Virus record (IMG/VR): IMGVR_UViG_3300036715_003906
Location: 186,001 to 250,000 of that record
DNA length: 64,000 nt
Strand: one strand, 5' to 3'
Source: a virus
The notes under the pieces are model-generated. The model searched no databases, was not told where the DNA came from, and worked only from the letters and a program-made list of their open reading frames with translations. The translations under genes and the position numbers were made by a program. Of the stretch, positions 1 through 64,000 are shown piece by piece (position 1 is the stretch's first letter; every line of letters starts with the position of its first letter).

Positions 1-522
1 GCCGGCATCCGCGCCCCCCTCGGTCGCCATGGTCCGCTCGTCCCCGTACATGGCTCCGGTGCGGATCTCGGCGTCGATGATGGACCGTTGGAGCTTGATC
101 TCGCCCATGGTCGCCGTGAGCTGCTTGTGCTGGTGCCGGACGATCTTGTCGACGTACTTGAGGTCCTGGGCCTCTGTCTTGAGACTCTCGACGGTCTGCC
201 GCCGGGCCGCCAGCATCACGGACACGGTCGACTTGCGGTCCTCGATGTTCGGGAGCCTCCGTACCCGCTCATCGTTCGCGAGCAAGTTGTCGGACTCCAC
301 CTGGTAGGCGACCTCGGCCAGCCGCAAGGCGGACGCGACCCGGTGGTCCTCCCGGTGGATCTCCCGCATGACCCGGTCGAGGTCGTTCAGGTAGTTGCGG
401 CAGGTCGCGATGAGGGTCTGGAGGTAGGTCGTCCCCCGGCTACGGGGGTCGGGGTCTAGCTGGATGACCTTCCTCTCCAGCAGGTCGTAGATCTCGGCGA
501 TCCGTTCGGTGGTCAGGGGCAT
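1..522 (-). CDS. Hypothetical coiled-coil protein, C-terminus cut by window edge
   Basis: The frame opens with ATG (protein begins MPLTTERIAEIYDLLERKV) and stays open for 174 codons to the window edge, so it is partial. It is highly charged and almost entirely helix-forming, with heptad-like stretches and few glycines or prolines, so a coiled-coil or helical-bundle protein is likely. It is the next gene downstream of the RecD2 helicase on the same strand, about 30 nt away. By position it could be a recombination accessory factor of the UvsY type, but that is inference from context only. Coding is supported by strong third-position GC. Confidence 0.6.
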   Translation of the reverse strand, partial: MPLTTERIAEIYDLLERKVIQLDPDPRSRGTTYLQTLIATCRNYLNDLDRVMREIHREDHRVASALRLAEVAYQVESDNLLANDERVRRLPNIEDRKSTVSVMLAARRQTVESLKTEAQDLKYVDKIVRHQHKQLTATMGEIKLQRSIIDAEIRTGAMYGDERTMATEGGADAG

Positions 523-553
523 GGAAGCCTCGGCGATGGGGGAAAAGACAGCG

Positions 554-2755
554 TCATACCGGGTCGACTACACCGGCGAGGGCCCGCGTGAGGGCCCAGC
601 AGAAGCCCGTGTACCGGTAGAACACCCGGTCGTTTTCCACGGCTTTCTGCAAGGCCCCAGGCTCCCCGAGGACCCAGACCTTGTGACGGGCACGCGTGAT
701 GGCCGTGTAGAGCAGGTTGCGCTGGAGCATCCGGCCGTGGGCCCGGACCACGGGGAAGATCACGGTGTCGAACTCCGACCCCTGGCTCTTGTGGACCGTG
801 ATGGCATAGGCCAGCCGGAGCTTCTCCGGAGCCTCGTCCCGGGGGATGTCGACGACCGTGTCCATGCCCCCCTTGGCCCCGTGGATGCGAACCTTGAGGT
901 TCTTGGCGGTGACGTCCACGAGCTTGCCCATGTCCCCGTTGTAGAGCGACAGCTCGTAGTCGTTCTTGATCACCATGATCCGGTCCCCGACCCTCATGTG
1001 CAGGCCCCCCGCCTTCCACGAGGGCTGGTTGCGGTCCGGGTTGAGCGCCTCCCGGAGCCGCTCGTTCAGGTTCGTCACGCCCGTCGTGCCGTCGTACTTC
1101 GGGGAGAGCACCTGGAAGTTGGCGTCCCGCGCCTTGAGCCGAAGGGCCATCTCCACGATGAGATCCGCGATCACGTCCTCACGGGCCGGGACGAACTGGA
1201 AGTCGGACGCCGCCGGCTGGTTCAGGTCGAGGAGCGCCCCCCGGTGAATCTGGTGGGAAGCCCGCACGATGGCGCTGCTCTCGGCCTGCCGGAAGATCTG
1301 CGTCAGACGAACGTGAGGGATGCCCTCGCAGTCCATCAGCTCCCGGAGGACGTTCCCCGGGCCCACGCTAGGGAGCTGGGCGTCGTCCCCGACGAGGACG
1401 AGGAAAGCCCCCGGCGTCAGGGCGTCGAGGAGCCGGTGGAAAAGCTCCATGTCGACCATCGACATCTCGTCCACGATGACCGCCCGGGCCGAGAACTTGT
1501 TGTGGGCGTCGTAAACCCAGGCCGACCCGTCATAGCCGAGGGTCCGATGAATCGTGGCCGCCGCGTGCCCCGTGAGACCCGCCAGACGCTTCGCAGCGAT
1601 GCCCGTCGGGGCCATGAGGCTCACCGGCACCCCGAGGCGCTTGAAGAGGGCACAGAGCGCCCGCACGAGGGTCGTCTTGCCCGTCCCCGGGAGACCCGTG
1701 AGGACCAGGACCCGTCCCTCGATGAGCTTCCGCACCCCGTCCTGCTGGGCCTCGGAAAGCTGGAGCCGGTTCTGCTGCTGGTACGATTCGAGGAACTCCT
1801 CGACGGACACGTCCGCCACGACCTTCTCGGCCTGAATGAACAGCGCCAGGATCCTGGCGCTGTCCCGCTCGAAACGCCAGTACCGGGGCAGGTAGATACC
1901 CGAGACCGGGTCGTGCTTCACGACCCCCGACGCCGTCATCTTGTCGAGCACCTGCTGGACGTCCTCGGCCAGGGTCTCGCCGAAGGGGTCGATCGTCTCC
2001 GACAAGACCAGGTTCTCCAGGGCGAGGGGGATGGTCGGCCGCGGGAGGCACAGGTGCCCCTGCGTCGCGGCCTCGTGAAGCGTGTGCAGGAGGGCACCCT
2101 CGAGCCGCCTCGGATCCCCGCGGTCCACGCCGAGCTGGAGGCCCAGGGTGTCGGCCTGGGCGAAGGGGAAGCCAGGGACCGCCACAAGCCGGTAGGGGTT
2201 CTCCTTGACGACCGCCAGGGCCTCGGACCCGAAGACAGCATAGATCCCACGGATGACCTCGGGCCGTAGACGAAGGTCGATGAGGTACGAAGCCAGATCC
2301 CTCTGGGCCCGCGCCTCTGCCCAGCCCCGGATCAAGCGCCGGAGGGTCTCGTCCTCGTTCGTCCCGGGCTCCGCGAGGGCCAGAACCTCCTCGGGCCGCT
2401 CCGACAGGGCCACGAAGGGGTCCGTGAAGGCCATGGCCACCTTGTTCGCGACCGTATCGGAGATCACCCACGACAGGCAGCGCTGGAGGAAGGACGAGGC
2501 CAGGGCCGTGCTGGGGGCATAGGGCTCCCACCCCTCGATCCGAAGCTGGACGCCGTACTTCGGGTGCGTGATCCAGGACCCCCTCAGGCCCACGCTCACC
2601 CCGGGCGGGAGCTGCCCGAGACCGTAGATGGCCCCGGCCGCCGTCGCGAAGGAAGGGCAAGCCCCGCCTTCGGACCGGTGGACGTGGAGGCGGAGCACCA
2701 CATAGGTGGGCTCGTGAAAGAAGACCCGTTCAACAATCCCTTCGATGTACGGCAC
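554..2755 (-). CDS. recD2: RecD2-type DNA helicase (exonuclease V alpha-like)
   Basis: Superfamily 1B 5'-3' DNA helicase of about 733 residues, the usual RecD2 length. The Walker A motif GLPGTGKTT is near residue 350, followed by a Walker B-like VIVDEMSMVD, then LVGDDAQLPSVGPG (motif III), an IFRQ motif, and the C-terminal UvrD-like block YAITVHKSQGSEFD and LLYTAITRAR. The N-terminal 300 residues match the OB-fold and helix-hairpin-helix part of RecD2. The start is GTG, chosen because a GGTGTA promoter-like motif lies 8 nt upstream. Expected roles are recombination-coupled replication or repair of phage DNA. It is followed by a coiled-coil protein and preceded by nrdA. Confidence 0.93.
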   Translation of the reverse strand: MPYIEGIVERVFFHEPTYVVLRLHVHRSEGGACPSFATAAGAIYGLGQLPPGVSVGLRGSWITHPKYGVQLRIEGWEPYAPSTALASSFLQRCLSWVISDTVANKVAMAFTDPFVALSERPEEVLALAEPGTNEDETLRRLIRGWAEARAQRDLASYLIDLRLRPEVIRGIYAVFGSEALAVVKENPYRLVAVPGFPFAQADTLGLQLGVDRGDPRRLEGALLHTLHEAATQGHLCLPRPTIPLALENLVLSETIDPFGETLAEDVQQVLDKMTASGVVKHDPVSGIYLPRYWRFERDSARILALFIQAEKVVADVSVEEFLESYQQQNRLQLSEAQQDGVRKLIEGRVLVLTGLPGTGKTTLVRALCALFKRLGVPVSLMAPTGIAAKRLAGLTGHAAATIHRTLGYDGSAWVYDAHNKFSARAVIVDEMSMVDMELFHRLLDALTPGAFLVLVGDDAQLPSVGPGNVLRELMDCEGIPHVRLTQIFRQAESSAIVRASHQIHRGALLDLNQPAASDFQFVPAREDVIADLIVEMALRLKARDANFQVLSPKYDGTTGVTNLNERLREALNPDRNQPSWKAGGLHMRVGDRIMVIKNDYELSLYNGDMGKLVDVTAKNLKVRIHGAKGGMDTVVDIPRDEAPEKLRLAYAITVHKSQGSEFDTVIFPVVRAHGRMLQRNLLYTAITRARHKVWVLGEPGALQKAVENDRVFYRYTGFCWALTRALAGVVDPV

Positions 2756-2770
2756 GCCAGAACCTACACC
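2756..2770 (-). promoter_or_regulatory. Class B start-proximal motif (GGTGTA) for recD2
   Basis: GGTGTAG ends 8 nt before the GTG start of recD2. The same GGTGTA element at 8-12 nt from a start codon recurs about 13 times in the window. Probable -10-like element giving a very short or absent leader; function inferred. Confidence 0.45.
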
Positions 2771-2796
2771 AGAACCCCCCCGGGGTCGACGGCGGG

Positions 2797-4509
2797 CTAC
2801 CCCTCACACGCCGAGCATTCGGCCTTGCTGCGGCTGGCGAGGTCGCCCCGGAGGACGCCCTCCGTCCGCAGGTAGTAGAGGGTCTTGAGACCCTCCTCCC
2901 AGGCCGCCAGGTGGACCTCGTGGATGTACTGGGGCGTCGAGTTGGACGCGAAGAACAGATTGACGCTCTGGGACTGGTCGATCCACCGCTGGCGCTGCCC
3001 CGCCTGCTTCACGATGGCGTGCTGGTTAATCTCACGGGCCGTGAGGAAGATCTGCTTCTCGTCCGCCGACAGGACGTCGAGGTGCTGGACCGACCCGGAG
3101 AACTCGTTGATCGACTTCCAGACGGCGGGCGTGTCCAGGTCCCGGGAGGCGAGGAGCCGCCGGAGCGTGTGGTTCTTGCGGATGAAGGTCCCCTTGGCGC
3201 TCTTGAGGCTGAAGATGTTAGCCGCCAGGGGCTCGATGCCCGCCGACTGCCCCCCGCTGATCGCGGAGTTGCTGACCGTGGGGGCCACGGCGAGCAGGTG
3301 GGTGTGCCGTCGGCCGTGGCCCTGGCACCACGAGGGCTCCCCCAGCTCCCGGGCCATCACCGCGCTCTCCTCCTCGGCCTTCCTGCGGAGGGTACGGAAG
3401 ATCTCGGCGTTCAGGGACATCGCCCCGAACGAGTCGAAGGGGAGCCCGCGCTCCTGGAGCAGCGAGTGCCAGCCGAGGACCCCGATCCCGAGGGCACGGC
3501 CGGCCAGGGCGCTCCGCCGGCTGGCCTCCAGGCCCGTGACGCCCTCGCTCTTGAGGATGTACTCGCTGAGCACGGCGTCGAGGAACCGGACCGTGGTCTC
3601 GACGAGCGTGCTGTCCTTCCACTCCTCCCACCTGACCAGGTTGAGCGAGGAGAGGCAGCACACGAAGGAGTGCTCCGTATCCGTGTAGAGCGTGATTTCC
3701 GTGCAGATGTTCGATGTCTTGATGACCATGCCCCGGTCCCGGTAAGCCGGCGGGTTCGACCGGTTGACCGCGTCCTCGAAGAACAGGTACGGCTCCCCCG
3801 TCTCGACCCGGGCCCGCAGGATCTCGGCCCACATCTTCCGCTTGTGGGCGTCCCCGGCGACGAGGCTCTGCATCCACTTGTCGGAGAGGGTGAACCCGTG
3901 ATGCACGTTGAGGCACCGCCGGTTCAGGTCCCCGATGGGGCGCCGCATCTGGAGGAACTCCTCCGCGTCCGGGTGGGTGACGGGCAGGTAGAGCGCGCAA
4001 GCACCCCGCCGGGTCGTGCCCTGGCTGACCGACGACGTCGTGACGTCGTAGACCTTGCTCCAGGGGATGACGCCCTCGCTCGACCCGTTGCCCCGGATGG
4101 GGGCCCCCCGGTGCCGGACGTCCCCCATGTACACCCCGACGCCGGCCCCGTTCTTCGACAGGATCGCCAGCTCGTGGTTCTTCTGGAAGATCGAGTCGAC
4201 CGAGTCATCGACGTGGATCGAGTTGCACGAGATGGGCAGGCCCCGATCGGTCCCCATGTTCGAGAGCACAGGGGAGGCCGGGCACAGCCAGTTCTTCCAC
4301 ATCGCGTCGAAGAAGCGGGCCTCCCACTGAGCCGCGGCGGTCCCGTAGTAGAGGGACGCAGCCCGGGCGACCCGAAGGTACATCCCCCGGGGGGTCTCGC
4401 CGGGGAGCATGTAGCCCCCCTGCAAGGTCGACAGCCCCTCGTCCCCCATCCAGAGGGGGGCCTCACCGGCGCGCTGGAGCGCCACGAGGTCCAGGTTCGG
4501 GTCAATCAT
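2797..4509 (-). CDS. nrdA: Ribonucleoside-diphosphate reductase, alpha (large) subunit
   Basis: Class I ribonucleotide reductase catalytic subunit, reducing NDPs to dNDPs with NrdB. Visible signatures are SCNSIHVDDS (first redox cysteine), SNICTEI with the active-site Asn/Cys/Glu, CCLSSLNL (second redox cysteine), the APTVSNSAISGG loop, and a C-terminal CSACEG cysteine pair for thioredoxin/glutaredoxin exchange. At about 570 residues it is short: it lacks the N-terminal ATP-cone, so overall activity control by ATP/dATP is probably missing. The start ATG overlaps the nrdB stop (ATGA), which indicates translational coupling in an nrdB-nrdA operon. The gene ends in TAG. Confidence 0.95.
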   Translation of the reverse strand: MIDPNLDLVALQRAGEAPLWMGDEGLSTLQGGYMLPGETPRGMYLRVARAASLYYGTAAAQWEARFFDAMWKNWLCPASPVLSNMGTDRGLPISCNSIHVDDSVDSIFQKNHELAILSKNGAGVGVYMGDVRHRGAPIRGNGSSEGVIPWSKVYDVTTSSVSQGTTRRGACALYLPVTHPDAEEFLQMRRPIGDLNRRCLNVHHGFTLSDKWMQSLVAGDAHKRKMWAEILRARVETGEPYLFFEDAVNRSNPPAYRDRGMVIKTSNICTEITLYTDTEHSFVCCLSSLNLVRWEEWKDSTLVETTVRFLDAVLSEYILKSEGVTGLEASRRSALAGRALGIGVLGWHSLLQERGLPFDSFGAMSLNAEIFRTLRRKAEEESAVMARELGEPSWCQGHGRRHTHLLAVAPTVSNSAISGGQSAGIEPLAANIFSLKSAKGTFIRKNHTLRRLLASRDLDTPAVWKSINEFSGSVQHLDVLSADEKQIFLTAREINQHAIVKQAGQRQRWIDQSQSVNLFFASNSTPQYIHEVHLAAWEEGLKTLYYLRTEGVLRGDLASRSKAECSACEG

Positions 4510-5552
4510 TCGGCCGCCTCCGGCATACGCCACGACGCGGAAGCGGGGGCGGGGGTGAGGGTGGGGGTGTCCCACACGTTCGTGAAGTCCATGACGCCCT
4601 TCGAGTAATCGGTGACGCGGGAGGCAAAGAAGTCCGCGTGGGTCACCCCCGCCGAGAGCACGTCGAACCACGCCATGCGCGCCATGGCGCTCCCGTCGAT
4701 GTCCAGCCAGAGCGGGGCGAGCCCGAGGTCGGCGAGCTTCGTGTTGGTCCGGTAGCGGATGAAGGTGCGGAGGTCCTCCTCGGTCAGACCCTGGGTCGAG
4801 CCGACCGAGTACGCCTGATGAATGAAGGCGTCCTCCAGCTCGACCGTGACCCGGGCCGCCTCCGCGATCTCCGCCCGCATCTCGTCGTCGAGCAGGCCGG
4901 GGTTCTCGGCCACCAGCGTGCGGAAGAGCCAGCACCCCGCCTCCGAGTGCAAGGACTCGTCCTTGATCGAGAAGGCGATGATCTGCCCGACCCCCTTCAG
5001 CTTGTTGAAGCGGGAGAAGTTCAGCAGGATCGCGAAGGACGAGAAGAGGTTGACCCCCTCGTTGAAGGCCGAGAAGACCGCCAGGGACCGGGCAATCTCC
5101 CGCAGCGTCGTCCCCTTGGTCGCGACGAGCCGGTCGATCTTCGCCTTGGCCGAGGGGTCCTCCAGGAAGGCGTCGAAGTCCTCCAGGCCGAGGGAGGTGT
5201 TGAGCAGGGCGTAGGAGACCGCGTGGACCGACTCCATGGACGCAAAAGCCGCCCCCATCATCTGCACCTCGGGCTTGCCGAACCACGCCGAGATCTTCTG
5301 GCTCCAGTATTCCTGGATGGAGACCTCCGATTGGACGAAGCCCTTGAGGATGTGCCCGATCAGGTTCTGCTCCCCGCTCGTCAGGAGCATCTTCCAGTCG
5401 TTGACGTCCGACGAGAGATTGATCTCCGAGGGGACCCAGTGCGACTGCTGCTGCTTCTGCCAGTAGGAGTACGCCTCGGGGTACTCGAAGGGGGCGTAGG
5501 TAGCCCGGGGACGGAGGAGAGACTTGGGGGCAGACTTCGGCGACGCTTCCAT
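4506..5552 (-). CDS. nrdB: Ribonucleoside-diphosphate reductase, beta (small) subunit
   Basis: Class I RNR radical-generating subunit, 348 residues. The metal-ligand motif ESVHAVSY contains the expected Glu, His and radical Tyr, followed by EGVNLFSSF and KDESLHSEAG, which supply the second pair of Glu/His ligands. It is the first gene of the nrdB-nrdA pair, and its stop codon overlaps the nrdA start. The N-terminal 15 residues are basic and variable. A beta subunit with an intact radical tyrosine indicates a class Ia/b-type enzyme rather than the Mn/Fe class Ic type. The product makes dNTPs for phage replication. Confidence 0.95.
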   Translation of the reverse strand: MEASPKSAPKSLLRPRATYAPFEYPEAYSYWQKQQQSHWVPSEINLSSDVNDWKMLLTSGEQNLIGHILKGFVQSEVSIQEYWSQKISAWFGKPEVQMMGAAFASMESVHAVSYALLNTSLGLEDFDAFLEDPSAKAKIDRLVATKGTTLREIARSLAVFSAFNEGVNLFSSFAILLNFSRFNKLKGVGQIIAFSIKDESLHSEAGCWLFRTLVAENPGLLDDEMRAEIAEAARVTVELEDAFIHQAYSVGSTQGLTEEDLRTFIRYRTNTKLADLGLAPLWLDIDGSAMARMAWFDVLSAGVTHADFFASRVTDYSKGVMDFTNVWDTPTLTPAPASASWRMPEAAE

Positions 5553-5563
5553 GGATTTTTACC

Positions 5564-6529
5564 TCACCCTGCGATTGCAAGAACGGTCAACTCAACCCGG
5601 GTCCGCTTGGACGTGACGGACCCCTTCACCTCGACATCGAGACGCCGGAGCCGCGCCATGTGGCCGACGAGACTCGCGGTGGTGTGCCGACGGACCATCG
5701 GAAGAAAGTGGGTCCGGCACCGCCACGGGTTCATCCCGACGGCCAGCGCGATCTCCTCCTCCGGGGCCCGGGCGTCGAGCATCTGACGAGCCACCAGGGC
5801 CTTCTCGATCGGCCGCATGAGACCGATGACGATCGGGACGTGGGCCTCGTCCCCCAGGGTCCGGTAGACCAGGGAGAGCTTGTCCATCGCCTTGACCGCC
5901 TGGCGACCGAGCGCGGCCTCCCCGACCTCGAAAGGGGAGGCCGGGAACACGGGGGCGACCACGCGGGTGAGGTCCGCCATCTCGACCTTCTTGCCCCCGG
6001 CGAGACGGACGAGCTTCCCCAGCTCGCTCGCGAGGACGTAGAGGTCATCCCCGATCAGGGAGAAGAGCCGGTCCGCCACACCATCCCCGAGGCTCGCCCC
6101 GAGGCGCACAGCCTCCGTGACCAGCCAACGGACAACCTCGTTGTTGTTGTCCCATGTCTTGAGCTTCCGGTGCTCCGTCACCTTGCCGTGCCGGCCCATC
6201 TTGGCCCACGCCTCGGGGAGCTTCGCCCCCCGTACGATGACCACGAGGACCTCGCCCGCCTTTGCCTCCGCACGCCCCTCGACGTAGGACGGAAGGACCT
6301 TGGCCACCTTGACCTCCTCCGCGTGATCCACGAGGATCAGGCGGCCCTGCCCCTCCAGCGAGACGCTCTGGCAGGCGTCCACGATCTCCGTCTCCGTGAC
6401 CTTGTCCCCGTCGAGCGAAACCACGTCCCGACCCTTCCACGCCAAGATCCGCTGCCGGTCCTGGTCGAGCAAGTAGTCCTCCGCCCCATAGGCGAGCAAA
6501 AAGGGCACGTACCTCTGCGCCTTCGCCAT
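5564..6529 (-). CDS. holA: DNA polymerase III delta subunit-like clamp loader protein
   Basis: About 321 residues with the HolA layout: an N-terminal AAA+-like domain without a functional Walker A (YLLDQDRQRIL near residue 20), a central LGDDLYVLASELGKLVRLAG helix pair typical of delta domain II, and a C-terminal helical collar domain ending at the stop. In bacteria delta opens the sliding clamp. It sits directly downstream of a delta-prime-like gene (4 nt gap) and upstream of nrdB, which makes a replication cassette. Two clamp-loader subunits are unusual for a phage but known in large phages. Assignment rests on motif pattern and gene order, so moderately sure. Confidence 0.75.
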   Translation of the reverse strand: MAKAQRYVPFLLAYGAEDYLLDQDRQRILAWKGRDVVSLDGDKVTETEIVDACQSVSLEGQGRLILVDHAEEVKVAKVLPSYVEGRAEAKAGEVLVVIVRGAKLPEAWAKMGRHGKVTEHRKLKTWDNNNEVVRWLVTEAVRLGASLGDGVADRLFSLIGDDLYVLASELGKLVRLAGGKKVEMADLTRVVAPVFPASPFEVGEAALGRQAVKAMDKLSLVYRTLGDEAHVPIVIGLMRPIEKALVARQMLDARAPEEEIALAVGMNPWRCRTHFLPMVRRHTTASLVGHMARLRRLDVEVKGSVTSKRTRVELTVLAIAG

Positions 6530-6532
6530 GGC

Positions 6533-7489
6533 TCAACCCCCGAGGAAGGCTTCGGCGAAGATCGACTTGAGATGAAAGGGAACCTGGATCTTGGTGGCCC
6601 GGCGATCGGCCGCCATCCCCCGCAACATCACCCGCAACGAGTCCCACCCACGCCTCGGCCCCTTGGGCCCCAGCTCGCGCAGGTCCCCCAGGCGGTCTTG
6701 GTTGAGGCAGCGGTCGGGGCAGGTGGGCAGCATGAGGAGGTCGTGAAGCAAGAGGTCGAGGAAGTGGCAACCGAGGTCGATGTCGCGCTCCAGGCTGTCC
6801 ACCAGGGAAAAGGTGGCCTGTAGGTCTCGCCGGGAGGCGGCCTGGAGGAGCGACAGGATCTTGTCACGCAGGACCAGCTTGCCTCCGCCCCAGAACTGGA
6901 GCGCCCGGCCAACCGACCCTTCGCTCAGACGACTGATGACAAGTGCTTTGTCGGTGTCGGGTTCGTGCTGCGAAAGCACCGATTGCACGAAGGCTAGCGG
7001 TAGGGGCAAAAAGAATACCTCCCCACACCTCGACCGGATCGTGGGGATCACGGCGTGAATGTCGTGGGCAAGGAGGAAAAAGCGGGCGAAGGGCGGGGGC
7101 TCTTCGAGGGTCTTGAGGAGGGCCCCCGCGGCGGCGGGGGTCAGGCGATCGACCCCCTCCAGGATGACCACCCTGAAGGCCCCCTGGGACGGGTAATCGA
7201 GGAGCGACGCGAGGACCTCACGGACGGCCTCGACCCCGATGTCCTTCTCCCCCGCCCGCACCTGCACCACGTCCGGGTGAACGTCCTGCCGGATCTGTTC
7301 GCAGTTCAGGCAGGCGCAAGCGTAGGTACGGTCCCCGGTGCAGAGGAGCGTGCGCGTCGTGAACACCGCCCCGGTCCTCCGTCCCGTACCCTCCGGACCA
7401 TGCAGGATCAAGGGGCGCGTCAGCCGGCCACTCACCACCGCGGCGAGGTAACGTGCCGCCGTCTTCTGTCCGACAATCCGATCGAGCAC
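6533..7489 (-). CDS. holB: DNA polymerase III delta-prime/gamma-like clamp loader ATPase
   Basis: AAA+ clamp-loader family. It starts LDRIVGQKTAARYL, then GPEGTGRRT (Walker A with Lys replaced by Arg, as in non-hydrolysing delta-prime), a cysteine cluster CACLNC (zinc-binding in gamma and delta-prime), LEGVDRLTPAAAGALLKTLEEPP (Walker B region) and the SRC motif in TIRSRCGEVFF. The start is uncertain. GTG just before LDRIVGQ is taken here. The frame is open 40 codons further upstream, but that stretch overlaps a zinc-ribbon gene in another frame. A one-base change in a 7-G tract near 7532 would fuse the two. Confidence 0.8.
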   Translation of the reverse strand: MLDRIVGQKTAARYLAAVVSGRLTRPLILHGPEGTGRRTGAVFTTRTLLCTGDRTYACACLNCEQIRQDVHPDVVQVRAGEKDIGVEAVREVLASLLDYPSQGAFRVVILEGVDRLTPAAAGALLKTLEEPPPFARFFLLAHDIHAVIPTIRSRCGEVFFLPLPLAFVQSVLSQHEPDTDKALVISRLSEGSVGRALQFWGGGKLVLRDKILSLLQAASRRDLQATFSLVDSLERDIDLGCHFLDLLLHDLLMLPTCPDRCLNQDRLGDLRELGPKGPRRGWDSLRVMLRGMAADRRATKIQVPFHLKSIFAEAFLGG

Positions 7490-7652
7490 CAGGGGCCTCC
7501 GGTCGTTCCATGAGCTGTGGGCGACGGAGGGGGGGAACCGCTTGCAGGTGGAACACGGCCAGGAAGTTCTGACCGCATCCCTGACACACAAACCGGTGGG
7601 GTTCCTGACCACTCGCCGCGAGGAAGGAGCGGCAGGCTGTACACCGCATCAT
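7218..7652 (-). CDS. Small zinc-ribbon protein (3' end uncertain, overlaps holB)
   Basis: The protein opens MMRCTACRSFL and has two CxxC pairs (CTAC and CQGC) within 25 residues, a zinc ribbon. ATG lies 4 nt after the stop of the upstream metallopeptidase gene, so it is in the same operon. Only the first 45-50 codons look like a real protein. Beyond that the frame stays open for 270 nt on top of holB in a different frame and has the composition of a shadow frame. The true end may be hidden by an indel in the G7 tract near 7532. Role unknown; such ribbons often bind nucleic acid or partner proteins. Confidence 0.45.
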   Translation of the reverse strand: MMRCTACRSFLAASGQEPHRFVCQGCGQNFLAVFHLQAVPPLRRPQLMERPEAPGARSDCRTEDGGTLPRRGGEWPADAPLDPAWSGGYGTEDRGGVHDAHAPLHRGPYLRLRLPELRTDPAGRSPGRGAGAGGGEGHRGRGRP

Positions 7653-7656
7653 TCCC

Positions 7657-8475
7657 TCATCCACGGAGACGCCCCTGCTGTCCGAGGAAGCCCTGGACCT
7701 CGCGGTAGGGGACCAGGTCCGGGAGCTTGTCCCCGAGGGCCTGCTGCGACGTCTCGGCAACCCAGGCGTCGATGCCCGCCTTCCCCCACGCCATGTAGTA
7801 GTACGAGGGGCCCGTGAAGTAGGACGCGATCCCGTCGGCGTACACCTTGGGGACCATGCCAAGGGTCCAGGCCGCCACGGCCAGGTTGACCGTGTAGCCC
7901 CGCTTCTCCCAGAAGGTTCGCCAGGGGGCCGGGAAGGGCGCAAGGGGGGCCAGGGCGAGCAGCAGGAGCAGGCCCTTGACCCAGCCGGTGAAGGCAAAGG
8001 CGAGCCCCACCCCGAGCGCGCCCCAGAGGATGTAGAGCAGGTAGGCGAGAGGGCTCCCCACGTAGACCGCCGCCAGGCCCCCCGTCACGGCACCCGCCAC
8101 GAGGCAGGCCAGGGGCCAGGAGTCCAGGCGAGCCGCCGCCACGTAGGCGAGGAGACCGAAGGGCGCCAGGATCTGGGGGAAGAGGTACGACAGGCTGAAC
8201 CAGAAGGGGTGAGCGGCGTGGTCGAGCAGGTGGACCCACTCGTGAGCGAGGACCGTGATGCTCCCCTTCGGGCTGCTCTCGTAGATCGCCCGGGAGGGGA
8301 AGTAGACCGTCGTCCCGAGCGTGGTCGTAAAACGCGTCATGAAGTCGCGATGGAAGGGCCGCACGAGGCCCCCGAGCACCCTCATCCACCCGACCTCGTC
8401 CTTGAAGGCGACCCGGAACGCCGGGACCGACGCCCGCACCCTGTCCTCGAACGCCCGCAGATCCGTTGTGTCCAT
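7657..8475 (-). CDS. Membrane protein with HExxH metallopeptidase motif
   Basis: About 272 residues. The soluble N-terminal third carries VLAHEWVHLLDH, a gluzincin-type HExxH zinc motif, and is followed by at least four strongly hydrophobic segments typical of membrane helices and a C-terminal soluble tail. The chosen ATG has GGGAGG 6 nt upstream. An earlier ATG 12 codons up would overlap the preceding gene. Likely an integral-membrane metallopeptidase. Target unknown; in a phage it could act in host takeover, membrane remodelling or lysis control, all inference. Confidence 0.65.
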   Translation of the reverse strand: MDTTDLRAFEDRVRASVPAFRVAFKDEVGWMRVLGGLVRPFHRDFMTRFTTTLGTTVYFPSRAIYESSPKGSITVLAHEWVHLLDHAAHPFWFSLSYLFPQILAPFGLLAYVAAARLDSWPLACLVAGAVTGGLAAVYVGSPLAYLLYILWGALGVGLAFAFTGWVKGLLLLLALAPLAPFPAPWRTFWEKRGYTVNLAVAAWTLGMVPKVYADGIASYFTGPSYYYMAWGKAGIDAWVAETSQQALGDKLPDLVPYREVQGFLGQQGRLRG

Positions 8476-8494
8476 CGGCGCCTCCCTCGGGGGG

Positions 8495-8713
8495 TTAGTA
8501 GACGAACTCACCGCCCAGGGCGATGCCCCAGGTGTGGTGGCAGGTGACGCACCGATAGAGGTGCTGGCCCGGCAGCGCCGTGGGGATCTTCAGCTCCTCG
8601 GCCACCACGCTCGTGCAACGAGAGTTCTTGCACCGGATGTTGACGGTCACGGGCTTTTCGGACTCGGCGGGGACAGCCAGGCCGGGAAGCGTTCCTTTGG
8701 GGTCGACGGTCAT
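8495..8713 (-). CDS. Small zinc-ribbon protein
   Basis: 72 residues. Cysteine pairs appear as CKNSRC and CVTC, spaced about 28 residues apart with His residues beside the second pair (CHHTWG). This is a rubredoxin/zinc-ribbon arrangement. It is cotranscribed with the downstream membrane metallopeptidase gene and the upstream 8732-9121 gene. No specific family is recognised; likely a structural zinc module binding nucleic acid or protein. Confidence 0.6.
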   Translation of the reverse strand: MTVDPKGTLPGLAVPAESEKPVTVNIRCKNSRCTSVVAEELKIPTALPGQHLYRCVTCHHTWGIALGGEFVY

Positions 8714-8731
8714 CTCGGGTCTCCTCTGGAT

Positions 8732-9121
8732 CTAGTAGGTGCTGGTCGGGTAGTCGTCCGGGAAGAGCCGGCACAAGGTCCCGTACACGCGGTCGTACAG
8801 GCTGCCGCGCGCCGTGTCCAGAACCGCCACGTCCGCCGGGATGGACGACTCCCCCGCCTGGCCCGCCGGGAAGAGCTGAGGGGAGAAGGACCCGTCCGCC
8901 AGGTAGGGCTGGATCTTGGCCCAGTCCTCCCCGCGAACGTAGACGCCCACCTGACCGTCCTCCCGGTAGACGCGGACCCTATCCTGGTCCTCGATGACCA
9001 GCCGCCAGGACGTCGCCTGGTGGGTGATACGGGCGATGATCGCGTGGGCTACGGCCGGAAGGTCCGTTTGCCGTAGCCGCCCCACGCGGGTCCCTCGCCA
9101 GTAGCTCAGTCGCTCATCCAC
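8732..9121 (-). CDS. Hypothetical protein
   Basis: 129 residues beginning MDERLSYWRGTRV, mixed alpha/beta composition, no membrane segment or recognisable motif. It lies between groEL and a zinc-ribbon gene on the same strand with short gaps, in a minus-strand operon. Function unknown. Coding is supported by codon pattern and tight packing. Confidence 0.55.
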   Translation of the reverse strand: MDERLSYWRGTRVGRLRQTDLPAVAHAIIARITHQATSWRLVIEDQDRVRVYREDGQVGVYVRGEDWAKIQPYLADGSFSPQLFPAGQAGESSIPADVAVLDTARGSLYDRVYGTLCRLFPDDYPTSTY

Positions 9122-9145
9122 ATCCCCGAAGGGGGGACAAATGAA

Positions 9146-11184
<2,039 letters not shown>

Positions 11185-11219
11185 CCCCGTCTCCTACGGG
11201 AAGAGGCCCGCGGGCGCCA

Positions 11220-11582
11220 TCACTTCCGCCGGGGAATCAGCACCTTGAGCTTGGCCTCCGCCTTCTCGGTCGTCACCTGGCCACCCGACACGAGGGTCGT
11301 GTACCGGATCCGGACCTCACCCGCCCCGAGCGCCCGGGGCAGGGGCTGCTTCTGCTCGGCGAGCTTCACCGCCAGGACCAGGTGACGGGTCTCCTCGGCC
11401 AAGAGAGCCGGAACCCGCAAGGTCCAGGTCTTGTCCATCGGGTCCTTCTCGTGGTCGACGTCGCTCACCACCGCCGTGATGTGGTGCCCGGCGTGGGGCT
11501 CGACCTCGATGACGATGTCCGTCGCGCAGGAACGGTACGGGGACTCAAACCTCACGGTGTAGCCCCACACCCGGCGAGGCAT
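11220..11582 (-). CDS. Hypothetical beta-rich protein
   Basis: About 120 residues, dominated by alternating hydrophobic beta-strand patterns (VRFESPY, VIEVEPHAGHH, LVLAVKLAEQ, VRIRYTTLVSG). The pattern resembles the beta-sandwich that follows von Willebrand A domains in some proteins, but no vWA domain is present here. The start ATG (MPRRVWGYTV) is preferred over far-upstream codons in the same frame that overlap the neighbouring gene. Function unknown. Confidence 0.5.
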   Translation of the reverse strand: MPRRVWGYTVRFESPYRSCATDIVIEVEPHAGHHITAVVSDVDHEKDPMDKTWTLRVPALLAEETRHLVLAVKLAEQKQPLPRALGAGEVRIRYTTLVSGGQVTTEKAEAKLKVLIPRRK

Positions 11583-11607
11583 AGCGGACCTCCGGCCAGG
11601 TGGCGAG

Positions 11608-12048
11608 TCAATCCCCGAGGAGGTGGTCGTAGACGGTCTTGGTCGAGACCGGGACGGGGGCCGGGGCCGGCTTCCGCTTCGGGGTCTTGACCCCTTTGCG
11701 CACGGGGGCCGGGGACGGCGCGGCTTCCGCGACACCGTCGTGGTTCTTGAGGAACCGGGGCACGCGGTCCCCCACGCTCGTGATGACCAGGTAGTAGATC
11801 TGGATGGCCGCCTGGATGAGTGAGAGGGGCAGGTGGGCGTAGTCATCACGGGACGCCAGCTCGATGACGAACCCCCGGATGGGATGCACCAGGACATGGC
11901 CCCCCGCGGGGAGGAGTTCTTGAACAGGCCGCAGGACCCCCAGGAGGAGCGTGGCGGTGTTCGCATCCCGGGGGCGGCGCACCGCATCTTCCAGTTGCTG
12001 GACGCGGCGAGTGATCTCGAGTTGGGGGAGAGGCAGGGGGGGAGGCAT
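11608..12048 (-). CDS. Hypothetical protein
   Basis: 146 residues from MPPPLPLPQLEITRRVQQLE. A helical N-terminal half is followed by a Pro/Lys/Ala-rich linker (APVRKGVKTPKRKPAPAP) and a short C-terminal helix ending LLGD, a layout seen in small proteins that bridge two partners. The ATG is preceded by GGTGTA with 9 nt between them. No function assigned. Confidence 0.5.
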   Translation of the reverse strand: MPPPLPLPQLEITRRVQQLEDAVRRPRDANTATLLLGVLRPVQELLPAGGHVLVHPIRGFVIELASRDDYAHLPLSLIQAAIQIYYLVITSVGDRVPRFLKNHDGVAEAAPSPAPVRKGVKTPKRKPAPAPVPVSTKTVYDHLLGD

Positions 12049-12063
12049 CCCCCGGCTTACACC
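12049..12063 (-). promoter_or_regulatory. Class B motif (GGTGTA)
   Basis: GGTGTAAGCCGGGGG directly precedes the ATG of the 11608-12048 gene, with 9 nt between GGTGTA and the ATG. It matches the recurring start-proximal motif. Confidence 0.45.
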
Positions 12064-12064
12064 G

Positions 12065-12454
12065 TCAGGGGACCGCCAGGGAGGGCAGCACGCGGGTGGG
12101 GTCCGAGACACGGAAGGACCGGTGGCTCCCGTTGAATGCCATGGCCGGGGCGAGCCCCGCCTTCACGACCGTTCCTTGGAGAAGGCCGAAAAGGTTGCTG
12201 TGGGCAACCCGCGTGGCACAGTGGTCCTCGACCTTGACCCACTCCCCGGGGTTCTCCCAGGCCCGGCGCAGGTAGAGGTGCACCAGGGCCACGGTCTTGC
12301 CGATCCGGGGGCTGTTCGGGACCACGCTGTTGAGCGTCGGCGCCGAGGCCCCAGGGTCCCCCAGGAAGACCTGCTGCCACGGGCTCAGCTCCATGTGGGG
12401 CACATCGGGGAAAGCCGTCATCTCGACCCACAACGAGGGGAGGGGGGAGTCCAT
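12065..12454 (-). CDS. Hypothetical protein
   Basis: 129 residues, MDSPLPSLWVEMTAF at the start. It contains a Trp-rich stretch (LYLRRAWENPGEWVKVEDH) but no recognised motif and no membrane helix. It lies between an HNH endonuclease and a hypothetical gene on the same strand. Function unknown. Confidence 0.5.
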   Translation of the reverse strand: MDSPLPSLWVEMTAFPDVPHMELSPWQQVFLGDPGASAPTLNSVVPNSPRIGKTVALVHLYLRRAWENPGEWVKVEDHCATRVAHSNLFGLLQGTVVKAGLAPAMAFNGSHRSFRVSDPTRVLPSLAVP

Positions 12455-12493
12455 CGGCGGAGAGTGCCCCGGGTCCCGCCGGGGCGCGACATC

Positions 12494-13021
12494 TCAGCCG
12501 TGGCCCATGGTGGGCGCGTGGGGCGAGAGGTAGGGTGTCCACTCGGGCGGGGTCTGGACGAGGCCGAGGATGGGGTGCCCGAGCGGGAGTCTTTCGGGCT
12601 TCTTCGGCTGCCGGAGCAGCTTCATCCCCGCTTCGGCCGGGGTCCTGCCGGCCTTGTGGTCGTTGCAGGGGTAGCAGGAGGTCACGATGTTGTCCCAGTT
12701 GGTCGTGCCCCCGGCCCGCCTGGGGATGACGTGGTCGTAGTTCAGGTCCTTCATGGCCTTCCGGTTGCCGCAATACTGGCACCGGAACTCGTCCCGGGTG
12801 AAGACGTTGATCCGCGAGAACTTCACCCCCTTCTTGAACAGGGTCGAACCGCGACGGAGCACGATGACCGCGGGCAGGGCCATGCTCATCGAGGGCGACG
12901 AGACCTGCTCATCGTAGTTCTCGATGGACATCGCCTTGTCGGTGACGACCAGGCAGATGGCCTCCTGCCAGGAGACGATACGGTGCGGGGAGTAGCTGCT
13001 GTTCAGGACGAGGGTGTGCAT
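12494..13021 (-). CDS. HNH endonuclease
   Basis: About 175 residues from MHTLVLNSSYSPHRI. This is a classic free-standing HNH nuclease: CQYCG zinc pair, NYDHVIPRRAGGTTNWDN (the HN part) and CYPCNDHKAG (second zinc pair). The N-terminal layout (LVLNSSY, VSWQEAICL) matches the widespread bacterial and phage HNH family found both as homing enzymes and as packaging-associated nucleases. The ATG has an AGGTGA-like ribosome site. No terminase is next to it, so a homing role is more likely here. Confidence 0.85.
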   Translation of the reverse strand: MHTLVLNSSYSPHRIVSWQEAICLVVTDKAMSIENYDEQVSSPSMSMALPAVIVLRRGSTLFKKGVKFSRINVFTRDEFRCQYCGNRKAMKDLNYDHVIPRRAGGTTNWDNIVTSCYPCNDHKAGRTPAEAGMKLLRQPKKPERLPLGHPILGLVQTPPEWTPYLSPHAPTMGHG

Positions 13022-13116
13022 GGAGGTCACCTGCTTCTCTTGCGTACCACGGGATGTCTTGACGGCCAGGGCAGCGGCACGCTGCCCATCTCGTCTTCTT
13101 ATACACTGACCGAGGT

Positions 13117-13743
13117 ATGACATACCGATACGAGCGTACCGCTGCCTCCCCCGGCCCCGAGTTCAAGGAGATGAACGCGGTCATGGGCCGGGCCAAGAAG
13201 GTCTACGCGGCCTACCTGACCCAGAAGACGGGCGTCCCCTGGGAGGTGAGCGGCTCCTACGGCTCGTTCAACAGCGTCAAGCACGTCTGGTACGGTCCGC
13301 AGATGAGCCTGTCCCTCGACATACACTCGATGGTCGGCCGGGTCCCGCCCGAGTTCAACTACCGCTTCAACCTCCACACGAACCGCGGCGACAAATGGTC
13401 CGAGGTGGTCGACGGCTTCACGGCCGAGGACCTGAAGAACCCCGCCTTCGTCATCCCGGCCAGCATCCTCAAGGACATCCAGTATGCCCTCTCCGGATCG
13501 ACCAGCCAGGAAATCGAGGCGGTCGTCCAGGAGACCCAGAACGCCATCGGGGCCGCCAACGCCAAGATCAGCACGCTCCAGCAGGGCATCGCCGAACTGT
13601 CGAAGTGGAGCGAGGGCTCCCCCGGCCAGATTGCCGAGCGCATCCGCCGGGACCGCGGGGGCTTCATGAAAGCCTACGGCAAGGTGACCGAGCACCCGCG
13701 CGACATGGACCGGCTCCTCACCCTCGCCCTCGGCCGGGAATAA
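13117..13743 (+). CDS. Hypothetical protein (first plus-strand gene)
   Basis: 208 residues from MTYRYERTAASPGPEF. It has Gly/Tyr-rich segments followed by a helical C-terminal third (VVQETQNAIGAANAKISTL) that could form a coiled coil. Upstream is TTATACACTGACCGAGGT, a good -10-like TATACA with a GAGG ribosome site. It is divergent from the HNH gene and convergent with another HNH gene. Function unknown; the sticky helical tail could fit a structural or assembly protein. Confidence 0.6.
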   Translation: MTYRYERTAASPGPEFKEMNAVMGRAKKVYAAYLTQKTGVPWEVSGSYGSFNSVKHVWYGPQMSLSLDIHSMVGRVPPEFNYRFNLHTNRGDKWSEVVDGFTAEDLKNPAFVIPASILKDIQYALSGSTSQEIEAVVQETQNAIGAANAKISTLQQGIAELSKWSEGSPGQIAERIRRDRGGFMKAYGKVTEHPRDMDRLLTLALGRE

Positions 13744-14256
13744 CACCCCCACGACCGCCCGGCAGAAGCGGCGGACGTCCTCGTCGGGGAAGCTGTTGCG
13801 AGCGTAGTTCATCATCACCGACACGACCCGGACGTTCCCCTCGACATAGCCCCGAGCCCCGTCAATCCGATCCAGGCTGGCAGACTCGGGGGAGAGCGCG
13901 CCGCACCACCCCCCGGTGGTCTCGGGCAAGCGCAGGGGCCAGCCCGTGAACGGGCACAGGCCCTTCTGCTGCCCCCAAAGCGCCTTGAGGTACTCCGGGG
14001 TCAGGTCCGTGGGGCCGCGACGGTGATCACGGTGACGGGCACGGGCCGTGTACCACCGGAAGGGACTCAAATCGTTCGAGCACGACCCCCGCAACAGGTT
14101 CCCCGGGTTGCCTTTCGGGGGCGTCTTCCGGTTCAAGGCGATCCGAGTACAGCGGAGACCTCCGTAAAAATCGGTACGGCCCGCCTTGACCCACCGCCTG
14201 TGCTCACTCGCACTCTTCTGGAAAGGTGTGCCGCAACAGGCACAAAAAAGCTCCAC
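13744..14256 (-). CDS. HNH-type homing endonuclease (3' end unclear)
   Basis: Starts GTG (VELFCACCGTPF). An N-terminal zinc-finger-like CxxC segment is followed by a YLKALWGQQKGLCPFTG block and ASLDRIDGARGYVEGNVR, which is the phage HNH/'PSLDRI...GYVxGNV' family signature. It is flanked by tmRNA on one side. No stop appears near the expected end: the frame runs on antisense through the whole 13117-13743 gene to 13099. Either the ends overlap or an indel hides the stop. The coordinate given covers the recognisable protein only. Confidence 0.65.
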
Positions 14257-14304
14257 GGTCGCTGTCCTACAACCGTGGAGCTGATAGGGAGATAAGCGTG
14301 GAGG

Positions 14305-14654
14305 TGGAAGCGCAGGGGATCGAACCCTGGTCCACAATGACCTACAGCACCCTTCATTCACGTACATAGTCCCTCTAACCCTCGGGACGGGGTGCCCAGG
14401 ATTCGGCCTGGGCCCTAGCCGCTGCTTTTCTCACCCCCGGCTGCATCGGCGCCGGCCGGGGGCCATCCCTACTAAGTTCACACCCCTACCCGGCCGGGCA
14501 AGGAGGCCGGCCGGAGGGATGCTCGTCAGGCCGCGAGGGCGACGAGAGCCACGTTGTCGTTGGCGTGTGTGTTTTCCCAGCTTGGTTGAGGCGGGGCAGG
14601 GGCCGCCTGTACGCAGGATACGTTCGGTCACCGTGTCGAAGCCATTTCGCCCCC
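14305..14654 (-). ncRNA. ssrA: tmRNA (transfer-messenger RNA)
   Basis: The 3' tRNA-like domain has a T-arm CAGGG/TTCGATC/CCCTG, acceptor strand CGCTTCC and discriminator A, and contains the tmRNA-typical GTAGGTCATTGTGGACC. The 5' end GGGGGCG pairs with CGCTTCC using two G-U pairs and leads into GGCTTCGACACGG, matching the conserved 5' tmRNA block. The internal reading frame at 14564-14526 encodes ANDNVALVALAA then TGA, a normal proteolysis tag ending in LAA. The length of 350 nt is typical. It rescues stalled ribosomes with SmpB; no smpB is visible here. Confidence 0.93.
14526..14564 (-). other. ssrA: tmRNA tag-peptide reading frame
   Basis: Resume codon GCC, then codons for ANDNVALVALAA and stop TGA. 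The ANDN start and LAA end match bacterial ssrA tags recognised by ClpXP-type proteases. Confidence 0.88.
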
Positions 14655-14701
14655 ATACGATGACCCCGGGCTACACGCCCGAGGGCTTCCGATCCTGACA
14701 C

Positions 14702-14923
14702 CTACTCGCCGATGTCGTCGCGTTCCCGCCAGGCCGGGCCGTACATCATCTCCATGACCTCGTCCTCCTCCTCGCGGTAGCGCCGGAGGATCTCGGCGAC
14801 GGGGCCGGCCTGGGGCCTCTCCCGCGGGGTCCGTGCCTCCTGAACGGCCTTGGGGGGCTTCTTGGGTTCGCGGTCCTTCGGCGGGGCCTTCGTCGTGCTC
14901 CCACGACGCATCGGGGCTGGCAT
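14702..14923 (-). CDS. Small basic hypothetical protein
   Basis: 73 residues from MPAPMRRGSTTKAP, with AGGGGGG four nt before the ATG. The N-terminal half is Lys/Arg/Pro-rich and disordered, followed by a short acidic helix (EILRRYREEEDEVMEMMYG). Located just upstream of tmRNA on the same strand. Function unknown. Confidence 0.5.
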   Translation of the reverse strand: MPAPMRRGSTTKAPPKDREPKKPPKAVQEARTPRERPQAGPVAEILRRYREEEDEVMEMMYGPAWRERDDIGE

Positions 14924-14959
14924 GTACCCCCCTGGGGCCACAAGGAGACTACCCCCGGA

Positions 14960-15178
14960 TCAGACGAACCTGATCCGGGCCAGCCTCGTCAGAGGGCCCG
15001 TCCACATCCGGGGCCACTCCCCGGGCTCCGCCTCCCTGGTGGCCTGCCCTGCCTGCCCCTGCTGGTGGAAGGTGGCGAGCAGCTTCTCGGCCACCACGTC
15101 CCCCACCTCGGGCGCCACCACGACCCACCTACCCCCCTGACCCGGACCGTTCGAGTGCCATCGCTCAACCCTCCCCAT
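14960..15178 (-). CDS. Small hypothetical protein
   Basis: 72 residues from MGRVERWHSNGPGQGG. It has a central beta-like VVVAPEVGDVVAEKLLATF and basic ends. It lies between the tRNA pair Gln/Met and another small gene on the same strand. No family recognised. Confidence 0.45.
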   Translation of the reverse strand: MGRVERWHSNGPGQGGRWVVVAPEVGDVVAEKLLATFHQQGQAGQATREAEPGEWPRMWTGPLTRLARIRFV

Positions 15179-15206
15179 GGAAGGGGGGTACACCGGACGC
15201 GGATAG

Positions 15207-15275
15207 AACCCGGGGAGGGGGTCGAACCCTCGAAACTACGGTCAAAACGTAGCCTCCCCGCCGGGGGACCCGGGA
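15207..15275 (-). tRNA. tRNA-Gln(TTG)
   Basis: Anticodon arm CTACG/TTTTGAC/CGTAG gives anticodon TTG. T-arm GAGGG/TTCGACC/CCCTC. The acceptor is TCCCGGG/CCCGGGT with an unpaired U1-U72, as also seen in tRNA-Gln(CTG) here; a weak first pair favours GlnRS. The D-arm is short. CCA is not encoded. Confidence 0.75.
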
Positions 15276-15276
15276 G

Positions 15277-15345
15277 TCGCTGTCGTGGGAAACGAACCCA
15301 CCTGCGGCGGCTTATGAAACCGCGCCCCCGCCTCGGGTGACAGCG
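15277..15345 (-). tRNA. tRNA-Met(CAT) (elongator, or Ile-CAU)
   Basis: Acceptor CGCTGTC/GACAGCG, anticodon arm GCGGT/TTCATAA/GCCGC (CAT), T-arm GTGGG/TTCGTTT/CCCAC. It lacks the three G-C pairs and C1-A72 mismatch of initiator tRNA. It could also be Ile2 with modified C34. It starts one nt from tRNA-Gln(TTG). Confidence 0.8.
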
Positions 15346-15419
15346 CAGAAGAAGAACCCTTCTATGGATGAAGGGGAACGAAGGTGCAAGCGGACAGAGC
15401 GTCCGAAAAAAGGAGCCCC

Positions 15420-16571
15420 ATGCCCTCGTGGAAGTTGTCGGATCTTGAGCTGGCCAGGACTCTCCTCGGACAGTACTCCCGCAGCCGGATGCACATGGCA
15501 CTGACGAAGCTGGGCCGGAAGCTGGAACGTGACGTCACCGAAGAGGACTTGAACAAGGGCCTCTTGAAGAAGGGGATGCCGGCTGCGGCGCTCCTGTGCC
15601 TCCCCGACCAGCTCCCGAGCGACATCGAGAAGCTCGTCAAGCTGACCCGCAAGACACCGCCGTCCTTCGAGGCCCTGTGCGATAAGCTGAACCTGTCCCC
15701 GAAGAAGGCCCGGGACCTCATCGAGAAGGCGCGGGCCCAGGGCGTCCAGATCCACGTCGAGAACAATCACGTCGGGATCAAGGGGTGGTACGAGGACAAG
15801 GTCCACACGCTGTCCCCCGCGCCGCTCGCCGGGGCCCGTAAGATGGTGGCCGTGATCTCCGACATCCACCTGGGGTCGAAGTATTGCCTCCGCAGCGCCC
15901 TCCGGGACTTCGTCGAGCACGCCTACGCGCAAGGGGTGCGGGAGGTCCTGTGCCCCGGAGACGTCCTCGACGGCATGTACAAGCACGGCGTCTTCGAGGT
16001 CTCCCGAGTGGGCATCGCCGACCAGGCCGAGGACCTCCGGGAAGTGCTCCCCGAGCTGCCCGGCCTGACGTATCACATGATCACGGGCAACCACGACTTC
16101 ACCTTCACGGAAGCCTCGGGGGTCGACGTCGGGGCCTACCTGGTCAACCACTTCGTGCAGAAGGGCCGGAAGGACCTCTTCTGCTACGGGGACCGGGGGG
16201 CCTTCCTCCGCATCCACGGGGCCGTCGTCCACCTCTGGCACCCGCGCTCCGGGACCTCCTACGCCCGGTCCTACGCCCTCCAGAAGCACGTTGAGAAGTA
16301 CACCTCGGCCGAGAAGCCCCACATCCTCCTCGCGGGCCACTGGCACATCTACTGCCACGTCTACGAGCGTGAGGTCCACGCCATCGCCTGCCCGACCTTC
16401 CAGGGGGGCGGGAGCGCCTTCTCGAAGAGCCTCGGGGGCGCCCCGGCCATCGGGGGCCTCATCCTGTCCTGGCAGATGACGAAGGCGGGCACGATACGCT
16501 CGTTCGGGATTCAGGTCCACTCCTACCCCGAGAGGGAGGTCGTCCAGACGGTCCGCAAGGGAGACGCCTGA
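15420..16571 (+). CDS. Metallophosphoesterase (Mre11/SbcD-like nuclease fold)
   Basis: About 383 residues. The start MPSWKLSDLELA is preferred because AGGAG lies just upstream. The C-terminal two thirds hold the calcineurin-like phosphoesterase motifs in order: SDIHLGSK, PGDVLDG, TGNHDFTF and AGHWHIYCH. The N-terminal 130 residues are helical with a winged-helix-like segment (FEALCDKLNLSPKKARDL), unlike typical SbcD, and may bind DNA. Probable DNA exonuclease, phosphatase or phosphodiesterase. The ATG of the downstream ClpP-like gene overlaps its stop, so they form an operon. Confidence 0.8.
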   Translation: MPSWKLSDLELARTLLGQYSRSRMHMALTKLGRKLERDVTEEDLNKGLLKKGMPAAALLCLPDQLPSDIEKLVKLTRKTPPSFEALCDKLNLSPKKARDLIEKARAQGVQIHVENNHVGIKGWYEDKVHTLSPAPLAGARKMVAVISDIHLGSKYCLRSALRDFVEHAYAQGVREVLCPGDVLDGMYKHGVFEVSRVGIADQAEDLREVLPELPGLTYHMITGNHDFTFTEASGVDVGAYLVNHFVQKGRKDLFCYGDRGAFLRIHGAVVHLWHPRSGTSYARSYALQKHVEKYTSAEKPHILLAGHWHIYCHVYEREVHAIACPTFQGGGSAFSKSLGGAPAIGGLILSWQMTKAGTIRSFGIQVHSYPEREVVQTVRKGDA

Positions 16572-17185
16572 TGCCCCGCCGCGTCGTCAAGCTCCCCCTG
16601 CCCCCCGAGCCCGAACCCTTGACGGTCATCTGGGTCAAGGACTTCCACGAGGACGCGACCCACTCCTTTGCCCGTGACCTCGGCGCCATCCGCAACCAGC
16701 GCCAGGCCATCTGCCCCGTCATCATCGACAGCCCCGGCGGAGACCCCTACTCGCTCCGGGCCATGATGGATCTCCTCGACGCCTACGAGGGCACCGTGGC
16801 GACGGTGGCCATGGGCAAGGCCATGTCCTGCGGGGCCGCCCTCTTCACCTGCGGGGACCCGGGCTTCCGCTTCATGGCCCCCTCGGCGACCCTCATGTTC
16901 CACGACATCCGCGACGACAGCCCGGGCGGCAAGGTCGAGGACCAGAAGGCTTCCTCGAAGGAGTCCCAGCGCCTCAACAACGCCCTCTGGCGGCGGATCG
17001 CCAAGAACATCGGGCAGCCCCCCTCCTATCTCCTCGACCTCGTCAAGCAGCGGAGCCGCGTGGACTGGTACATGAACGCCAGGGAGGCCGTGCGGCTCGG
17101 GATCGCGAGCCACGTCGGGCTCCCCATCTTCGAGGTCACGATCCGCGTCGACCCCTTCCTCGGCATCCAGGGCCGGGAGGGGTGA
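16571..17185 (+). CDS. ClpP-like serine protease
   Basis: 204 residues. ClpP fold landmarks are IDSPGGDP, the nucleophile region GKAMSCGAALF (Ser in MSCGA), ATLMFHDIRD (catalytic His) and DWYMNAREAVRLGIASHVG (catalytic Asp region and the conserved helix). All three catalytic residues seem present. In phages such proteins act as prohead proteases or modulate host proteolysis; a full ClpP would need a ClpX/A partner. No capsid gene is adjacent, so the exact role is open. Start overlaps the stop of the phosphoesterase gene (TGATG). Confidence 0.82.
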   Translation: MPRRVVKLPLPPEPEPLTVIWVKDFHEDATHSFARDLGAIRNQRQAICPVIIDSPGGDPYSLRAMMDLLDAYEGTVATVAMGKAMSCGAALFTCGDPGFRFMAPSATLMFHDIRDDSPGGKVEDQKASSKESQRLNNALWRRIAKNIGQPPSYLLDLVKQRSRVDWYMNAREAVRLGIASHVGLPIFEVTIRVDPFLGIQGREG

Positions 17186-17212
17186 CAATCTGGCAGGAGA
17201 ATCGTCTAAGGG

Positions 17213-17284
17213 TGTCACCGGCGGGACTCGAACCCACATGAACTACCTTCGGAGGGTAGCGCCCTTCCATTAGACCACGGTGAC
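17213..17284 (-). tRNA. tRNA-Arg(CCG)
   Basis: Acceptor GTCACCG/CGGTGAC, anticodon arm CTACC/CTCCGAA/GGTAG (CCG), T-arm GTGGG/TTCGAGT/CCCGC, discriminator A. Reads CGG, a common codon in this genome. Confidence 0.9.
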
Positions 17285-17497
17285 AAGCGGACAGAAGACA
17301 ACAGGAGCAAGAGGTGCCGGCCGCCCCCATGAACCCCGGTATCCGCCTCGACCATCAGGGCGTTGCACCCGGGGGTCTTGAGAGAGCGTTGGTGGGGATG
17401 TAAGGGAGGCCCTGCGTGTCATCCCCTCTCGGGGAAAAGGATAGGGTGTCTTCTGTCCCGCCCCCCCCTCACCGAAGCGAGAGGGGGCGCCGTCCCG

Positions 17498-18008
17498 TCA
17501 CGCCAGAAGCGCGGGGGACAAGTCGAGTTCGACCAGGACGGCGTTGGCCGTCGCGATCTGGGCCCGGAGGGCCCCGGCCACCTTGGCGGCCTTCTGAGCC
17601 AGCCTGACGGCCTCGGACGTGCTCACGGTGGGGACCGTCGTGACGACCCCTTCGGAGCGCTCCCTGGCGTCCATGGGGCTCCCGTAGCGCTCGGCCTTGG
17701 GCGTCGCCACGGACCGCCACATCTTCTCGGCCCGGGCCAGACCCCCGAGCCTCTTGATCCCCTCGGCCAGCGTGAGGGTCTGCCCCTCGTGCTCGCAGGG
17801 TCACGGCGAGGTTGTAGCGCATCTGGGCCGTCTGGAGCTGGGCGATGGCAGCCTCGCCCTCCAGGAAGGCCGTGACGACCTCCTGGGGCGTGTCCTTGGC
17901 CTCCCCCGGCCACTTCATGAGCGCCCCGTTGAAGGACCCCGCCGCCGTGTCCCGCCGCAGCTCGTGCTGCTTGATCGCTTCCCTGAGCCCGTACCCGCTG
18001 ATCTTCAT
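17498..18008 (-). CDS. Hypothetical protein with apparent frameshift
   Basis: The first 70 codons (from MKISGYGLREAIKQHELRR, ending near NLAVTL) and the following 95 (EHEGQTLTLAEGIKRLGG through LDLSPALLA) sit in different frames joined near 17803 with one extra base in CCCTGCGAG. Read together they give one helical protein of about 169 residues with a coherent pattern (QLQTAQMRYNLAV, TLAEGIKRLGGLARAEKMWR). This may be a sequencing error, a decayed gene or programmed frameshifting. It lies among tRNA genes. Function unknown. Confidence 0.55.
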
Positions 18009-18045
18009 CGGATGTCTCCGTGAGACGCCGAGGAGTCCCCGCTAG

Positions 18046-18117
18046 CGCCCCCAGAAGGAATCGAACCCTCACAAGGTCGGGTAGAAACCGACCGCCCATC
18101 CGTTAGGCGATGGGGGC
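18046..18117 (-). tRNA. tRNA-Arg(TCT)
   Basis: Acceptor GCCCCCA/TGGGGGC, anticodon arm GTCGG/TTTCTAC/CCGAC (TCT, reads AGA/AGG), T-arm GAGGG/TTCGATT/CCTTC, discriminator G. Confidence 0.88.
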
Positions 18118-18148
18118 AGGGCAGCGACAAGGGGTAGGTGGACGGAGG

Positions 18149-18218
18149 TCGGTAGGACAGGGGTCGAACCTGTGACGCCGGCTTATCAGGCCGGTGTGCC
18201 CCCCTCGGGCACCCATCG
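18149..18218 (-). tRNA. tRNA-Ile(GAT), copy 1
   Basis: Anticodon arm CCGGC/CTGATAA/GCCGG (GAT), T-arm ACAGG/TTCGACC/CCTGT, discriminator A followed by CC. The acceptor CGATGGG/CCTACCG has one A-C mismatch and the D-arm is irregular. A different Ile(GAT) gene lies at 24015. Confidence 0.75.
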
Positions 18219-18244
18219 TGGAGTCCACCTGTCATTCGCTGCGG

Positions 18245-18315
18245 AGTCGAGGGTGGGAATCGAACCCACGATGCGGCTTTTGCAGAGCCGTGCCTTACCG
18301 TTTGGCTACCTCGAC
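18245..18315 (-). tRNA. tRNA-Cys(GCA)
   Basis: Acceptor GTCGAGG/CCTCGAC, D-stem GCC/GGC, anticodon arm CGGCT/CTGCAAA/AGCCG (GCA), T-arm GTGGG/TTCGATT/CCCAC, discriminator U as expected for Cys. Confidence 0.9.
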
Positions 18316-18320
18316 ACGAG

Positions 18321-18849
18321 AGCGAGCACCGGGAGTCGAACCCCGCTATTTACGACCAAAAGTAGATGTCTGGGTATGGCAGTTGGGGCAGAGGAATCGC
18401 AGGTTTGTGGCCTCATTGTTATGCCGATCCCCGTCTCTGTGGTCCACCTGCAAAACCAAGGGCTTGCCTTGCCACTCAGGACCTTGGCTGCACTCTGCGC
18501 ACTGATGCAAAATCCCCGTTGCCAGCAAAGCCCTGCGAAGTTGATGAGGCTTGCAACGATAAGGCCCAGCGGACTCAAAAACCTGAGCGGGAGCCTTCTG
18601 CTTCCCAGAGGGCTGTCCCGCTGCCCACCCCTTCCCCTCCGGGATGTGGGACCGATCGATGCCGGCGGAGAGGATTCTAGTTTTGAGGTGCTCGTGCTGA
18701 CTCCCGGAGAACGTCGTGACTCCGAGCTTCCTCAGCACTGCGCTGATCGAGGCACTTGATTTAACAGCCTCGGCAATGGCTTCGTCGGTGTACTTGACTG
18801 GCATCGTATGGTGCCCATAGCACATGCCTTACCGTTCGGCCATGCCCGC
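18321..18849 (-). tRNA. tRNA gene split by an HNH gene
   Basis: The 5' piece (18849 down to about 18825) has acceptor GCGGGCA and a D-arm GGCCGAACGGTAAGGC. The 3' piece (18345-18321) has a T-arm CGGGG/TTCGACT/CCCGG and acceptor TGCTCGC. The two acceptor strands are fully complementary (one G-U). Between them, replacing the anticodon arm, is only the HNH gene, whose TAG stop touches the T-stem. Isotype cannot be read. Either an intron with an ORF or a disrupted tRNA. Confidence 0.6.
18346..18825 (-). CDS. HNH homing endonuclease inserted in a tRNA gene
   Basis: Up to 159 residues; the start is ATG at 18825 or 18804 (MPVKYTDEAIAEAV). The first 60 residues look like a helix-turn-helix DNA-binding module (ISAVLRKLGVTTFSGS). 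The C-terminal part has CAECSQGPEW, LQVDHRDGDRHNNEATNLRF and CPNCHTQTSTFG, a complete HNH with two zinc pairs, of the type that follows NUMOD-like modules. The gene fills the gap between two tRNA halves. The insertion is about 480 nt and almost all coding, so a group I ribozyme core would have to overlap the reading frame. Confidence 0.85.
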   Translation of the reverse strand: MCYGHHTMPVKYTDEAIAEAVKSSASISAVLRKLGVTTFSGSQHEHLKTRILSAGIDRSHIPEGKGWAAGQPSGKQKAPAQVFESAGPYRCKPHQLRRALLATGILHQCAECSQGPEWQGKPLVLQVDHRDGDRHNNEATNLRFLCPNCHTQTSTFGRK

Positions 18850-18853
18850 ACAG

Positions 18854-18929
18854 CGCGGGGGGGACGAGTTGAACGTCCGTACCCGAAGACCCGAAGGCCC
18901 GCGGTGCTCTACCCTTGAGCTACCCCCGC
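18854..18929 (-). tRNA. tRNA, anticodon unresolved
   Basis: Good acceptor (GCGGGGG/CCCCCGC), D-arm (GCTC/GAGC with GG) and T-arm (GGACG/TTCAACT/CGTCC), but the anticodon region holds CTTCGGGT twice in tandem and no clean 5-bp stem with a 7-nt loop. Candidate anticodons TCG or CGG; may be non-functional. Confidence 0.5.
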
Positions 18930-19066
18930 TTGGGGTGGTTTGCCGTCTAGAGCGGCTTCGCAGGGGGGCGTGAACCACCAACCCCGAGCGGCGCATGACC
19001 CGAGGGCCAGACCGCGTCCTGCTACGCCTCGACCCCCACGAGGTGGCCCCGGGGAATCGAGAACGG

Positions 19067-19137
19067 TGCGGCTAGGGGGAATCGAACCCCCACCTCTACC
19101 ATGGCAAGGTAGCGCTCGACCTTCGAGCAACAGCCGC
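19067..19137 (-). tRNA. tRNA-Gly(GCC)
   Basis: Acceptor GCGGCTG/TAGCCGC, D-stem GCTC/GAGC, anticodon arm CTACC/TTGCCAT/GGTAG (GCC), T-arm GGGGG/TTCGATT/CCCCC, discriminator A then CC. Confidence 0.9.
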
Positions 19138-19209
19138 GAGTACCGACGACAAGGGGACGTCCCGGACGGGACAGGTATGAGGTGTAGTCCGGGACAGCAT
19201 TTGTCGGGG

Positions 19210-19280
19210 AGCGTCCAGAGGGAATCGAACCCTCGTGTTCTGGGTGGAAGCCAGATGCCTAGCCAGTCGGCCACGGACGC
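19210..19280 (-). tRNA. tRNA-Gly(TCC)
   Basis: Acceptor GCGTCCG/TGGACGC, anticodon arm TCTGG/CTTCCAC/CCAGA (TCC), T-arm GAGGG/TTCGATT/CCCTC, discriminator U as usual for Gly. Confidence 0.9.
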
Positions 19281-19386
19281 ATGATCAGCAACAAGGAGTG
19301 AGCAGACGTTTTGCCCCGGCCCCTTGCGGGTCCGTCGGGGTCCGAGCCCCAGGGCGCCTTGGAGTCCACTCGGTCATTCACTGTCG

Positions 19387-19457
19387 AGCTGCCCAGGGGA
19401 GTCGAACCCCTACCGGACTCCTTACAAGGGAGTTGCACTCCGCAGTGCTAGAGCAGC
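19387..19457 (-). tRNA. tRNA-Thr(TGT)
   Basis: Acceptor GCTGCTC/GGGCAGC, D-stem GCAC/GTGC, anticodon arm ACTCC/CTTGTAA/GGAGT (TGT), T-arm AGGGG/TTCGACT/CCCCT, discriminator U. Confidence 0.9.
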
Positions 19458-19583
19458 AAGTCGAGTCGCAGCAAGATCCCCATCGCGGTGGACGACGGCA
19501 CCCCGCTCTCCCTGTCCGCGGCTGGCCGTGTCACAGCCCTTTGGACTCGGCGCAGGGGGCGCTGAGGCTCTTCTGGAACCCGG

Positions 19584-19655
19584 AGCTGGTGATGGGAATC
19601 GAACCCACCGTGTCTCCCCTACCAAGGGAGTGCCCCGCCGCGGAGCCTCACCAGC
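19584..19655 (-). tRNA. tRNA-Thr(GGT)
   Basis: Acceptor GCTGGTG/CACCAGC, D-stem GCTC/GGGC, anticodon arm CTCCC/TTGGTAG/GGGAG (GGT), T-arm GTGGG/TTCGATT/CCCAT, discriminator U. Confidence 0.9.
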
Positions 19656-19684
19656 AGAAGGCCCCCGAGGTGGGGGCCGAAGAT

Positions 19685-20653
19685 TCAGATCGGGGAGGAC
19701 TGAACGACCCAGAAGTCGCTCGCCTGCTTCGTGTCCCCAACGTAGTCGTAGGCCATCCAGAAGTAGCCCCCGAGGCCCCAGCTCGCGCCCCAGGAGTTGC
19801 GGACCAGGAAGGCGCCGGTCGAGAACGTACCGTTCGCCCGCTTGATCACCTTGGCGTCGTCGTAGCCCACCAGGCAGACCGCGTGCCCGCCCTGGAGCTG
19901 CTCACTCGGGTCGGGGTAGGGGAGGACCGCCTCCGTCGCCATGGTCTGCGACATGAAGTGGTCGTAGACCTGGAACCCGAAGCCCACGAGGAAACCCGAG
20001 GCCAGCATCGACTTCATCGTCGAGAGGTCGCCGTCCGCGATCGAGTGGTAGCTCGTCACCTTGTGCGTCGCCGCCGCCGCCCAGATGGCCGCCGGTGGGT
20101 TCACCGCGAACTTCGTGATGTCGTAGGGGTAGGCCGCCTCGGCCGCGACCCCGTACTGGGCCCCGGCCTTGATCGCGTCCCGGATGGTCGCCCCGGAGTC
20201 CTCCTGGACGGTCCCCTCGATCTTCCTCGTCGCGTAATACTCGAAGAGGCGAGAGCACAGAACCGGAACCTTGGACGGGGCCGGCGCAGGCGTGGGGGCA
20301 GGGGCCGCGGGCACCACCTTCGTGGCGAAGGAGAGGGACCCGTCGGAGGCCACCGCCACCCCCGATACCTGGACCGTGGGCACGGCCGGAGCCGCCGCCC
20401 GAAGCCCGAGGCGCTTCAGCTCGTTGAACTCGACGATGCCCGCGAACATGTTGCCCGTGCAGCTCCCGAGGTCCCCCTGGTCCACCACCGGGCTGCACCC
20501 GGGGAGGTTGCTGAACGAGGGCGGGATCGCGAGGAGGATGCCCGGCATCTTGACCCGGAACGCTTCGTCCCGGACGTCGACCGGCTGCTTGCGCCAGCCC
20601 CGCATGTGGACCCGGCGAACCGAGCCATCCTTGGCATGAACTTCCTTTAGCAT
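19685..20653 (-). CDS. Papain-like cysteine peptidase (family C1)
   Basis: About 322 residues. The active-site Cys is in DQGDLGSCTGN, the catalytic His in GGHAVCLVGYDD and the catalytic Asn in VRNSWGASWGLGGYFWMAYDY, the papain triad in order. An Ala/Pro/Thr-rich insertion (PAAPAPTPAPAPSK) lies between the Cys and the next helix. No signal peptide, so a cytosolic or virion location is likely. It sits alone within the tRNA array. A second, divergent C1 peptidase is at 53070-53867. Possible roles are host-protein degradation or virion maturation. Confidence 0.9.
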   Translation of the reverse strand: MLKEVHAKDGSVRRVHMRGWRKQPVDVRDEAFRVKMPGILLAIPPSFSNLPGCSPVVDQGDLGSCTGNMFAGIVEFNELKRLGLRAAAPAVPTVQVSGVAVASDGSLSFATKVVPAAPAPTPAPAPSKVPVLCSRLFEYYATRKIEGTVQEDSGATIRDAIKAGAQYGVAAEAAYPYDITKFAVNPPAAIWAAAATHKVTSYHSIADGDLSTMKSMLASGFLVGFGFQVYDHFMSQTMATEAVLPYPDPSEQLQGGHAVCLVGYDDAKVIKRANGTFSTGAFLVRNSWGASWGLGGYFWMAYDYVGDTKQASDFWVVQSSPI

Positions 20654-20693
20654 GAGTGACCTCGTACTCCCGGACGCTCCATCGAAAGGTTCG

Positions 20694-20764
20694 TGGACCT
20701 GGGGGGAATCGAACCCCCATCATCGGCTTGCAAAGCCGTGATTCTCCCGTTGAACTACAGGCCC
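20694..20764 (-). tRNA. tRNA-Ala(TGC)
   Basis: The acceptor GGGCCTG/CAGGTCC contains G3-U70, the alanine identity pair. T-arm GGGGG/TTCGATT/CCCCC, discriminator A. The anticodon stem CGGC/GCCG closes an 8-nt loop TTTGCAAA, one nt longer than normal; TGC read from loop position. Confidence 0.8.
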
Positions 20765-20891
20765 AGAGGGGGCCCAAGGCGACGTGCCAGGGGCCCGGAT
20801 GATCACTAAGGCCGTTATGCGTGTCGTCGCGCCTGCCTTCAGGGACACGTTGGTGAACCGGGGTGAATGCTCATGACCACCCTGTACACCG

Positions 20892-20963
20892 TGGACCGGC
20901 CGGGACTCGAACCCGGACATCTGCCGTGCGAAAGCAGCGTGCTCCCTTTGGCACTACCGGCCC
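20892..20963 (-). tRNA. tRNA-Ala(CGC)
   Basis: Acceptor GGGCCGG/CCGGTCC with G3-U70, anticodon arm CTGCT/TTCGCAC/GGCAG (CGC), T-arm CCGGG/TTCGAGT/CCCGG, discriminator A. Confidence 0.9.
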
Positions 20964-20981
20964 TTGCTGACCCGTAAGCGG

Positions 20982-21052
20982 TGGAGCCGGCGGGGATCGA
21001 ACCCGCCCGCGGCCGGGACAGGGTGCCCTTCTGCCGCCCACCATGAAGCCCC
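20982..21052 (-). tRNA. tRNA-like element, anticodon unresolved
   Basis: Clean T-arm GCGGG/TTCGATC/CCCGC and acceptor 3' strand CGGCTCC followed by ACC. The best 5' strand is GGGGCTT (five Watson-Crick or G-U pairs plus one wobble). No proper anticodon arm; GTC is possible. Could be a decayed tRNA-Asp. Confidence 0.35.
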
Positions 21053-21152
21053 AGGCGGTCCCCGGTTTCGGAATCGAACCGATTGCCATGGCGACCCTCC
21101 CTGGGCCGGGGACCTGGACTCACCCCTACCCGGCCGGGTGGGGGGCTCGCCT

Positions 21153-21216
21153 GTCGACGTCAGGGACTCGAACCCCTCGCGCCCCCGGGTAGAGAGCGCG
21201 CCTTCCTGGAAGTCGA
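21153..21216 (-). tRNA. Short tRNA-like element without normal D-arm
   Basis: Acceptor TCGACTT/ACGTCGA, T-arm AGGGG/TTCGAGT/CCCTG, and an 8-bp hairpin CGCGCTCT/CTACCCG/GGGGCGCG in the anticodon position. Only about 12 nt remain for a D-arm. Likely a degenerate tRNA or tRNA-mimic RNA. Confidence 0.3.
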
Positions 21217-21350
21217 TGAGCCCGGGTTCTCGGCTGCCCCCCAGGGCCTGGGGCTCGAAGCGTCACCCCGCCCGTACCGGCGCGGGGGGCCGAAAGATTT
21301 GCAACGACAAAGGGAGTTTGAGTGTAGTCCGCGATCGGATTCACTGTCCG

Positions 21351-21422
21351 CGCTTCCGCCGGGAGTTGGACCCAGTACATCCGGTTTAGGAAACCAGCGC
21401 CCGCGGCCGGCGGGACGGAAGC
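21351..21422 (-). tRNA. tRNA-Arg(CCT)
   Basis: Acceptor GCTTCCG/CGGAAGC, anticodon arm CTGGT/TTCCTAA/ACCGG (CCT), T-arm CTGGG/TCCAACT/CCCGG with C in place of U55, discriminator G. Confidence 0.82.
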
Positions 21423-21423
21423 A

Positions 21424-21663
21424 TCAGGGCCCGAAGGCCCCGGGGAAGAGGATGCACAAGAGGCCCGAGAAGTAGAGCCCGAGCCCGAGGGCGACCCCCA
21501 GCATGATGACGTTGGTGGCCTGCTCGCTCTCGGCGACCTGGGACTCCCAGGCCGCACGCTCCTCGGGGGTGGCCCGCTCCCACCACGTCCGGTGGAGGCG
21601 CTGGTGCTTCGGGTCCGCCTCACGCTGCCTACGGGCCCTGCTCGACCACCCATCCATGACCAT
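21424..21663 (-). CDS. Small membrane protein
   Basis: 79 residues. The basic, Trp-containing N-terminal half (WWERATPEERAAWESQVAE) is followed by one strong transmembrane segment (IMLGVALGLGLYFSGLLCIL) and a short tail. Predicted single-pass inner-membrane protein. It lies between tRNA-Arg(CCT) and tRNA-Ser(CGA). Unknown function. Confidence 0.6.
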   Translation of the reverse strand: MVMDGWSSRARRQREADPKHQRLHRTWWERATPEERAAWESQVAESEQATNVIMLGVALGLGLYFSGLLCILFPGAFGP

Positions 21664-21767
21664 GAGCCCTTTCAGCGGAAGCAGGAGGAGTCGGACCTCT
21701 CCCCCGGAGGGGTCAATCGGGTAGCGACCGACGGGCCCGCCACCGGGCCTTCAGCTTCCAAGCGTCG

Positions 21768-21850
21768 CGGAGCGCGGAGGAGTCGAACCCCTGTCACAAG
21801 GGACCCCCGGTTTTCGAGACCGGTGTCCCGCCGCCGGGACGTCACGCTCC
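21768..21850 (-). tRNA. tRNA-Ser(CGA)
   Basis: Class II tRNA with long variable arm. Anticodon arm CCGGT/CTCGAAA/ACCGG (CGA), acceptor GGAGCGT/GCGCTCC, discriminator G as in Ser, T-loop TTCGACT. Its first 9 nt overlap the end of an HNH remnant. Confidence 0.85.
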
Positions 21851-22030
21851 AGATTCCCGTCGATTGAAGGTGCGAATCCGGTGGCAGTTGGCACACACCA
21901 GCGCACGCTTCGCGATCTCCGCGAGAAGGGTCTCCCGCGACTTGGCCTGGCCCAGCATCCAGGACACGTTGCCCACCTTGTCACCGTGACAAGGGTCGAA
22001 ACTACCTGCTTCGCAGGCAGTAAGCAAGTT
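21842..22030 (-). pseudogene. 3' remnant of an HNH homing endonuclease
   Basis: About 60 codons with the tail of the 'FDH...GDKVGN...LLAEIAKxxLVCANCHRIRT' HNH family: visible are CHGDKVGNVSWMLG and LLAEIAKRALVCANCHRIRT. The upstream part is missing, cut off by tRNA-Arg(ACG). Its stop codon lies inside the 5' end of tRNA-Ser(CGA). A decayed free-standing endonuclease from the tRNA array. Confidence 0.65.
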
Positions 22031-22039
22031 TCGTAGTCG

Positions 22040-22112
22040 CGCTGTAGGTGGGAATCGAACCCACACAAACTGGTTTCGTAGACCAGTGCCCTGTCCGTTA
22101 GGCGACCACAGC
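22040..22112 (-). tRNA. tRNA-Arg(ACG)
   Basis: Acceptor GCTGTGG/CTACAGC, D-stem GCCT/GGGC, anticodon arm CTGGT/CTACGAA/ACCAG (ACG, inosine-type), T-arm GTGGG/TTCGATT/CCCAC. Confidence 0.9.
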
Positions 22113-22541
22113 AAAACGTCGGGGCTCTTGCAGACCACGAGAGGAGGCTCGGCCCCCTTTGGGCCTCTCTTCCCTCCGGGTGCCTTCCGCAAGTGTACCC
22201 CCGTCAGGGTGGCCGGGATCGAACCGGCCGCATCCTGCATCCAAAGCAGGCGCCCCTCCCTGGGGCTTCACCCTGGTTGTCGAACCAGATCGATCCGGCC
22301 CTGGGGCGTCGCCACCCCCTGCCGCACCTCCGCCACCTCCTCCGCCGTCCACCCCGGACGGCGGACCCGCAGCGAGGCGGGTGTTCACCGCCACGATGCC
22401 GATCCGGGGGACCTCGTTGCCGACCCTGGACCCGATCGGACGGGCCAAGGGGTTGTCCGCGGGGAAGGGCTGCTCCTTGCGAAGCAGCGCCTGCTCCCGG
22501 ACGGTCTGGAGGAGCTGGAAGATGCAGGTGTACTGGGCCAT
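22098..22541 (-). CDS. Hypothetical protein (3' part overlaps tRNAs)
   Basis: Starts MAQYTCIFQLLQTVREQ. The first 65-90 residues look like a real protein (helical N-terminus, then GIVAVNTRLAAG and a poly-Gly tract). Beyond that the frame crosses tRNA-Pro(TGG) and touches tRNA-Arg(ACG), which is unlikely for a real product, so the true end may be upstream and hidden by an indel. Function unknown. Confidence 0.4.
   Translation of the reverse strand: MAQYTCIFQLLQTVREQALLRKEQPFPADNPLARPIGSRVGNEVPRIGIVAVNTRLAAGPPSGVDGGGGGGGAAGGGDAPGPDRSGSTTRVKPQGGAPALDAGCGRFDPGHPDGGTLAEGTRREERPKGGRASSRGLQEPRRFAVVA
22204..22275 (-). tRNA. tRNA-Pro(TGG)
   Basis: Acceptor CAGGGTG/CACCCTG with C1-G72 and A73, as in tRNA-Pro. 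Anticodon arm CCTGC/TTTGGAT/GCAGG (TGG), T-arm GCCGG/TTCGATC/CCGGC. Confidence 0.9.
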
Positions 22542-22573
22542 CGTGACCCAGGTGTAGCATGACGATTTTTCTG

Positions 22574-22644
22574 TGTGACGCCTGGGGGTCGAACCCAGCT
22601 CCACTGATTCACAGACAGTCCCCGTCCCGGACGGGTAGCGCCAC
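22574..22644 (-). tRNA. tRNA-His(GTG)
   Basis: Acceptor GTGGCGC/GCGTCAC, D-stem CCCG/CGGG, anticodon arm ACTGT/CTGTGAA/TCAGT (GTG), T-arm CTGGG/TTCGACC/CCCAG. Discriminator reads A rather than the usual C of tRNA-His. Confidence 0.82.
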
Positions 22645-22782
22645 AGAGGCAACGACAAAGAGTGCCGAGACGTTTTCGTGTGCTGCCCTTACACCACCCC
22701 GGGACACTGGACCCGGGGCCTGGACTCGAACCAGGTCCACGACCTTCGATTGGTGTAATCCCAGCGAGGTCATTCGTTGCCG

Positions 22783-22854
22783 TCAGCCTGGCGAGAATCG
22801 AACTCGCTGCCTCTTCGTCCCCAACGAAGCGCGCTACCGATGCGCTACAGGCTG
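22783..22854 (-). tRNA. tRNA-Pro(GGG)
   Basis: Acceptor CAGCCTG/CAGGCTG (C1-G72, A73), D-stem GCGC/GCGC, anticodon arm CTTCG/TTGGGGA/CGAAG (GGG), T-arm GCGAG/TTCGATT/CTCGC. Confidence 0.92.
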
Positions 22855-22875
22855 TAGGACCCCTTGCGGGGCCTG

Positions 22876-22960
22876 CGGAAGAGGGAGGACTCGAACCCCC
22901 GTCCCTTGCGGGACTCATCTCGTTTCCAACGAGCGCCCCGGCCTCCGGGGTTCCTCTTCC
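22876..22960 (-). tRNA. tRNA-Ser(GGA)
   Basis: Class II tRNA. Acceptor GGAAGAG/CTCTTCC, anticodon loop TTGGAAA (GGA), long variable arm GTCCCGCAAGGGAC, T-loop TTCGAGT, discriminator G. Confidence 0.88.
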
Positions 22961-23017
22961 ATTGTTGGTGGGACCGGCGCAAGGCCGACCTCGTTCCCCG
23001 GACAAACCGGCACCCTG

Positions 23018-23091
23018 TGCTCACGGTGGGAGTCGAACCCACAAATCCCCGGGTTTGAGTCGGGTGCCTATGCCGGTTCGGCTACGAGAGC
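23018..23091 (-). tRNA. tRNA-Leu(CAA), short variable arm
   Basis: Anticodon loop CTCAAAC (CAA) in stem CCCGA/CCGGG, T-arm GTGGG/TTCGACT/CCCAC, acceptor GCTCTCG/CGTGAGC with one T-T mismatch. The variable region is only about 5 nt, unlike normal class II tRNA-Leu, so charging is uncertain. Confidence 0.7.
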
Positions 23092-23095
23092 ATGG

Positions 23096-23180
23096 TGCAG
23101 TCGGGGGGACTCGAACCCCCATGGCCACAAGGGCCGCCAGTCTCTCAAACTGGTGCGTCTACCGTCTTCGCCACGACTGC
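23096..23180 (-). tRNA. tRNA-Leu(GAG)
   Basis: Class II. Acceptor GCAGTCG/CGACTGC, anticodon arm CCAGT/TTGAGAG/ACTGG (GAG), variable arm GGCCCTTGTGGCC, T-arm GGGGG/TTCGAGT/CCCCC, A73. Confidence 0.92.
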
Positions 23181-23240
23181 ATGAAGACCGACCGGACGTG
23201 AAGGGTGCGTCTGCCAAGTCCTCCCCACCTCCGGTCGTGG

Positions 23241-23324
23241 TGCGAACGGGGGGCCTCGAACCCCCACGCCCTCAAGGAGCGCCACGTTCTGAGCGTGGTG
23301 CGTCTACCGTTCCGCCACGTTCGC
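23241..23324 (-). tRNA. tRNA-Leu(CAG)
   Basis: Class II. Acceptor GCGAACG/CGTTCGC, anticodon arm CCACG/CTCAGAA/CGTGG (CAG), long variable arm, T-arm GGGGG/TTCGAGG/CCCCC, A73 then CC. Confidence 0.92.
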
Positions 23325-23387
23325 ATTCGGTCCTTGAAGGTTCTGCCCAGGGCCGTGAGGCAAACAGGGGCAGGCCCAAGGGCCCGG

Positions 23388-23460
23388 TCGGATCGGAGGG
23401 GATCGAACCCTCCCGCACCTGTCTGTCAAACAGGGGGCCCCACCAGGGACCGGCGATCCG
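23388..23460 (-). tRNA. tRNA-Val(GAC)
   Basis: Acceptor CGGATCG/CGATCCG, anticodon arm CCTGT/TTGACAG/ACAGG (GAC), T-arm GAGGG/TTCGATC/CCCTC, A73 then CC. Confidence 0.9.
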
Positions 23461-23608
23461 TTGAGTGCTTCGAGCAGGCCCTCGGGGCTTAGAGGCCCTT
23501 GGCCACGCCAGGGGAGCGACCCCCAGCCCGACACCCATCCTCCCGGCCCATCAGAGGTTCATGACGCCTCCCGAGCTAGGTCTACGAGCGCCGTACCCTC
23601 ACGCACAG

Positions 23609-23690
23609 TCGGGGTAGCAGGAATCGAACCTGCTGTTGGCTTTCGCCTCTTGGTCCCGAACCAAGCGCCATCCCAATAGGCGATACCCCG
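23609..23690 (-). tRNA. tRNA-Pro(CGG) with long variable arm
   Basis: Acceptor CGGGGTA/TACCCCG (C1-G72, A73 as in Pro), anticodon arm CTTGG/TTCGGGA/CCAAG (CGG), T-arm GCAGG/TTCGATT/CCTGC. The variable region is about 15 nt with a GGCGAAAGCC hairpin, a class II feature not expected on tRNA-Pro. Confidence 0.82.
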
Positions 23691-23830
23691 ATGATGCCTC
23701 CCCGTGGGCCAGGTGCGGGAGGCGGCCACCGTCAACGGCACCCTCGCGGGTGTAGCCCCTCGTACCAGGTCTAGTCCCCCAGCTCGTTGCGGCGGGGGTC
23801 CCTGGCCGAGATTGTCCCCTGCGGGACCCG

Positions 23831-23901
23831 TCGGACTCGTGGGGATCGAACCCACCTGACCTGCGTGTGGGGCAGGCGCCCTCCCAGAAGGCGAGAGTCC
23901 G
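23831..23901 (-). tRNA. tRNA-Val(CAC) with C33
   Basis: Acceptor CGGACTC/GAGTCCG, D-stem GCCT/GGGC, anticodon arm CCTGC/CCCACAC/GCAGG (CAC), T-arm GTGGG/TTCGATC/CCCAC, A73. Position 33 is C instead of the near-universal U. Confidence 0.8.
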
Positions 23902-23902
23902 G

Positions 23903-23982
23903 TGTAGCGAGTGGGGATCGAACCCACCCCGGCAAAGCCAGCGGTTTTACAGACCACCTGTGCCACCAGGCACCTTCGCTAC
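23903..23982 (-). tRNA. tRNA-Tyr(GTA)
   Basis: Class II. Acceptor GTAGCGA/TCGCTAC, anticodon arm GTGGT/CTGTAAA/ACCGC (GTA), variable arm TGGCTTTGCCGG, T-arm GTGGG/TTCGATC/CCCAC, A73 then CC. Confidence 0.9.
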
Positions 23983-24014
23983 GTAGCGCCGACCCCCTCG
24001 CGGAGATCGACTCG

Positions 24015-24086
24015 TGGTACGGGTGGGAGTCGAACCCACCCGATCCGTGTATCAGACGGAGCCCCCCAACCAGGGAGAACAGTACC
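24015..24086 (-). tRNA. tRNA-Ile(GAT), copy 2
   Basis: Acceptor GGTACTG/CCGTACC with one mismatch, anticodon arm TCCGT/CTGATAC/ACGGA (GAT), T-arm GTGGG/TTCGACT/CCCAC. The body is unlike the Ile copy at 18149, so it is not a recent duplicate. Confidence 0.85.
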
Positions 24087-24255
24087 GTGTTGCGACGACA
24101 AGGGGCGTAGAAGATCGATAGGGATAAGCCCGACCCTCTCCAGGGTTGGAACACGGCAGGGCGGAGCCCCGCCATCCGCCCCCGACCCGAAGGGCAGGTC
24201 GCGGGCAGGTGGCGCGGGGTCTACTACCATTACCATCCTGCACTCCGTGCATTCG

Positions 24256-24330
24256 TGGGGCCCCTGGGAATCGAACCCAGACCTTCCCGTCTTCAGCGGG
24301 ACGCTTACGTACCAAGTCAGCTTGGACCCC
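24256..24330 (-). tRNA. tRNA-Phe(GAA)
   Basis: Acceptor GGGGTCC/GGGCCCC, anticodon arm TCCCG/CTGAAGA/CGGGA (GAA), T-arm CTGGG/TTCGATT/CCCAG, A73. Confidence 0.9.
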
Positions 24331-24399
24331 GAACAGACCGACAACCCTGTCGCAAGTGGGCTTTTGGTTGGATGTACACCAGCGACGCATTCAGCCTGG

Positions 24400-24471
24400 C
24401 GCTCCCAGGGGGTATCGATCCCCCTTCCCTACGCTGAGAACGTAGTATCCTAGCCACTAGACGATGGGAGC
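24400..24471 (-). tRNA. tRNA-Glu(CTC)
   Basis: Acceptor GCTCCCA/TGGGAGC, anticodon arm CTACG/TTCTCAG/CGTAG (CTC), T-arm GGGGG/ATCGATA/CCCCC with A at position 54, G73. Confidence 0.88.
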
Positions 24472-24542
24472 ATGAAGAAAACGGCGACAAGGAAGCTGCC
24501 GAGACTTTTTTGGCGTCCTACCCTTAGACGATCCCCAGCTTG

Positions 24543-24682
24543 CGCCGGAGAGGAGGAATCGAACCCCCATTTCCACATGGGCAATGGAGTCCCTGCAAGG
24601 CATTCACCGCTGGCACCCCGTGTGGGAATCGAACCCGACCCCGGATTTCAATCCAGTGCTCTACCGATTGAGCTACCCCGGC
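24543..24682 (-). tRNA. Composite or interrupted tRNA-like locus
   Basis: The 5' end GCCGGGG with a perfect D-arm (GCTC AATCGGTA GAGC) and a Phe-like arm CTGGA/TTGAAA/TCCGG is followed by one T-arm whose acceptor does not match. About 70 nt further on, a second T-arm (GGGGG/TTCGATT/CCTCC) ends in CTCCGGC, which pairs fully with the 5' GCCGGGG. Inside lies TCCAT/TGCCCAT/GTGGA, a possible CCC arm. Probably two tRNAs merged by recombination, or an insertion in one. Confidence 0.4.
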
Positions 24683-24743
24683 GTCGCCACACTGCATCGC
24701 GTTCACCCCCGCGCAGGGGAAGGGCCTGTGGCAAGCCCCTTGG

Positions 24744-24816
24744 AGCTGGTCGTGGGAGTCGAACCCACCTGATCCGCGTTACGAGTGCGGTGCCCTCCCA
24801 CGAGGACGAGACCAGC
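24744..24816 (-). tRNA. tRNA-Thr(CGT)
   Basis: Acceptor GCTGGTC/GACCAGC, D-stem GTCC/GGGC, anticodon loop CTCGTAA (CGT) in stem CCGCA/CGCGG, T-arm GTGGG/TTCGACT/CCCAC, U73. Confidence 0.87.
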
Positions 24817-24922
24817 AGAAGCGACAGGGGGTCGTACTCCCCCCCGTCCAAGACACCCGTGATCCAAACGGGCACCTCTTTCTCCCCGCCACCGCCCCCT
24901 TACAAGGGCGTCCGGGGTCAAG

Positions 24923-24985
24923 AGCACGGTCAGGGCGTCGAACCCCCAGTGTTCCCCAGGGGGCTGGAACCCCCCGGCACCTTGC
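24923..24985 (-). tRNA. Short tRNA-like element without D-arm
   Basis: Acceptor GCAAGGT/ACCGTGC (6 of 7 pairs), T-loop TTCGACG, and a central GTTCC/GGAAC hairpin with a 10-nt loop. Only about 8 nt separate acceptor and central hairpin, so no D-arm. Function doubtful. Confidence 0.3.
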
Positions 24986-25119
24986 GCCTCGCCTCGGGGC
25001 CCTACGACGACCGGGATCCCAGTCCCTGCCGCCAGTACCCTCCGTCGCCGCCACTGCACATAGTGGACCGAGGGCGAACCCCCAGCCCTAGCTCCGGCCC
25101 TCACGGTCCGGAACCGTCG

Positions 25120-25191
25120 CGACTCGCCTGGGAATCGAACCCAGCCTTCACCGGTTAACAGCCTGCCGCCCCACCTTGAGGCCAACGAGTC
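25120..25191 (-). tRNA. tRNA-Asn(GTT)
   Basis: Acceptor GACTCGT/GCGAGTC, D-stem GCC/GGC, anticodon loop CTGTTAA (GTT) in stem GCAGG/CCGGT with one mismatch, T-arm CTGGG/TTCGATT/CCCAG, G73. Confidence 0.82.
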
Positions 25192-25246
25192 AAACCCCGG
25201 GATCTTCACTCCGTTTTCAGGAGTGAGAGGACGACCCGGGTACAGG

Positions 25247-25318
25247 TTCCAAGGGCAGGAATCGAACCTGCCTGTGCTGCGCATGAAAACTAGCACACCC
25301 CGCCTCGGGGTCCCTGGA
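25247..25318 (-). tRNA. tRNA-like, probably Glu(TTC), enlarged anticodon arm
   Basis: Acceptor TCCAGGG/CCTTGGA, T-arm GCAGG/TTCGATT/CCTGC, A73 then CC. The stem GTGCT/AGCAC encloses 13 nt including TTTTCAT, the usual Glu(TTC) loop, and the D-arm is short. Isotype uncertain. Confidence 0.5.
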
Positions 25319-25520
25319 ATGGCCCGGCCGATTGCCTCACGGCAGCGTCCGGGCTGTCTTTTCTTAGACGATCAGGAGAGGTCCACTCTACGACGCAGGC
25401 CCGACCGCTGGAGCCCCCGGGAGGGGTCGGTCACGCTTCGGCTGCTACACCCCTCACAGGGTCCGCTTCGTTTCTCTCATCCTGCCAGATTGTCAAGGAT
25501 CAGGCCCCTTGCGGGACCAG

Positions 25521-25588
25521 CACCGGTGGAAGGACTCGAACCCTCGTGACGACGGTCAGAGCGTCGCTGCCCGCCTTGGGGCACCGGA
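25521..25588 (-). tRNA. tRNA-Gln(CTG)
   Basis: Anticodon arm CGACG/CTCTGAC/CGTCG (CTG), T-arm GAGGG/TTCGAGT/CCTTC, acceptor TCCGGTG/CACCGGT with U1-U72 unpaired, G73 as in Gln. Confidence 0.85.
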
Positions 25589-25596
25589 ATACGGAG

Positions 25597-34054: not shown

Positions 34055-34098
34055 GGGAGCCCCTCCCTGATCCCTCCCAAGGGAGCCCAGAGGAAGGG
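34055..34098 (+). repeat. 44-bp direct repeat, copy 2
   Basis: Second exact copy of the 33864-33907 block, about 190 bp away. Confidence 0.85.
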
Positions 34099-34144
34099 GG
34101 AGCCCTTCGTCACACTACGGTCGCGATCGGTTTTTTTCTAGTTC

Positions 34145-34395
34145 GGCCTCATGGGGTCCTTCTCTTCCTTGGGTGGGAGCCGTGGGGGGAGTGGGAGCTT
34201 CGCTCTCTCTTCCTCTGGTCTCTCTTGCCGTGGTGGGGTTGGTGGGGTTGGTGGGGTTGGTGGTCTCTCTTGGTTCTCTTGGGGTGTTGGTCTTTATCCT
34301 TGGGGTGTTGGTGTTGGTTCCTTCTCTCGGGGGGAGATGGGTGGTGGTTGTGGTTTCGGGGTTTGGGTTGGGAGTGGGTTCCAGGTTCGGATCAC
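34145..34395 (+). repeat. GT-rich tract with tandem GGTGGGGTT repeats
   Basis: Extreme strand asymmetry: the plus strand is almost only G and T, with three tandem GGTGGGGTT units near 34228-34257 and many GGG runs, unlike the balanced GC of the rest of the window. G-quadruplex formation is plausible. Confidence 0.75.
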
Positions 34396-34466
34396 CTGAT
34401 CAAGAAGAGAGAGAGAGAGAGCCAGAGAGGCTCTCTCCTAGTTCTTCTTGATCCAGATCAGATCGA
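34396..34466. repeat. Long imperfect palindrome
   Basis: TGATCAAGAAG, GAGAGAG..., loop, ...CTCTCTCC, CTTCTTGATC. The arms can form a cruciform or RNA hairpin of about 30 bp. It could be a strong terminator or an origin element. Confidence 0.7.
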
Positions 34467-34851
34467 CGAGATGGCTCGATCGGATCACGGAGTGACCAAC
34501 AGCATTAGGAAGAGGTGAGAGGAGGCCAAAGCTCTCCCCCTTCCCCCGACTCCCCCTGAACCACGATCGCGACATCCGCGTCGTGAAGGGAGCACGGCAT
34601 GAGAGGCATCCTCCGAGAAGATCTCGAAAGGGGTCCGCCTCTCCCTGGACGATCGATTTTTCGCCCTCACCAATGCGTCGGATGGAACGCAGAGAGGGAC
34701 TGCCCCCCACCGGGAAGGTGGGGGTAGGGAACCTACTAACCTTTGCGCCTGGACCGGGCACAGTGAGCGGGAATACCCCACCTGGGGCAAGGGGCAAGAA
34801 GAAAGAGACCCCCCCTGCCTCAAATCTTTCACTCATGGCCTCGGGGGGGCT

Positions 34852-35163
34852 GTGGAACGAACGACGATCCTCACGGTGGCGGAGGTGGCGGAAGCCACGG
34901 TAAAAATGACCCTCCCTGCTCCTCTGCGGGTGGGGGATCGGCTCACCCTTCGCTTCCGGTTGCGGCGGCAGCACCAGGGGAGAACGGAGGCGCTGGACAT
35001 CCTCGGGGTCTACCGGGTGGTGTCCTCGGCCGTGGGGACCCAGCACCACGCGGTGGAGGTTGAGTCCACGGGGCTCGTTCCTCGCTGGAAGGCCGTGAAG
35101 AAGGAACGCCCCTTCCAGCGCATCCTCGGCCCCACTCACCTCAAGGGAACGGTGGGCGGATGA
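34852..35163 (+). CDS. Hypothetical beta-rich protein
   Basis: 103 residues with GTG start (VERTTILTVAEVAEATV), or ATG at 34906. It has a compact strand pattern VGDRLTLRFRLRRQHQGRTEALDILGVYRVVSSA and a basic tail (RWKAVKKERPFQRIL). The next gene's ATG overlaps its stop (GGATGA), so they are coupled. Function unknown. Confidence 0.5.
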   Translation: MERTTILTVAEVAEATVKMTLPAPLRVGDRLTLRFRLRRQHQGRTEALDILGVYRVVSSAVGTQHHAVEVESTGLVPRWKAVKKERPFQRILGPTHLKGTVGG

Positions 35164-35648
35164 GCCCCCTGCTCCCCACCGAAGAACACCTCGCCACCCT
35201 GCCTCGGGCGATCTGGATGCAGGACGGGGTGAACCTCGTGATCTACCGCGGCTCCCCCGAGGACATCGTCCGGGGCCTCCTCCGCCAGAAGGGCGTCCCC
35301 GCCCGGGGCCGGCTCCGCCCCGCCCTCGGCGTCCTCAGCGCCCTCCTCGCCCGGGAACGAGGCATCCTCATCGACATGGCCGATCCGGTCCCCGAGGGAG
35401 CCGCCCCCGCCCTCTTCGTTCATGCCCTCCTGGTCACCCGCATGGCCCGCCCCCTCGGGGACGCCTTACCCGGAGCCTGGGAGGCCCCTTCCTGGGCCTT
35501 TGGACCCTTCCCCCTTACCCAGGAAGGGGTCGGGGCCTCCGGGGCCTTCCTGGGCCACTCCTCCTCGAGGAAGGCCCGGAGGTCCTCGAGGATGGCGTCG
35601 GCGGCCAGGTCAAGCCGGGCGAAGGGAAAGAGGCGCCGGGCACGGTAG
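35160..35648 (+). CDS. Hypothetical protein (3' part overlaps convergent gene)
   Basis: Starts MSPLLPTEEHLATLPRAI. The first 120 residues look genuine (VNLVIYRGSPEDIVRGLLRQ, LGVLSALLARERGILIDM). The last 40 (Ser/Arg/Lys-rich) lie antisense to the convergent gene 35420-35929 and are doubtful. Unknown function. Confidence 0.5.
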   Translation: MSPLLPTEEHLATLPRAIWMQDGVNLVIYRGSPEDIVRGLLRQKGVPARGRLRPALGVLSALLARERGILIDMADPVPEGAAPALFVHALLVTRMARPLGDALPGAWEAPSWAFGPFPLTQEGVGASGAFLGHSSSRKARRSSRMASAARSSRAKGKRRRAR

Positions 35649-35929
35649 ACCTCGTCGGAGAAGTCCGCGACGGTGGGCGGGTTCAGCCCGACCCGCCCCT
35701 GGACCCAGCGGTCGAAGAAGAGGGCGTCACTCCGCCGGTCCTCCCCGAAGACCAGGATGAGGCCCTTGCCGTGAATCCCGTCGCGGCGGACCCGGAGGCC
35801 CACGGCGCGCTCGCGTCCGTTGTAGAAGGGGAAGGTGTCGATCTCGATGTCGTAGCGCGGCTCGTCGTCAAGCCAGGGGGCCCTGGAGGCCAAAGGATGC
35901 GTTACCCCGGCGGTGTAGGCCGGGGACAT
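35420..35929 (-). CDS. Hypothetical protein
   Basis: 169 residues from MSPAYTAGVTHPLASR. The central part YDIEIDTFPFYNGRERAVGLRVRRDGIHGKGLILVF is beta-rich, followed by a helix (FARLDLAADAILEDLRAFLEE) and a disordered basic tail. It shares its start region with the divergent gene at 35928. Convergent overlap of about 230 nt with the 35160 gene. Function unknown. Confidence 0.5.
   Translation of the reverse strand: MSPAYTAGVTHPLASRAPWLDDEPRYDIEIDTFPFYNGRERAVGLRVRRDGIHGKGLILVFGEDRRSDALFFDRWVQGRVGLNPPTVADFSDEVYRARRLFPFARLDLAADAILEDLRAFLEEEWPRKAPEAPTPSWVRGKGPKAQEGASQAPGKASPRGRAMRVTRRA
35912..35927 (+). promoter_or_regulatory. Class B motif (GGTGTA)
   Basis: GGTGTAGGCCGGGGAC immediately before the ATG at 35928. 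Confidence 0.45.
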
Positions 35930-36113
35930 GCAAAACCACGATCGGGTCTGGGGTGCGCTCGGGGCGGTCTGCGGGTTCCCGGCGCTCACGACGCCGTTCC
36001 TGCTCAGGGCGGGCCGCCCGCACCTGCCCCTCTGGACGGTCCTCGGGGGCCTCGTGGGCGTCTTCGCTTGCCAGGCGTACGGGAAGCGGGCGGACGCCCG
36101 GGTCCGGGGCTAA
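35928..36113 (+). CDS. Small membrane protein
   Basis: 61 residues from MQNHDRVWGALGAVCGFPAL. Two hydrophobic segments (VWGALGAVCGFPALTTPFLL and LWTVLGGLVGVFACQAY) suggest two membrane helices with a basic C-terminus. Could be a holin-like or membrane-accessory protein; only its size and topology support that. Confidence 0.5.
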   Translation: MQNHDRVWGALGAVCGFPALTTPFLLRAGRPHLPLWTVLGGLVGVFACQAYGKRADARVRG

Positions 36114-36640
36114 GAGCAGGCCGCGGGCCTGGCTGATCTTGGTGGCGATGCGCTGGGCGGAGCCACGGCCGGCCGTGGTCTTCACCTGGAAGAGCCCGCG
36201 GACCTCGCAGCGGTCCTGGCCCGCCACGGGGCAGGAGAGGTCGACGCGGATGAGGTGCCCTTCGTTTGCCCCCTTGGCGGCCGTCTCGGTCGCCAAGGGG
36301 CTCGGGCACCAGGTCCGTGCCGCGGACGCCCCACCCCACCCCGGAGCCCTCGATGGGCATCCGGCGGACCCGCTTCTGGAGGTCCGCCACGACGTTCGTC
36401 ACCCTCCGCTGGCCGACCTTGTGGAGCTGGCCCGTGGTGTCGCCCGTCACGGGGTCGACATCGTAGCGCCCGTCGGTCCGCTCGCTATCGCCCTTGACAT
36501 CGTGGTCTCGCCCGCCCGGTGCCGTGGAAGGTCTGGTACGTCACGATCCGGGCGTTGGCCCGGCGGGGCTTGCCCTGGGCATCGGTGCCGAGGACCCCGG
36601 TCTTGGAGATCAACGTCCCCGGGGAGGACTCGGTCCAGGT
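36114..36640 (-). pseudogene. Hypothetical gene broken by two frameshifts
   Basis: Three consecutive frames join into one plausible protein: TLISKTGVLGTDAQGKPRRA to YQTFHGTG, then DHDVKGDSERTDGRYDVDP through GVRGTDLVPEP, then LATETAAKGANEGHLIRVD to QRIATKISQARG. Breaks are near 36515 and 36300. No start codon is found next to its class B-like motif (GTGGTGTAGCGGG near 36670), and no stop is found at its end. Decayed, or affected by sequencing errors. Function unknown. Confidence 0.45.
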
Positions 36641-36676
36641 GAGAGGAGTGTTCGTCCTGTCCCCCCGCTACACCAC

Positions 36677-36692
36677 GGTGTACAGGTCGGCC
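36677..36692 (+). promoter_or_regulatory. Class B motif, back to back with a second one
   Basis: GGTGTACAGGTCGGCC precedes the ATG at 36693. On the opposite strand GGTGTAGCGGG overlaps it, pointing at the 36114-36640 pseudogene. Confidence 0.45.
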
Positions 36693-37298
36693 ATGAGCCA
36701 CCCCTCCGCCGACTCCCCCACCCCCGCCCAGCTCGACACCGCCTTCCTCCATCTCTGGACCACCCGCGAGATCCGTAGCTTCGCCCCGCACCCCATCCTC
36801 GATGCCCTCGTGGCCGCGAACCGGGCCGTGGTCGAGGTAGCACCCCCCGCCCTCCGTCCGACCGGTACGACCGAGCGGACGTGGGTCTACCGGCCTCACC
36901 CCTCGGCGGATGTCATGATCGTCCCCTTCCCTGACCCGACGCCCCCGGCCTCCCCGACCCCCGAGGTCGCCGAGGTCCCCTTCGACGTGTACACGCAGGT
37001 CGACCACCGGGTCGGGGTCATCCTCTCGGCCGCCGCCATCCCGAAGAAGAAGAAGCTCCTCGACCTCTCGATCGACCTCGGGGAAGCCACCCCCCGCCGG
37101 ATCATCTCCGGCCTCGCCCTGGCCCGCAAGCCCGAGGAGCTGATCGGTCTCCGCGTCCTGGTCGTCACGAACCTCCCGCCCCGGGACTTCGGCGGGGGCC
37201 TCATCTCGCGCGGGATGATCCTCGCGGCCTCCTACGGGGACGACCTCGCCCTCGTCACCGTCGACCGGCCGGCCCGGGCCGGCACCCGGGCCACCTGA
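36693..37298 (+). CDS. tRNA-binding OB-fold domain protein (MetG C-terminal/CsaA-like)
   Basis: About 201 residues from MSHPSADSPTPAQLD. The C-terminal 105 residues match the EMAP-II/Arc1p/MetRS-C tRNA-binding domain: VDHRVGVILSAAAIPKKKKLL, LSIDLGEATPRRIISGLAL, LIGLRVLVVTNLPPRDFGGG, LISRGMILAAS. The N-terminal 90 residues are Pro-rich and unknown. Such domains bind tRNA without sequence specificity and act as tRNA chaperones or synthetase cofactors, which fits the large phage tRNA set. The next gene starts within its stop (TGATG). Confidence 0.85.
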   Translation: MSHPSADSPTPAQLDTAFLHLWTTREIRSFAPHPILDALVAANRAVVEVAPPALRPTGTTERTWVYRPHPSADVMIVPFPDPTPPASPTPEVAEVPFDVYTQVDHRVGVILSAAAIPKKKKLLDLSIDLGEATPRRIISGLALARKPEELIGLRVLVVTNLPPRDFGGGLISRGMILAASYGDDLALVTVDRPARAGTRAT

Positions 37299-37888
37299 TG
37301 GCCTCCCCCGCCCCGAAGAAGGCCCCCGACGACATGGCGGCCCTCTGCCTCTCCTGGGCCCTTCGGACGGGCCCTCTGGCGTCGTCCGGGGCCCAGGCTC
37401 TCACCCTGGCGGATACGGACGCGGGCCCGGCCCTGGTGGCGCAGGTCCTCGGGCGCCTCGGGTCCAGCGTGCTCTCGCTTCTCCTCGACACGGACGCCCC
37501 CTTCCCGGAGGCCCTGATCAAGCAGCAGCCCGGGCACGCGGCCTACGTCGAGATCCGGGCGTCCTCCCGGTCCCGGCTGGCCCGCCGGCTCGGGTGGCGC
37601 GGTGGGGACGCCTACCGCGTCTCGGGGGAGTCCCTCGGGTTCCACCTGGCCTTGCACGTCAGGGTCCCCTACGCGGACGCCCTCTGGCTCTGGGGGGCGG
37701 CGCTCTTCTCGGGCACGCCCCCCTCGCTTCACCCCCACCTCACGGTCTCCCGCGCCCCCCTGGGCTACGTGACCCTTCGCCTCCACCTCCACCCCCGGAG
37801 ATCCCCTGATGCCCCCCCTGTCCACCGCGCTCCTGCTCACCGACCTTCCCCCCGGCTGCGAGGACCTCACCCTCCTGCTCTCCTGTGA
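37298..37888 (+). CDS. Hypothetical protein
   Basis: About 196 residues from MASPAPKKAPDDMAALCL. Ala/Leu-rich, mixed alpha/beta with RVPYADALWLWGAALFSG. The last 27 codons overlap the next gene in another frame and are Pro/Arg-rich, so the real end may be near 37808. Coupled to the tRNA-binding gene upstream. Function unknown. Confidence 0.45.
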   Translation: MASPAPKKAPDDMAALCLSWALRTGPLASSGAQALTLADTDAGPALVAQVLGRLGSSVLSLLLDTDAPFPEALIKQQPGHAAYVEIRASSRSRLARRLGWRGGDAYRVSGESLGFHLALHVRVPYADALWLWGAALFSGTPPSLHPHLTVSRAPLGYVTLRLHLHPRRSPDAPPVHRAPAHRPSPRLRGPHPPALL

Positions 37889-38171
37889 GGGCGGGATGCG
37901 CGTCGCCCTGGACCTCTTGATCGCCCGGCCCGCGCCCCCCACGGCGGCCGAGGTGCGGATGCTGGTCGACCACTGGTACTCGATGCCGGGGCACGGGGCG
38001 GGGGGCATCCTCCATGTCGCCCTCGACGACGGCAACCTCGACGACGGCAACCTCCGCTGGCTCCGGGACGAGGCGACGGCCGCGGGCAACGTCCTCGGGC
38101 ACCTGCTCGCCACCGTGCTTCTCCGGGTCCCCGAACCGGAGCGAAAGCGCTGCCTGTGGGGTGAGGACTAG
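37809..38171 (+). CDS. Hypothetical protein
   Basis: 120 residues from MPPLSTALLLTDLPPGCED, GGAGATCCCCTG before the ATG. Contains a short duplication DDGNLDDGNL and a helical C-terminus. It resembles in size and composition the convergent 38168-38497 protein (both have a DHLV/VDHWY-like helix), but homology is not certain. Its stop overlaps that of the convergent gene. Confidence 0.5.
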   Translation: MPPLSTALLLTDLPPGCEDLTLLLSCEGGMRVALDLLIARPAPPTAAEVRMLVDHWYSMPGHGAGGILHVALDDGNLDDGNLRWLRDEATAAGNVLGHLLATVLLRVPEPERKRCLWGED

Positions 38172-38497
38172 CCCTCGAAGGGCTGGTCGTGGAGCGCCCC
38201 GGCCAGCACGAGCAGGTGGGTCACCCACCGCTGAACCTCGACCAGATGGTCGCCCCCGACGTCGCTCAGCGTGATGCCCACGGTCGCCTTGACCATCCCC
38301 TCCCGCACCTCCAGCCGGAGCCACAGGCACTGGTCCTCGTCCGGCTCGGGGTTCGGGGCGCCGACCACCGGGGGGCGGAAGGAGACGCGGGTCGCCTGGT
38401 ATGCCCCCCTGAGCCCCTGGAGGTAGCGGAGGGGCGTGTGCAGGAAGGGGCAGAGGGCGGAGGCTTCGATGACCGTGGTGATGTCGGAGAGGAGCAT
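38168..38497 (-). CDS. Hypothetical protein
   Basis: 109 residues from MLLSDITTVIEASALCPF. The ATG is placed by a class B motif 9 nt upstream. Pattern CLWLRLEVREGMVKATVGITL is a beta hairpin, followed by a helix VEVQRWVTHLLVLAG. Function unknown. Confidence 0.5.
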   Translation of the reverse strand: MLLSDITTVIEASALCPFLHTPLRYLQGLRGAYQATRVSFRPPVVGAPNPEPDEDQCLWLRLEVREGMVKATVGITLSDVGGDHLVEVQRWVTHLLVLAGALHDQPFEG

Positions 38498-38513
38498 GGC
38501 CTCCCCGTACACC
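38498..38513 (-). promoter_or_regulatory. Class B motif (GGTGTA)
   Basis: GGTGTACGGGGAGGCC directly precedes the ATG at 38497. Confidence 0.45.
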
Positions 38514-38514
38514 G

Positions 38515-39342
38515 CTAGAAACAGGAGTCCGAGCAGGGGCGCTCGCCCAGCTCGGCCGCGTTCAGCACCGGGAGAGACCGGCCCTTCTTCGCGACGTACT
38601 CCGTGATGCTCCCGGGGCGGTTCTTCGTCGAGGAGCGCCAGAGGCCCTCGACGTTCGTGAGGCCCGGCTTGGCCAGGCGCTCCATCTCGACGATGCGGGC
38701 GACCAGGTGATCCGGCAGGGCGTCGATCTCGTGAGGCTTCGACGCCGGGCAGAAGAAGCAGGCCGACTTGGCCGGGACCGGCAGGCCCGCGGCGGCAATC
38801 TGCCGGATGCACTCCTCCCGGTCCCAGCCCCACTCCCGCAGGGGATACCAGTAGCGGTACTCCTTGTCGTCGGTCATCCGCCAGGCCCGGCGCCCGTCCG
38901 CCTTGCCGCTGTCGTAGCCGATCGCCTTCGTCACCTTCTCGCCCCGGGCCCAGGCTTCCTGAGCAGGGGCCCACGCCTTCACCCTCTTGTCCTGCGGGGC
39001 CCGCTTCCACTTGAGCGAGCACGACTTGCGGCCAAAGGCGAGGGACGGGAGGGTCTTGTTGGAGATGCAGTTGCCCTCCAGGGTGCTGTACGGCGCGTTC
39101 TTGAACCGCTTGGGCACGTAGCGGACCACCTCGACCGCAGGGAAGCCCACGCTCCTCAGCCATGCCTGGATCACGGGCAGGTAGGCGTAGGTCTCGGGCT
39201 TCTCGCTGCCCGTGTCGGCCGTCAGGATGAGATCGGGGCGAATGCCCCGTTGCCAGAGGCCCACGAGCATGGCGGTCGAATCGACCCCCAGGCCATAGGC
39301 GATCACGAGAGGGGCCACGGGGGGTGCGGAGGGGGTATCCAT
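38515..39342 (-). CDS. PP-loop protein, PAPS-reductase/DndC-like
   Basis: About 275 residues. The N-terminal PP-loop AYGLGVDSTAMLVGL (SGGxDS-type ATP pyrophosphatase motif) is followed by LILTADTGSEKPETY and, further on, CSLKWKRAPQ, ACFFCPASKPHE (CxxC) and a C-terminal CSDSC. Family: adenine nucleotide alpha hydrolases including PAPS reductases and DndC. Cysteines could hold an Fe-S cluster. Possible roles are sulfur transfer to nucleic acid or sulfate metabolism. A second member is at 44539-45375. Confidence 0.8.
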   Translation of the reverse strand: MDTPSAPPVAPLVIAYGLGVDSTAMLVGLWQRGIRPDLILTADTGSEKPETYAYLPVIQAWLRSVGFPAVEVVRYVPKRFKNAPYSTLEGNCISNKTLPSLAFGRKSCSLKWKRAPQDKRVKAWAPAQEAWARGEKVTKAIGYDSGKADGRRAWRMTDDKEYRYWYPLREWGWDREECIRQIAAAGLPVPAKSACFFCPASKPHEIDALPDHLVARIVEMERLAKPGLTNVEGLWRSSTKNRPGSITEYVAKKGRSLPVLNAAELGERPCSDSCF

Positions 39343-39397
39343 GCGGGTCTCCAGGGGGATAAATGCTTCGGGCCGCTCATCGCGGCCCGGGGGTGAA

Positions 39398-40165
39398 TCA
39401 GCAAGCGATCTCTTCGAGGTAGGTGTCGAGGAGATCCAGCTCGCGTTCGAGGGGGTTGTGCAACGGGGCCATCTGCCAGTCGAGGTGCTCGCGCTCCCCG
39501 ATATCGCAGGGGTTTTCGAGGTCGGGTGACGTGGCGAGGATGTCCGCTTCCATCACCTCACGGACTTCAGCGAGGCGGCCCGCGAAGGGGGCGGGAGCGA
39601 CGAGGGAGGTCTTCATGCCGCTACTACGCAGACCCCCCTCGGGCCCGATCGCGCGGATCGAGCACTTGCTCCCTTCCCGGCCCGTCACACGCCATTTCCG
39701 GCCCCCCGCCGGGTAGCGCGCCCCGCCCCCGGTGACGATGGTCTGGTTCGTCTCGACGACCTTCCCGACCATGTCCTTGGCCCTCTTGAGCTTGCGGTAG
39801 CGCTCCCGGCCCGCCCGGGTCGAGACCCGCTTCGGAGGCGCCGGGGGTGGGCCCTCGTGACGGGGCTGGAGCCACCCTTCGACGAACGCCTCCGCGGGCA
39901 GGAGCAGGGTGGCCCAGGTGGCGTACTTCTCCCGGGTACGGAGGTCGACAAGGAAGGGCTTGTCATCGCCCTTCTGGTAGGCACTCACGTTGAGGATCTC
40001 GCCCCTGAGCTGGCCGACCTCGGCCTGGCACCGGGCAGCCTCCCGGGCGATGACGGCGTCGTGGTCGGGCTCCCGCCGGAGCATGTGTAGGCGGGCCTCG
40101 TGGACGCGCCAGGAGGACTTGTGGAGCCCCGTCACCTCGACGTGGTTCGAGCCCACCTTGGTCAC
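39398..40165 (-). CDS. Hypothetical protein, possibly two genes fused
   Basis: GTG start (VTKVGSNHVEVTGLHKSS); CTG 4 codons upstream, nearer to AAGGAGGGG, is an alternative. The first 180 residues are basic and helical. The last 72, from MKTSLVAPAPFAGRL, begin 4 nt after a TAGTAG element at 39621-39626. That element has the class A spacing, but its -35 has degenerated to ATCGGG and the frame reads through it (LRSSGM). Either a separate 72-residue protein or a fusion across a dead promoter. Function unknown. Confidence 0.5.
   Translation of the reverse strand: MTKVGSNHVEVTGLHKSSWRVHEARLHMLRREPDHDAVIAREAARCQAEVGQLRGEILNVSAYQKGDDKPFLVDLRTREKYATWATLLLPAEAFVEGWLQPRHEGPPPAPPKRVSTRAGRERYRKLKRAKDMVGKVVETNQTIVTGGGARYPAGGRKWRVTGREGSKCSIRAIGPEGGLRSSGMKTSLVAPAPFAGRLAEVREVMEADILATSPDLENPCDIGEREHLDWQMAPLHNPLERELDLLDTYLEEIAC
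39621..39649 (-). promoter_or_regulatory. Degenerate class A promoter
   Basis: TAGTAG CGGC ATG with the usual flank GGGGGGTCTGCG, but the -35 position reads ATCGGG instead of TTGATT. Confidence 0.35.
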
Positions 40166-40187
40166 GCAGACCAGGCTCTCCCCCTCC

Positions 40188-40280
40188 TTACGGGTACCCG
40201 TACCACTCTCCGATGTCGGGGGGCGCGTCCCCCTCCAGGACCTCCGCGCTCCCGACCGGGACGATCTCCGTGTCGCTCAT
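40188..40280 (-). CDS. Mini-ORF (30 residues)
   Basis: MSDTEIVPVGSAEVLEGD onward, ending EWYGYP and TAA. Its ATG overlaps the stop of the preceding gene (ATGA), and TAAGGAGGGG at its end forms the ribosome site of the next gene. Acidic short peptide, possibly a coupling or leader peptide. Confidence 0.45.
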   Translation of the reverse strand: MSDTEIVPVGSAEVLEGDAPPDIGEWYGYP

Positions 40281-40693
40281 GGAAGGACCCCCTGGGCCCG
40301 GAGCTTCGCCACGCCCGCCGGGGTGGTCATGGCGTGATGGTTGACCGTGGTGACGTAACCGAGGTCCCGCAGGGTATGCACGATCCCGTAGGCGGACCTG
40401 GGCCCGTTGCTCTTGTCGTCGTAGCGGTAGGCGTAGCCCTGGGGGCTGGCCGCTTTCGTCAGGATGTCGAGGTCCTTGCCCTTGAGGGGCATGGAGCGGC
40501 CGTAGGCTCGCCGGGCCGCCCGCAACTTCTCCGATGCCTTCCGTAACGGGTCCTCCAGCGCCCTCTTCTGAGCATTGGCTTTCTCGAGGACATCCTCGAT
40601 CTCCTCGCGAGCTATCTCGTGGGCTTCCGTCTCCGCTTTGGCTGCGGCAACGGCCGCAGCCAGGCGCACTTCTTCGTCGGTCTTCTTGGCCAT
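40277..40693 (-). CDS. Hypothetical helical protein
   Basis: About 138 residues from MAKKTDEEVRLAAAV. The N-terminal 65 residues form a long charged coiled coil; the C-terminal part GYAYRYDDKSNGPRSAYGIVHTLRDLGYVTTVNHH resembles a small winged-helix. Possibly a DNA-binding regulator. Transcribed from a class A-like promoter with a leader containing AGGAG. Confidence 0.5.
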   Translation of the reverse strand: MAKKTDEEVRLAAAVAAAKAETEAHEIAREEIEDVLEKANAQKRALEDPLRKASEKLRAARRAYGRSMPLKGKDLDILTKAASPQGYAYRYDDKSNGPRSAYGIVHTLRDLGYVTTVNHHAMTTPAGVAKLRAQGVLP

Positions 40694-40709
40694 GGTGGGT
40701 CTCCTGCCC

Positions 40710-40740
40710 CTCCTACGCGGGGGGGGGTCGTGGGAATCAA
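40710..40740 (-). promoter_or_regulatory. Class A-like promoter with leader
   Basis: TTGATT, 19 bp, TAGGAG, then a 16-nt leader with AGGAG before the ATG at 40693. The TGA inside TTTTGATT is also the stop codon of the upstream gene. Confidence 0.55.
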
Positions 40741-41225
40741 AACGGAAGGATCTGCCCGTGCTCGGCGGTGGACGTCACGAGCCCGGCGGCCTTGAGCCCG
40801 TCCATGAGCCGCTCGGCCTCCTCGTCCGGGCCGGGGGCGTCGAGGTCCCAGAGGTTCAGGACGTCCCAGAGGTCCCGATCGGCCCCGATGAGAAAGACGA
40901 TGGTCTGGATGGTGCAGGGCCGGAAGGTGCGCCAGGAGAGGACCCGGGCCTCGGGCTTCGTCAGGGCCGACTCGGGCCCGAGAAGGGCCTCTTCGACCTT
41001 CGCCTCCGCCCGGTGCATGACCTTCCCTCGCTCGATGTCCGGGCAGGCGCTCCGGCGGACATCCCGGCGAATCTCTCCGCTCAGGGTACGCGATCCTCCG
41101 TACCCTGAGCGGTCGCAGACGTCGTACAAGGTCCCGAGTTCGATGTCCGGGCACAGGGACCGGATCTCGCGGACGTATTCGTGGATGGCGCGCAGGCCGG
41201 CGAGGTCGTCGGGGGAGAGGCTCAT
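40737..41225 (-). CDS. Hypothetical protein
   Basis: 162 residues from MSLSPDDLAGLRAIHEYV. Helical throughout; the C-terminal ILPF and stop overlap the -35 of the next promoter. Contains LMDGLKAAGLVTSTAEHGQI, a possible winged-helix end. Function unknown. Confidence 0.5.
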   Translation of the reverse strand: MSLSPDDLAGLRAIHEYVREIRSLCPDIELGTLYDVCDRSGYGGSRTLSGEIRRDVRRSACPDIERGKVMHRAEAKVEEALLGPESALTKPEARVLSWRTFRPCTIQTIVFLIGADRDLWDVLNLWDLDAPGPDEEAERLMDGLKAAGLVTSTAEHGQILPF

Positions 41226-41241
41226 GCCCCCCGCAACACCA

Positions 41242-41547
41242 TCAGTTCAGCGCGGACTGGAGGGCGAGCTTCTTGAGGGCGCGGACGAGCCGGGCCCCGA
41301 CGCCCACGCTCTCCGTGACCCGCCCCTCGGCCCCGGCCATCTCGGTCTCGATCTTCACGCGGAAGCAGGGGACCAGGGCCGAGAGACCTCCGGTGAGGGT
41401 GAGGACCCAGGTGACGCCCGGCCAGGGTGTGAGGGTGATGTCCGCGGTCTCCCCGCGCCCCACGGGCGCAAGGAGGGGCCCGAGGTCGGTCTGGTGGTAG
41501 GGGCCGAGGTGCTCGGAGAGGGCGAGGGTGAGCTGTTCTAGCCTCAT
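41242..41547 (-). CDS. Hypothetical protein
   Basis: 101 residues from MRLEQLTLALSEHLGP. Beta-strand-rich centre (ADITLTPWPGVTWVLTLTGG) and a C-terminal helix. Small gap to the downstream gene; same operon direction. Function unknown. Confidence 0.5.
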   Translation of the reverse strand: MRLEQLTLALSEHLGPYHQTDLGPLLAPVGRGETADITLTPWPGVTWVLTLTGGLSALVPCFRVKIETEMAGAEGRVTESVGVGARLVRALKKLALQSALN

Positions 41548-41575
41548 GCCTCACCAGACGCCGAACGGAGGACTC

Positions 41576-41914
41576 TCACGTCGGGTAGACGAGACGGAGG
41601 TCCCGGGCGAGGAGGAAGCGAGCCACGAGGCCGAGGTCACCCTGCCGGCCGCCGCGGAGCTGGCGGTAGTGGCCGAGGGCCGTCCGGGCATCCTCGTTGC
41701 CCTTGCCGTTCCACGGGTCCTCGTCGACCCTCTCCTGGAGCTGGCGGAGGACCGACTCGCCGTCCACGAGGACGACCTCGCCCCGCTTCCTCGGCCCGAT
41801 CCGGGCCGAACCGGTGAAGGCGATCGGGGGCTGTTGACGCCACACCCTGAGGACGGGCCAGGAGGAGACGGGGGAGGAGGGGGTGCGGACCTTGGCGATG
41901 GTCGAGGGGGTCAT
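41576..41914 (-). CDS. Hypothetical protein under class A promoter
   Basis: 112 residues from MTPSTIAKVRTPSSPVS; start fixed by TAGGAG 4 nt upstream. Basic, with VVLVDGESVLRQLQERVDE and a C-terminal FLLARDLRLVYPT. Function unknown. Confidence 0.55.
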   Translation of the reverse strand: MTPSTIAKVRTPSSPVSSWPVLRVWRQQPPIAFTGSARIGPRKRGEVVLVDGESVLRQLQERVDEDPWNGKGNEDARTALGHYRQLRGGRQGDLGLVARFLLARDLRLVYPT

Positions 41915-41918
41915 GAGC

Positions 41919-41947
41919 CTCCTACGCAGCGCCCTCCCCGGAATCAA
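41919..41947 (-). promoter_or_regulatory. Class A promoter
   Basis: TTGATT, 17 bp, TAGGAG, GCTC, ATG. Here TAGGAGG also resembles a ribosome-binding site. Confidence 0.7.
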
Positions 41948-41957
41948 AACCGAATCG

Positions 41958-42593
41958 TCACCCGTCAAGCCAGCCCTTCACGTCCGCGTCGAGCATGGGG
42001 GTCCCCCGGCCCCGCAGGGTCATCATGAAGCGGTCCCCCTCGGGCACCGTGGCCCAGATCTCCCGCGCCTTCTCGACGTTCCCCAGGGCGACCAGCTCGG
42101 TCAAGAGACCCGCCTTGTGCTTGAGGGCGACGCGCTCCCGCTCGGGCATCGTGACCGCAAGCCGGCGCCGGGTCTTGCCGGGGGTCAGGGGGCCGGGTTG
42201 GGTGATGTTCTGCTTCGTGAACCGGACCTTGGGCATGGCGGAGTCGTCGGGCGTCACGATCACGCTGACCGCGAACTTGCCGGGGTCCTGGGCCTTGGCC
42301 CAGATGACATGGAGGGTGCCCGGGGGGGCCAGGGGGATGCAGGCGTTGATCGCTTGCTGGACGACCCCCGCGGCCCCCACGAGAGCCGGCCGGACCTGAC
42401 GCATCTTGGGGTCCCGGCGAGTGAACTCCGGAGCACCCCCGAGCCGGGCCGACCACGCCACCTCGGCATCGAAGAGACCCAGGCTTTTGACCTTCTTCGA
42501 TGGGACTGAGCCAGGGGTGAACCGCACCACGCGGCCCTTCGTGTCGGTGTTTGCCTCCGGATCGAGACCCGGGATGGTTTGTGCGATTTTCAT
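41958..42593 (-). CDS. Hypothetical protein
   Basis: 211 residues from MKIAQTIPGLDPEANTD. Mixed alpha/beta (TLHVIWAKAQDPGKFAVSVIV, a two-strand element), basic centre, no known motif. ATG preceded by GGTGTA with 10 nt between them. A strong inverted repeat lies upstream. Function unknown. Confidence 0.5.
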   Translation of the reverse strand: MKIAQTIPGLDPEANTDTKGRVVRFTPGSVPSKKVKSLGLFDAEVAWSARLGGAPEFTRRDPKMRQVRPALVGAAGVVQQAINACIPLAPPGTLHVIWAKAQDPGKFAVSVIVTPDDSAMPKVRFTKQNITQPGPLTPGKTRRRLAVTMPERERVALKHKAGLLTELVALGNVEKAREIWATVPEGDRFMMTLRGRGTPMLDADVKGWLDG

Positions 42594-42609
42594 GCACTCT
42601 CTTTACACC
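42594..42609 (-). promoter_or_regulatory. Class B motif (GGTGTA)
   Basis: GGTGTAAAGAGAGTGC immediately before the ATG at 42593. Confidence 0.45.
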
Positions 42610-42628
42610 GGACCGAGTGCTGTCCCTG

Positions 42629-42750
42629 CTAGTCGAGCCCAGGAGGGGCCCCCCCTCGTAGTACGTAGGCCCCGAGGGCCAGCCCTCTTGTGCGCACTGC
42701 CCCCAGGGGCAATGCCTTAGGATCGGGGGGCCCCTTCCGGGCTCGACTAG
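42629..42750. repeat. Long inverted repeat
   Basis: CTAGTCGAGCCC, AGGAGGGGCCCCCC ... GGGGGGCCCCTTCC, GGGCTCGACTAG. Arms of about 26 nt with a few mismatches and a 70-nt spacer. It overlaps the last codons of the 42747-43712 gene. Likely terminator or recombination site. Confidence 0.75.
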
Positions 42751-43712
42751 AAGCTCACCATCCTCGTGCCCACCGATACGGTGAGCTGCCGGCACCCTTC
42801 GACGTCCGGGACAAGGAAGCGGGGGAACCCGTCCGCCAGCGTCTTGAAGTTCGGCCACACCCGGGGGCGCACGTACACGACCTCGCTGAGCGGTCCCGTG
42901 ACCCAGCGGCCGTCCACGAAGATGATGTACCGGAAGGCGAACACCCCCAGGTAGGGCCCGGAGTTCGTGCTCACGCGCCCGCTGGTCGTCACGCGCTTTT
43001 TGCTGCCGATGTAATAGCGCAGGGTGGTCAGCCTCTCCCCGCGCACGTCCTGGATCGTCACGTAGTCGAACCAGGGCGCGAAGACGTCGGCCACGCTCAG
43101 GGTGAAGTGCCCGCCGAAGGGGAGCCGGTCAAACGGCCCGTCGGGCACCACCGACCACTCCGTGGGCCGCGGGACGTCCCCGACGCGCGGACCCCCGGAC
43201 CCACCCCCGCCCCCGCGCGTACCCCCCAGGCCCTCGCCCCCGAAGGAGGCCCAGGGCGTCGGGTGGTAGAACCCCCGGGGCATCTTCACGTACCCGTCCT
43301 TCGGGGTCTTGCTCCGGTGGGTGGGACGGTAGCGCAGCATCTCCACCCGGGTACGGAGCGTGTCGTCCAGGCGGTACTTCTCCGGTAGCCCTTCGATCGC
43401 CACCTCGACCTGGCCGAAGCACAGCAGCTCCTGGTTCGACCGAGTCTTGCCCGGGGTCTCCGTCGTTACCTTGGCCCTCACGCGGGGCTGAGGAAGCAGC
43501 CAGGACGGCGCCGACACCAGGCGCCCCTCGGCCTGGGTCATCCGCCCGTCGAGGTCCGTCACGGCCCCTTGCAGGGCCGTCACCTGGGGCTCCAGGGCCG
43601 TCACCCGATCGCCCAGCGCCCCGACCTCCGTGGCGATCGGGGTCACCTCCCCGCCCAGGTCGTCGACCTTCTGGAAGAGCGTCCCGAACCCGTCCTTCTG
43701 GAAGTCGCTCAT
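42747..43712 (-). CDS. Putative virion structural protein with coiled coil
   Basis: About 321 residues from MSDFQKDGFGTLFQKVDD. An N-terminal heptad coiled coil (VTALEPQVTALQGAVTDLD, MTQAEGRL) is followed by a large beta-rich domain, a Gly-rich linker (GGTRGGGGGSGG) and a C-terminal YYIGSKKR, FVDGRWVTGPLSEVVYV. This layout is typical of phage tail or fibre-associated proteins; inference only. Overlaps the start of its upstream gene by ATGA. Confidence 0.5.
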   Translation of the reverse strand: MSDFQKDGFGTLFQKVDDLGGEVTPIATEVGALGDRVTALEPQVTALQGAVTDLDGRMTQAEGRLVSAPSWLLPQPRVRAKVTTETPGKTRSNQELLCFGQVEVAIEGLPEKYRLDDTLRTRVEMLRYRPTHRSKTPKDGYVKMPRGFYHPTPWASFGGEGLGGTRGGGGGSGGPRVGDVPRPTEWSVVPDGPFDRLPFGGHFTLSVADVFAPWFDYVTIQDVRGERLTTLRYYIGSKKRVTTSGRVSTNSGPYLGVFAFRYIIFVDGRWVTGPLSEVVYVRPRVWPNFKTLADGFPRFLVPDVEGCRQLTVSVGTRMVSF

Positions 43713-44134
43713 CCGACCCTCACCAGGAAGCGCTGGGTCGCCGGGGTCGTATTCACCAGCGTCAGCGTGGTAAACGTATCATTCTGCGACATATCGTAGG
43801 TCCCCTGTGCGTCAACCCAGACCCCGTTGCCGCGCTTGAGCACCACCACGGTCGGGGGGTAGTGCAGGTCGTGCTGGATCGTGAGCGTGTTGCCCGGGCC
43901 AGGGAAGGCCGCGAGGTCCGCGAGGTCGTGGAGCTGGACGACCCCCGCGTCACAGAACTTGCGCAAATCCCCGCGTCGGACGCTGCGCAGGACCTCCGTC
44001 GTGTCGGGCAGGTACACGAAGGCTCCCGGGCCGATGTACACGTCCTCCCCACGCCGGCCTTCCGTCTGTGCTTGCGCGACAGTACGCAGGTCCTTCAGGT
44101 AGACCCTCGCCGGTGAAAGATTGGTGACCCGCAT
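43709..44134 (-). CDS. Hypothetical beta-rich (possibly structural) protein
   Basis: About 141 residues from MRVTNLSPARVYLKDL; GTG six codons earlier is an alternative. Strong strand pattern with conserved-looking VYLPDTTEVLRSVRRGDLRKF and a C-terminal TFTTLTLVNTTPATQRFLVRV. Paired with the coiled-coil gene by overlapping start and stop; both may be virion proteins. Confidence 0.5.
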   Translation of the reverse strand: MRVTNLSPARVYLKDLRTVAQAQTEGRRGEDVYIGPGAFVYLPDTTEVLRSVRRGDLRKFCDAGVVQLHDLADLAAFPGPGNTLTIQHDLHYPPTVVVLKRGNGVWVDAQGTYDMSQNDTFTTLTLVNTTPATQRFLVRVG

Positions 44135-44191
44135 ACAAGGCTGAGGGTCCACAAGTAGATCACAGGAATGCCACGGTCATGTGGCATCCCG

Positions 44192-44516
44192 TCACAGGGG
44201 ATCGTCGACCAGGGGCCTCCAGCAGAGGGGGCGCAGGGTCCGCTCGAACCGCAGGAGGAGGTCGGCGTACTCCTCGGTCTCCTGCCTCTCCAGGATGAGC
44301 GACGGAAGCTCCCCCGCGAAGCTGCCCCTCCCTCACCAGCAGGGTGACCTTGAGCACGGCCTGCCCCCGGATCTCCAGCTCGAAGGACAGGTCCGCCTCC
44401 CGGAACTCCCGGAGCCCGATCGCCAGGATTTTCTGACACCCCGGGGGGACGAAGGCCCCGAGCGGGGAGTCCGGGGCCTTCGCGGCGAGGAGGGCAGAGA
44501 GGGGGACGGGTTCCAT
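44192..44516 (-). CDS. Hypothetical protein with frameshift
   Basis: The protein from MEPVPLSALLAAKAPDSPL to LLVREGQLRG continues, after removing one G in a G5 run near 44318, as ELPSLILERQETEEYADLLL to RPLVDDPL and TGA. The joined 107-residue protein is coherent and helical; the unjoined frame becomes Pro/Arg-rich noise. Function unknown. Confidence 0.5.
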
Positions 44517-44538
44517 GCCCTCTCTCTACCCCGGGACG

Positions 44539-45375
44539 TCACATGCACCAGCCGCCAATCTTGCCCGAAGGCTGCTCCCCGGCCTCGACGGCCTGCTTGA
44601 TCGTGTAGATCGGCAGGCTCTTTTTGAAGGTGTGCCCGATCTCCGCCTCGACCTCGACGTACTGGTCGAGCAGGGCCCGGTTGTGGTGCCCAGCCAGCAG
44701 CAGGGCGTCCCGGCTGGCCAGGACGCAGAAGCAGCAGGACAGCCGGGGCATCCCGAGGTCGTAGGCCCGGTGGTAGGGGACGCCGCTCGCCTTGATACAG
44801 GCCCACACCTGGGTCGTGGTCCAGCGGAAGATCGGGAACAGGGTGTCGACGCGGCGGCGGCCGTTGGAGGCCATGGCGTCCTCCTGGAAGGGCACCTTCT
44901 GCGCCCGGGCGGGGCTCTCGTCGGCCCGGATGCCCATGCAGTTGAGGATGCGCGCCTGGTAGCCCTTGCCCCGCTGGGCTCGGACCTCGTCGGCAAGCTG
45001 GGTCAGGACCTTGTGGACCTGTCCGCGCTTGTGGTCCGACGTGCAGTAGCGGGCCTCCGACGAGGGCCACATCTTCCGCTGGCGGACGTGGTCGAGGAGG
45101 TCCCCCTGGGGCCGGCTCACTTTGACGAAGCGGAGGCCGTAGTGCTTCGCTTGCTCCTCGGCGAGTTCCGCGGTCCCGGCCCACTCCACCCGGCCGAGGT
45201 CGCAGTGAACCACGACCAGGCGGCTCTCGATCCCGAGGCGGCGGCAGACCTCGACCATCAGGGTCAGCAGGGCCTGCGAATCCTTGCCGGCCGAGCTGTT
45301 CACCACGATCTTGTCGTAGGACCGCAGGTCGCGGGGCAGGATGATCGGGGAGGCAAGGAGGTTGAGCTGGACCAT
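44539..45375 (-). CDS. PAPS-reductase-family PP-loop protein
   Basis: 278 residues from MVQLNLLASPIILPRDL. PP-loop VVNSSAGKDSQALLTLM, then VVVHCDLGRVEW, ARYCTSDHKRGQV (first conserved Cys and the Arg/His of the sulfonucleotide family), NCMGIRADESPARA, FRWTTTQVWACI, and SCCFCVLASRDAL. A close match to phage CysH-like proteins. Start fixed by a class A promoter 4 nt upstream. Suggested role: sulfonucleotide or thiol chemistry on nucleotides or DNA; no dnd/ssp partner genes are visible. Confidence 0.85.
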   Translation of the reverse strand: MVQLNLLASPIILPRDLRSYDKIVVNSSAGKDSQALLTLMVEVCRRLGIESRLVVVHCDLGRVEWAGTAELAEEQAKHYGLRFVKVSRPQGDLLDHVRQRKMWPSSEARYCTSDHKRGQVHKVLTQLADEVRAQRGKGYQARILNCMGIRADESPARAQKVPFQEDAMASNGRRRVDTLFPIFRWTTTQVWACIKASGVPYHRAYDLGMPRLSCCFCVLASRDALLLAGHHNRALLDQYVEVEAEIGHTFKKSLPIYTIKQAVEAGEQPSGKIGGWCM

Positions 45376-45379
45376 GGGG

Positions 45380-45408
45380 CTACTACGCGCGCCCCCGGCC
45401 CGAATCAA
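45380..45408 (-). promoter_or_regulatory. Class A promoter
   Basis: TTGATT, 17 bp, TAGTAG, CCCC, ATG. Confidence 0.75.
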
Positions 45409-45415
45409 AACTGGC

Positions 45416-45883
45416 TCAGGTCGATTCTTCCGGGAGGGGGGTCATGGTCCAGAGGGGCTCGACGACCAGGCACCCCTCGACGACCCGGACCCGGTCCATC
45501 AGCTCCAGGGGGTCCGCGATCGGCCAGGGGTCCGCCATCGTGACCTGGTGGGTGCTGAGCCAGATGACTGCCCCCAGGTTCGCCGCCCGGACCCGCTTCT
45601 CCACTTCGTCCGTGGGGAGGGCCGGGTCGAAGATGGCGAGGACGATGCAGCTCGCCAGCAGCGCCCCCTCGACCCGGTAGACCCGGGCGACCCAGCCCGC
45701 CCGCGAGGCGTCCTTCTCGTCCACCAGGTAGAAGCCCTGCTCCGTCATGTCGGCGCTCTCCTCGCCCGCGGGCCAGGGTAGCCGCGGGACCGCCATGGGC
45801 GGCTCCTCCAGCGTCATCAGGACGCCCTCGACCCTCTCCACCTCGATCGGGACACCCTGCGAGCCTGTGTAGGGTCGTTTCAT
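45416..45883 (-). CDS. Hypothetical protein
   Basis: 155 residues from MKRPYTGSQGVPIEVER. Beta-rich with FYLVDEKDASRAGWVARVYRVEGALLASCI and a C-terminal VRVVEGCLVVEPLWTMTPL. The ATG overlaps the preceding stop (ATGA) and is 10 nt from a GGTGTA motif. Function unknown. Confidence 0.5.
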   Translation of the reverse strand: MKRPYTGSQGVPIEVERVEGVLMTLEEPPMAVPRLPWPAGEESADMTEQGFYLVDEKDASRAGWVARVYRVEGALLASCIVLAIFDPALPTDEVEKRVRAANLGAVIWLSTHQVTMADPWPIADPLELMDRVRVVEGCLVVEPLWTMTPLPEEST

Positions 45884-46137
45884 GGGCGGGACGTACACCG
45901 TTCGGCGATCGAGAGCGGGCCCTCCCAGTACGCGATCTGCTTGGTCATGCCCCGCAGGGGGCACCCGATCGGGTGATCCCCCGCGACGGAAAGCGAAGGG
46001 TCCTGGATTCCGCAGTGCAGGCAGGCCCGGTAGGGGTTGGTCCCCGGAGGGCGCCATCGCGCCTCCTCGATCCGCCTCCGGGGGCGGTAGATTCTTCGCT
46101 GAATCCTCTCGTCCCGGGGAATGTGGTTCGAGCGCAT
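45880..46137 (-). CDS. Small hypothetical protein with Cys motif
   Basis: 85 residues from MRSNHIPRDERIQRRIY. Very basic N-terminus, then ACLHCGIQDPSL with CxxC and HPIGCPLRG with a further Cys, a possible small zinc site. Overlaps the next gene by ATGA. Function unknown, possibly nucleic-acid binding. Confidence 0.5.
   Translation of the reverse strand: MRSNHIPRDERIQRRIYRPRRRIEEARWRPPGTNPYRACLHCGIQDPSLSVAGDHPIGCPLRGMTKQIAYWEGPLSIAERCTSRP
45884..45899 (-). promoter_or_regulatory. Class B motif (GGTGTA)
   Basis: GGTGTACGTCCCGCCC before the ATG at 45883, inside the end of the upstream gene. Confidence 0.45.
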
Positions 46138-46141
46138 GGGG

Positions 46142-46309
46142 CTACCCGGCGCACAGGGCCCGGCTGCGCCGGCGGTCAGCCCGGCGGGTGACCTTCTTGG
46201 CCCACCGGCGGTTCTGGGGGGTGGGGCTCGTGAAGGGCTCGAAGAAGTCGTGCCCGCGGAAGGAGCGGCACGCCTGGCAGGCCCGGAGGGCCTGGTTCAG
46301 TGCTTTCAT
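46142..46309 (-). CDS. Small basic protein with CxxC
   Basis: 55 residues from MKALNQALRACQACRSF, ending RRSRALCAG and TAG. One CQAC pair and a strongly basic C-terminal half. Likely a small nucleic-acid-associated protein. It fills the gap between neighbouring genes. Confidence 0.45.
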   Translation of the reverse strand: MKALNQALRACQACRSFRGHDFFEPFTSPTPQNRRWAKKVTRRADRRRSRALCAG

Positions 46310-46339
46310 GGGAGGGTTCCTGGTAGGGGGGTAGGGGGA

Positions 46340-46594
46340 TCAGAAGCTGGCCAGGAAAGCGGCCCACTCGGGGGGCGTGTCGTGGACCTCGGCCTGGCGG
46401 ACCGCGTCGAGCGCCACCTCGATGTCCCAGAAGCGGGCCGAGAGTTGCCCCCGGAGGCGCCAGGCCAGCGGGCCGGTGGCGCCTCGGAGGACTTCCTCCA
46501 TATCCTGGGTCTGGGCCTGCTCCGTCTGGAGCTGGGCGAGGGGGGCGAAGAAGAAGAGGCGGTCGAGGAGGGGGGTGGAGGCGTCAGCGTGCAT
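46340..46594 (-). CDS. Small helical hypothetical protein under class A promoter
   Basis: 84 residues from MHADASTPLLDRLFFFA. Mostly helical (FFAPLAQLQTEQAQTQDMEE, WDIEVALDAVRQAEV). Start fixed by TAGTAC 4 nt upstream. Function unknown. Confidence 0.55.
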   Translation of the reverse strand: MHADASTPLLDRLFFFAPLAQLQTEQAQTQDMEEVLRGATGPLAWRLRGQLSARFWDIEVALDAVRQAEVHDTPPEWAAFLASF

Positions 46595-46598
46595 GGGG

Positions 46599-46627
46599 GT
46601 ACTACGCGGGGGCACCCTGCGAATCAA
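46599..46627 (-). promoter_or_regulatory. Class A promoter
   Basis: TTGATT, 17 bp, TAGTAC, CCCC, ATG. It lies inside the last codons of the upstream DpdA-like gene. Confidence 0.7.
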
Positions 46628-47327
46628 ACGAGGGACCGCACGATTCTTCCACCCGGGCTCCCGGGGTGCGCCAGACGAGGCCGTCGGGAACGCAGGCGTC
46701 GATCAGCTCCTGGCGCCACCGGAGGGCATAATCGAGGCAGTTGTTGCAGTGTTTGTGCCCCCGGGGGCGGCGAGGCCCGGGCAGTTCGTGACCGGGGAGC
46801 GGGGGGTGGTGGGTTGCCGACTCGGACCAGGCGAGGGAGTCCGAGGAGGCCATGACGTCGTAGGCGGCGCGGACCCCGTCCTTCTTGAACCCGAAGCCGT
46901 GGACCTTGAGCCCGTGGACGTCGTGAAGGTTCCGCATCAGCAGCTCGGCGGTGAACATCGCCTGCCGGCGGCAGACCGACCCGACGCCGACCAGGGGGAG
47001 CTTCGCGAGGTGGACGCCGGCCTTCTCGTACATCTCGATGGGGTCGTAGTAGTCCGGCCGGGCCCACCCCTGGAGCGTCGGGACCCATGGGACCTCGGGG
47101 GCGCGGCTCAGCAGCTCGACGTAGCTGAGGACCGATCGGACCTGGTGCTCCTTCACGGACATACCGGTCCGCTCCAGCATGATCGGCTCACACATCCAAT
47201 CCTGAGTCGCGGCCCATCGCAGGTTGCCGATGTCCCTCATGTACCGGCGGACGCGGTCCGCGTAGTCCTGGGGCGGCATGGTCCAGCGGCCGAAGAGCCC
47301 CAGCTCCGTGAAGCCGCACCGGCTCAT
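46602..47327 (-). CDS. DpdA-like (tRNA-guanine-transglycosylase fold) protein, N-terminally truncated
   Basis: About 241 residues matching the phage 'deazapurine DNA modification' DpdA family: GFTELGLFGRWTMPPQDYAD, WAATQDWMCEPIMLERTG, VPTLQGWARPDYYD, PLVGVGSVCRRQAM, VHGFGFKKDGV, NCLDYALRWRQEL. The family's preceding N-terminal segment ending in DSGGF, which carries the catalytic-site Asp, is missing or altered (SRCGF here), and a plus-strand gene overlaps that position. Probably inactive or needing a remote start. Intact homologues exchange guanine for 7-deazaguanines in DNA. No queuosine-pathway genes are visible in the window. Confidence 0.78.
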   Translation of the reverse strand: MSRCGFTELGLFGRWTMPPQDYADRVRRYMRDIGNLRWAATQDWMCEPIMLERTGMSVKEHQVRSVLSYVELLSRAPEVPWVPTLQGWARPDYYDPIEMYEKAGVHLAKLPLVGVGSVCRRQAMFTAELLMRNLHDVHGLKVHGFGFKKDGVRAAYDVMASSDSLAWSESATHHPPLPGHELPGPRRPRGHKHCNNCLDYALRWRQELIDACVPDGLVWRTPGARVEESCGPSFDSQGAPA

Positions 47328-47490
47328 CGACGACTCTCTCTTGACCCAGGCGGCCTACCTGGCTGCCGACAGAGAGTGCGCCCAGGGGGGCGACTACGAG
47401 ACGGTCACAGGGGCCGCGGAGCGGGCCGCCGAGCGCCAGGCGGACCTCTGGGCCGTCTACCTCGAGGACGTCTCCCGGGGCGCGGTGTAG
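47308..47490 (+). CDS. Small hypothetical protein
   Basis: 60 residues, GTG start (VKPHRLIDDSLLTQAAYL); helical, ending DLWAVYLEDVSRGAV. It overlaps the 5' end of the DpdA-like gene by about 20 nt on the other strand. Ends at a class B motif. Function unknown. Confidence 0.45.
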   Translation: MKPHRLIDDSLLTQAAYLAADRECAQGGDYETVTGAAERAAERQADLWAVYLEDVSRGAV

Positions 47491-47499
47491 AGTGCGGGC
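47484..47499 (+). promoter_or_regulatory. Class B motif (GGTGTA)
   Basis: GGTGTAGAGTGCGGGC precedes an ATG that opens a 9-codon reading frame. Confidence 0.45.
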
Positions 47500-47529
47500 A
47501 TGACCCCTTCCCCGGTGACCGCCATGTGA
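47500..47529 (+). CDS. Possible leader peptide (9 residues)
   Basis: ATG ... TGA encodes MTPSPVTAM. The class B motif is directly upstream. A strong ribosome site (AAAGGAGG) and the next gene follow 7 nt later. Could be a leaderless leader peptide. Confidence 0.3.
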   Translation: MTPSPVTAM

Positions 47530-47550
47530 CCCCCAAAGGAGGGGGCTCTC

Positions 47551-47757
47551 ATGGCCCAGGTTGTTACGAAAAGCGCCCGGATGGGCGTTCGGTACGGGTC
47601 CGGTCGTGCCCGTCACATGACCGCCCTCAAGCGCTTCGCCCACCGGGCCGAGCGGCGCGAGCGGCGGACCTGGGTGCGGCTGGTGACGGAGGGCCGGGAG
47701 GACCTCTTGTCGGTCTGCCCCGAGCGGGTCCGGGTGACGAGCTGGGAGACCCGCTAG
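47551..47757 (+). CDS. Small basic hypothetical protein
   Basis: 68 residues from MAQVVTKSARMGVRYGSG, AAAGGAGGGGG before the ATG. Arg-rich (KRFAHRAERRERRTWVRLV), probably nucleic-acid binding. Function unknown. Confidence 0.5.
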   Translation: MAQVVTKSARMGVRYGSGRARHMTALKRFAHRAERRERRTWVRLVTEGREDLLSVCPERVRVTSWETR

Positions 47758-47777
47758 AGAAAATCGATCGGGGGCTT

Positions 47778-47806
47778 TTGATCCCGAGGGGGGCGCTGCG
47801 TAGTAG
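47778..47806 (+). promoter_or_regulatory. Class A promoter
   Basis: TTGATC, 17 bp, TAGTAG, CTCC, ATG. Confidence 0.75.
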
Positions 47807-47810
47807 CTCC

Positions 47811-47993
47811 ATGGCCCGCAAGACCTTCCCCCTCGTCTCCCCCGACCTCTTCCTCTCCGACGACATCGCGACCCACCTCAAGTGGCCCCTCGCGGACGTC
47901 CACAGCCTCTCCCGCGCCTCGCTCCGGGAGCTGGTCACGGACCCGGCGCTCAAGGCCCGGATCACCGCCTGCATGGCCTTCCTCTGCCGCTGA
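47811..47993 (+). CDS. Small hypothetical protein under class A promoter
   Basis: 60 residues from MARKTFPLVSPDLFLSD, helical. The start is set by TAGTAG 4 nt upstream, with no ribosome site. Ends just before the next class A promoter. Function unknown. Confidence 0.55.
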   Translation: MARKTFPLVSPDLFLSDDIATHLKWPLADVHSLSRASLRELVTDPALKARITACMAFLCR

Positions 47994-48014
47994 GGAAATC
48001 GACGCCCCGGGGTT

Positions 48015-48043
48015 TTGATTCCCCCGGCCCCGCCGCGTAGTAG
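48015..48043 (+). promoter_or_regulatory. Class A promoter with 32-nt leader
   Basis: TTGATT, 17 bp, TAGTAG, then 32 nt containing GAAGGAC before the ATG at 48076. Confidence 0.7.
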
Positions 48044-48075
48044 CGCCACCCCCTCTTCCCGAAGGACCCACGATC

Positions 48076-48204
48076 ATGCTCCCTCTTCTCTCGACCCCCT
48101 GTTCCAAGACCACCACCCTCGCCCGCAAGGCCATGGACGCCCTCATCGGGCAAACCTTCACCGTCTGCGTCAAGATGCTGAAGACGAAGGTCGCCGCGTC
48201 GTGA
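48076..48204 (+). CDS. Small hypothetical protein
   Basis: 42 residues from MLPLLSTPCSKTTTLAR. Amphipathic helix in the second half (AMDALIGQTFTVCVKMLK). Stop overlaps the next start (GTGA). Function unknown. Confidence 0.45.
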   Translation: MLPLLSTPCSKTTTLARKAMDALIGQTFTVCVKMLKTKVAAS

Positions 48205-48539
48205 AGGTCGAGGTCCAGAGCATCATGCTCGCCCCGATCTTGCCCGAGGACCCCGGCCCCCGGGCGACCGTGGCCACCTGGGCCGAAGCCGACGCCTTGC
48301 TGGCCACGGCCCCCGTCAAGGTGGCGATCGAGTACCGGGTCCGGTGGCCGGGGGACGAGCACTTCCCCCGGGGGTACGGCGCGTCCGGTTCCCTGTACTA
48401 CCGGACCGAGGAGAGAGAGCCTCTCCTGGCCACCGTACGGCGCCATCGGGAGGAGCTTCTCCCGGCTGGGGGTGACGCGGCCCAGGCCGCGAAAGTGATC
48501 CTCGACCTCTGCCTCGGGGGGCACGAGTGGCCAGCCTGA
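48201..48539 (+). CDS. Hypothetical protein
   Basis: 112 residues, GTG start coupled to the previous stop (VKVEVQSIMLAPILPED). Mixed alpha/beta: VKVAIEYRVRWPGDEHFPRG, then a helical C-terminus (LATVRRHREELL). Overlaps the next gene by 13 nt. Function unknown. Confidence 0.5.
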   Translation: MKVEVQSIMLAPILPEDPGPRATVATWAEADALLATAPVKVAIEYRVRWPGDEHFPRGYGASGSLYYRTEEREPLLATVRRHREELLPAGGDAAQAAKVILDLCLGGHEWPA

Positions 48540-48721
48540 AGGTGACCGTCACCCTCGACGCCGGGGAATGGTCGACCCTCGTCGCGGCCCTGGAGTCGTA
48601 CATCGGGCTCCTCGAAAGCTCGGATGAGGAGTGGGAAGAGGACCTCATCCCGGCCCGGAGTCTCCTGCCCAAGATCGAGGCGGCCAAGGAGAAAGCGCAG
48701 AAACGCACCCCCCGCGTTTGA
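48527..48721 (+). CDS. Small acidic hypothetical protein
   Basis: 64 residues, GTG start (VASLKVTVTLDAGEWS). Acidic helix (LLESSDEEWEEDLIPA) then basic end. Its stop TGA is part of the TTTGATT -35 element of the next promoter. Confidence 0.5.
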   Translation: MASLKVTVTLDAGEWSTLVAALESYIGLLESSDEEWEEDLIPARSLLPKIEAAKEKAQKRTPRV

Positions 48722-48746
48722 TTCCAGGGAGGGGGCTGCGTAGTAG
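48718..48746 (+). promoter_or_regulatory. Class A promoter
   Basis: TTGATT, 17 bp, TAGTAG, TCCC, ATG. The -35 shares the TGA stop of the upstream gene. Confidence 0.75.
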
Positions 48747-48750
48747 TCCC

Positions 48751-49041
48751 ATGAGCACCCCGAACGCTTCCCCCGACTTCGTCTCTCTGGCCGCCCGCAT
48801 CGACGCCTGCATCGCCCGAAGCTCGCTCCTCTGCCTCCCCCCCGCTGCCCCCGAAGGTTGGGTTACCGAGGACGGCAGCGGGGGGGAGGCACACTTCTCC
48901 TTCACCCGCAAGGGCGGCTGGGTCGTCCGGGTCTACCTCGAAACGAAGGACGACGAGCGCTCGGGGTTCTTCACCGGGAAGGGCGCGACCCCCGAGGAGG
49001 CGACCGAGGATCTGGTCGAGGAAATCCGCGCCGCCTACTGA
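48751..49041 (+). CDS. Hypothetical protein under class A promoter
   Basis: 96 residues from MSTPNASPDFVSLAARI. Beta-rich middle (EAHFSFTRKGGWVVRVYLETK) and C-terminal helix (TPEEATEDLVEEIRAAY). Function unknown. Confidence 0.55.
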   Translation: MSTPNASPDFVSLAARIDACIARSSLLCLPPAAPEGWVTEDGSGGEAHFSFTRKGGWVVRVYLETKDDERSGFFTGKGATPEEATEDLVEEIRAAY

Positions 49042-49052
49042 AAGCCACCCCC

Positions 49053-49247
49053 ATGACCCTCGTCGCCGTCTGCAAGAAAACCGGTGAACACCTACGCCCC
49101 GCGACCCCCGAGGAGCGGGCCACCTACCTGGAGAGGAATGCCCACAGGCGGGCCCCCTGCTTCTACGACCGCGTGATCCTGGAGGACGTCACCATCATGG
49201 AAGACAACGGCCCCGGGGGCTGGATCGGGCATTTCGTCTTCGGTTGA
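49053..49247 (+). CDS. Small hypothetical protein
   Basis: 64 residues from MTLVAVCKKTGEHLRPA; compact beta-like C-terminus (RVILEDVTIMEDNGPGGWIG). Second gene of the class A transcript starting at 48751. Function unknown. Confidence 0.5.
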   Translation: MTLVAVCKKTGEHLRPATPEERATYLERNAHRRAPCFYDRVILEDVTIMEDNGPGGWIGHFVFG

Positions 49248-49267
49248 AGAAAAGAGCGGGGGGGTTT

Positions 49268-49296
49268 TTGATTCCTGGGGGGCCCCTGCGTAGTAG
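49268..49296 (+). promoter_or_regulatory. Class A promoter
   Basis: TTGATT, 17 bp, TAGTAG, TCCC, ATG. Confidence 0.75.
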
Positions 49297-49300
49297 TCCC

Positions 49301-49510
49301 ATGACCACCGAGACAACCCCAGCCAGCATCCTCGCCACCCTCACGACGGTGAGGAGCGGCACCCACACTCACTTCGCGGCCGGGGGATACTTTATTTGCC
49401 CGACCCACCAGAAGCACAACAAGACGCCGGTGCCCGCCGGCACGGCCGTCACCTGCACACGGTGCCAGAAGCGGCACGCCCAGCTCACGGAGCGGGCCAA
49501 GGTCGCCTGA
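49301..49510 (+). CDS. Small Cys/His protein (possible zinc finger)
   Basis: 69 residues from MTTETTPASILATLTTV. GGYFICPTHQKHNK and VTCTRCQKRH supply C..H and CxxC pairs, a likely zinc ribbon. Start set by the class A element. Function unknown. Confidence 0.55.
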   Translation: MTTETTPASILATLTTVRSGTHTHFAAGGYFICPTHQKHNKTPVPAGTAVTCTRCQKRHAQLTERAKVA

Positions 49511-49523
49511 CCCCCCCGGCGAC

Positions 49524-49713
49524 GTGAGAAAAGATCGGGACCTACGCGAGCCGCGGGGGCTTCGGTCCCCGGGGCCAGTTCGTCTCCCGGTACTACGCCC
49601 GGACCCTGCGCGATGGCTCCGGGGGCCTGTGCCTGTACGGCTCCGCCGACCCGACGTGGTCCCTGCCCTCGTCGGCCATGGCCGAGGTGCGGTCCCTTCT
49701 GCGCACCCTCTGA
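49524..49713 (+). CDS. Small hypothetical protein with frameshift at A4
   Basis: GTG start (V-R-K). Removing one A from an A4 run gives KIGTYASRGGFGPRGQFVSR to AEVRSLLRTL and TGA, a coherent 62-residue protein; as written the good frame has no start. Function unknown. Confidence 0.4.
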
Positions 49714-49754
49714 TCTCCCGCTCCGGGGCCTGTCGGAAATCGACACGGCCCCTT

Positions 49755-49783
49755 TTGATTCCGGGGAGGGCGCCGCGTAGTAG
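49755..49783 (+). promoter_or_regulatory. Class A promoter
   Basis: TTGATT, 17 bp, TAGTAG, CTTC, ATG. Confidence 0.75.
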
Positions 49784-49787
49784 CTTC

Positions 49788-50054
49788 ATGAAGACCTCGA
49801 AGCTCCCCACCGCCGCTCAGTTCGTTTTCCTCAAGATCGTGGCCTCCCGCGGAACGGAGCGCCGCTCCCGCCGGATGATCGACGGCGTCACCTGGGGGAC
49901 CCAGGCCGCGGCCGAGAAGGCCGGTTGGGTCACCACCCGCCCGGGCGCCATCGTGACCTGGGAGCAGTGGTACATGATCACGGACGCCGGCAAGGCGGCC
50001 ATCGACGCATACCGCGCCGCCCGCCCCGTCCAGACCCCGGCGGTGACGGCATGA
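49788..50054 (+). CDS. Hypothetical, possibly winged-helix protein
   Basis: 88 residues from MKTSKLPTAAQFVFLKIV. The order helix, SRRMIDGVTWGTQAAAEKAG, WVTTRPGAIVTWEQWYMITDAGKAAIDAY (strand-strand-helix ending ITDAGKAAI) resembles a wHTH domain of PadR/MarR-like type. Possible small DNA-binding regulator. Start fixed by class A promoter. Confidence 0.5.
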   Translation: MKTSKLPTAAQFVFLKIVASRGTERRSRRMIDGVTWGTQAAAEKAGWVTTRPGAIVTWEQWYMITDAGKAAIDAYRAARPVQTPAVTA

Positions 50055-50491
50055 GCCCCGCGGCCCCGGAGCCTACGCTCCATGCCCTCGTCACCCGCGT
50101 CGAGGTGCTCATGTCCTCAGTCGACCGAAGCCCAGCCCGTATCCGGGAAGAGGGGATGGCCCTCGGCAGGCGGATCTTCCGCCATCGCCGCGAGGGGGAC
50201 ATGGGCCCCGTCAGCGTCGAGATGCGCCTCATGGTGAACTTCGCCCGGGAGTGCCTCACTCACATGAATGACACCTGGGAGATCCGCGCCCTGCTCGCCT
50301 GCCCCCTCGTCATGGACCTCTTCCTGTTCGTCACCCGGGACACCCCCGGGCTCGACGGCCGGGCCGAGCTTCTCCAGTACCGGGAGGAGACCCTGGCCCA
50401 GTTCTTCGCCTACCGGGGCCCCCTGGGCGTCCTGGCAGAGACGGACGCCTGGCGGGACCGCGTGACCCCCTGCCCGCCCCCGGCGGTGTAG
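50051..50491 (+). CDS. Hypothetical helical protein
   Basis: 146 residues from MSPAAPEPTLHALVTRV, ATGA overlap with the previous gene. Almost all helix, Met/Arg-rich (MALGRRIFRHRREGDMG, MVNFARECLTHMNDTWEIR). Ends at a class B motif. Function unknown. Confidence 0.5.
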   Translation: MSPAAPEPTLHALVTRVEVLMSSVDRSPARIREEGMALGRRIFRHRREGDMGPVSVEMRLMVNFARECLTHMNDTWEIRALLACPLVMDLFLFVTRDTPGLDGRAELLQYREETLAQFFAYRGPLGVLAETDAWRDRVTPCPPPAV

Positions 50492-50501
50492 GAGCGGGGT
50501 C
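50485..50501 (+). promoter_or_regulatory. Class B motif (GGTGTA)
   Basis: GGTGTAGGAGCGGGGTC directly precedes the ATG of an 18-codon frame; GGAG could also serve as ribosome site. Confidence 0.45.
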
Positions 50502-50558
50502 ATGAAGCCCACCGTCGTCGACCTCCGCCGCTACGAGCCCCTCCTCACCATCGGGTGA
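50502..50558 (+). CDS. Mini-ORF (18 residues) coupled to next gene
   Basis: MKPTVVDLRRYEPLLTIG then TGA, with the next gene's GTG overlapping (GTGA). Possible leader peptide driving translation of the next gene. Confidence 0.35.
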   Translation: MKPTVVDLRRYEPLLTIG

Positions 50559-51079
50559 GGCACGGGGGTGGCGTGCCCGGCCCGGACAAGGTCTGGCGCC
50601 CCACCTGCTTCCTGGTGTCGACCCGGGTCCCGACGGGGCCCAGGGAGTGGTCTCTCACCTTCGACATGCCCTGTCCTGTGAAGCCCCCCGCCAAGAGCCC
50701 CAGGAAGACCCCGCCGAAGCCCGCCCCGGCCCCCCTCAAGCCGAAGGACTCCTTCGGTGTCCAGGCGGGGCGGGCCATCGAGGAAGCCCTGGCCGGCATG
50801 GACTGGGTCTGCGCTCAGTCCCCCGACGAACGCCAGGAGCTGTACGTCGCCCTGGGCACGAAGCGGAAGTCGATCACCCTCGACGTCTCCCCAAAGGGCG
50901 GGGCACCCCACGCCCCGGCCCCCGTGGCCAAGGTCATCCTCTACCTGAGCGCCAGTTCGATGTTCGCGACGATGACCATGAAGGCCGGGGAGCGGAACCC
51001 CGTGACGGCGGCGGATGCCCTCGGGTTCTTCCACGACGTCCTCGCCCTGGTCGACCTCCTCGACACGATCGACTGCTGA
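50555..51079 (+). CDS. Hypothetical protein
   Basis: 174 residues, GTG start overlapping the mini-ORF stop. A Pro/Lys-rich linker (KPPAKSPRKTPPKPAPAP) separates a short beta N-terminus from an alpha/beta C-terminal domain (LYVALGTKRKSITLDV, VAKVILYLSASSMFATMTM, FFHDVLALVDLLDTI). Function unknown. Confidence 0.5.
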   Translation: MRHGGGVPGPDKVWRPTCFLVSTRVPTGPREWSLTFDMPCPVKPPAKSPRKTPPKPAPAPLKPKDSFGVQAGRAIEEALAGMDWVCAQSPDERQELYVALGTKRKSITLDVSPKGGAPHAPAPVAKVILYLSASSMFATMTMKAGERNPVTAADALGFFHDVLALVDLLDTIDC

Positions 51080-51089
51080 GGGTTTTGTC

Positions 51090-51331
51090 ATGGCTGCCCT
51101 CCCTCTTGTTCATCGCGAAAAGCGACCCACTCGCTTCCTCGGCCGTCTCTTCCCCGGCCGGCTGGTCCATGCCTTCACGGTCCGGTGCGAGATGCCAGGC
51201 ACGGACCGCGTCATGGAAGCCCGCTACTTCGTCTACGAGCGGCGGACCGACGTCGAGGTCCGCACGAACGACCCCTCTCCACCCCCGCGACCATCCGCGG
51301 CTTCCTCGTCGTCAACGAAATGCGCTTCTGA
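51090..51331 (+). CDS. Small hypothetical protein with frameshift
   Basis: MAALPLVHREKRPTRFLG to VEVRTNDP, then (after one added C in a C4 run near 51267) LSTPATIRGFLVVNEMRF and TGA. Joined product is 81 residues, beta-rich; the unshifted frame becomes Ser/Pro-rich. Next gene starts 3 nt later. Function unknown. Confidence 0.45.
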
Positions 51332-51333
51332 CC

Positions 51334-51633
51334 ATGAAAACCTACGTCGAGACCTTCCTGCACTTCGTCGCCCTCTACGCCCCTCTCTTCCTCGACCACA
51401 AGGCCGCCATGGCCGAGTACCCCAGCTACGGCCAGTCACGCGAACGGAGCCTCGTGTCCCGCCGCCCCCCGGTGCCGAAGACGGGCCTGTCGGCTGTCAT
51501 GGCCGCCCGGGACTACCTCGACCGCTGCGGTGGGGAGGCCCTGGCCATGGACCCGGAGCCCGCGGCCCGGCTCTACCTGGCTTCGTACTTCGACGTCACC
51601 TTGCCGGCTCCGGAGCCCGCCGCGGAAATGTGA
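51334..51633 (+). CDS. Small hypothetical protein
   Basis: 99 residues from MKTYVETFLHFVALYAP. Helical, aromatic N-terminus and a C-terminal LYLASYFDVTLPAPEP. Function unknown. Confidence 0.5.
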   Translation: MKTYVETFLHFVALYAPLFLDHKAAMAEYPSYGQSRERSLVSRRPPVPKTGLSAVMAARDYLDRCGGEALAMDPEPAARLYLASYFDVTLPAPEPAAEM

Positions 51634-51643
51634 GGTCCTGCTT

Positions 51644-51672
51644 TTGATTCCCGAGGGGGGTCTGCGTAGTAG
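51644..51672 (+). promoter_or_regulatory. Class A promoter
   Basis: TTGATT, 17 bp, TAGTAG, TCCC, ATG. Confidence 0.75.
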
Positions 51673-51676
51673 TCCC

Positions 51677-51991
51677 ATGACCACCTCGACCAAGACCCCC
51701 GCCCTCAAGACCCTCCGCCCCGCCCGTGACTTCGTGAACACCCTCGCGGGGTTCGCGGAGTTCAAGTTCACCGGCTCGCTCGCCAATAACCGCCTCGAAA
51801 AGAAGATCTCGGCCTTCTTCGCCGAGATGGAGCGCCGCGCCCCCGGGTCCTTCACGAAGGCCCCCCAGGCCCTCTGGGTCTACTGCGCCTACGAGGACAA
51901 GGACTGCTACACGGTCCGGGTGGTCCTGCGGTCAAGCCGGGCGTTCTCGGAGGCGTACACCGCCTTCGACCGCGAGACCCGCGGCTTCTGA
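51677..51991 (+). CDS. Hypothetical protein under class A promoter
   Basis: 104 residues from MTTSTKTPALKTLRPAR. Alpha/beta: FVNTLAGFAEFKFTGSLANN, then ALWVYCAYEDKDCYTVRVVL. Convergent with an HNH gene 5 nt away. Function unknown. Confidence 0.55.
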   Translation: MTTSTKTPALKTLRPARDFVNTLAGFAEFKFTGSLANNRLEKKISAFFAEMERRAPGSFTKAPQALWVYCAYEDKDCYTVRVVLRSSRAFSEAYTAFDRETRGF

Positions 51992-51995
51992 GGGC

Positions 51996-52436
51996 TCAAC
52001 CCAGCCGGGCCTCAAGCCCGGCTGCGATCAGTTTCAACTCGTCGGGGGTGGCGTTGTGCTTGATCCCGTTGGCCCGATGGCTGATGACCCAGACGTTGCC
52101 CTTGACGTAGCCCAGCTCGGGCCGAAGGCGGTCCAGCGAGGGACTCTCCGGGGTCGGCCCCTTCTTCCCCTTACAGAGCCCCGAGACGAGCGGGATGCCC
52201 AGAAGGGGACATACCTCCGGGATCACGATGTCGGCCAGCTCGATGTCGAAGGGCAGCCCCTGCTTCTTGGCCCGTTCGCGAGCGGAGGCGAGCATCCGAA
52301 GCTCGGGCGTGACCTTCGTCCGCAGGTACTCCAGGGATCGCTGCCGCGCCGCGGCGACCCACTCGGGGTCGGCCCGCTTGCGCTGGTAGTAGTCTCGTGT
52401 GTACTCTATTTGCCGGGCTTTGTCCTTGAAGGCCAT
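51996..52436 (-). CDS. HNH-type phage endonuclease
   Basis: 146 residues from MAFKDKARQIEYTRDYYQ. The N-terminal basic helices are followed by SARERAKKQGLPFDIELADI, CPLLGIPLV, SPSLDRLRPELGYVKGNVWV and SHRANGIKHNATPDEL, the signature of a widespread phage HNH/His-Me family related to restriction-like endonucleases. Upstream flank GTATCACACAAGACCAATATAATC is AT-rich, unlike its surroundings, consistent with a mobile insertion. Confidence 0.82.
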   Translation of the reverse strand: MAFKDKARQIEYTRDYYQRKRADPEWVAAARQRSLEYLRTKVTPELRMLASARERAKKQGLPFDIELADIVIPEVCPLLGIPLVSGLCKGKKGPTPESPSLDRLRPELGYVKGNVWVISHRANGIKHNATPDELKLIAAGLEARLG

Positions 52437-52467
52437 GCCCGACGAGTATCACACAAGACCAATATAA

Positions 52468-53070
52468 TCAATCCATGGCACAGTAATCGTGATGGTCGAT
52501 CCCCTCGCGGCCGAGGGCCTGGAGGATGTCGTTGTAGGTCATGGACTGGATGGCCCGGGCGTTGTCCTTGACCCAGCGGTAGAACTGCCCGACCGACTTC
52601 TTGCCCCGGGCGATGCAGGTCGGGGCGTTGTTCTCGTCGTTGATGTCCTCGATGCTGTACTGGTCGTAGCCGGCGATCACGGTGACGTGGGCGCCGCGGA
52701 CGATCAGCTCCTTGAAGGCACCCGGCTTGACGTCGACCCCCCGGAGCCAGCTCTCCCGGCCCTGCCAGCCGGTTTCGAGGGCCTCCTTGAACGCCTGCTG
52801 CATCCGGCCGAAGTCGGCGCCCCGCTTGCCGAGCATCATGAACTCGTCGGAGGTGCTCTCGATCGTCGTGCCGCCCGACAGGTAGAAGGTCATGCACTTC
52901 TTCCCCCGCTTGCCGGCGTTTTCGAGCTGCGTGATCTCGATGGCGTCCGCGTACCGGTGGACCCTCCACTTCTCGTTCTCGAAGGTCTCGCCGCGGCCCA
53001 TGGCCACGATGTTGTGCCCAGCTTGCCGATCCAGCGTTCGCTCGATCAGACGGTCCCGAAGCTCGCTCAT
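52468..53070 (-). CDS. Hypothetical protein
   Basis: 200 residues from MSELRDRLIERTLDRQ. Well-ordered alpha/beta sequence (FENEKWRVHRYADAIEIT, GKKCMTFYLSGGTTIES, VTVIAGYDQYSIEDIND, FYRWVKDNARAIQ). ATG overlaps the stop of the upstream cysteine peptidase (TGATG). Could be a partner of that peptidase. Function unknown. Confidence 0.55.
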   Translation of the reverse strand: MSELRDRLIERTLDRQAGHNIVAMGRGETFENEKWRVHRYADAIEITQLENAGKRGKKCMTFYLSGGTTIESTSDEFMMLGKRGADFGRMQQAFKEALETGWQGRESWLRGVDVKPGAFKELIVRGAHVTVIAGYDQYSIEDINDENNAPTCIARGKKSVGQFYRWVKDNARAIQSMTYNDILQALGREGIDHHDYCAMD

Positions 53071-53867
53071 CACACGCCTTTCTGCCCGGCCATGGTGTAG
53101 CCGAGCGGAGGGACCCAGAGGTCCCAGGTTTCTTTCCACGTCAGGTAGTCGGGCGAGAACCAGGCAAAGCCCCTCTCACCCCAGCTTGTGCCCCACGAGT
53201 TCTTGACCAGGAAACGGTCCCCGACGCAGCCCACGATCATCATCGCGTGCCCGCCGTCCATCGGCCCCACGGGCCGCGGCAAGGTCCCGCCCCGGTAGCT
53301 ATCGAAGGACGTCGCGAGCATCGTCCCGAAGACCACCGGCTGCTTCCGCCGTAGCGCCGCCCGGATGTCATCGAGGCGGGCGTCCCCCTCGCTGTCGATC
53401 CGGTAGGCCCCGTGAATCCGCCGCCCCCGGGCCTTGCGCTGGGCGAGGAGCGAGGGAGAGACGAAGACCTGGGCCTCGTCGTAGGGCCAGTCGGTCTCCT
53501 CGCAGATCCCGAAGCGGCTGATCGCGTCGAAGCACGAACGGAGGTAGGTCCCGCCGTCCGTCCCGAGGCTCCCGTCGAGGGTCCGGGCCATCCCGTAGAC
53601 GAAGAGCCGGCTGAGCTGCGGCACGGGCCGGGGCTCCCGCCCCTCCTGGGCCGCCTGGGCCTCCTCGGCGATGGCCGTCACGACCTCGATCGAGTCCGCG
53701 GTGGCGTTGCCGGCGCAGGCCCCGAGGTGGAGCTGGTCCGAGGGGGTGCAGTAGGCCCGGAGATCTACGTCCCCCGTCAGCAGGGCCGGCGTGGCCGCCT
53801 TGAGGGCCCCGAACCGCCGATCGGCGTCCCAACCCCCCGGGTCGCGCTGGTAGTAGACCTTGTCCAT
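53070..53867 (-). CDS. Papain-like cysteine peptidase (family C1), second copy
   Basis: 265 residues. The active-site region is LGACAGNATADSIE (Cys in GACAG), His in DGGHAMMIVGC and Asn in VKNSWGTSWGERGFAWF. The Gln of the usual QGxCGSC oxyanion motif is shifted (SDQLHLGACAG). Shorter than the 19685 paralogue and only distantly related. Operon with a hypothetical gene; divergent from a lipoprotein gene. No signal peptide. Confidence 0.88.
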   Translation of the reverse strand: MDKVYYQRDPGGWDADRRFGALKAATPALLTGDVDLRAYCTPSDQLHLGACAGNATADSIEVVTAIAEEAQAAQEGREPRPVPQLSRLFVYGMARTLDGSLGTDGGTYLRSCFDAISRFGICEETDWPYDEAQVFVSPSLLAQRKARGRRIHGAYRIDSEGDARLDDIRAALRRKQPVVFGTMLATSFDSYRGGTLPRPVGPMDGGHAMMIVGCVGDRFLVKNSWGTSWGERGFAWFSPDYLTWKETWDLWVPPLGYTMAGQKGV

Positions 53868-53900
53868 CGCTCCCCCAGCCCGACAGGAACTTTATCACTT

Positions 53901-54233
53901 ATGGCCCGCGGGGAAGCGATGCGACTCCTCCTTGTCCTCGCGGTCCTCTGCCTGGGATGCGTCCCGTCCAGGGAGGCCCCCTCCCCGAACCCCCCGGTCC
54001 CGCCCGACACGGAGATGTGTCCAGCGATGTGCGTCCACCTCCGGGAGATGCACTGCGAGGAGGGCCAGCCCTTCTACGACAGCGACCAGCCCGGGCCCCT
54101 CGACGTCCCGAACACGACGTGCGAGGTCTTCTGCCAGACCCAGCAGAAGAATGGCGTCTTCGTCAACCCCCGGTGCGTGATCCTGGCCCCGGCCTGCGGG
54201 GAGATCGAAGCCTGGCGCAAGAAGGTGTGCTGA
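53901..54233 (+). CDS. Cys-rich lipoprotein
   Basis: About 110 residues. A lipobox VLCLGC follows a hydrophobic stretch MRLLLVLAVLCLGC; the start is ATG 53901 (MARGEAMRL) or 53919 with GGGGAAG upstream. The mature part is Pro-rich then Cys-rich (CPAMCVHLREMHC, TTCEVFC, CVILAPAC), suggesting disulfides outside the cytoplasm. Possible superinfection-exclusion or spanin-like protein. Followed 1 nt later by the tail-fibre-like gene. Confidence 0.7.
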   Translation: MARGEAMRLLLVLAVLCLGCVPSREAPSPNPPVPPDTEMCPAMCVHLREMHCEEGQPFYDSDQPGPLDVPNTTCEVFCQTQQKNGVFVNPRCVILAPACGEIEAWRKKVC

Positions 54234-54234
54234 G

Positions 54235-55944
54235 ATGGCCGTCCGTCCCCTCTGCCAGGTCAAGGACGGCGGCGGCTCCTTCGTCGCCACCACGGACGGG
54301 GTGAGCGTCACCGCGGGCCAGACCCTCACAATCCGCCTCGCCGACGTGACCGACGTGGTCGCCTGGTTCCTGGTCCTGACCGGGACCGACGAGACCACGT
54401 TCCCCCCGGCCCTTGCCAGCGTCAACCCGTCCACGAACCAGGTCTCCTCCCCCGGCGCCCAGGTCACCTTCACCTTGCCGGGTGGGGCCGGCCGCGCCCT
54501 GATCTTCGAGTCCACCGTGACGGGCCCCGGAGGCCCCCAGGTGACGACCTTCGCGCTCTACGTACCCACGACCCACGGCTACCGGGTCGGGGCCACGGGG
54601 GAGCAACGGGAGGGCAGCACGTCCTATGGGTGGGTCACGAAGCTGAACCCTCTGATCCGCCAGGGGGCCCCCGTCGTCCGCTACGACGACACCATGGCCT
54701 CCCCCACCCTCGGGGCCTCCACGGTACAGGGTGCCCTCGACGCCCTCAAGGCCCTCACCGGCGGCTTCACGGCCGGGGGCGACCTCTCGGGCTCCTCGTC
54801 GAGCCAGACCGTCATCGGTCTCCGCGGCGTACCGCTCGACTCGACGCCTCCCACCGACGGCCAGGTCATCACGTACAGCAGCAGCCTGGGGCGATGGGTC
54901 TACGGGGCCGTCCCCTCGGGCAGCTTCACGGCGGGTGGGGATCTCTCCGGGTCAACCACCAGCCAGACGGTCAACAAGATCAAGAACCTGGCGATCATCG
55001 GGTTCCCCTCGAACGGGCAGGTCCTCACCTACTCGAACACGGGACCGAACCTCTACTGGTCAACCGTGTCGGGCGGAGGCGGGGGGGTCTTCCCCGCGAT
55101 CTTCGGTACGGGGGCGGACGGTTCCGCGACCGTGTCCGGGACCGTCACCTACACCCGCGACATGCACTTCACGGACCTGACCGTCCATGTCGGTGGCAAG
55201 ATCGTCGTGGCCGGGTTCCGTATCTACGTCCAGAACACGCTCACGATCGATGCGGGGGGCATCCTCACGGCGGACGGCGCCGACGGCGTTGGCCGGACCG
55301 GCGGCGGCACCGCGGGCGGCGGTGGCGACTCGACCATGATTCTGGGCGGAGGGGCCGAGGGGGGCGCGGGTGGCACCGCGGGTCAAGGGGATCAGGGCCA
55401 GACCTTCCGCTCTGCCAAATGGGGCGGTGATGGCGGAGCAGGGGGTCAAGGCTACCGCGACCTATGGCCGGGGGGGGCGCCCTCCCCTGACGTGGGGCTG
55501 CCTGTGGGGAACCCTCCCGATCTGGAGGGACTTCTCGGGGGCTTCTGGCGTACCCGTACAGGCGCCGGTCTCCAGTTTTACCCCTGGGACGGGGGCGGTG
55601 CAGGGGGTGGTGGGGGTGGGGGTGCAGCCGGGGACGGAGGCAAGGGTGGCGGGGGTGGGGGTGTGATCGCCCTCATCGCCAAGAACCTCGTCAACAACGG
55701 GGTCATCTCGGCCAACGGCGGCAACGGCGCGGACGCGGACCCCGCCTGGGCAGGTGGCGGCGGGGGCGGCGGGGGCGGGGGCGTCGTCACCCTCTTCGTC
55801 AAGACCTACACGGGCCTCATCGCCCGGGCCTTTGGCGGAGCGGGCGGGCTCAAAGGAAACGGGAGCCCCGAGGGAGGCTCCTCGGGCAACGTGAACGGGA
55901 GCCCCGGGAGCGACGGGAAGGTCTACGTCTTCGAGGCGAGCTGA
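54235..55944 (+). CDS. Tail-fibre/adhesin-like protein with polyglycine C-terminal domain
   Basis: About 569 residues. An Ig-like beta N-terminus (GVSVTAGQTLTIRLADVTDV) is followed by two copies of an FTAGGDLSGS...SQTV repeat typical of phage fibre shafts, then TLTIDAGGILTADGADG and a long Gly-rich region (GGGGDSTMILGGGAEGGAGG and later GGGAGGGGGGG) like the polyglycine-sandwich domains of tail adhesins. Likely receptor-binding or fibre protein. No other tail genes are adjacent, so its place in the virion is inferred. Confidence 0.75.
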   Translation: MAVRPLCQVKDGGGSFVATTDGVSVTAGQTLTIRLADVTDVVAWFLVLTGTDETTFPPALASVNPSTNQVSSPGAQVTFTLPGGAGRALIFESTVTGPGGPQVTTFALYVPTTHGYRVGATGEQREGSTSYGWVTKLNPLIRQGAPVVRYDDTMASPTLGASTVQGALDALKALTGGFTAGGDLSGSSSSQTVIGLRGVPLDSTPPTDGQVITYSSSLGRWVYGAVPSGSFTAGGDLSGSTTSQTVNKIKNLAIIGFPSNGQVLTYSNTGPNLYWSTVSGGGGGVFPAIFGTGADGSATVSGTVTYTRDMHFTDLTVHVGGKIVVAGFRIYVQNTLTIDAGGILTADGADGVGRTGGGTAGGGGDSTMILGGGAEGGAGGTAGQGDQGQTFRSAKWGGDGGAGGQGYRDLWPGGAPSPDVGLPVGNPPDLEGLLGGFWRTRTGAGLQFYPWDGGGAGGGGGGGAAGDGGKGGGGGGVIALIAKNLVNNGVISANGGNGADADPAWAGGGGGGGGGGVVTLFVKTYTGLIARAFGGAGGLKGNGSPEGGSSGNVNGSPGSDGKVYVFEAS

Positions 55945-55963
55945 AGGTACGGACGTCGCGCCC

Positions 55964-56332
55964 TCACCTCGCCCCGAGCTTGTGGAGGCACGCCACGAAG
56001 CCCGGGTTCCCGATCGACCGCCGCTGCCTCCGCCGCTGGACCCTCCGTACCGCGTCTGCCCCCGAGCACCCGGTACGGAGGTGGAGGGCCAGGGCCGACA
56101 CCAGGCCCGAGCGGTTCCGGCCTTGCCCACAGGTCACGAGGACCCGATGCCCTCCCCCCCCCCCCGTTTCTGCTACCCGCCTGGCGGCGCCGAGCGCCAG
56201 GGCCAGCTCCTCCCGGGTAGGGAGGCGCTCGTAGCTGTCGTCGTTGGGGGCGTGGATGACCTGTAGCCCGGGGAACCTCTCGGCCGGCGGCGGGTACTCG
56301 GCCGCGCAAAGGACAAGCACCCGGAAGCCCAC
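55964..56332 (-). CDS. Dual-specificity/tyrosine phosphatase-like protein
   Basis: The P-loop VLVTCGQGRNRSGLVSALALH fits C-x5-R-S of the cysteine phosphatase family, followed by the helix GADAVRRVQRRRQ and GNPGFVACL typical of DSPs. N-terminus is GTG in VGFRVLVLCAAEYPPP. Upstream sequence in another frame (AIDATLLYHTLHQGGWAG) looks like the rest of the N-terminal domain, so one missing C near 56330 may have split the gene. Could dephosphorylate proteins or RNA 5' ends. Confidence 0.72.
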   Translation of the reverse strand: MGFRVLVLCAAEYPPPAERFPGLQVIHAPNDDSYERLPTREELALALGAARRVAETGGGGGHRVLVTCGQGRNRSGLVSALALHLRTGCSGADAVRRVQRRRQRRSIGNPGFVACLHKLGAR

Positions 56333-56446
56333 GGCATGAAGCCCGGGGCCGGGGTCGGGCCGGCCCAGCCTCCCTGGTGGAGCGTGTGGTAGAGCAGCGT
56401 CGCGTCGATGGCTGCCAGGGTAAAGCGCCCTGGGGGACGGCCCCTC

Positions 56447-56600
56447 TCGGGTTCGTCCTACGGACCGGCCGCAGGGCCATGGTCTTCGGGGGCGTTCGGT
56501 CGGGGGCGGAGACCGCTCGGTAGAGCGTGTCGCTGAGGTCCGCCAGCTCCCGAGACGTCTGCTCCAGGGCTGCGTGGGCGGCTTGCTCTTCAGGGGTCAT
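56447..56600 (-). CDS. Small hypothetical protein or N-terminal part of the phosphatase gene
   Basis: MTPEEQAAHAALEQTSREL, helical, followed by a basic stretch near RTPPKTMALRPVRRTNPRG. Frame continues open into noise antisense to nothing obvious; the real end is unclear because of probable indels in this locus. Confidence 0.35.
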
Positions 56601-56612
56601 TGCTTCCTTGCC

Positions 56613-57164
56613 TCACTTGCGGGGGTCTTTGGAGTCGATGTACCCCAGCGCGGCCATGACGCCCCGCAAAAGGCTGTTCGACTCGGCCATTTGACGCTGG
56701 AGCTTGTTCAGCTCGTCCGCTCGGGCACGGGAGTCCCGCTCGTACTCCTCGCGGGAGACGAGGTCCGAGTTGTCCTGGATGGCCGCCTCGATCTTGGCCT
56801 GGCGATTACGGACCGCCCCCAGGGACTCATTCATGCGTTCTTCAATGGCCAGTAGTTCCCCGAGGCCCGTCACCGACGTCGGCCGGCCACGGGCAATACG
56901 GAGCATCCAGGGCGGCGGGTCCTCGGCCCAGCCATCGAGCATGGTCCGTGTTGCCCGGACCTGCTCTCGGATCTGGTAGACCGTCAAGAAGAGGCCCGTC
57001 CGCGGCGCACCGGTCCGCATGTCCTCGTCCTCCCCGACCTTGTCCTCCAGCGCCTTGATCTTGCCCTTGATATCCCGCCAGCCGCCGAGCATGGTGGTGG
57101 CCGCGGCCCCACTCCCCGTCAGGAGGGCGGTGACGATGTTCTCCGTCAACGACTTCGCGTCCAT
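56613..57164 (-). CDS. Hypothetical coiled-coil protein
   Basis: 183 residues from MDAKSLTENIVTALLTG; GGAG 7 nt before this ATG favours it over an ATG 11 codons upstream. A possible hydrophobic N-terminal segment is followed by charged helices and a heptad coiled coil (RARADELNKLQRQMAESNSL). Resembles small phage membrane-associated or holin-accessory proteins only in general layout. Confidence 0.5.
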   Translation of the reverse strand: MDAKSLTENIVTALLTGSGAAATTMLGGWRDIKGKIKALEDKVGEDEDMRTGAPRTGLFLTVYQIREQVRATRTMLDGWAEDPPPWMLRIARGRPTSVTGLGELLAIEERMNESLGAVRNRQAKIEAAIQDNSDLVSREEYERDSRARADELNKLQRQMAESNSLLRGVMAALGYIDSKDPRK

Positions 57165-57603
57165 GTTCTCCGTGGCCTCCCCCTTGACGTCCATGCAGAA
57201 GGAAAAACGGAGCCGCCACACGGACACACTCCTCCGTGGCAAAGAGCCCCCGCACCGGGTAAATAAGGCCCCGGAAACGCCGAAGGCCCCCGAGGCTTGG
57301 GGAGCCAGGGGGGCCTTCGGGAAGGGGTGGGGCCAGCGGGAAGGGGTGGGGCCAGCGGGACTAGTTGATCATGTAGACCTTGCGCGCCTTCCTCCCCGAG
57401 GGACGACAAGAGGTGCAACGTCCGGGTGGCCCCTCGAAAGGGGCCGGGCCGCGGAGTCAGACTTTCTCGTCTTTGGGGCGATAGAATCGCAGGGGTTGGA
57501 TGATCGTGTAGACCTAGCGGGCATCCACCGGGGACGCATTCCCGGGCAGCAAGGTGATTGCTGAGTCAGCTCTCCCCGACGTACCAGAGGCCGCCGGTCT
57601 GAC
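57165..57603 (-). other. Non-coding region downstream of rsr, candidate structured RNA
   Basis: No gene seen. On the minus strand: a hairpin GGCCCC/TTTCGA/GGGGCC resembling a tRNA T-arm, a 17-nt near-repeat (TAGACCTTG/TAGACCTAG context at 57367 and 57502), a tandem repeat GGGAAGGGGTGGGGCCAGC near 57327-57359, and a hairpin GAAGGCCCCC...GGGGGGCCTTC (57272-57322), possibly a terminator. Bacterial Ro genes often lie beside Y RNA genes that mimic tRNA, so this is a candidate site. Confidence 0.35.
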
Positions 57604-59340
57604 TCAGAGCAGGTCGCCGACCGCGTTTTCGATCATGGCGGTCCAGGACGTCTCCATCCCGGCCTGGAAGGTCGCCGCCACCTCGAAGACCGTGTCGCTG
57701 AACCCCCCCATGTTCAGGATGTCGTCCCGGCTCGGGGCCTGGGTCGTCGTGTTCGGCGACAAGTCCATGCAGATGAGCTTGGCCTTGGGGTTGCGCACCT
57801 TGACCTTGTCCCACTCGCTCATGGTCGTCGTCTTGCCCCCCGACCGGCTCGCGAAGTAGCTGGCATAGGCCGCGGCCCGCGCCGAGTCCACCCACGACTC
57901 GTTGTCCGAGACGTACCAGACGAGATCCGGCGTGAAGCCCATGCTGTTGATCGTCGCCATCGGGGCCGAGCAGTTCGTCCCCCCGCCCGGGACCTCCTTG
58001 AGCTTCTGGGCGTTCGTCATGATCGAGTCCCGCGGGTTGAACGTGTACCCGACCCGGCTGACCTCGGCGAAGGGCAGGACCATCGCCTCCGGGTTCTTCC
58101 GCAGGATGGACGCCGCCACGAGGGCCGCCACGTCCAGGCACGAAACCTTGGTCGTGTGCGTCTCGACCTTGCCCGTCTTCGGGTTCACCCGCGTCCCCGT
58201 CACCGGCGACGACATGGAGCCCGACACGTCCGGGAAGACCGCGACCTTCCCGTTGATCACCGGGATGTTGTCCGTCGAGATCTCGACCGCGTCCTGGAGG
58301 GCGTTACGGATCGCCTGGGGCACGTCCGTCGCGTTCAGGTACGTGACCAGGAGCTGGTACGGCATGACCCGCGCCTTCTTGATCAGCTCCTTGTCCCCGA
58401 GCTTGTCCGCGATCTTCCGCACCGCCGCGTCGCTCTTGAAGACGCCCTTCTTCTGAAACACGTTCAAGTGCTGCCGGATCTGCTGCCAGGAGGACCCGTT
58501 GGTCGCCAGCTCGATCCACTGGTCCGGCGTGAGCGCCAGGCCCTCCAGCATCTCGAAGGGGGCCTTCGGGAGCGGCTTGCCCTCCGGGCTTGCCCGGAAC
58601 GCCTCGTACTGCTGCACGACTTCGGGGCACACGTCGAGAACCGAGATCTCGCGGCCCCCGAACTTCGCCTTCTCCTTGCCGAGCAGGTAGCCGTAGAGCG
58701 CCGCCGCCTGGGCCGTCTGCGGCGACGGGTGCGCCAGCGACAGGATATCCCCGAGCGACGGGTCATTGCCCACGGACGCGAAGAACAGCCCCTCCGCCGT
58801 CCGGGACGCCATCCACGACGCCACCAGCCGCCTCGGGGCCGACCCGAGCGACGTTCGACCCGCCTGCCCGGACCGGACCACCTGCACGAAGTTCCGCACC
58901 ATCTTCCCGTTGTCGCAGACCTGGGGGAAGGCCGCCGTCAGTAGCCGCGACAGCTTCGTGACCTCGGCGTTGTGCGCCCGGGCCTCGGCCTTCTTGCCCG
59001 CCTTGTGCGCCGCCTCCTCGGCCTTCGCCTCCCGCGCCAGCTCCCCGGCCAGGTGCCCGAGCAAGTAGGCCGGCATGTCCTTCATGAACCCCCGCGTGCG
59101 GCTGTAAACTGCCACCTGGGCCACGAACTCCGGCGGGACCTCGTTCACCAGCTTCTTCACCTGGTCGAGCTGCGCCTGCGCGCTCGCGTAGTAGGTGTGG
59201 TTGAAGCAGCCCGTGGCAGCGATCTGCGCCAGGGCCTCCTTCGAGGAGAGCGCGTATGCCTTTCCCCCCGCCTGGTTCGTCACCCGTCCCGTGCTCACGC
59301 CCGCGCCCTTGTTCGCCCCGAACAACGTCTTCGATGCCAT
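57604..59340 (-). CDS. rsr: Ro60/TROVE-domain RNA-binding protein (Rsr)
   Basis: About 578 residues, the usual Ro size. The N-terminal TROVE domain (HEAT-repeat ring) includes ALSSKEALAQIAATGCFNHT, LARE, LPKAPFEMLEGLALTPDQW and PYQLLVTYLN. The C-terminal vWA domain has the MIDAS DVSGSMSSP, a Thr in GGTNCSAP and the late Asp in WYVSDNESW. Bacterial Rsr binds Y RNA and tethers PNPase or scans misfolded RNA. In a phage with dozens of tRNAs it may protect or sort phage RNAs. Stands alone between non-coding regions. Confidence 0.93.
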   Translation of the reverse strand: MASKTLFGANKGAGVSTGRVTNQAGGKAYALSSKEALAQIAATGCFNHTYYASAQAQLDQVKKLVNEVPPEFVAQVAVYSRTRGFMKDMPAYLLGHLAGELAREAKAEEAAHKAGKKAEARAHNAEVTKLSRLLTAAFPQVCDNGKMVRNFVQVVRSGQAGRTSLGSAPRRLVASWMASRTAEGLFFASVGNDPSLGDILSLAHPSPQTAQAAALYGYLLGKEKAKFGGREISVLDVCPEVVQQYEAFRASPEGKPLPKAPFEMLEGLALTPDQWIELATNGSSWQQIRQHLNVFQKKGVFKSDAAVRKIADKLGDKELIKKARVMPYQLLVTYLNATDVPQAIRNALQDAVEISTDNIPVINGKVAVFPDVSGSMSSPVTGTRVNPKTGKVETHTTKVSCLDVAALVAASILRKNPEAMVLPFAEVSRVGYTFNPRDSIMTNAQKLKEVPGGGTNCSAPMATINSMGFTPDLVWYVSDNESWVDSARAAAYASYFASRSGGKTTTMSEWDKVKVRNPKAKLICMDLSPNTTTQAPSRDDILNMGGFSDTVFEVAATFQAGMETSWTAMIENAVGDLL

Positions 59341-59428
59341 CGGGATGCACCCCTTTTCATGCAGCCCCTCGGGGCCGCTAACTCCACCGCAAATCCACGG
59401 TGGAGGTCCCCCTGACTGTACACCGGGC

Positions 59429-60088
59429 CTAACTCTGACAGTCCTCGTTCAAATGGTCGTAGGCCGTCCGCTCCGGCCCGGGCTCCCGCAGAACCCCCGT
59501 CAAAGGAGCCAGGTTCATCTCGCCCGTGAGGAACTCGCGGTTCTCCTCCGGGTCCCGCATCGGCCCCCGCGCCGGCTCGAAGAAGCTGGCAAGATCCGGG
59601 TCGCGCTCGTAGAAGGGCACGGCTCCGGGGGGGGGTAGCTCCTGCACCTGGAACATCTGCCGGGCGAGCGACGTCCGGTCCACGAGGTCCCTCATCCGGG
59701 GCAAGGCCAGGTTCGCCCCGAGCGGGCTCCTACGGAGGGTCTCTCGCATCGTCCGCGCCACCTGCCCCGTGACCTCTTCCGCTTGCCCCGAAGGACCTTG
59801 CAAGATCTCCCGTCCCGCCCTGAGCCTCGCGAGGGCCCGCGGTATGCTCTCCGTAGGGGTCCGCCCGAGAGGATCGACCTCGCCGGGTGTCTCCTCCCAC
59901 GGCATCCGGTCGAGCACCGTGTCCCCGAGCGGCGCCTCGTCGTCCACGAACGTGACGCGAAGAGCCTGCCCCGACAGGGTGACGTCAGCGACTTCCGGAT
60001 GCCCCGTCAGGTACGCTCGCATCCGTACCAGGTTGTGCTCGTGCAGCGGGTCGGAGTGGGGGAACGTGAGGAGCCGCGGGCGTGGCAT
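59429..60088 (-). CDS. Hypothetical protein
   Basis: 219 residues from MPRPRLLTFPHSDPLHEH. The N-terminal LVRMRAYLTGHPEVADVTLSGQALRVTFVDDEAP is an alpha/beta unit; the rest is helical and Pro-rich with an acidic end (YDHLNEDCQS). Divergent from the 60209 gene, sharing its upstream region. Function unknown. Confidence 0.5.
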   Translation of the reverse strand: MPRPRLLTFPHSDPLHEHNLVRMRAYLTGHPEVADVTLSGQALRVTFVDDEAPLGDTVLDRMPWEETPGEVDPLGRTPTESIPRALARLRAGREILQGPSGQAEEVTGQVARTMRETLRRSPLGANLALPRMRDLVDRTSLARQMFQVQELPPPGAVPFYERDPDLASFFEPARGPMRDPEENREFLTGEMNLAPLTGVLREPGPERTAYDHLNEDCQS

Positions 60089-60132
60089 GAACCCAACCCT
60101 ACGCGCCTTTCCGAAATCGACAAGCAACCCTT

Positions 60133-60161
60133 TTGATTCCCGTCACCCCGCTGCGTAGTAG
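60133..60161 (+). promoter_or_regulatory. Class A promoter with leader
   Basis: TTGATT, 17 bp, TAGTAG, then about 47 nt including GGAGAGAG before the ATG at 60209. Confidence 0.7.
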
Positions 60162-60208
60162 CCCCTCGGCGTGTCATCCACCCCCGACGGTACCGAACGG
60201 AGAGAGCC

Positions 60209-61714
60209 ATGATCGAGATCGAGAACATCAAGCGCGAGATTGCGAAGAACGAAGCCGAGAGCCGTCAGATCGGCCGGCAGATCCAGGCCCTGCGGGAGCA
60301 GGGTCCCCAGACGGGGCCGGAGCGGAGTGACCTCCGTCTCGCCCGCCGTGCCCTCGGGTACGAGACCCGGGGCTGGCTCCAGGCCCTGGCGCTCTGCCGG
60401 GGGCGGGGCCGCTGGCTCGGGGAGAAGGCGCAGTCCTACCCCTGCTACGAGAGCCTCCACCGGAAGCTCGTCCAGGCCGGTTCGTCCCGGACCGAGGACG
60501 AGGCCCGGTTCTGGGCCGAGGGGGACCCCACGTCGGCCGCCGCCGCTCTCACCGCCTGGGTCTCGGGCTTGCCCGAGAAGGAGCGAAACGAGGCGATCAA
60601 GGGGGCGGACGCCCAGGTCCGCGCCGCCTACCATGAGGCCCGGCAGAAGGCGATGTTCGCCGAGGACAAGATCGACCGGTCGAAGGCCGTGGTCCACAAG
60701 AGCCCCTCGGGGCGCTACGACCTCATCGTGACCCCCGTGTCCACCCGGCCAGGCTGCGGGTCCTACGCGCTCGGGGAGGTGTTCAAGGGGCCCTGCCTCC
60801 TCGCCCGGGTCGAGCGCAACGACTCCTCCTTCCCCTTCCTCTTCATCGAGGGGCACCCCGACGGGCACGACTACCTGATCTGCGGGGAGGACTACCAGGG
60901 GCAGACCGTGATCCAGCTCGACACGGGCGAGCGGCGGGACCACCTGCCCCCCGAGGCCAAGAAGGGCTGGGGCTTCTGCTGGTCGGGCATCACCTTCGCG
61001 AAGGAGACCAAGGTCCTGGTCGTGGACGGCTGCGTCTGGGCCTGCCCCTACGAGTATCGGCTCTATGACTTCTCCCGGCCCATGAACGGCTGGCGGGACA
61101 TCACGGGCGACGTGATGATCGACGCCGACGGCCGCCCCCCGACCTTCGAGCCCGACGGGACGGTCAAGGTCTACCAGAGCGGGGAGGCCGTCGAGGACGA
61201 TCAGGGGAACAAGACCCCCGGCCCCGTGGTCGCGACCACGACGTTCCGGAACGAGCGCGGTCGCCTGGTCCAGCAGGACGCCTGGGTCTCCGAGGAGGAG
61301 CAGGCGCGGCGGGAAGCCTCCGCCCTGGCCCGCAAGAAGCACGACGAGTGGTACGAGTCCTTCAAGGCCACGGACCCCCTCTACCTCCGGCTCGTGGCGG
61401 GCCTCACGGAGCCCTTCAAGCCGTCGAAGTACAATGGCCTCGGGGTCACCTACAAGGGGTGGTGCCCCGACTGGGACGTCGAGGAGCGCCGGTGGTGCAA
61501 GGACGTCCACGAGACCCGCGCCCTCCGCATCGCCATCGAGTGGGGCATCGTGGCGGCCCCGATCAAGCTCGCCCTCTCCAACCTCACCGCGGGGGGCACG
61601 GAGGTCTTCTGGTTCGAGCACTCCCTCGCGGGCATGGACCTGGCCCTCGCCCGGGCCCGTCAGGCCCTCCCCCCCGTCCATGAGACGTCCGAACCGGTCG
61701 AGGACGCGCCGTGA
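60209..61714 (+). CDS. Large hypothetical protein
   Basis: About 501 residues from MIEIENIKREIAKNEAESR. An N-terminal coiled coil (60 residues) leads to a mixed domain with many Trp and Cys (GYETRGWLQALALCRGRGRW, GWGFCWSG, VDGCVWACPYEYR, WCPDWDVEERRWCKDVHE). The Cys/Trp pattern is not a standard zinc finger. It heads an operon with Pth2 (overlapping stop and start), so a link to translation or RNA is possible. Function unknown. Confidence 0.6.
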   Translation: MIEIENIKREIAKNEAESRQIGRQIQALREQGPQTGPERSDLRLARRALGYETRGWLQALALCRGRGRWLGEKAQSYPCYESLHRKLVQAGSSRTEDEARFWAEGDPTSAAAALTAWVSGLPEKERNEAIKGADAQVRAAYHEARQKAMFAEDKIDRSKAVVHKSPSGRYDLIVTPVSTRPGCGSYALGEVFKGPCLLARVERNDSSFPFLFIEGHPDGHDYLICGEDYQGQTVIQLDTGERRDHLPPEAKKGWGFCWSGITFAKETKVLVVDGCVWACPYEYRLYDFSRPMNGWRDITGDVMIDADGRPPTFEPDGTVKVYQSGEAVEDDQGNKTPGPVVATTTFRNERGRLVQQDAWVSEEEQARREASALARKKHDEWYESFKATDPLYLRLVAGLTEPFKPSKYNGLGVTYKGWCPDWDVEERRWCKDVHETRALRIAIEWGIVAAPIKLALSNLTAGGTEVFWFEHSLAGMDLALARARQALPPVHETSEPVEDAP

Positions 61715-62070
61715 CCCAGCGCCTCTACCTGGTCACCCGCCAGGACCTGCCCCCCGGCCCGCAGGCCGTCCAGGCCGCCCACGCCATGCGCGAGTTCGCC
61801 GCGCACCCTCCGTACCTCGACCGGTCCTGGTACAAGGAGAGCAACACCCTGGCTTTCCTCGCGGTTGCCGACGAAGCCGCCCTTGGTGTACTCCTCGCCC
61901 AGGCCCAGACGAAAGGCATCGCCTCCTCCCCCTTCCGTGAACCGGACCGGGGGAACGAGCTGACCGCCCTCTGCCTGGGCCCGGCCGCACGGAAGCTCTG
62001 CTCCCGGCTGCCCCTGGCCCTCCGGCCGGGTCCCGTGCCCCTAGCTCAAGTGGTAGAGCAGCGACCTTAA
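61711..62070 (+). CDS. Peptidyl-tRNA hydrolase 2 (Pth2) family protein
   Basis: 119 residues, GTG start overlapping the upstream TGA. Pth2 signatures are LYLVTRQDLPPGPQAVQAAH, NTLAFLAVADEAALGVLLAQA, GIASSPFREPDRGNELTALC and LGPAARKLCSRLPLAL. The last 12 codons run into the tRNA gene on the same strand. Frees tRNA from peptidyl-tRNA released by abortive translation, which fits the tRNA/tmRNA theme. Pth2 is more typical of archaea and eukaryotes, but related proteins occur in phages and actinobacteria. Confidence 0.85.
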   Translation: MTQRLYLVTRQDLPPGPQAVQAAHAMREFAAHPPYLDRSWYKESNTLAFLAVADEAALGVLLAQAQTKGIASSPFREPDRGNELTALCLGPAARKLCSRLPLALRPGPVPLAQVVEQRP

Positions 62071-62110
62071 AGCTCGACGGTTGGGGGTTCAAATCCCCCT
62101 GGGCACGCCA
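62035..62110 (+). tRNA. tRNA with UAA anticodon (Leu-UUA?), CCA encoded
   Basis: Acceptor GTGCCCC/TGGGCAC (one mismatch), D-stem GCTC/GAGC, T-arm GGGGG/TTCAAAT/CCCCC, G73 and an encoded CCA. The anticodon loop CTTAAAG gives TAA, but the stem GCGAC/CTCGA has two mismatches and the variable arm is short, unlike tRNA-Leu. Far from and opposite in strand to the array. Confidence 0.65.
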
Positions 62111-62343
62111 CCTTTCAGGATCGAGACCCAGCGGGGATGCAGGCAAAAGGCCACGCCCCCGTGCTCGTCCGCCCCCAGGATGATCTTGCCCTCCCGCTCG
62201 ATGGTCACGGGCGTCCAGAAGAGATGCTCGTCCGTGTAGAGGTTCGTGTTCGAGAAGTACCGGGCGCGGAAGGTGTCGAGCCCCATGTCGTGCCGCCGGC
62301 GGAGTGCTTCGCCCACGAACATCACCAGCACCTGATCGGTCAA
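62089..62343 (-). CDS. Small hypothetical protein
   Basis: 84 residues, TTG start (LTDQVLVMFVGEALRRRHD) placed by a GGTGTA motif 10 nt upstream. Contains FRARYFSNTNLYTDEHLFW and VTIEREGKIILGADEHGGVAF, a beta-rich fold. Overlaps the 3' end of the tRNA on the other strand. Function unknown. Confidence 0.5.
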   Translation of the reverse strand: MTDQVLVMFVGEALRRRHDMGLDTFRARYFSNTNLYTDEHLFWTPVTIEREGKIILGADEHGGVAFCLHPRWVSILKGGVPRGI

Positions 62344-62359
62344 GAGGCGGGCTTACACC
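62344..62359 (-). promoter_or_regulatory. Class B motif (GGTGTA), divergent pair
   Basis: GGTGTAAGCCCGCCTC precedes the TTG at 62343. Back to back with the plus-strand motif at 62370. Confidence 0.45.
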
Positions 62360-62369
62360 ATGCCCGGGC

Positions 62370-62384
62370 GGTGTAGACGGGGGC
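62370..62384 (+). promoter_or_regulatory. Class B motif (GGTGTA), divergent pair
   Basis: GGTGTAGACGGGGGC directly precedes the ATG at 62385. Confidence 0.45.
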
Positions 62385-63425
62385 ATGAGCACCTCCTTCC
62401 CCGTCTCCCTGGTCGCCCCGCGCAACCCGCCCCAGCTCTCCACCCGCGACCTCCTCCATGCCGTCGCCGTGGGGCCCGGCCGCGTCGAAGCCTGCGGGTT
62501 CAACGCCGAACCCGTGGACCTCACCGGCTACCAGCCGGAGTACGGCGACGCGATCCCCCATGTCCACGGCCTCATCCTGGCCGTCCACACGGCCTACGCC
62601 GACCACTTGCCCCTCACCCTCGCCCCCGACGACATCTGGCTCCCGATCGCCCAGGGCTTCGCCCTCCACTCGAAGCTCCACCCCGAGACCACCAGGGGGC
62701 ACTTTGCCTCGGGCCCCGCCCAGGAGGTCCTGTCGGTCGAGTTCCCCTTCACGAAGGGCGACCCCAACGCCCCCTGGCCCCAGGCCATCGCGGAACTCAC
62801 CTCCAAGATCGGCGAGAAGATCGGCCCGAACAAGCTCCGCGCCCTCGGCGGGGACTTCTCGACCACGGGGGTGGTGGAACGGGTCTGCCAGCGCGCCGCC
62901 CTCATGGACGCCCTCAGCTCCTTCTACCAGTACCGGGGGTACACGCTCTGCGGCATCCCCGAGATCACCCTGCTCGGGACGCCCGAGGACTGGGAGGCAC
63001 TGCACCAGCGGGCCGCGGGCCTCGAAGCCCTCGGGGCGCCGAAGGGCTGGATGAGGGCCCTCCTGCCCGTCACCGCCGCCTTCATGCGCGCGGCCCAGGG
63101 TGAGGCTGACCTCGACTTCTTCCGCAGCTTCTACAAGCTCGACAACGAGTCCGGCGGGCCCAACGTGTCCGGCTCGATCAATGGGCTCTTCCCCTACGTA
63201 CGGAGCTACCCGACGGACGAGATCGACCTGCCGAACCACTTTCGCCGGTCGAACCACGTCGGCTCCTACCCGAGCGGCATGTCCCGCGTGCCGATCACCT
63301 GGGACTACCTCGGGCAGCGCTTCGCGAGGGCCCTCTACGCCGGCATGACCGGGGTCGCCTTCGAGGACGGGGCCGTGCGCCCCACCTCGGGCTGGCTCGT
63401 GGTCGACGAGACTCCGGGAGCCTGA
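62385..63425 (+). CDS. DUF4419-like protein
   Basis: About 346 residues from MSTSFPVSLVAPRNPPQ. It has LAPDDIWLPIAQGFALHSKL, GDFSTTGVVERVCQRAALMDAL, FYQYRGYTLCGIPEITLLGTPEDWEAL, the conserved blocks of the DUF4419 family seen mainly in fungi and scattered bacteria and phages. Biochemical role unknown. The C-terminal third is variable. The GTG of the next gene follows 3 nt after its stop. Confidence 0.7.
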   Translation: MSTSFPVSLVAPRNPPQLSTRDLLHAVAVGPGRVEACGFNAEPVDLTGYQPEYGDAIPHVHGLILAVHTAYADHLPLTLAPDDIWLPIAQGFALHSKLHPETTRGHFASGPAQEVLSVEFPFTKGDPNAPWPQAIAELTSKIGEKIGPNKLRALGGDFSTTGVVERVCQRAALMDALSSFYQYRGYTLCGIPEITLLGTPEDWEALHQRAAGLEALGAPKGWMRALLPVTAAFMRAAQGEADLDFFRSFYKLDNESGGPNVSGSINGLFPYVRSYPTDEIDLPNHFRRSNHVGSYPSGMSRVPITWDYLGQRFARALYAGMTGVAFEDGAVRPTSGWLVVDETPGA

Positions 63426-63427
63426 CC

Positions 63428-63637
63428 GTGGGCCGCCAGCGGGATGGATACTTCCGGGCCATCATGGCCCGGGCCGTCGCCCAGGGGTGGCGCATCGAGC
63501 GGACGACCCAGCGCCACTGGCGCTTCTGTCCCCCCGATCGCTCCCGCCCCATGGTGGTCACGGGCGACACCAGCGGCGATCAGCGGAGCGTGCTGCACTT
63601 CGTCAGCCAGCTCCGCAAGTCCGGCTTCCGGGACTAA
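63428..63637 (+). CDS. HicA-like small protein
   Basis: 69 residues, GTG start (VGRQRDGYFRAIMARAV). The sequence GWRIERTTQRHWRFCPPDRS, PMVVTGDTSGDQRSVLHF and QLRKSGF matches the HicA dsRNA-binding fold (the His of the G(H)xxF region is present as RHWRF). No HicB antitoxin is adjacent, so it may be a stand-alone RNA-binding domain. Confidence 0.6.
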   Translation: MGRQRDGYFRAIMARAVAQGWRIERTTQRHWRFCPPDRSRPMVVTGDTSGDQRSVLHFVSQLRKSGFRD

Positions 63638-63687
63638 ACGACCCCTCGGGTAGTCCCCCCTGCGGGTCTCCGTCACCCACGGACGGC

Positions 63688-63742
63688 ACCCGCACTCCTT
63701 GCGGGGGCTACTACCTCGTCTGCCCCCGCAAGGAGTGCGGGT
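63688..63742. repeat. 20-bp perfect inverted repeat
   Basis: ACCCGCACTCCTTGCGGGGG, a 15-nt loop, and the exact reverse complement. The right arm codes for the end of the minus-strand 63711 gene; the left flank also resembles an inverted copy of that gene's end (VTHGRHPHSLRG versus VSHRTDGEGDPHSLRG). Strong hairpin, probably terminator-like. Confidence 0.8.
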
Positions 63743-63866
63743 CCCCCTCCCCGTCCGTGCGGTGGGACACGAGGTCCACCGGAGCGTAGGACAGCTCGTA
63801 GCAGCACCCGACGCAGACGTGCTTGCTGAGCTGGACCGGGCCCTCGCTGGTCACCATGACGGCCAT
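63711..63866 (-). CDS. Small Cys-motif protein
   Basis: 51 residues from MAVMVTSEGPVQLSKHV; KHVCVGCCYEL holds a CxxC. ATG overlaps the stop of the upstream gene (TGATG). Terminal codons form one arm of a perfect inverted repeat. Function unknown. Confidence 0.5.
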   Translation of the reverse strand: MAVMVTSEGPVQLSKHVCVGCCYELSYAPVDLVSHRTDGEGDPHSLRGQTR

Positions 63867-64000
63867 CACGCTACCCCCACGGTCTTCTGGCCGAACAGCG
63901 CGTCCCACCCCGACCGGTAGGCCGGCGTGTTCACCTTGGCCGGCCCCTTCGCCGTGGCCGCCCCCCCCCCCCGGCCTCGGGCCTCCCCTGGGCCCCCTCG
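63866..64000 (-). CDS. Hypothetical protein, N-terminus cut by window edge
   Basis: The visible C-terminus reads KVNTPAYRSGWDALFGQ then KTVGVA and TGA. The 'PAYRxxWDxxFG' ending is common in small phage and actinobacterial proteins of unknown function. The upstream part contains an 11-12 G run at the window edge. Confidence 0.45.
   Translation of the reverse strand, partial: RGGPGEARGRGGGAATAKGPAKVNTPAYRSGWDALFGQKTVGVA

What the first reader, a model, noticed from the sequence alone, without database searches (positions are those of the whole stretch)
18321..18849. A tRNA gene split by an HNH gene, with almost no room for a ribozyme
The 5' half (acceptor GCGGGCA and D-arm) and 3' half (T-arm and acceptor TGCTCGC) pair perfectly but are separated by about 480 nt that is nearly all HNH coding sequence, whose TAG stop touches the T-stem. 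Known group I introns in tRNAs need a catalytic core of some 200 nt or more. Either the ribozyme overlaps the reading frame, the two halves are joined in trans, or the enzyme gene has simply destroyed the tRNA.
Basis: partly seen in the sequence, partly recalled or inferred. Interest (0 to 1): 0.8.

Follow-up and report, generated by a model that had tools for sequence, protein, structure and literature searches.

The report
Homing-enzyme gene breaking a phage tRNA
In a large phage, a selfish DNA-cutting-enzyme gene sits in the middle of a tRNA gene and has most likely destroyed it; related phages show that this enzyme family repeatedly lands in tRNA genes, often bringing a replacement tRNA along, which this copy lacks.

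Summary
On the minus strand, a tRNA 5' part (18849-18819: acceptor, D-arm, 5' anticodon stem) and a 3' part (18345-18321: T-arm, acceptor) flank an intact 152-codon HNH gene (18804-18346) whose TAG abuts the T-stem. The acceptor halves pair 7/7 (one G-U); only 2 of 992 mismatched tRNA pairs in the window do that. No Rfam intron is found even at E=10. The bases that should finish the anticodon arm are missing or malformed, so neither splicing nor trans-joining gives a normal tRNA. Best reading: a free-standing HNH homing endonuclease gene (phrog_10822) inserted into the tRNA and killed it. With/without comparisons in named phages show the family's habit. EFDG1 keeps nt 1-33 of a tRNA-Leu(UAG), cut exactly before the anticodon, then the HNH gene, then a complete but different tRNA-Leu(UAG). 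EcSzw-2 shows the same with a 12-base stub. EPA3 has HNH in place of tRNA-Trp, with no replacement. The window resembles EPA3: insertion without rescue. The locus itself is modest. The family pattern, a tRNA-targeting endonuclease gene often travelling with a divergent same-anticodon tRNA, is the interesting part; I found no description of it in the open-access papers searched.

The parts
18819..18849 (-). 5' part (stub) of the interrupted tRNA: acceptor 5' strand GCGGGCA, D-arm, 5' anticodon-stem strand, ending in T32/T33 of the anticodon loop
   Evidence: sequence; 7/7 pairing with the 3' part; same cut place as the EFDG1 stub, which ends exactly before the anticodon
18805..18818 (-). 14 nt ATGGGCACCATACG between stub and HNH start codon: either cassette leader or a damaged rest of the anticodon arm and variable loop (nt 34-48)
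   Evidence: sequence; ambiguous. Exact removal of the CDS would leave a 5-nt anticodon loop, or a 7-nt loop on a mismatched stem
18346..18804 (-). HNH homing endonuclease gene, 152 aa plus TAG (an in-frame ATG at 18825 would give 159 aa)
   Evidence: phrog_10822 E=1.3e-39; Pfam HNH_3 and HNH below cut-off; His, Asn and zinc-ribbon Cys residues conserved in alignment
18321..18345 (-). 3' part of the interrupted tRNA: T-arm CGGGG-TTCGACT-CCCGG, acceptor 3' strand TGCTCGC, discriminator T
   Evidence: sequence; acceptor pairing 7/7
18243..18315 (-). intact tRNA-Cys(GCA) immediately downstream; neighbour, for context
   Evidence: ARAGORN, Rfam RF00005 67.5 bits
18853..18929 (-). tRNA immediately upstream with an abnormal anticodon arm (tandem CTTCGGGT); neighbour, for context
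   Evidence: ARAGORN '???(tcgg)'; RF00005 45.3 bits

Best explanation
A free-standing HNH homing endonuclease gene of a phage family (phrog_10822) has inserted into one tRNA gene of this phage's tRNA array, most probably at a break in the anticodon loop just 5' of the anticodon, and has inactivated that tRNA. In this family the enzyme probably cuts a tRNA gene in a competing phage at the anticodon loop, and repair copies the enzyme gene into the cut. In several relatives the incoming DNA also carries a complete, divergent tRNA with the same anticodon (or rebuilds the tRNA's 5' part), so decoding is kept and the site can no longer be cut. The window's copy has no such rescue tRNA: the enzyme gene runs straight into the old tRNA's T-arm. 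Shown here: the split, the intact HNH ORF, absence of a recognised intron, and the with/without structures in three named phage groups. Inferred: cutting specificity, direction of events, and loss of tRNA function.
For: Acceptor halves pair 7/7, a 0.2% event for unrelated tRNAs. The insert is one HNH ORF colinear with free-standing homologues in phage tRNA arrays; no Rfam intron. EFDG1: nt 1-33 of tRNA-Leu(UAG), identical to GVEsP-1 and Ben and cut exactly before TAG, then HNH, then a complete type II tRNA-Leu(UAG) that phage A2 carries without HNH. EcSzw-2: 11-12-nt stub of SUSP1's tRNA-Leu(UAG), then HNH, then a different tRNA-Leu(UAG), the type ESh19 has without HNH. EPA3: HNH in place of the tRNA-Trp(CCA) of JG004/Ab10, only GGCCCGCCA left, no replacement. 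Candidate stubs ending near the anticodon loop lie upstream of other family members (L028, L035, L036, L049, Val group L067/L077/L079/L080).
Against: No empty-site relative of this phage was found, so the original tRNA and its anticodon are unknown. The 14 nt at 18818-18805 could be tRNA rather than leader, moving the insertion to nt 48/49, away from the family's usual site. The 5' part is well preserved, which is odd for an old pseudogene and fits only a recent insertion. Cleavage and homing are untested. The tight HNH-stop/tRNA-start spacing alone is only mildly enriched over other ORFs in these arrays (36/62 vs 52/134, p=0.014), and D-arm-like motifs upstream are only modestly enriched (16/62 vs 118/1022, p=0.002). 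Metagenome assembly error cannot be excluded.
Confidence: 0.83

Rival explanations
1. A very small or unrecognised self-splicing intron whose ribozyme overlaps the HNH frame removes itself and leaves a working tRNA.
For: Insertion in or near the anticodon loop is where known bacterial tRNA group I introns sit (own knowledge); ARAGORN's intron mode can build a cloverleaf.
Against: No Rfam group I or II match in the insert at E<=10. The insert is colinear with free-standing HNH proteins from end to end. The 3' anticodon-stem strand complementary to TGTGC is absent in front of the T-arm. ARAGORN's intron mode makes three other calls here that bridge separate tRNAs. Many arbitrary junctions also give nonsense tRNA calls (819 of 3300).
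Confidence: 0.04
2. The two pieces are made separately and assemble or are ligated in trans into a working tRNA, as in split tRNAs of some archaea.
For: Acceptor and T-arm are well preserved; removal of exactly the CDS gives a 70-nt cloverleaf-like fold.
Against: That fold is no more stable than shuffles (z -0.41) while the neighbouring tRNA-Cys has z -3.19; its anticodon hairpin is abnormal and the T-stem has a G-G mismatch. No PF09414 RNA ligase in the record; the PF09511 search was uninformative because its controls did not ring.
Confidence: 0.04
3. The pieces come from two different tRNA genes that flank the HNH gene by chance.
For: In relatives the HNH gene often has a different tRNA on its 3' side from the stub on its 5' side.
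Against: 7/7 acceptor pairing occurs in 2 of 992 unrelated pairs here; neither part matches any other tRNA of the window.
Confidence: 0.05
4. The cassette arrived with a rescue tRNA 5' part, as in EFDG1, and this was later deleted, so the locus is a decayed home-and-rescue element rather than a plain insertion. (A sub-case of the best explanation: the tRNA is dead either way.)
For: Relatives carry a tRNA start at -35 to +7 nt from the HNH stop; the window stop touches the T-arm instead, as if about 48 nt had been removed.
Against: No trace of a second acceptor or D-arm before the T-arm; EPA3 shows that replacement without rescue also happens.
Confidence: 0.25

Closest known systems
T4 SegB and tRNA-array homing endonucleases (PMC13096335; Brok-Volchanskaya et al. 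2008, cited in PMC2988022)
   Same: Phage homing endonuclease genes sitting in tRNA arrays; SegB is reported to cut inside tRNA genes.
   Different: SegB is GIY-YIG and lies between tRNAs. The reported motif RAWTSGAAC resembles the T-arm on the complementary strand (my reading). Here an HNH enzyme interrupts the tRNA and the cut is inferred at the anticodon loop.
Intronless homing by SegF/SegG with co-conversion of a resistant neighbouring allele (review PMC2988022)
   Same: Enzyme gene spreads together with the donor's allele of the cut gene, replacing the recipient allele; a good mechanistic model for EFDG1 and EcSzw-2.
   Different: There the target is a neighbouring protein gene and remains whole; here a truncated stub of the target tRNA remains upstream and the co-inherited allele is a different tRNA with the same anticodon.
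Aeromonas phage Aeh1 nrdA split by a mob endonuclease (PMC2988022, details from own knowledge)
   Same: A free-standing homing endonuclease gene inserted inside a phage gene, leaving two pieces.
   Different: The protein pieces are reported to reassemble into a working enzyme; here the pieces are RNA, part of the anticodon arm is missing or malformed, and function is probably lost.
Group I introns in bacterial tRNA genes (tRNA-Leu UAA, tRNA-Arg, tRNA-fMet; own knowledge)
   Same: Insertion in the anticodon loop, sometimes with a homing endonuclease ORF.
   Different: No ribozyme detected here; the insert is all coding.

Membership tests
HNH homing endonucleases (phrog_10822) | HNH-family profile match with conserved catalytic and zinc residues | tested here: met
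   phrog_10822 E=1.3e-39; invariant Cys pairs, His and Asn in a 12-sequence alignment. Pfam HNH_3 and HNH score just below their cut-offs.
Free-standing homing endonuclease gene | Present/absent polymorphism between close phages at a defined site | tested here: inconclusive
   Met for relatives EFDG1, EcSzw-2 and EPA3. No empty-site relative was found for the window phage itself.
Free-standing homing endonuclease gene | Site-specific DNA cleavage and super-Mendelian inheritance | not testable with these tools
   Needs protein and co-infection.
Group I or II intron in tRNA | Conserved ribozyme core | tested here: not met
   No Rfam match in the insert at E<=10.
Group I or II intron in tRNA | Both exons together contain a complete tRNA | tested here: not met
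   3' anticodon-stem strand complementary to the 5' strand is missing before the T-arm; the exact CDS-excision product has an abnormal anticodon arm.
Trans-spliced or split tRNA | Two halves with a joining site that restores a full anticodon arm | tested here: not met
   As above; no complementary leader pairing was looked for.
tRNA-replacing HNH cassette (pattern described here) | Stub of target tRNA 5' of HNH plus complete same-anticodon tRNA 3' of HNH | tested here: not met
   Stub present, replacement tRNA absent in the window; full pattern met in EFDG1 and EcSzw-2.

The most novel reading that the evidence does not exclude
A widespread HNH family in phages cuts tRNA genes at the anticodon loop and spreads as a natural home-and-rescue drive: the enzyme gene destroys the recipient's tRNA and supplies a sequence-diverged, uncuttable tRNA with the same anticodon. 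The window shows the rescue-less form, which removes a tRNA from a phage array.
Probability: 0.45. Interest if true: 0.75.

Novelty: new variant of a known kind. Interest (0 to 1): 0.5.

Why it matters
If the family pattern holds, it is a natural counterpart of engineered homing-rescue drives and a simple reason why phage tRNA arrays keep swapping tRNAs of the same anticodon and accumulate tRNA fragments. It is directly testable with sequenced, culturable phages (EFDG1 with HNH against GVEsP-1, Ben and A2 without). For annotation, tRNA halves beside HNH genes should be read as endonuclease scars, not as introns or trans-split tRNAs.

Tried and rejected
Group I/II intron: Rfam at E<=10, no match. 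ARAGORN intron mode: its His(atg) call is not trustworthy because three of four calls in that run bridge separate tRNAs. Exhaustive junction test: 819 of 3300 joinings give some tRNA call with mostly impossible anticodons, so a call is no evidence of splicing. Looking for the empty site: exact and degenerate patterns in viral contigs, blastn of the joined 70-mer in phages, and neighbours through the peptidase gene at 19685-20653 gave nothing usable. Idea that the cassette always duplicates the downstream tRNA's 5' end: not general. Idea that the HNH-stop/tRNA overlap is by itself diagnostic: weak against control ORFs (p=0.014). Typing stubs by nearest tRNA: works only for EFDG1 and EcSzw-2. 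nhmmer with a 27-nt tRNA profile was useless, no hits at all. tRNA identity of the split gene: T73, G1-C72 and C2-G71 would fit Gly, but the anticodon is gone; left open.

Full report
What is there. On the minus strand of the window (a 251,474-base virus record; window = 186001-250000), a tRNA array of about 30 genes contains, between an abnormal tRNA (18929-18853) and tRNA-Cys(GCA) (18315-18243), the sequence GCGGGCATGGCCGAACGGTAAGGCATGTGCT (18849-18819), then 14 nt, then an HNH ORF from ATG 18804 to TAG 18346, then CGGGGTTCGACTCCCGGTGCTCGCT (18345-18321). The first piece is a tRNA acceptor 5' strand, D-arm and 5' anticodon-stem strand; the last is a T-arm and acceptor 3' strand. The two acceptor strands pair 7/7 with one G-U. 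Among 992 pairings of acceptor strands from different tRNAs of the window only two reach 7/7, against 22 of 32 for true pairs. The pieces are therefore almost certainly one gene.

The inserted gene. The protein is a member of phrog_10822 (E=1.3e-39) with conserved HNH and zinc-ribbon residues. The viral-contig scan reports 202 relatives and keeps the best 80; 215 phage records hold a match. The ORF aligns with free-standing HNH proteins from end to end, so there is no spare sequence for a ribozyme, and Rfam finds none at E<=10. The record holds a single copy.

Can the tRNA still work? Before the T-arm there is no strand complementary to TGTGC. If only the CDS were removed, the product would have a 5-nt anticodon loop, or a 7-nt loop reading AUG on a stem with mismatches, plus a G50-G64 mismatch in the T-stem; its folding energy is like that of shuffled sequence (z -0.41) whereas the neighbouring tRNA-Cys has z -3.19. 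ARAGORN calls something tRNA-like for 819 of 3300 arbitrary joinings, so such calls mean nothing here. No RNA ligase of PF09414 was found in the record. Loss of function is the best reading, by inference.

What the family does. With/without comparisons between close, named phages give the key evidence. (1) Enterococcus phages: GVEsP-1 and Ben carry a type I tRNA-Leu(UAG). EFDG1 carries the first 33 nt of exactly that tRNA, ending at ...GGCACT immediately before the TAG anticodon, then a leader, the HNH gene, and a complete tRNA-Leu(UAG) of type II with the same acceptor and T-arm but different D, anticodon-stem and variable regions; phage A2 carries type II without the HNH gene. (2) Ounavirinae: SUSP1 has one tRNA-Leu(UAG); EcSzw-2 has its first 11-12 nt, the HNH gene, and a different tRNA-Leu(UAG), with identical sequence resuming at the CCA end; ESh19 has that second tRNA without HNH. 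(3) Pakpunavirus: JG004 and Ab10 have tRNA-Trp(CCA) (Rfam 31 bits in JG004); EPA3 has the HNH gene there and only the last bases GGCCCGCCA of the tRNA, with no replacement. In metagenomic relatives the HNH stop lies -35 to +7 nt from the start of an intact tRNA in 36 of 62 distinct loci, but this alone is only mildly above other ORFs in the same arrays (52 of 134, p=0.014). Tail-less 5' tRNA stubs that stop near the anticodon loop can be seen upstream of several (L028, L035, L036, L049, and the Val group L067, L077, L079, L080), with D-arm-like motifs in 16 of 62 upstream regions against 118 of 1022 control windows (p=0.002). In L077 the stub's acceptor pairs 7/7 with the downstream tRNA's 3' acceptor strand while that tRNA's own 5' strand pairs 6/7, which suggests that only the 5' part was replaced there.

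Interpretation. The simplest mechanism is homing by a free-standing endonuclease whose target is the anticodon-loop region of tRNA genes. Repair from a donor that carries the HNH gene next to a divergent tRNA of the same anticodon replaces the cut tRNA, leaves a stub, and makes the site uncuttable. This is intronless homing with co-conversion as described for T4 SegF and SegG (PMC2988022), applied to tRNA genes. SegB, a GIY-YIG enzyme, is already reported to cut inside tRNA genes and to co-localise with them (PMC13096335). The window copy shows the same stub position (after T32/T33) but lacks the replacement; it resembles EPA3. Whether it never had a replacement or lost it cannot be told. The alternative that the insertion lies at nt 48/49 (taking the 14 nt as a damaged anticodon arm) would still leave a defective tRNA.

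Limits. No HNH-less relative of this phage was found, so the identity of the broken tRNA is open. Cutting, homing and direction of events are inferred. The literature search covers open-access papers only; none of the ten searches turned up a description of tRNA-replacing HNH cassettes.

Noticed in passing
window 18853-18929 (-): tRNA directly upstream of the split one has a tandem CTTCGGGT-CTTCGGGT in its anticodon arm; ARAGORN cannot assign an anticodon. Possibly another damaged tRNA.
   Followed up: partly
window 24544-24684 (-): A Phe(GAA)-like tRNA 5' half with a 6-nt anticodon loop is followed by two T-arm/acceptor ends about 65 nt apart; the far one pairs 7/7 with the 5' acceptor (Rfam 28.8 bits over 138 nt). 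Looks like a scrambled or interrupted tRNA without a nuclease gene.
   Followed up: partly
window 21677-21759 (-): A second Ser/Sec-like long-arm tRNA below cut-off lies next to tRNA-Ser(CGA) at 21767-21850, which itself just reaches the Rfam tRNA-Sec threshold.
   Followed up: no
window 14303-14654 (-): The phage carries a tmRNA gene with tag ANDNVALVALAA.
   Followed up: no
L091 1427-2013 (Rhodococcus phage Francesca): The HNH CDS fills exactly the space between tRNA-Glu and tRNA-Gly, starting on the base after one tRNA and stopping on the base before the next.
   Followed up: no
L028, L067 and other relatives, HNH 3' ends: HNH stop codons often lie inside the first bases of the downstream tRNA, so tRNA 5' processing would remove the stop codon from the mRNA; a possible link between tRNA maturation and nuclease expression.
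   Followed up: no
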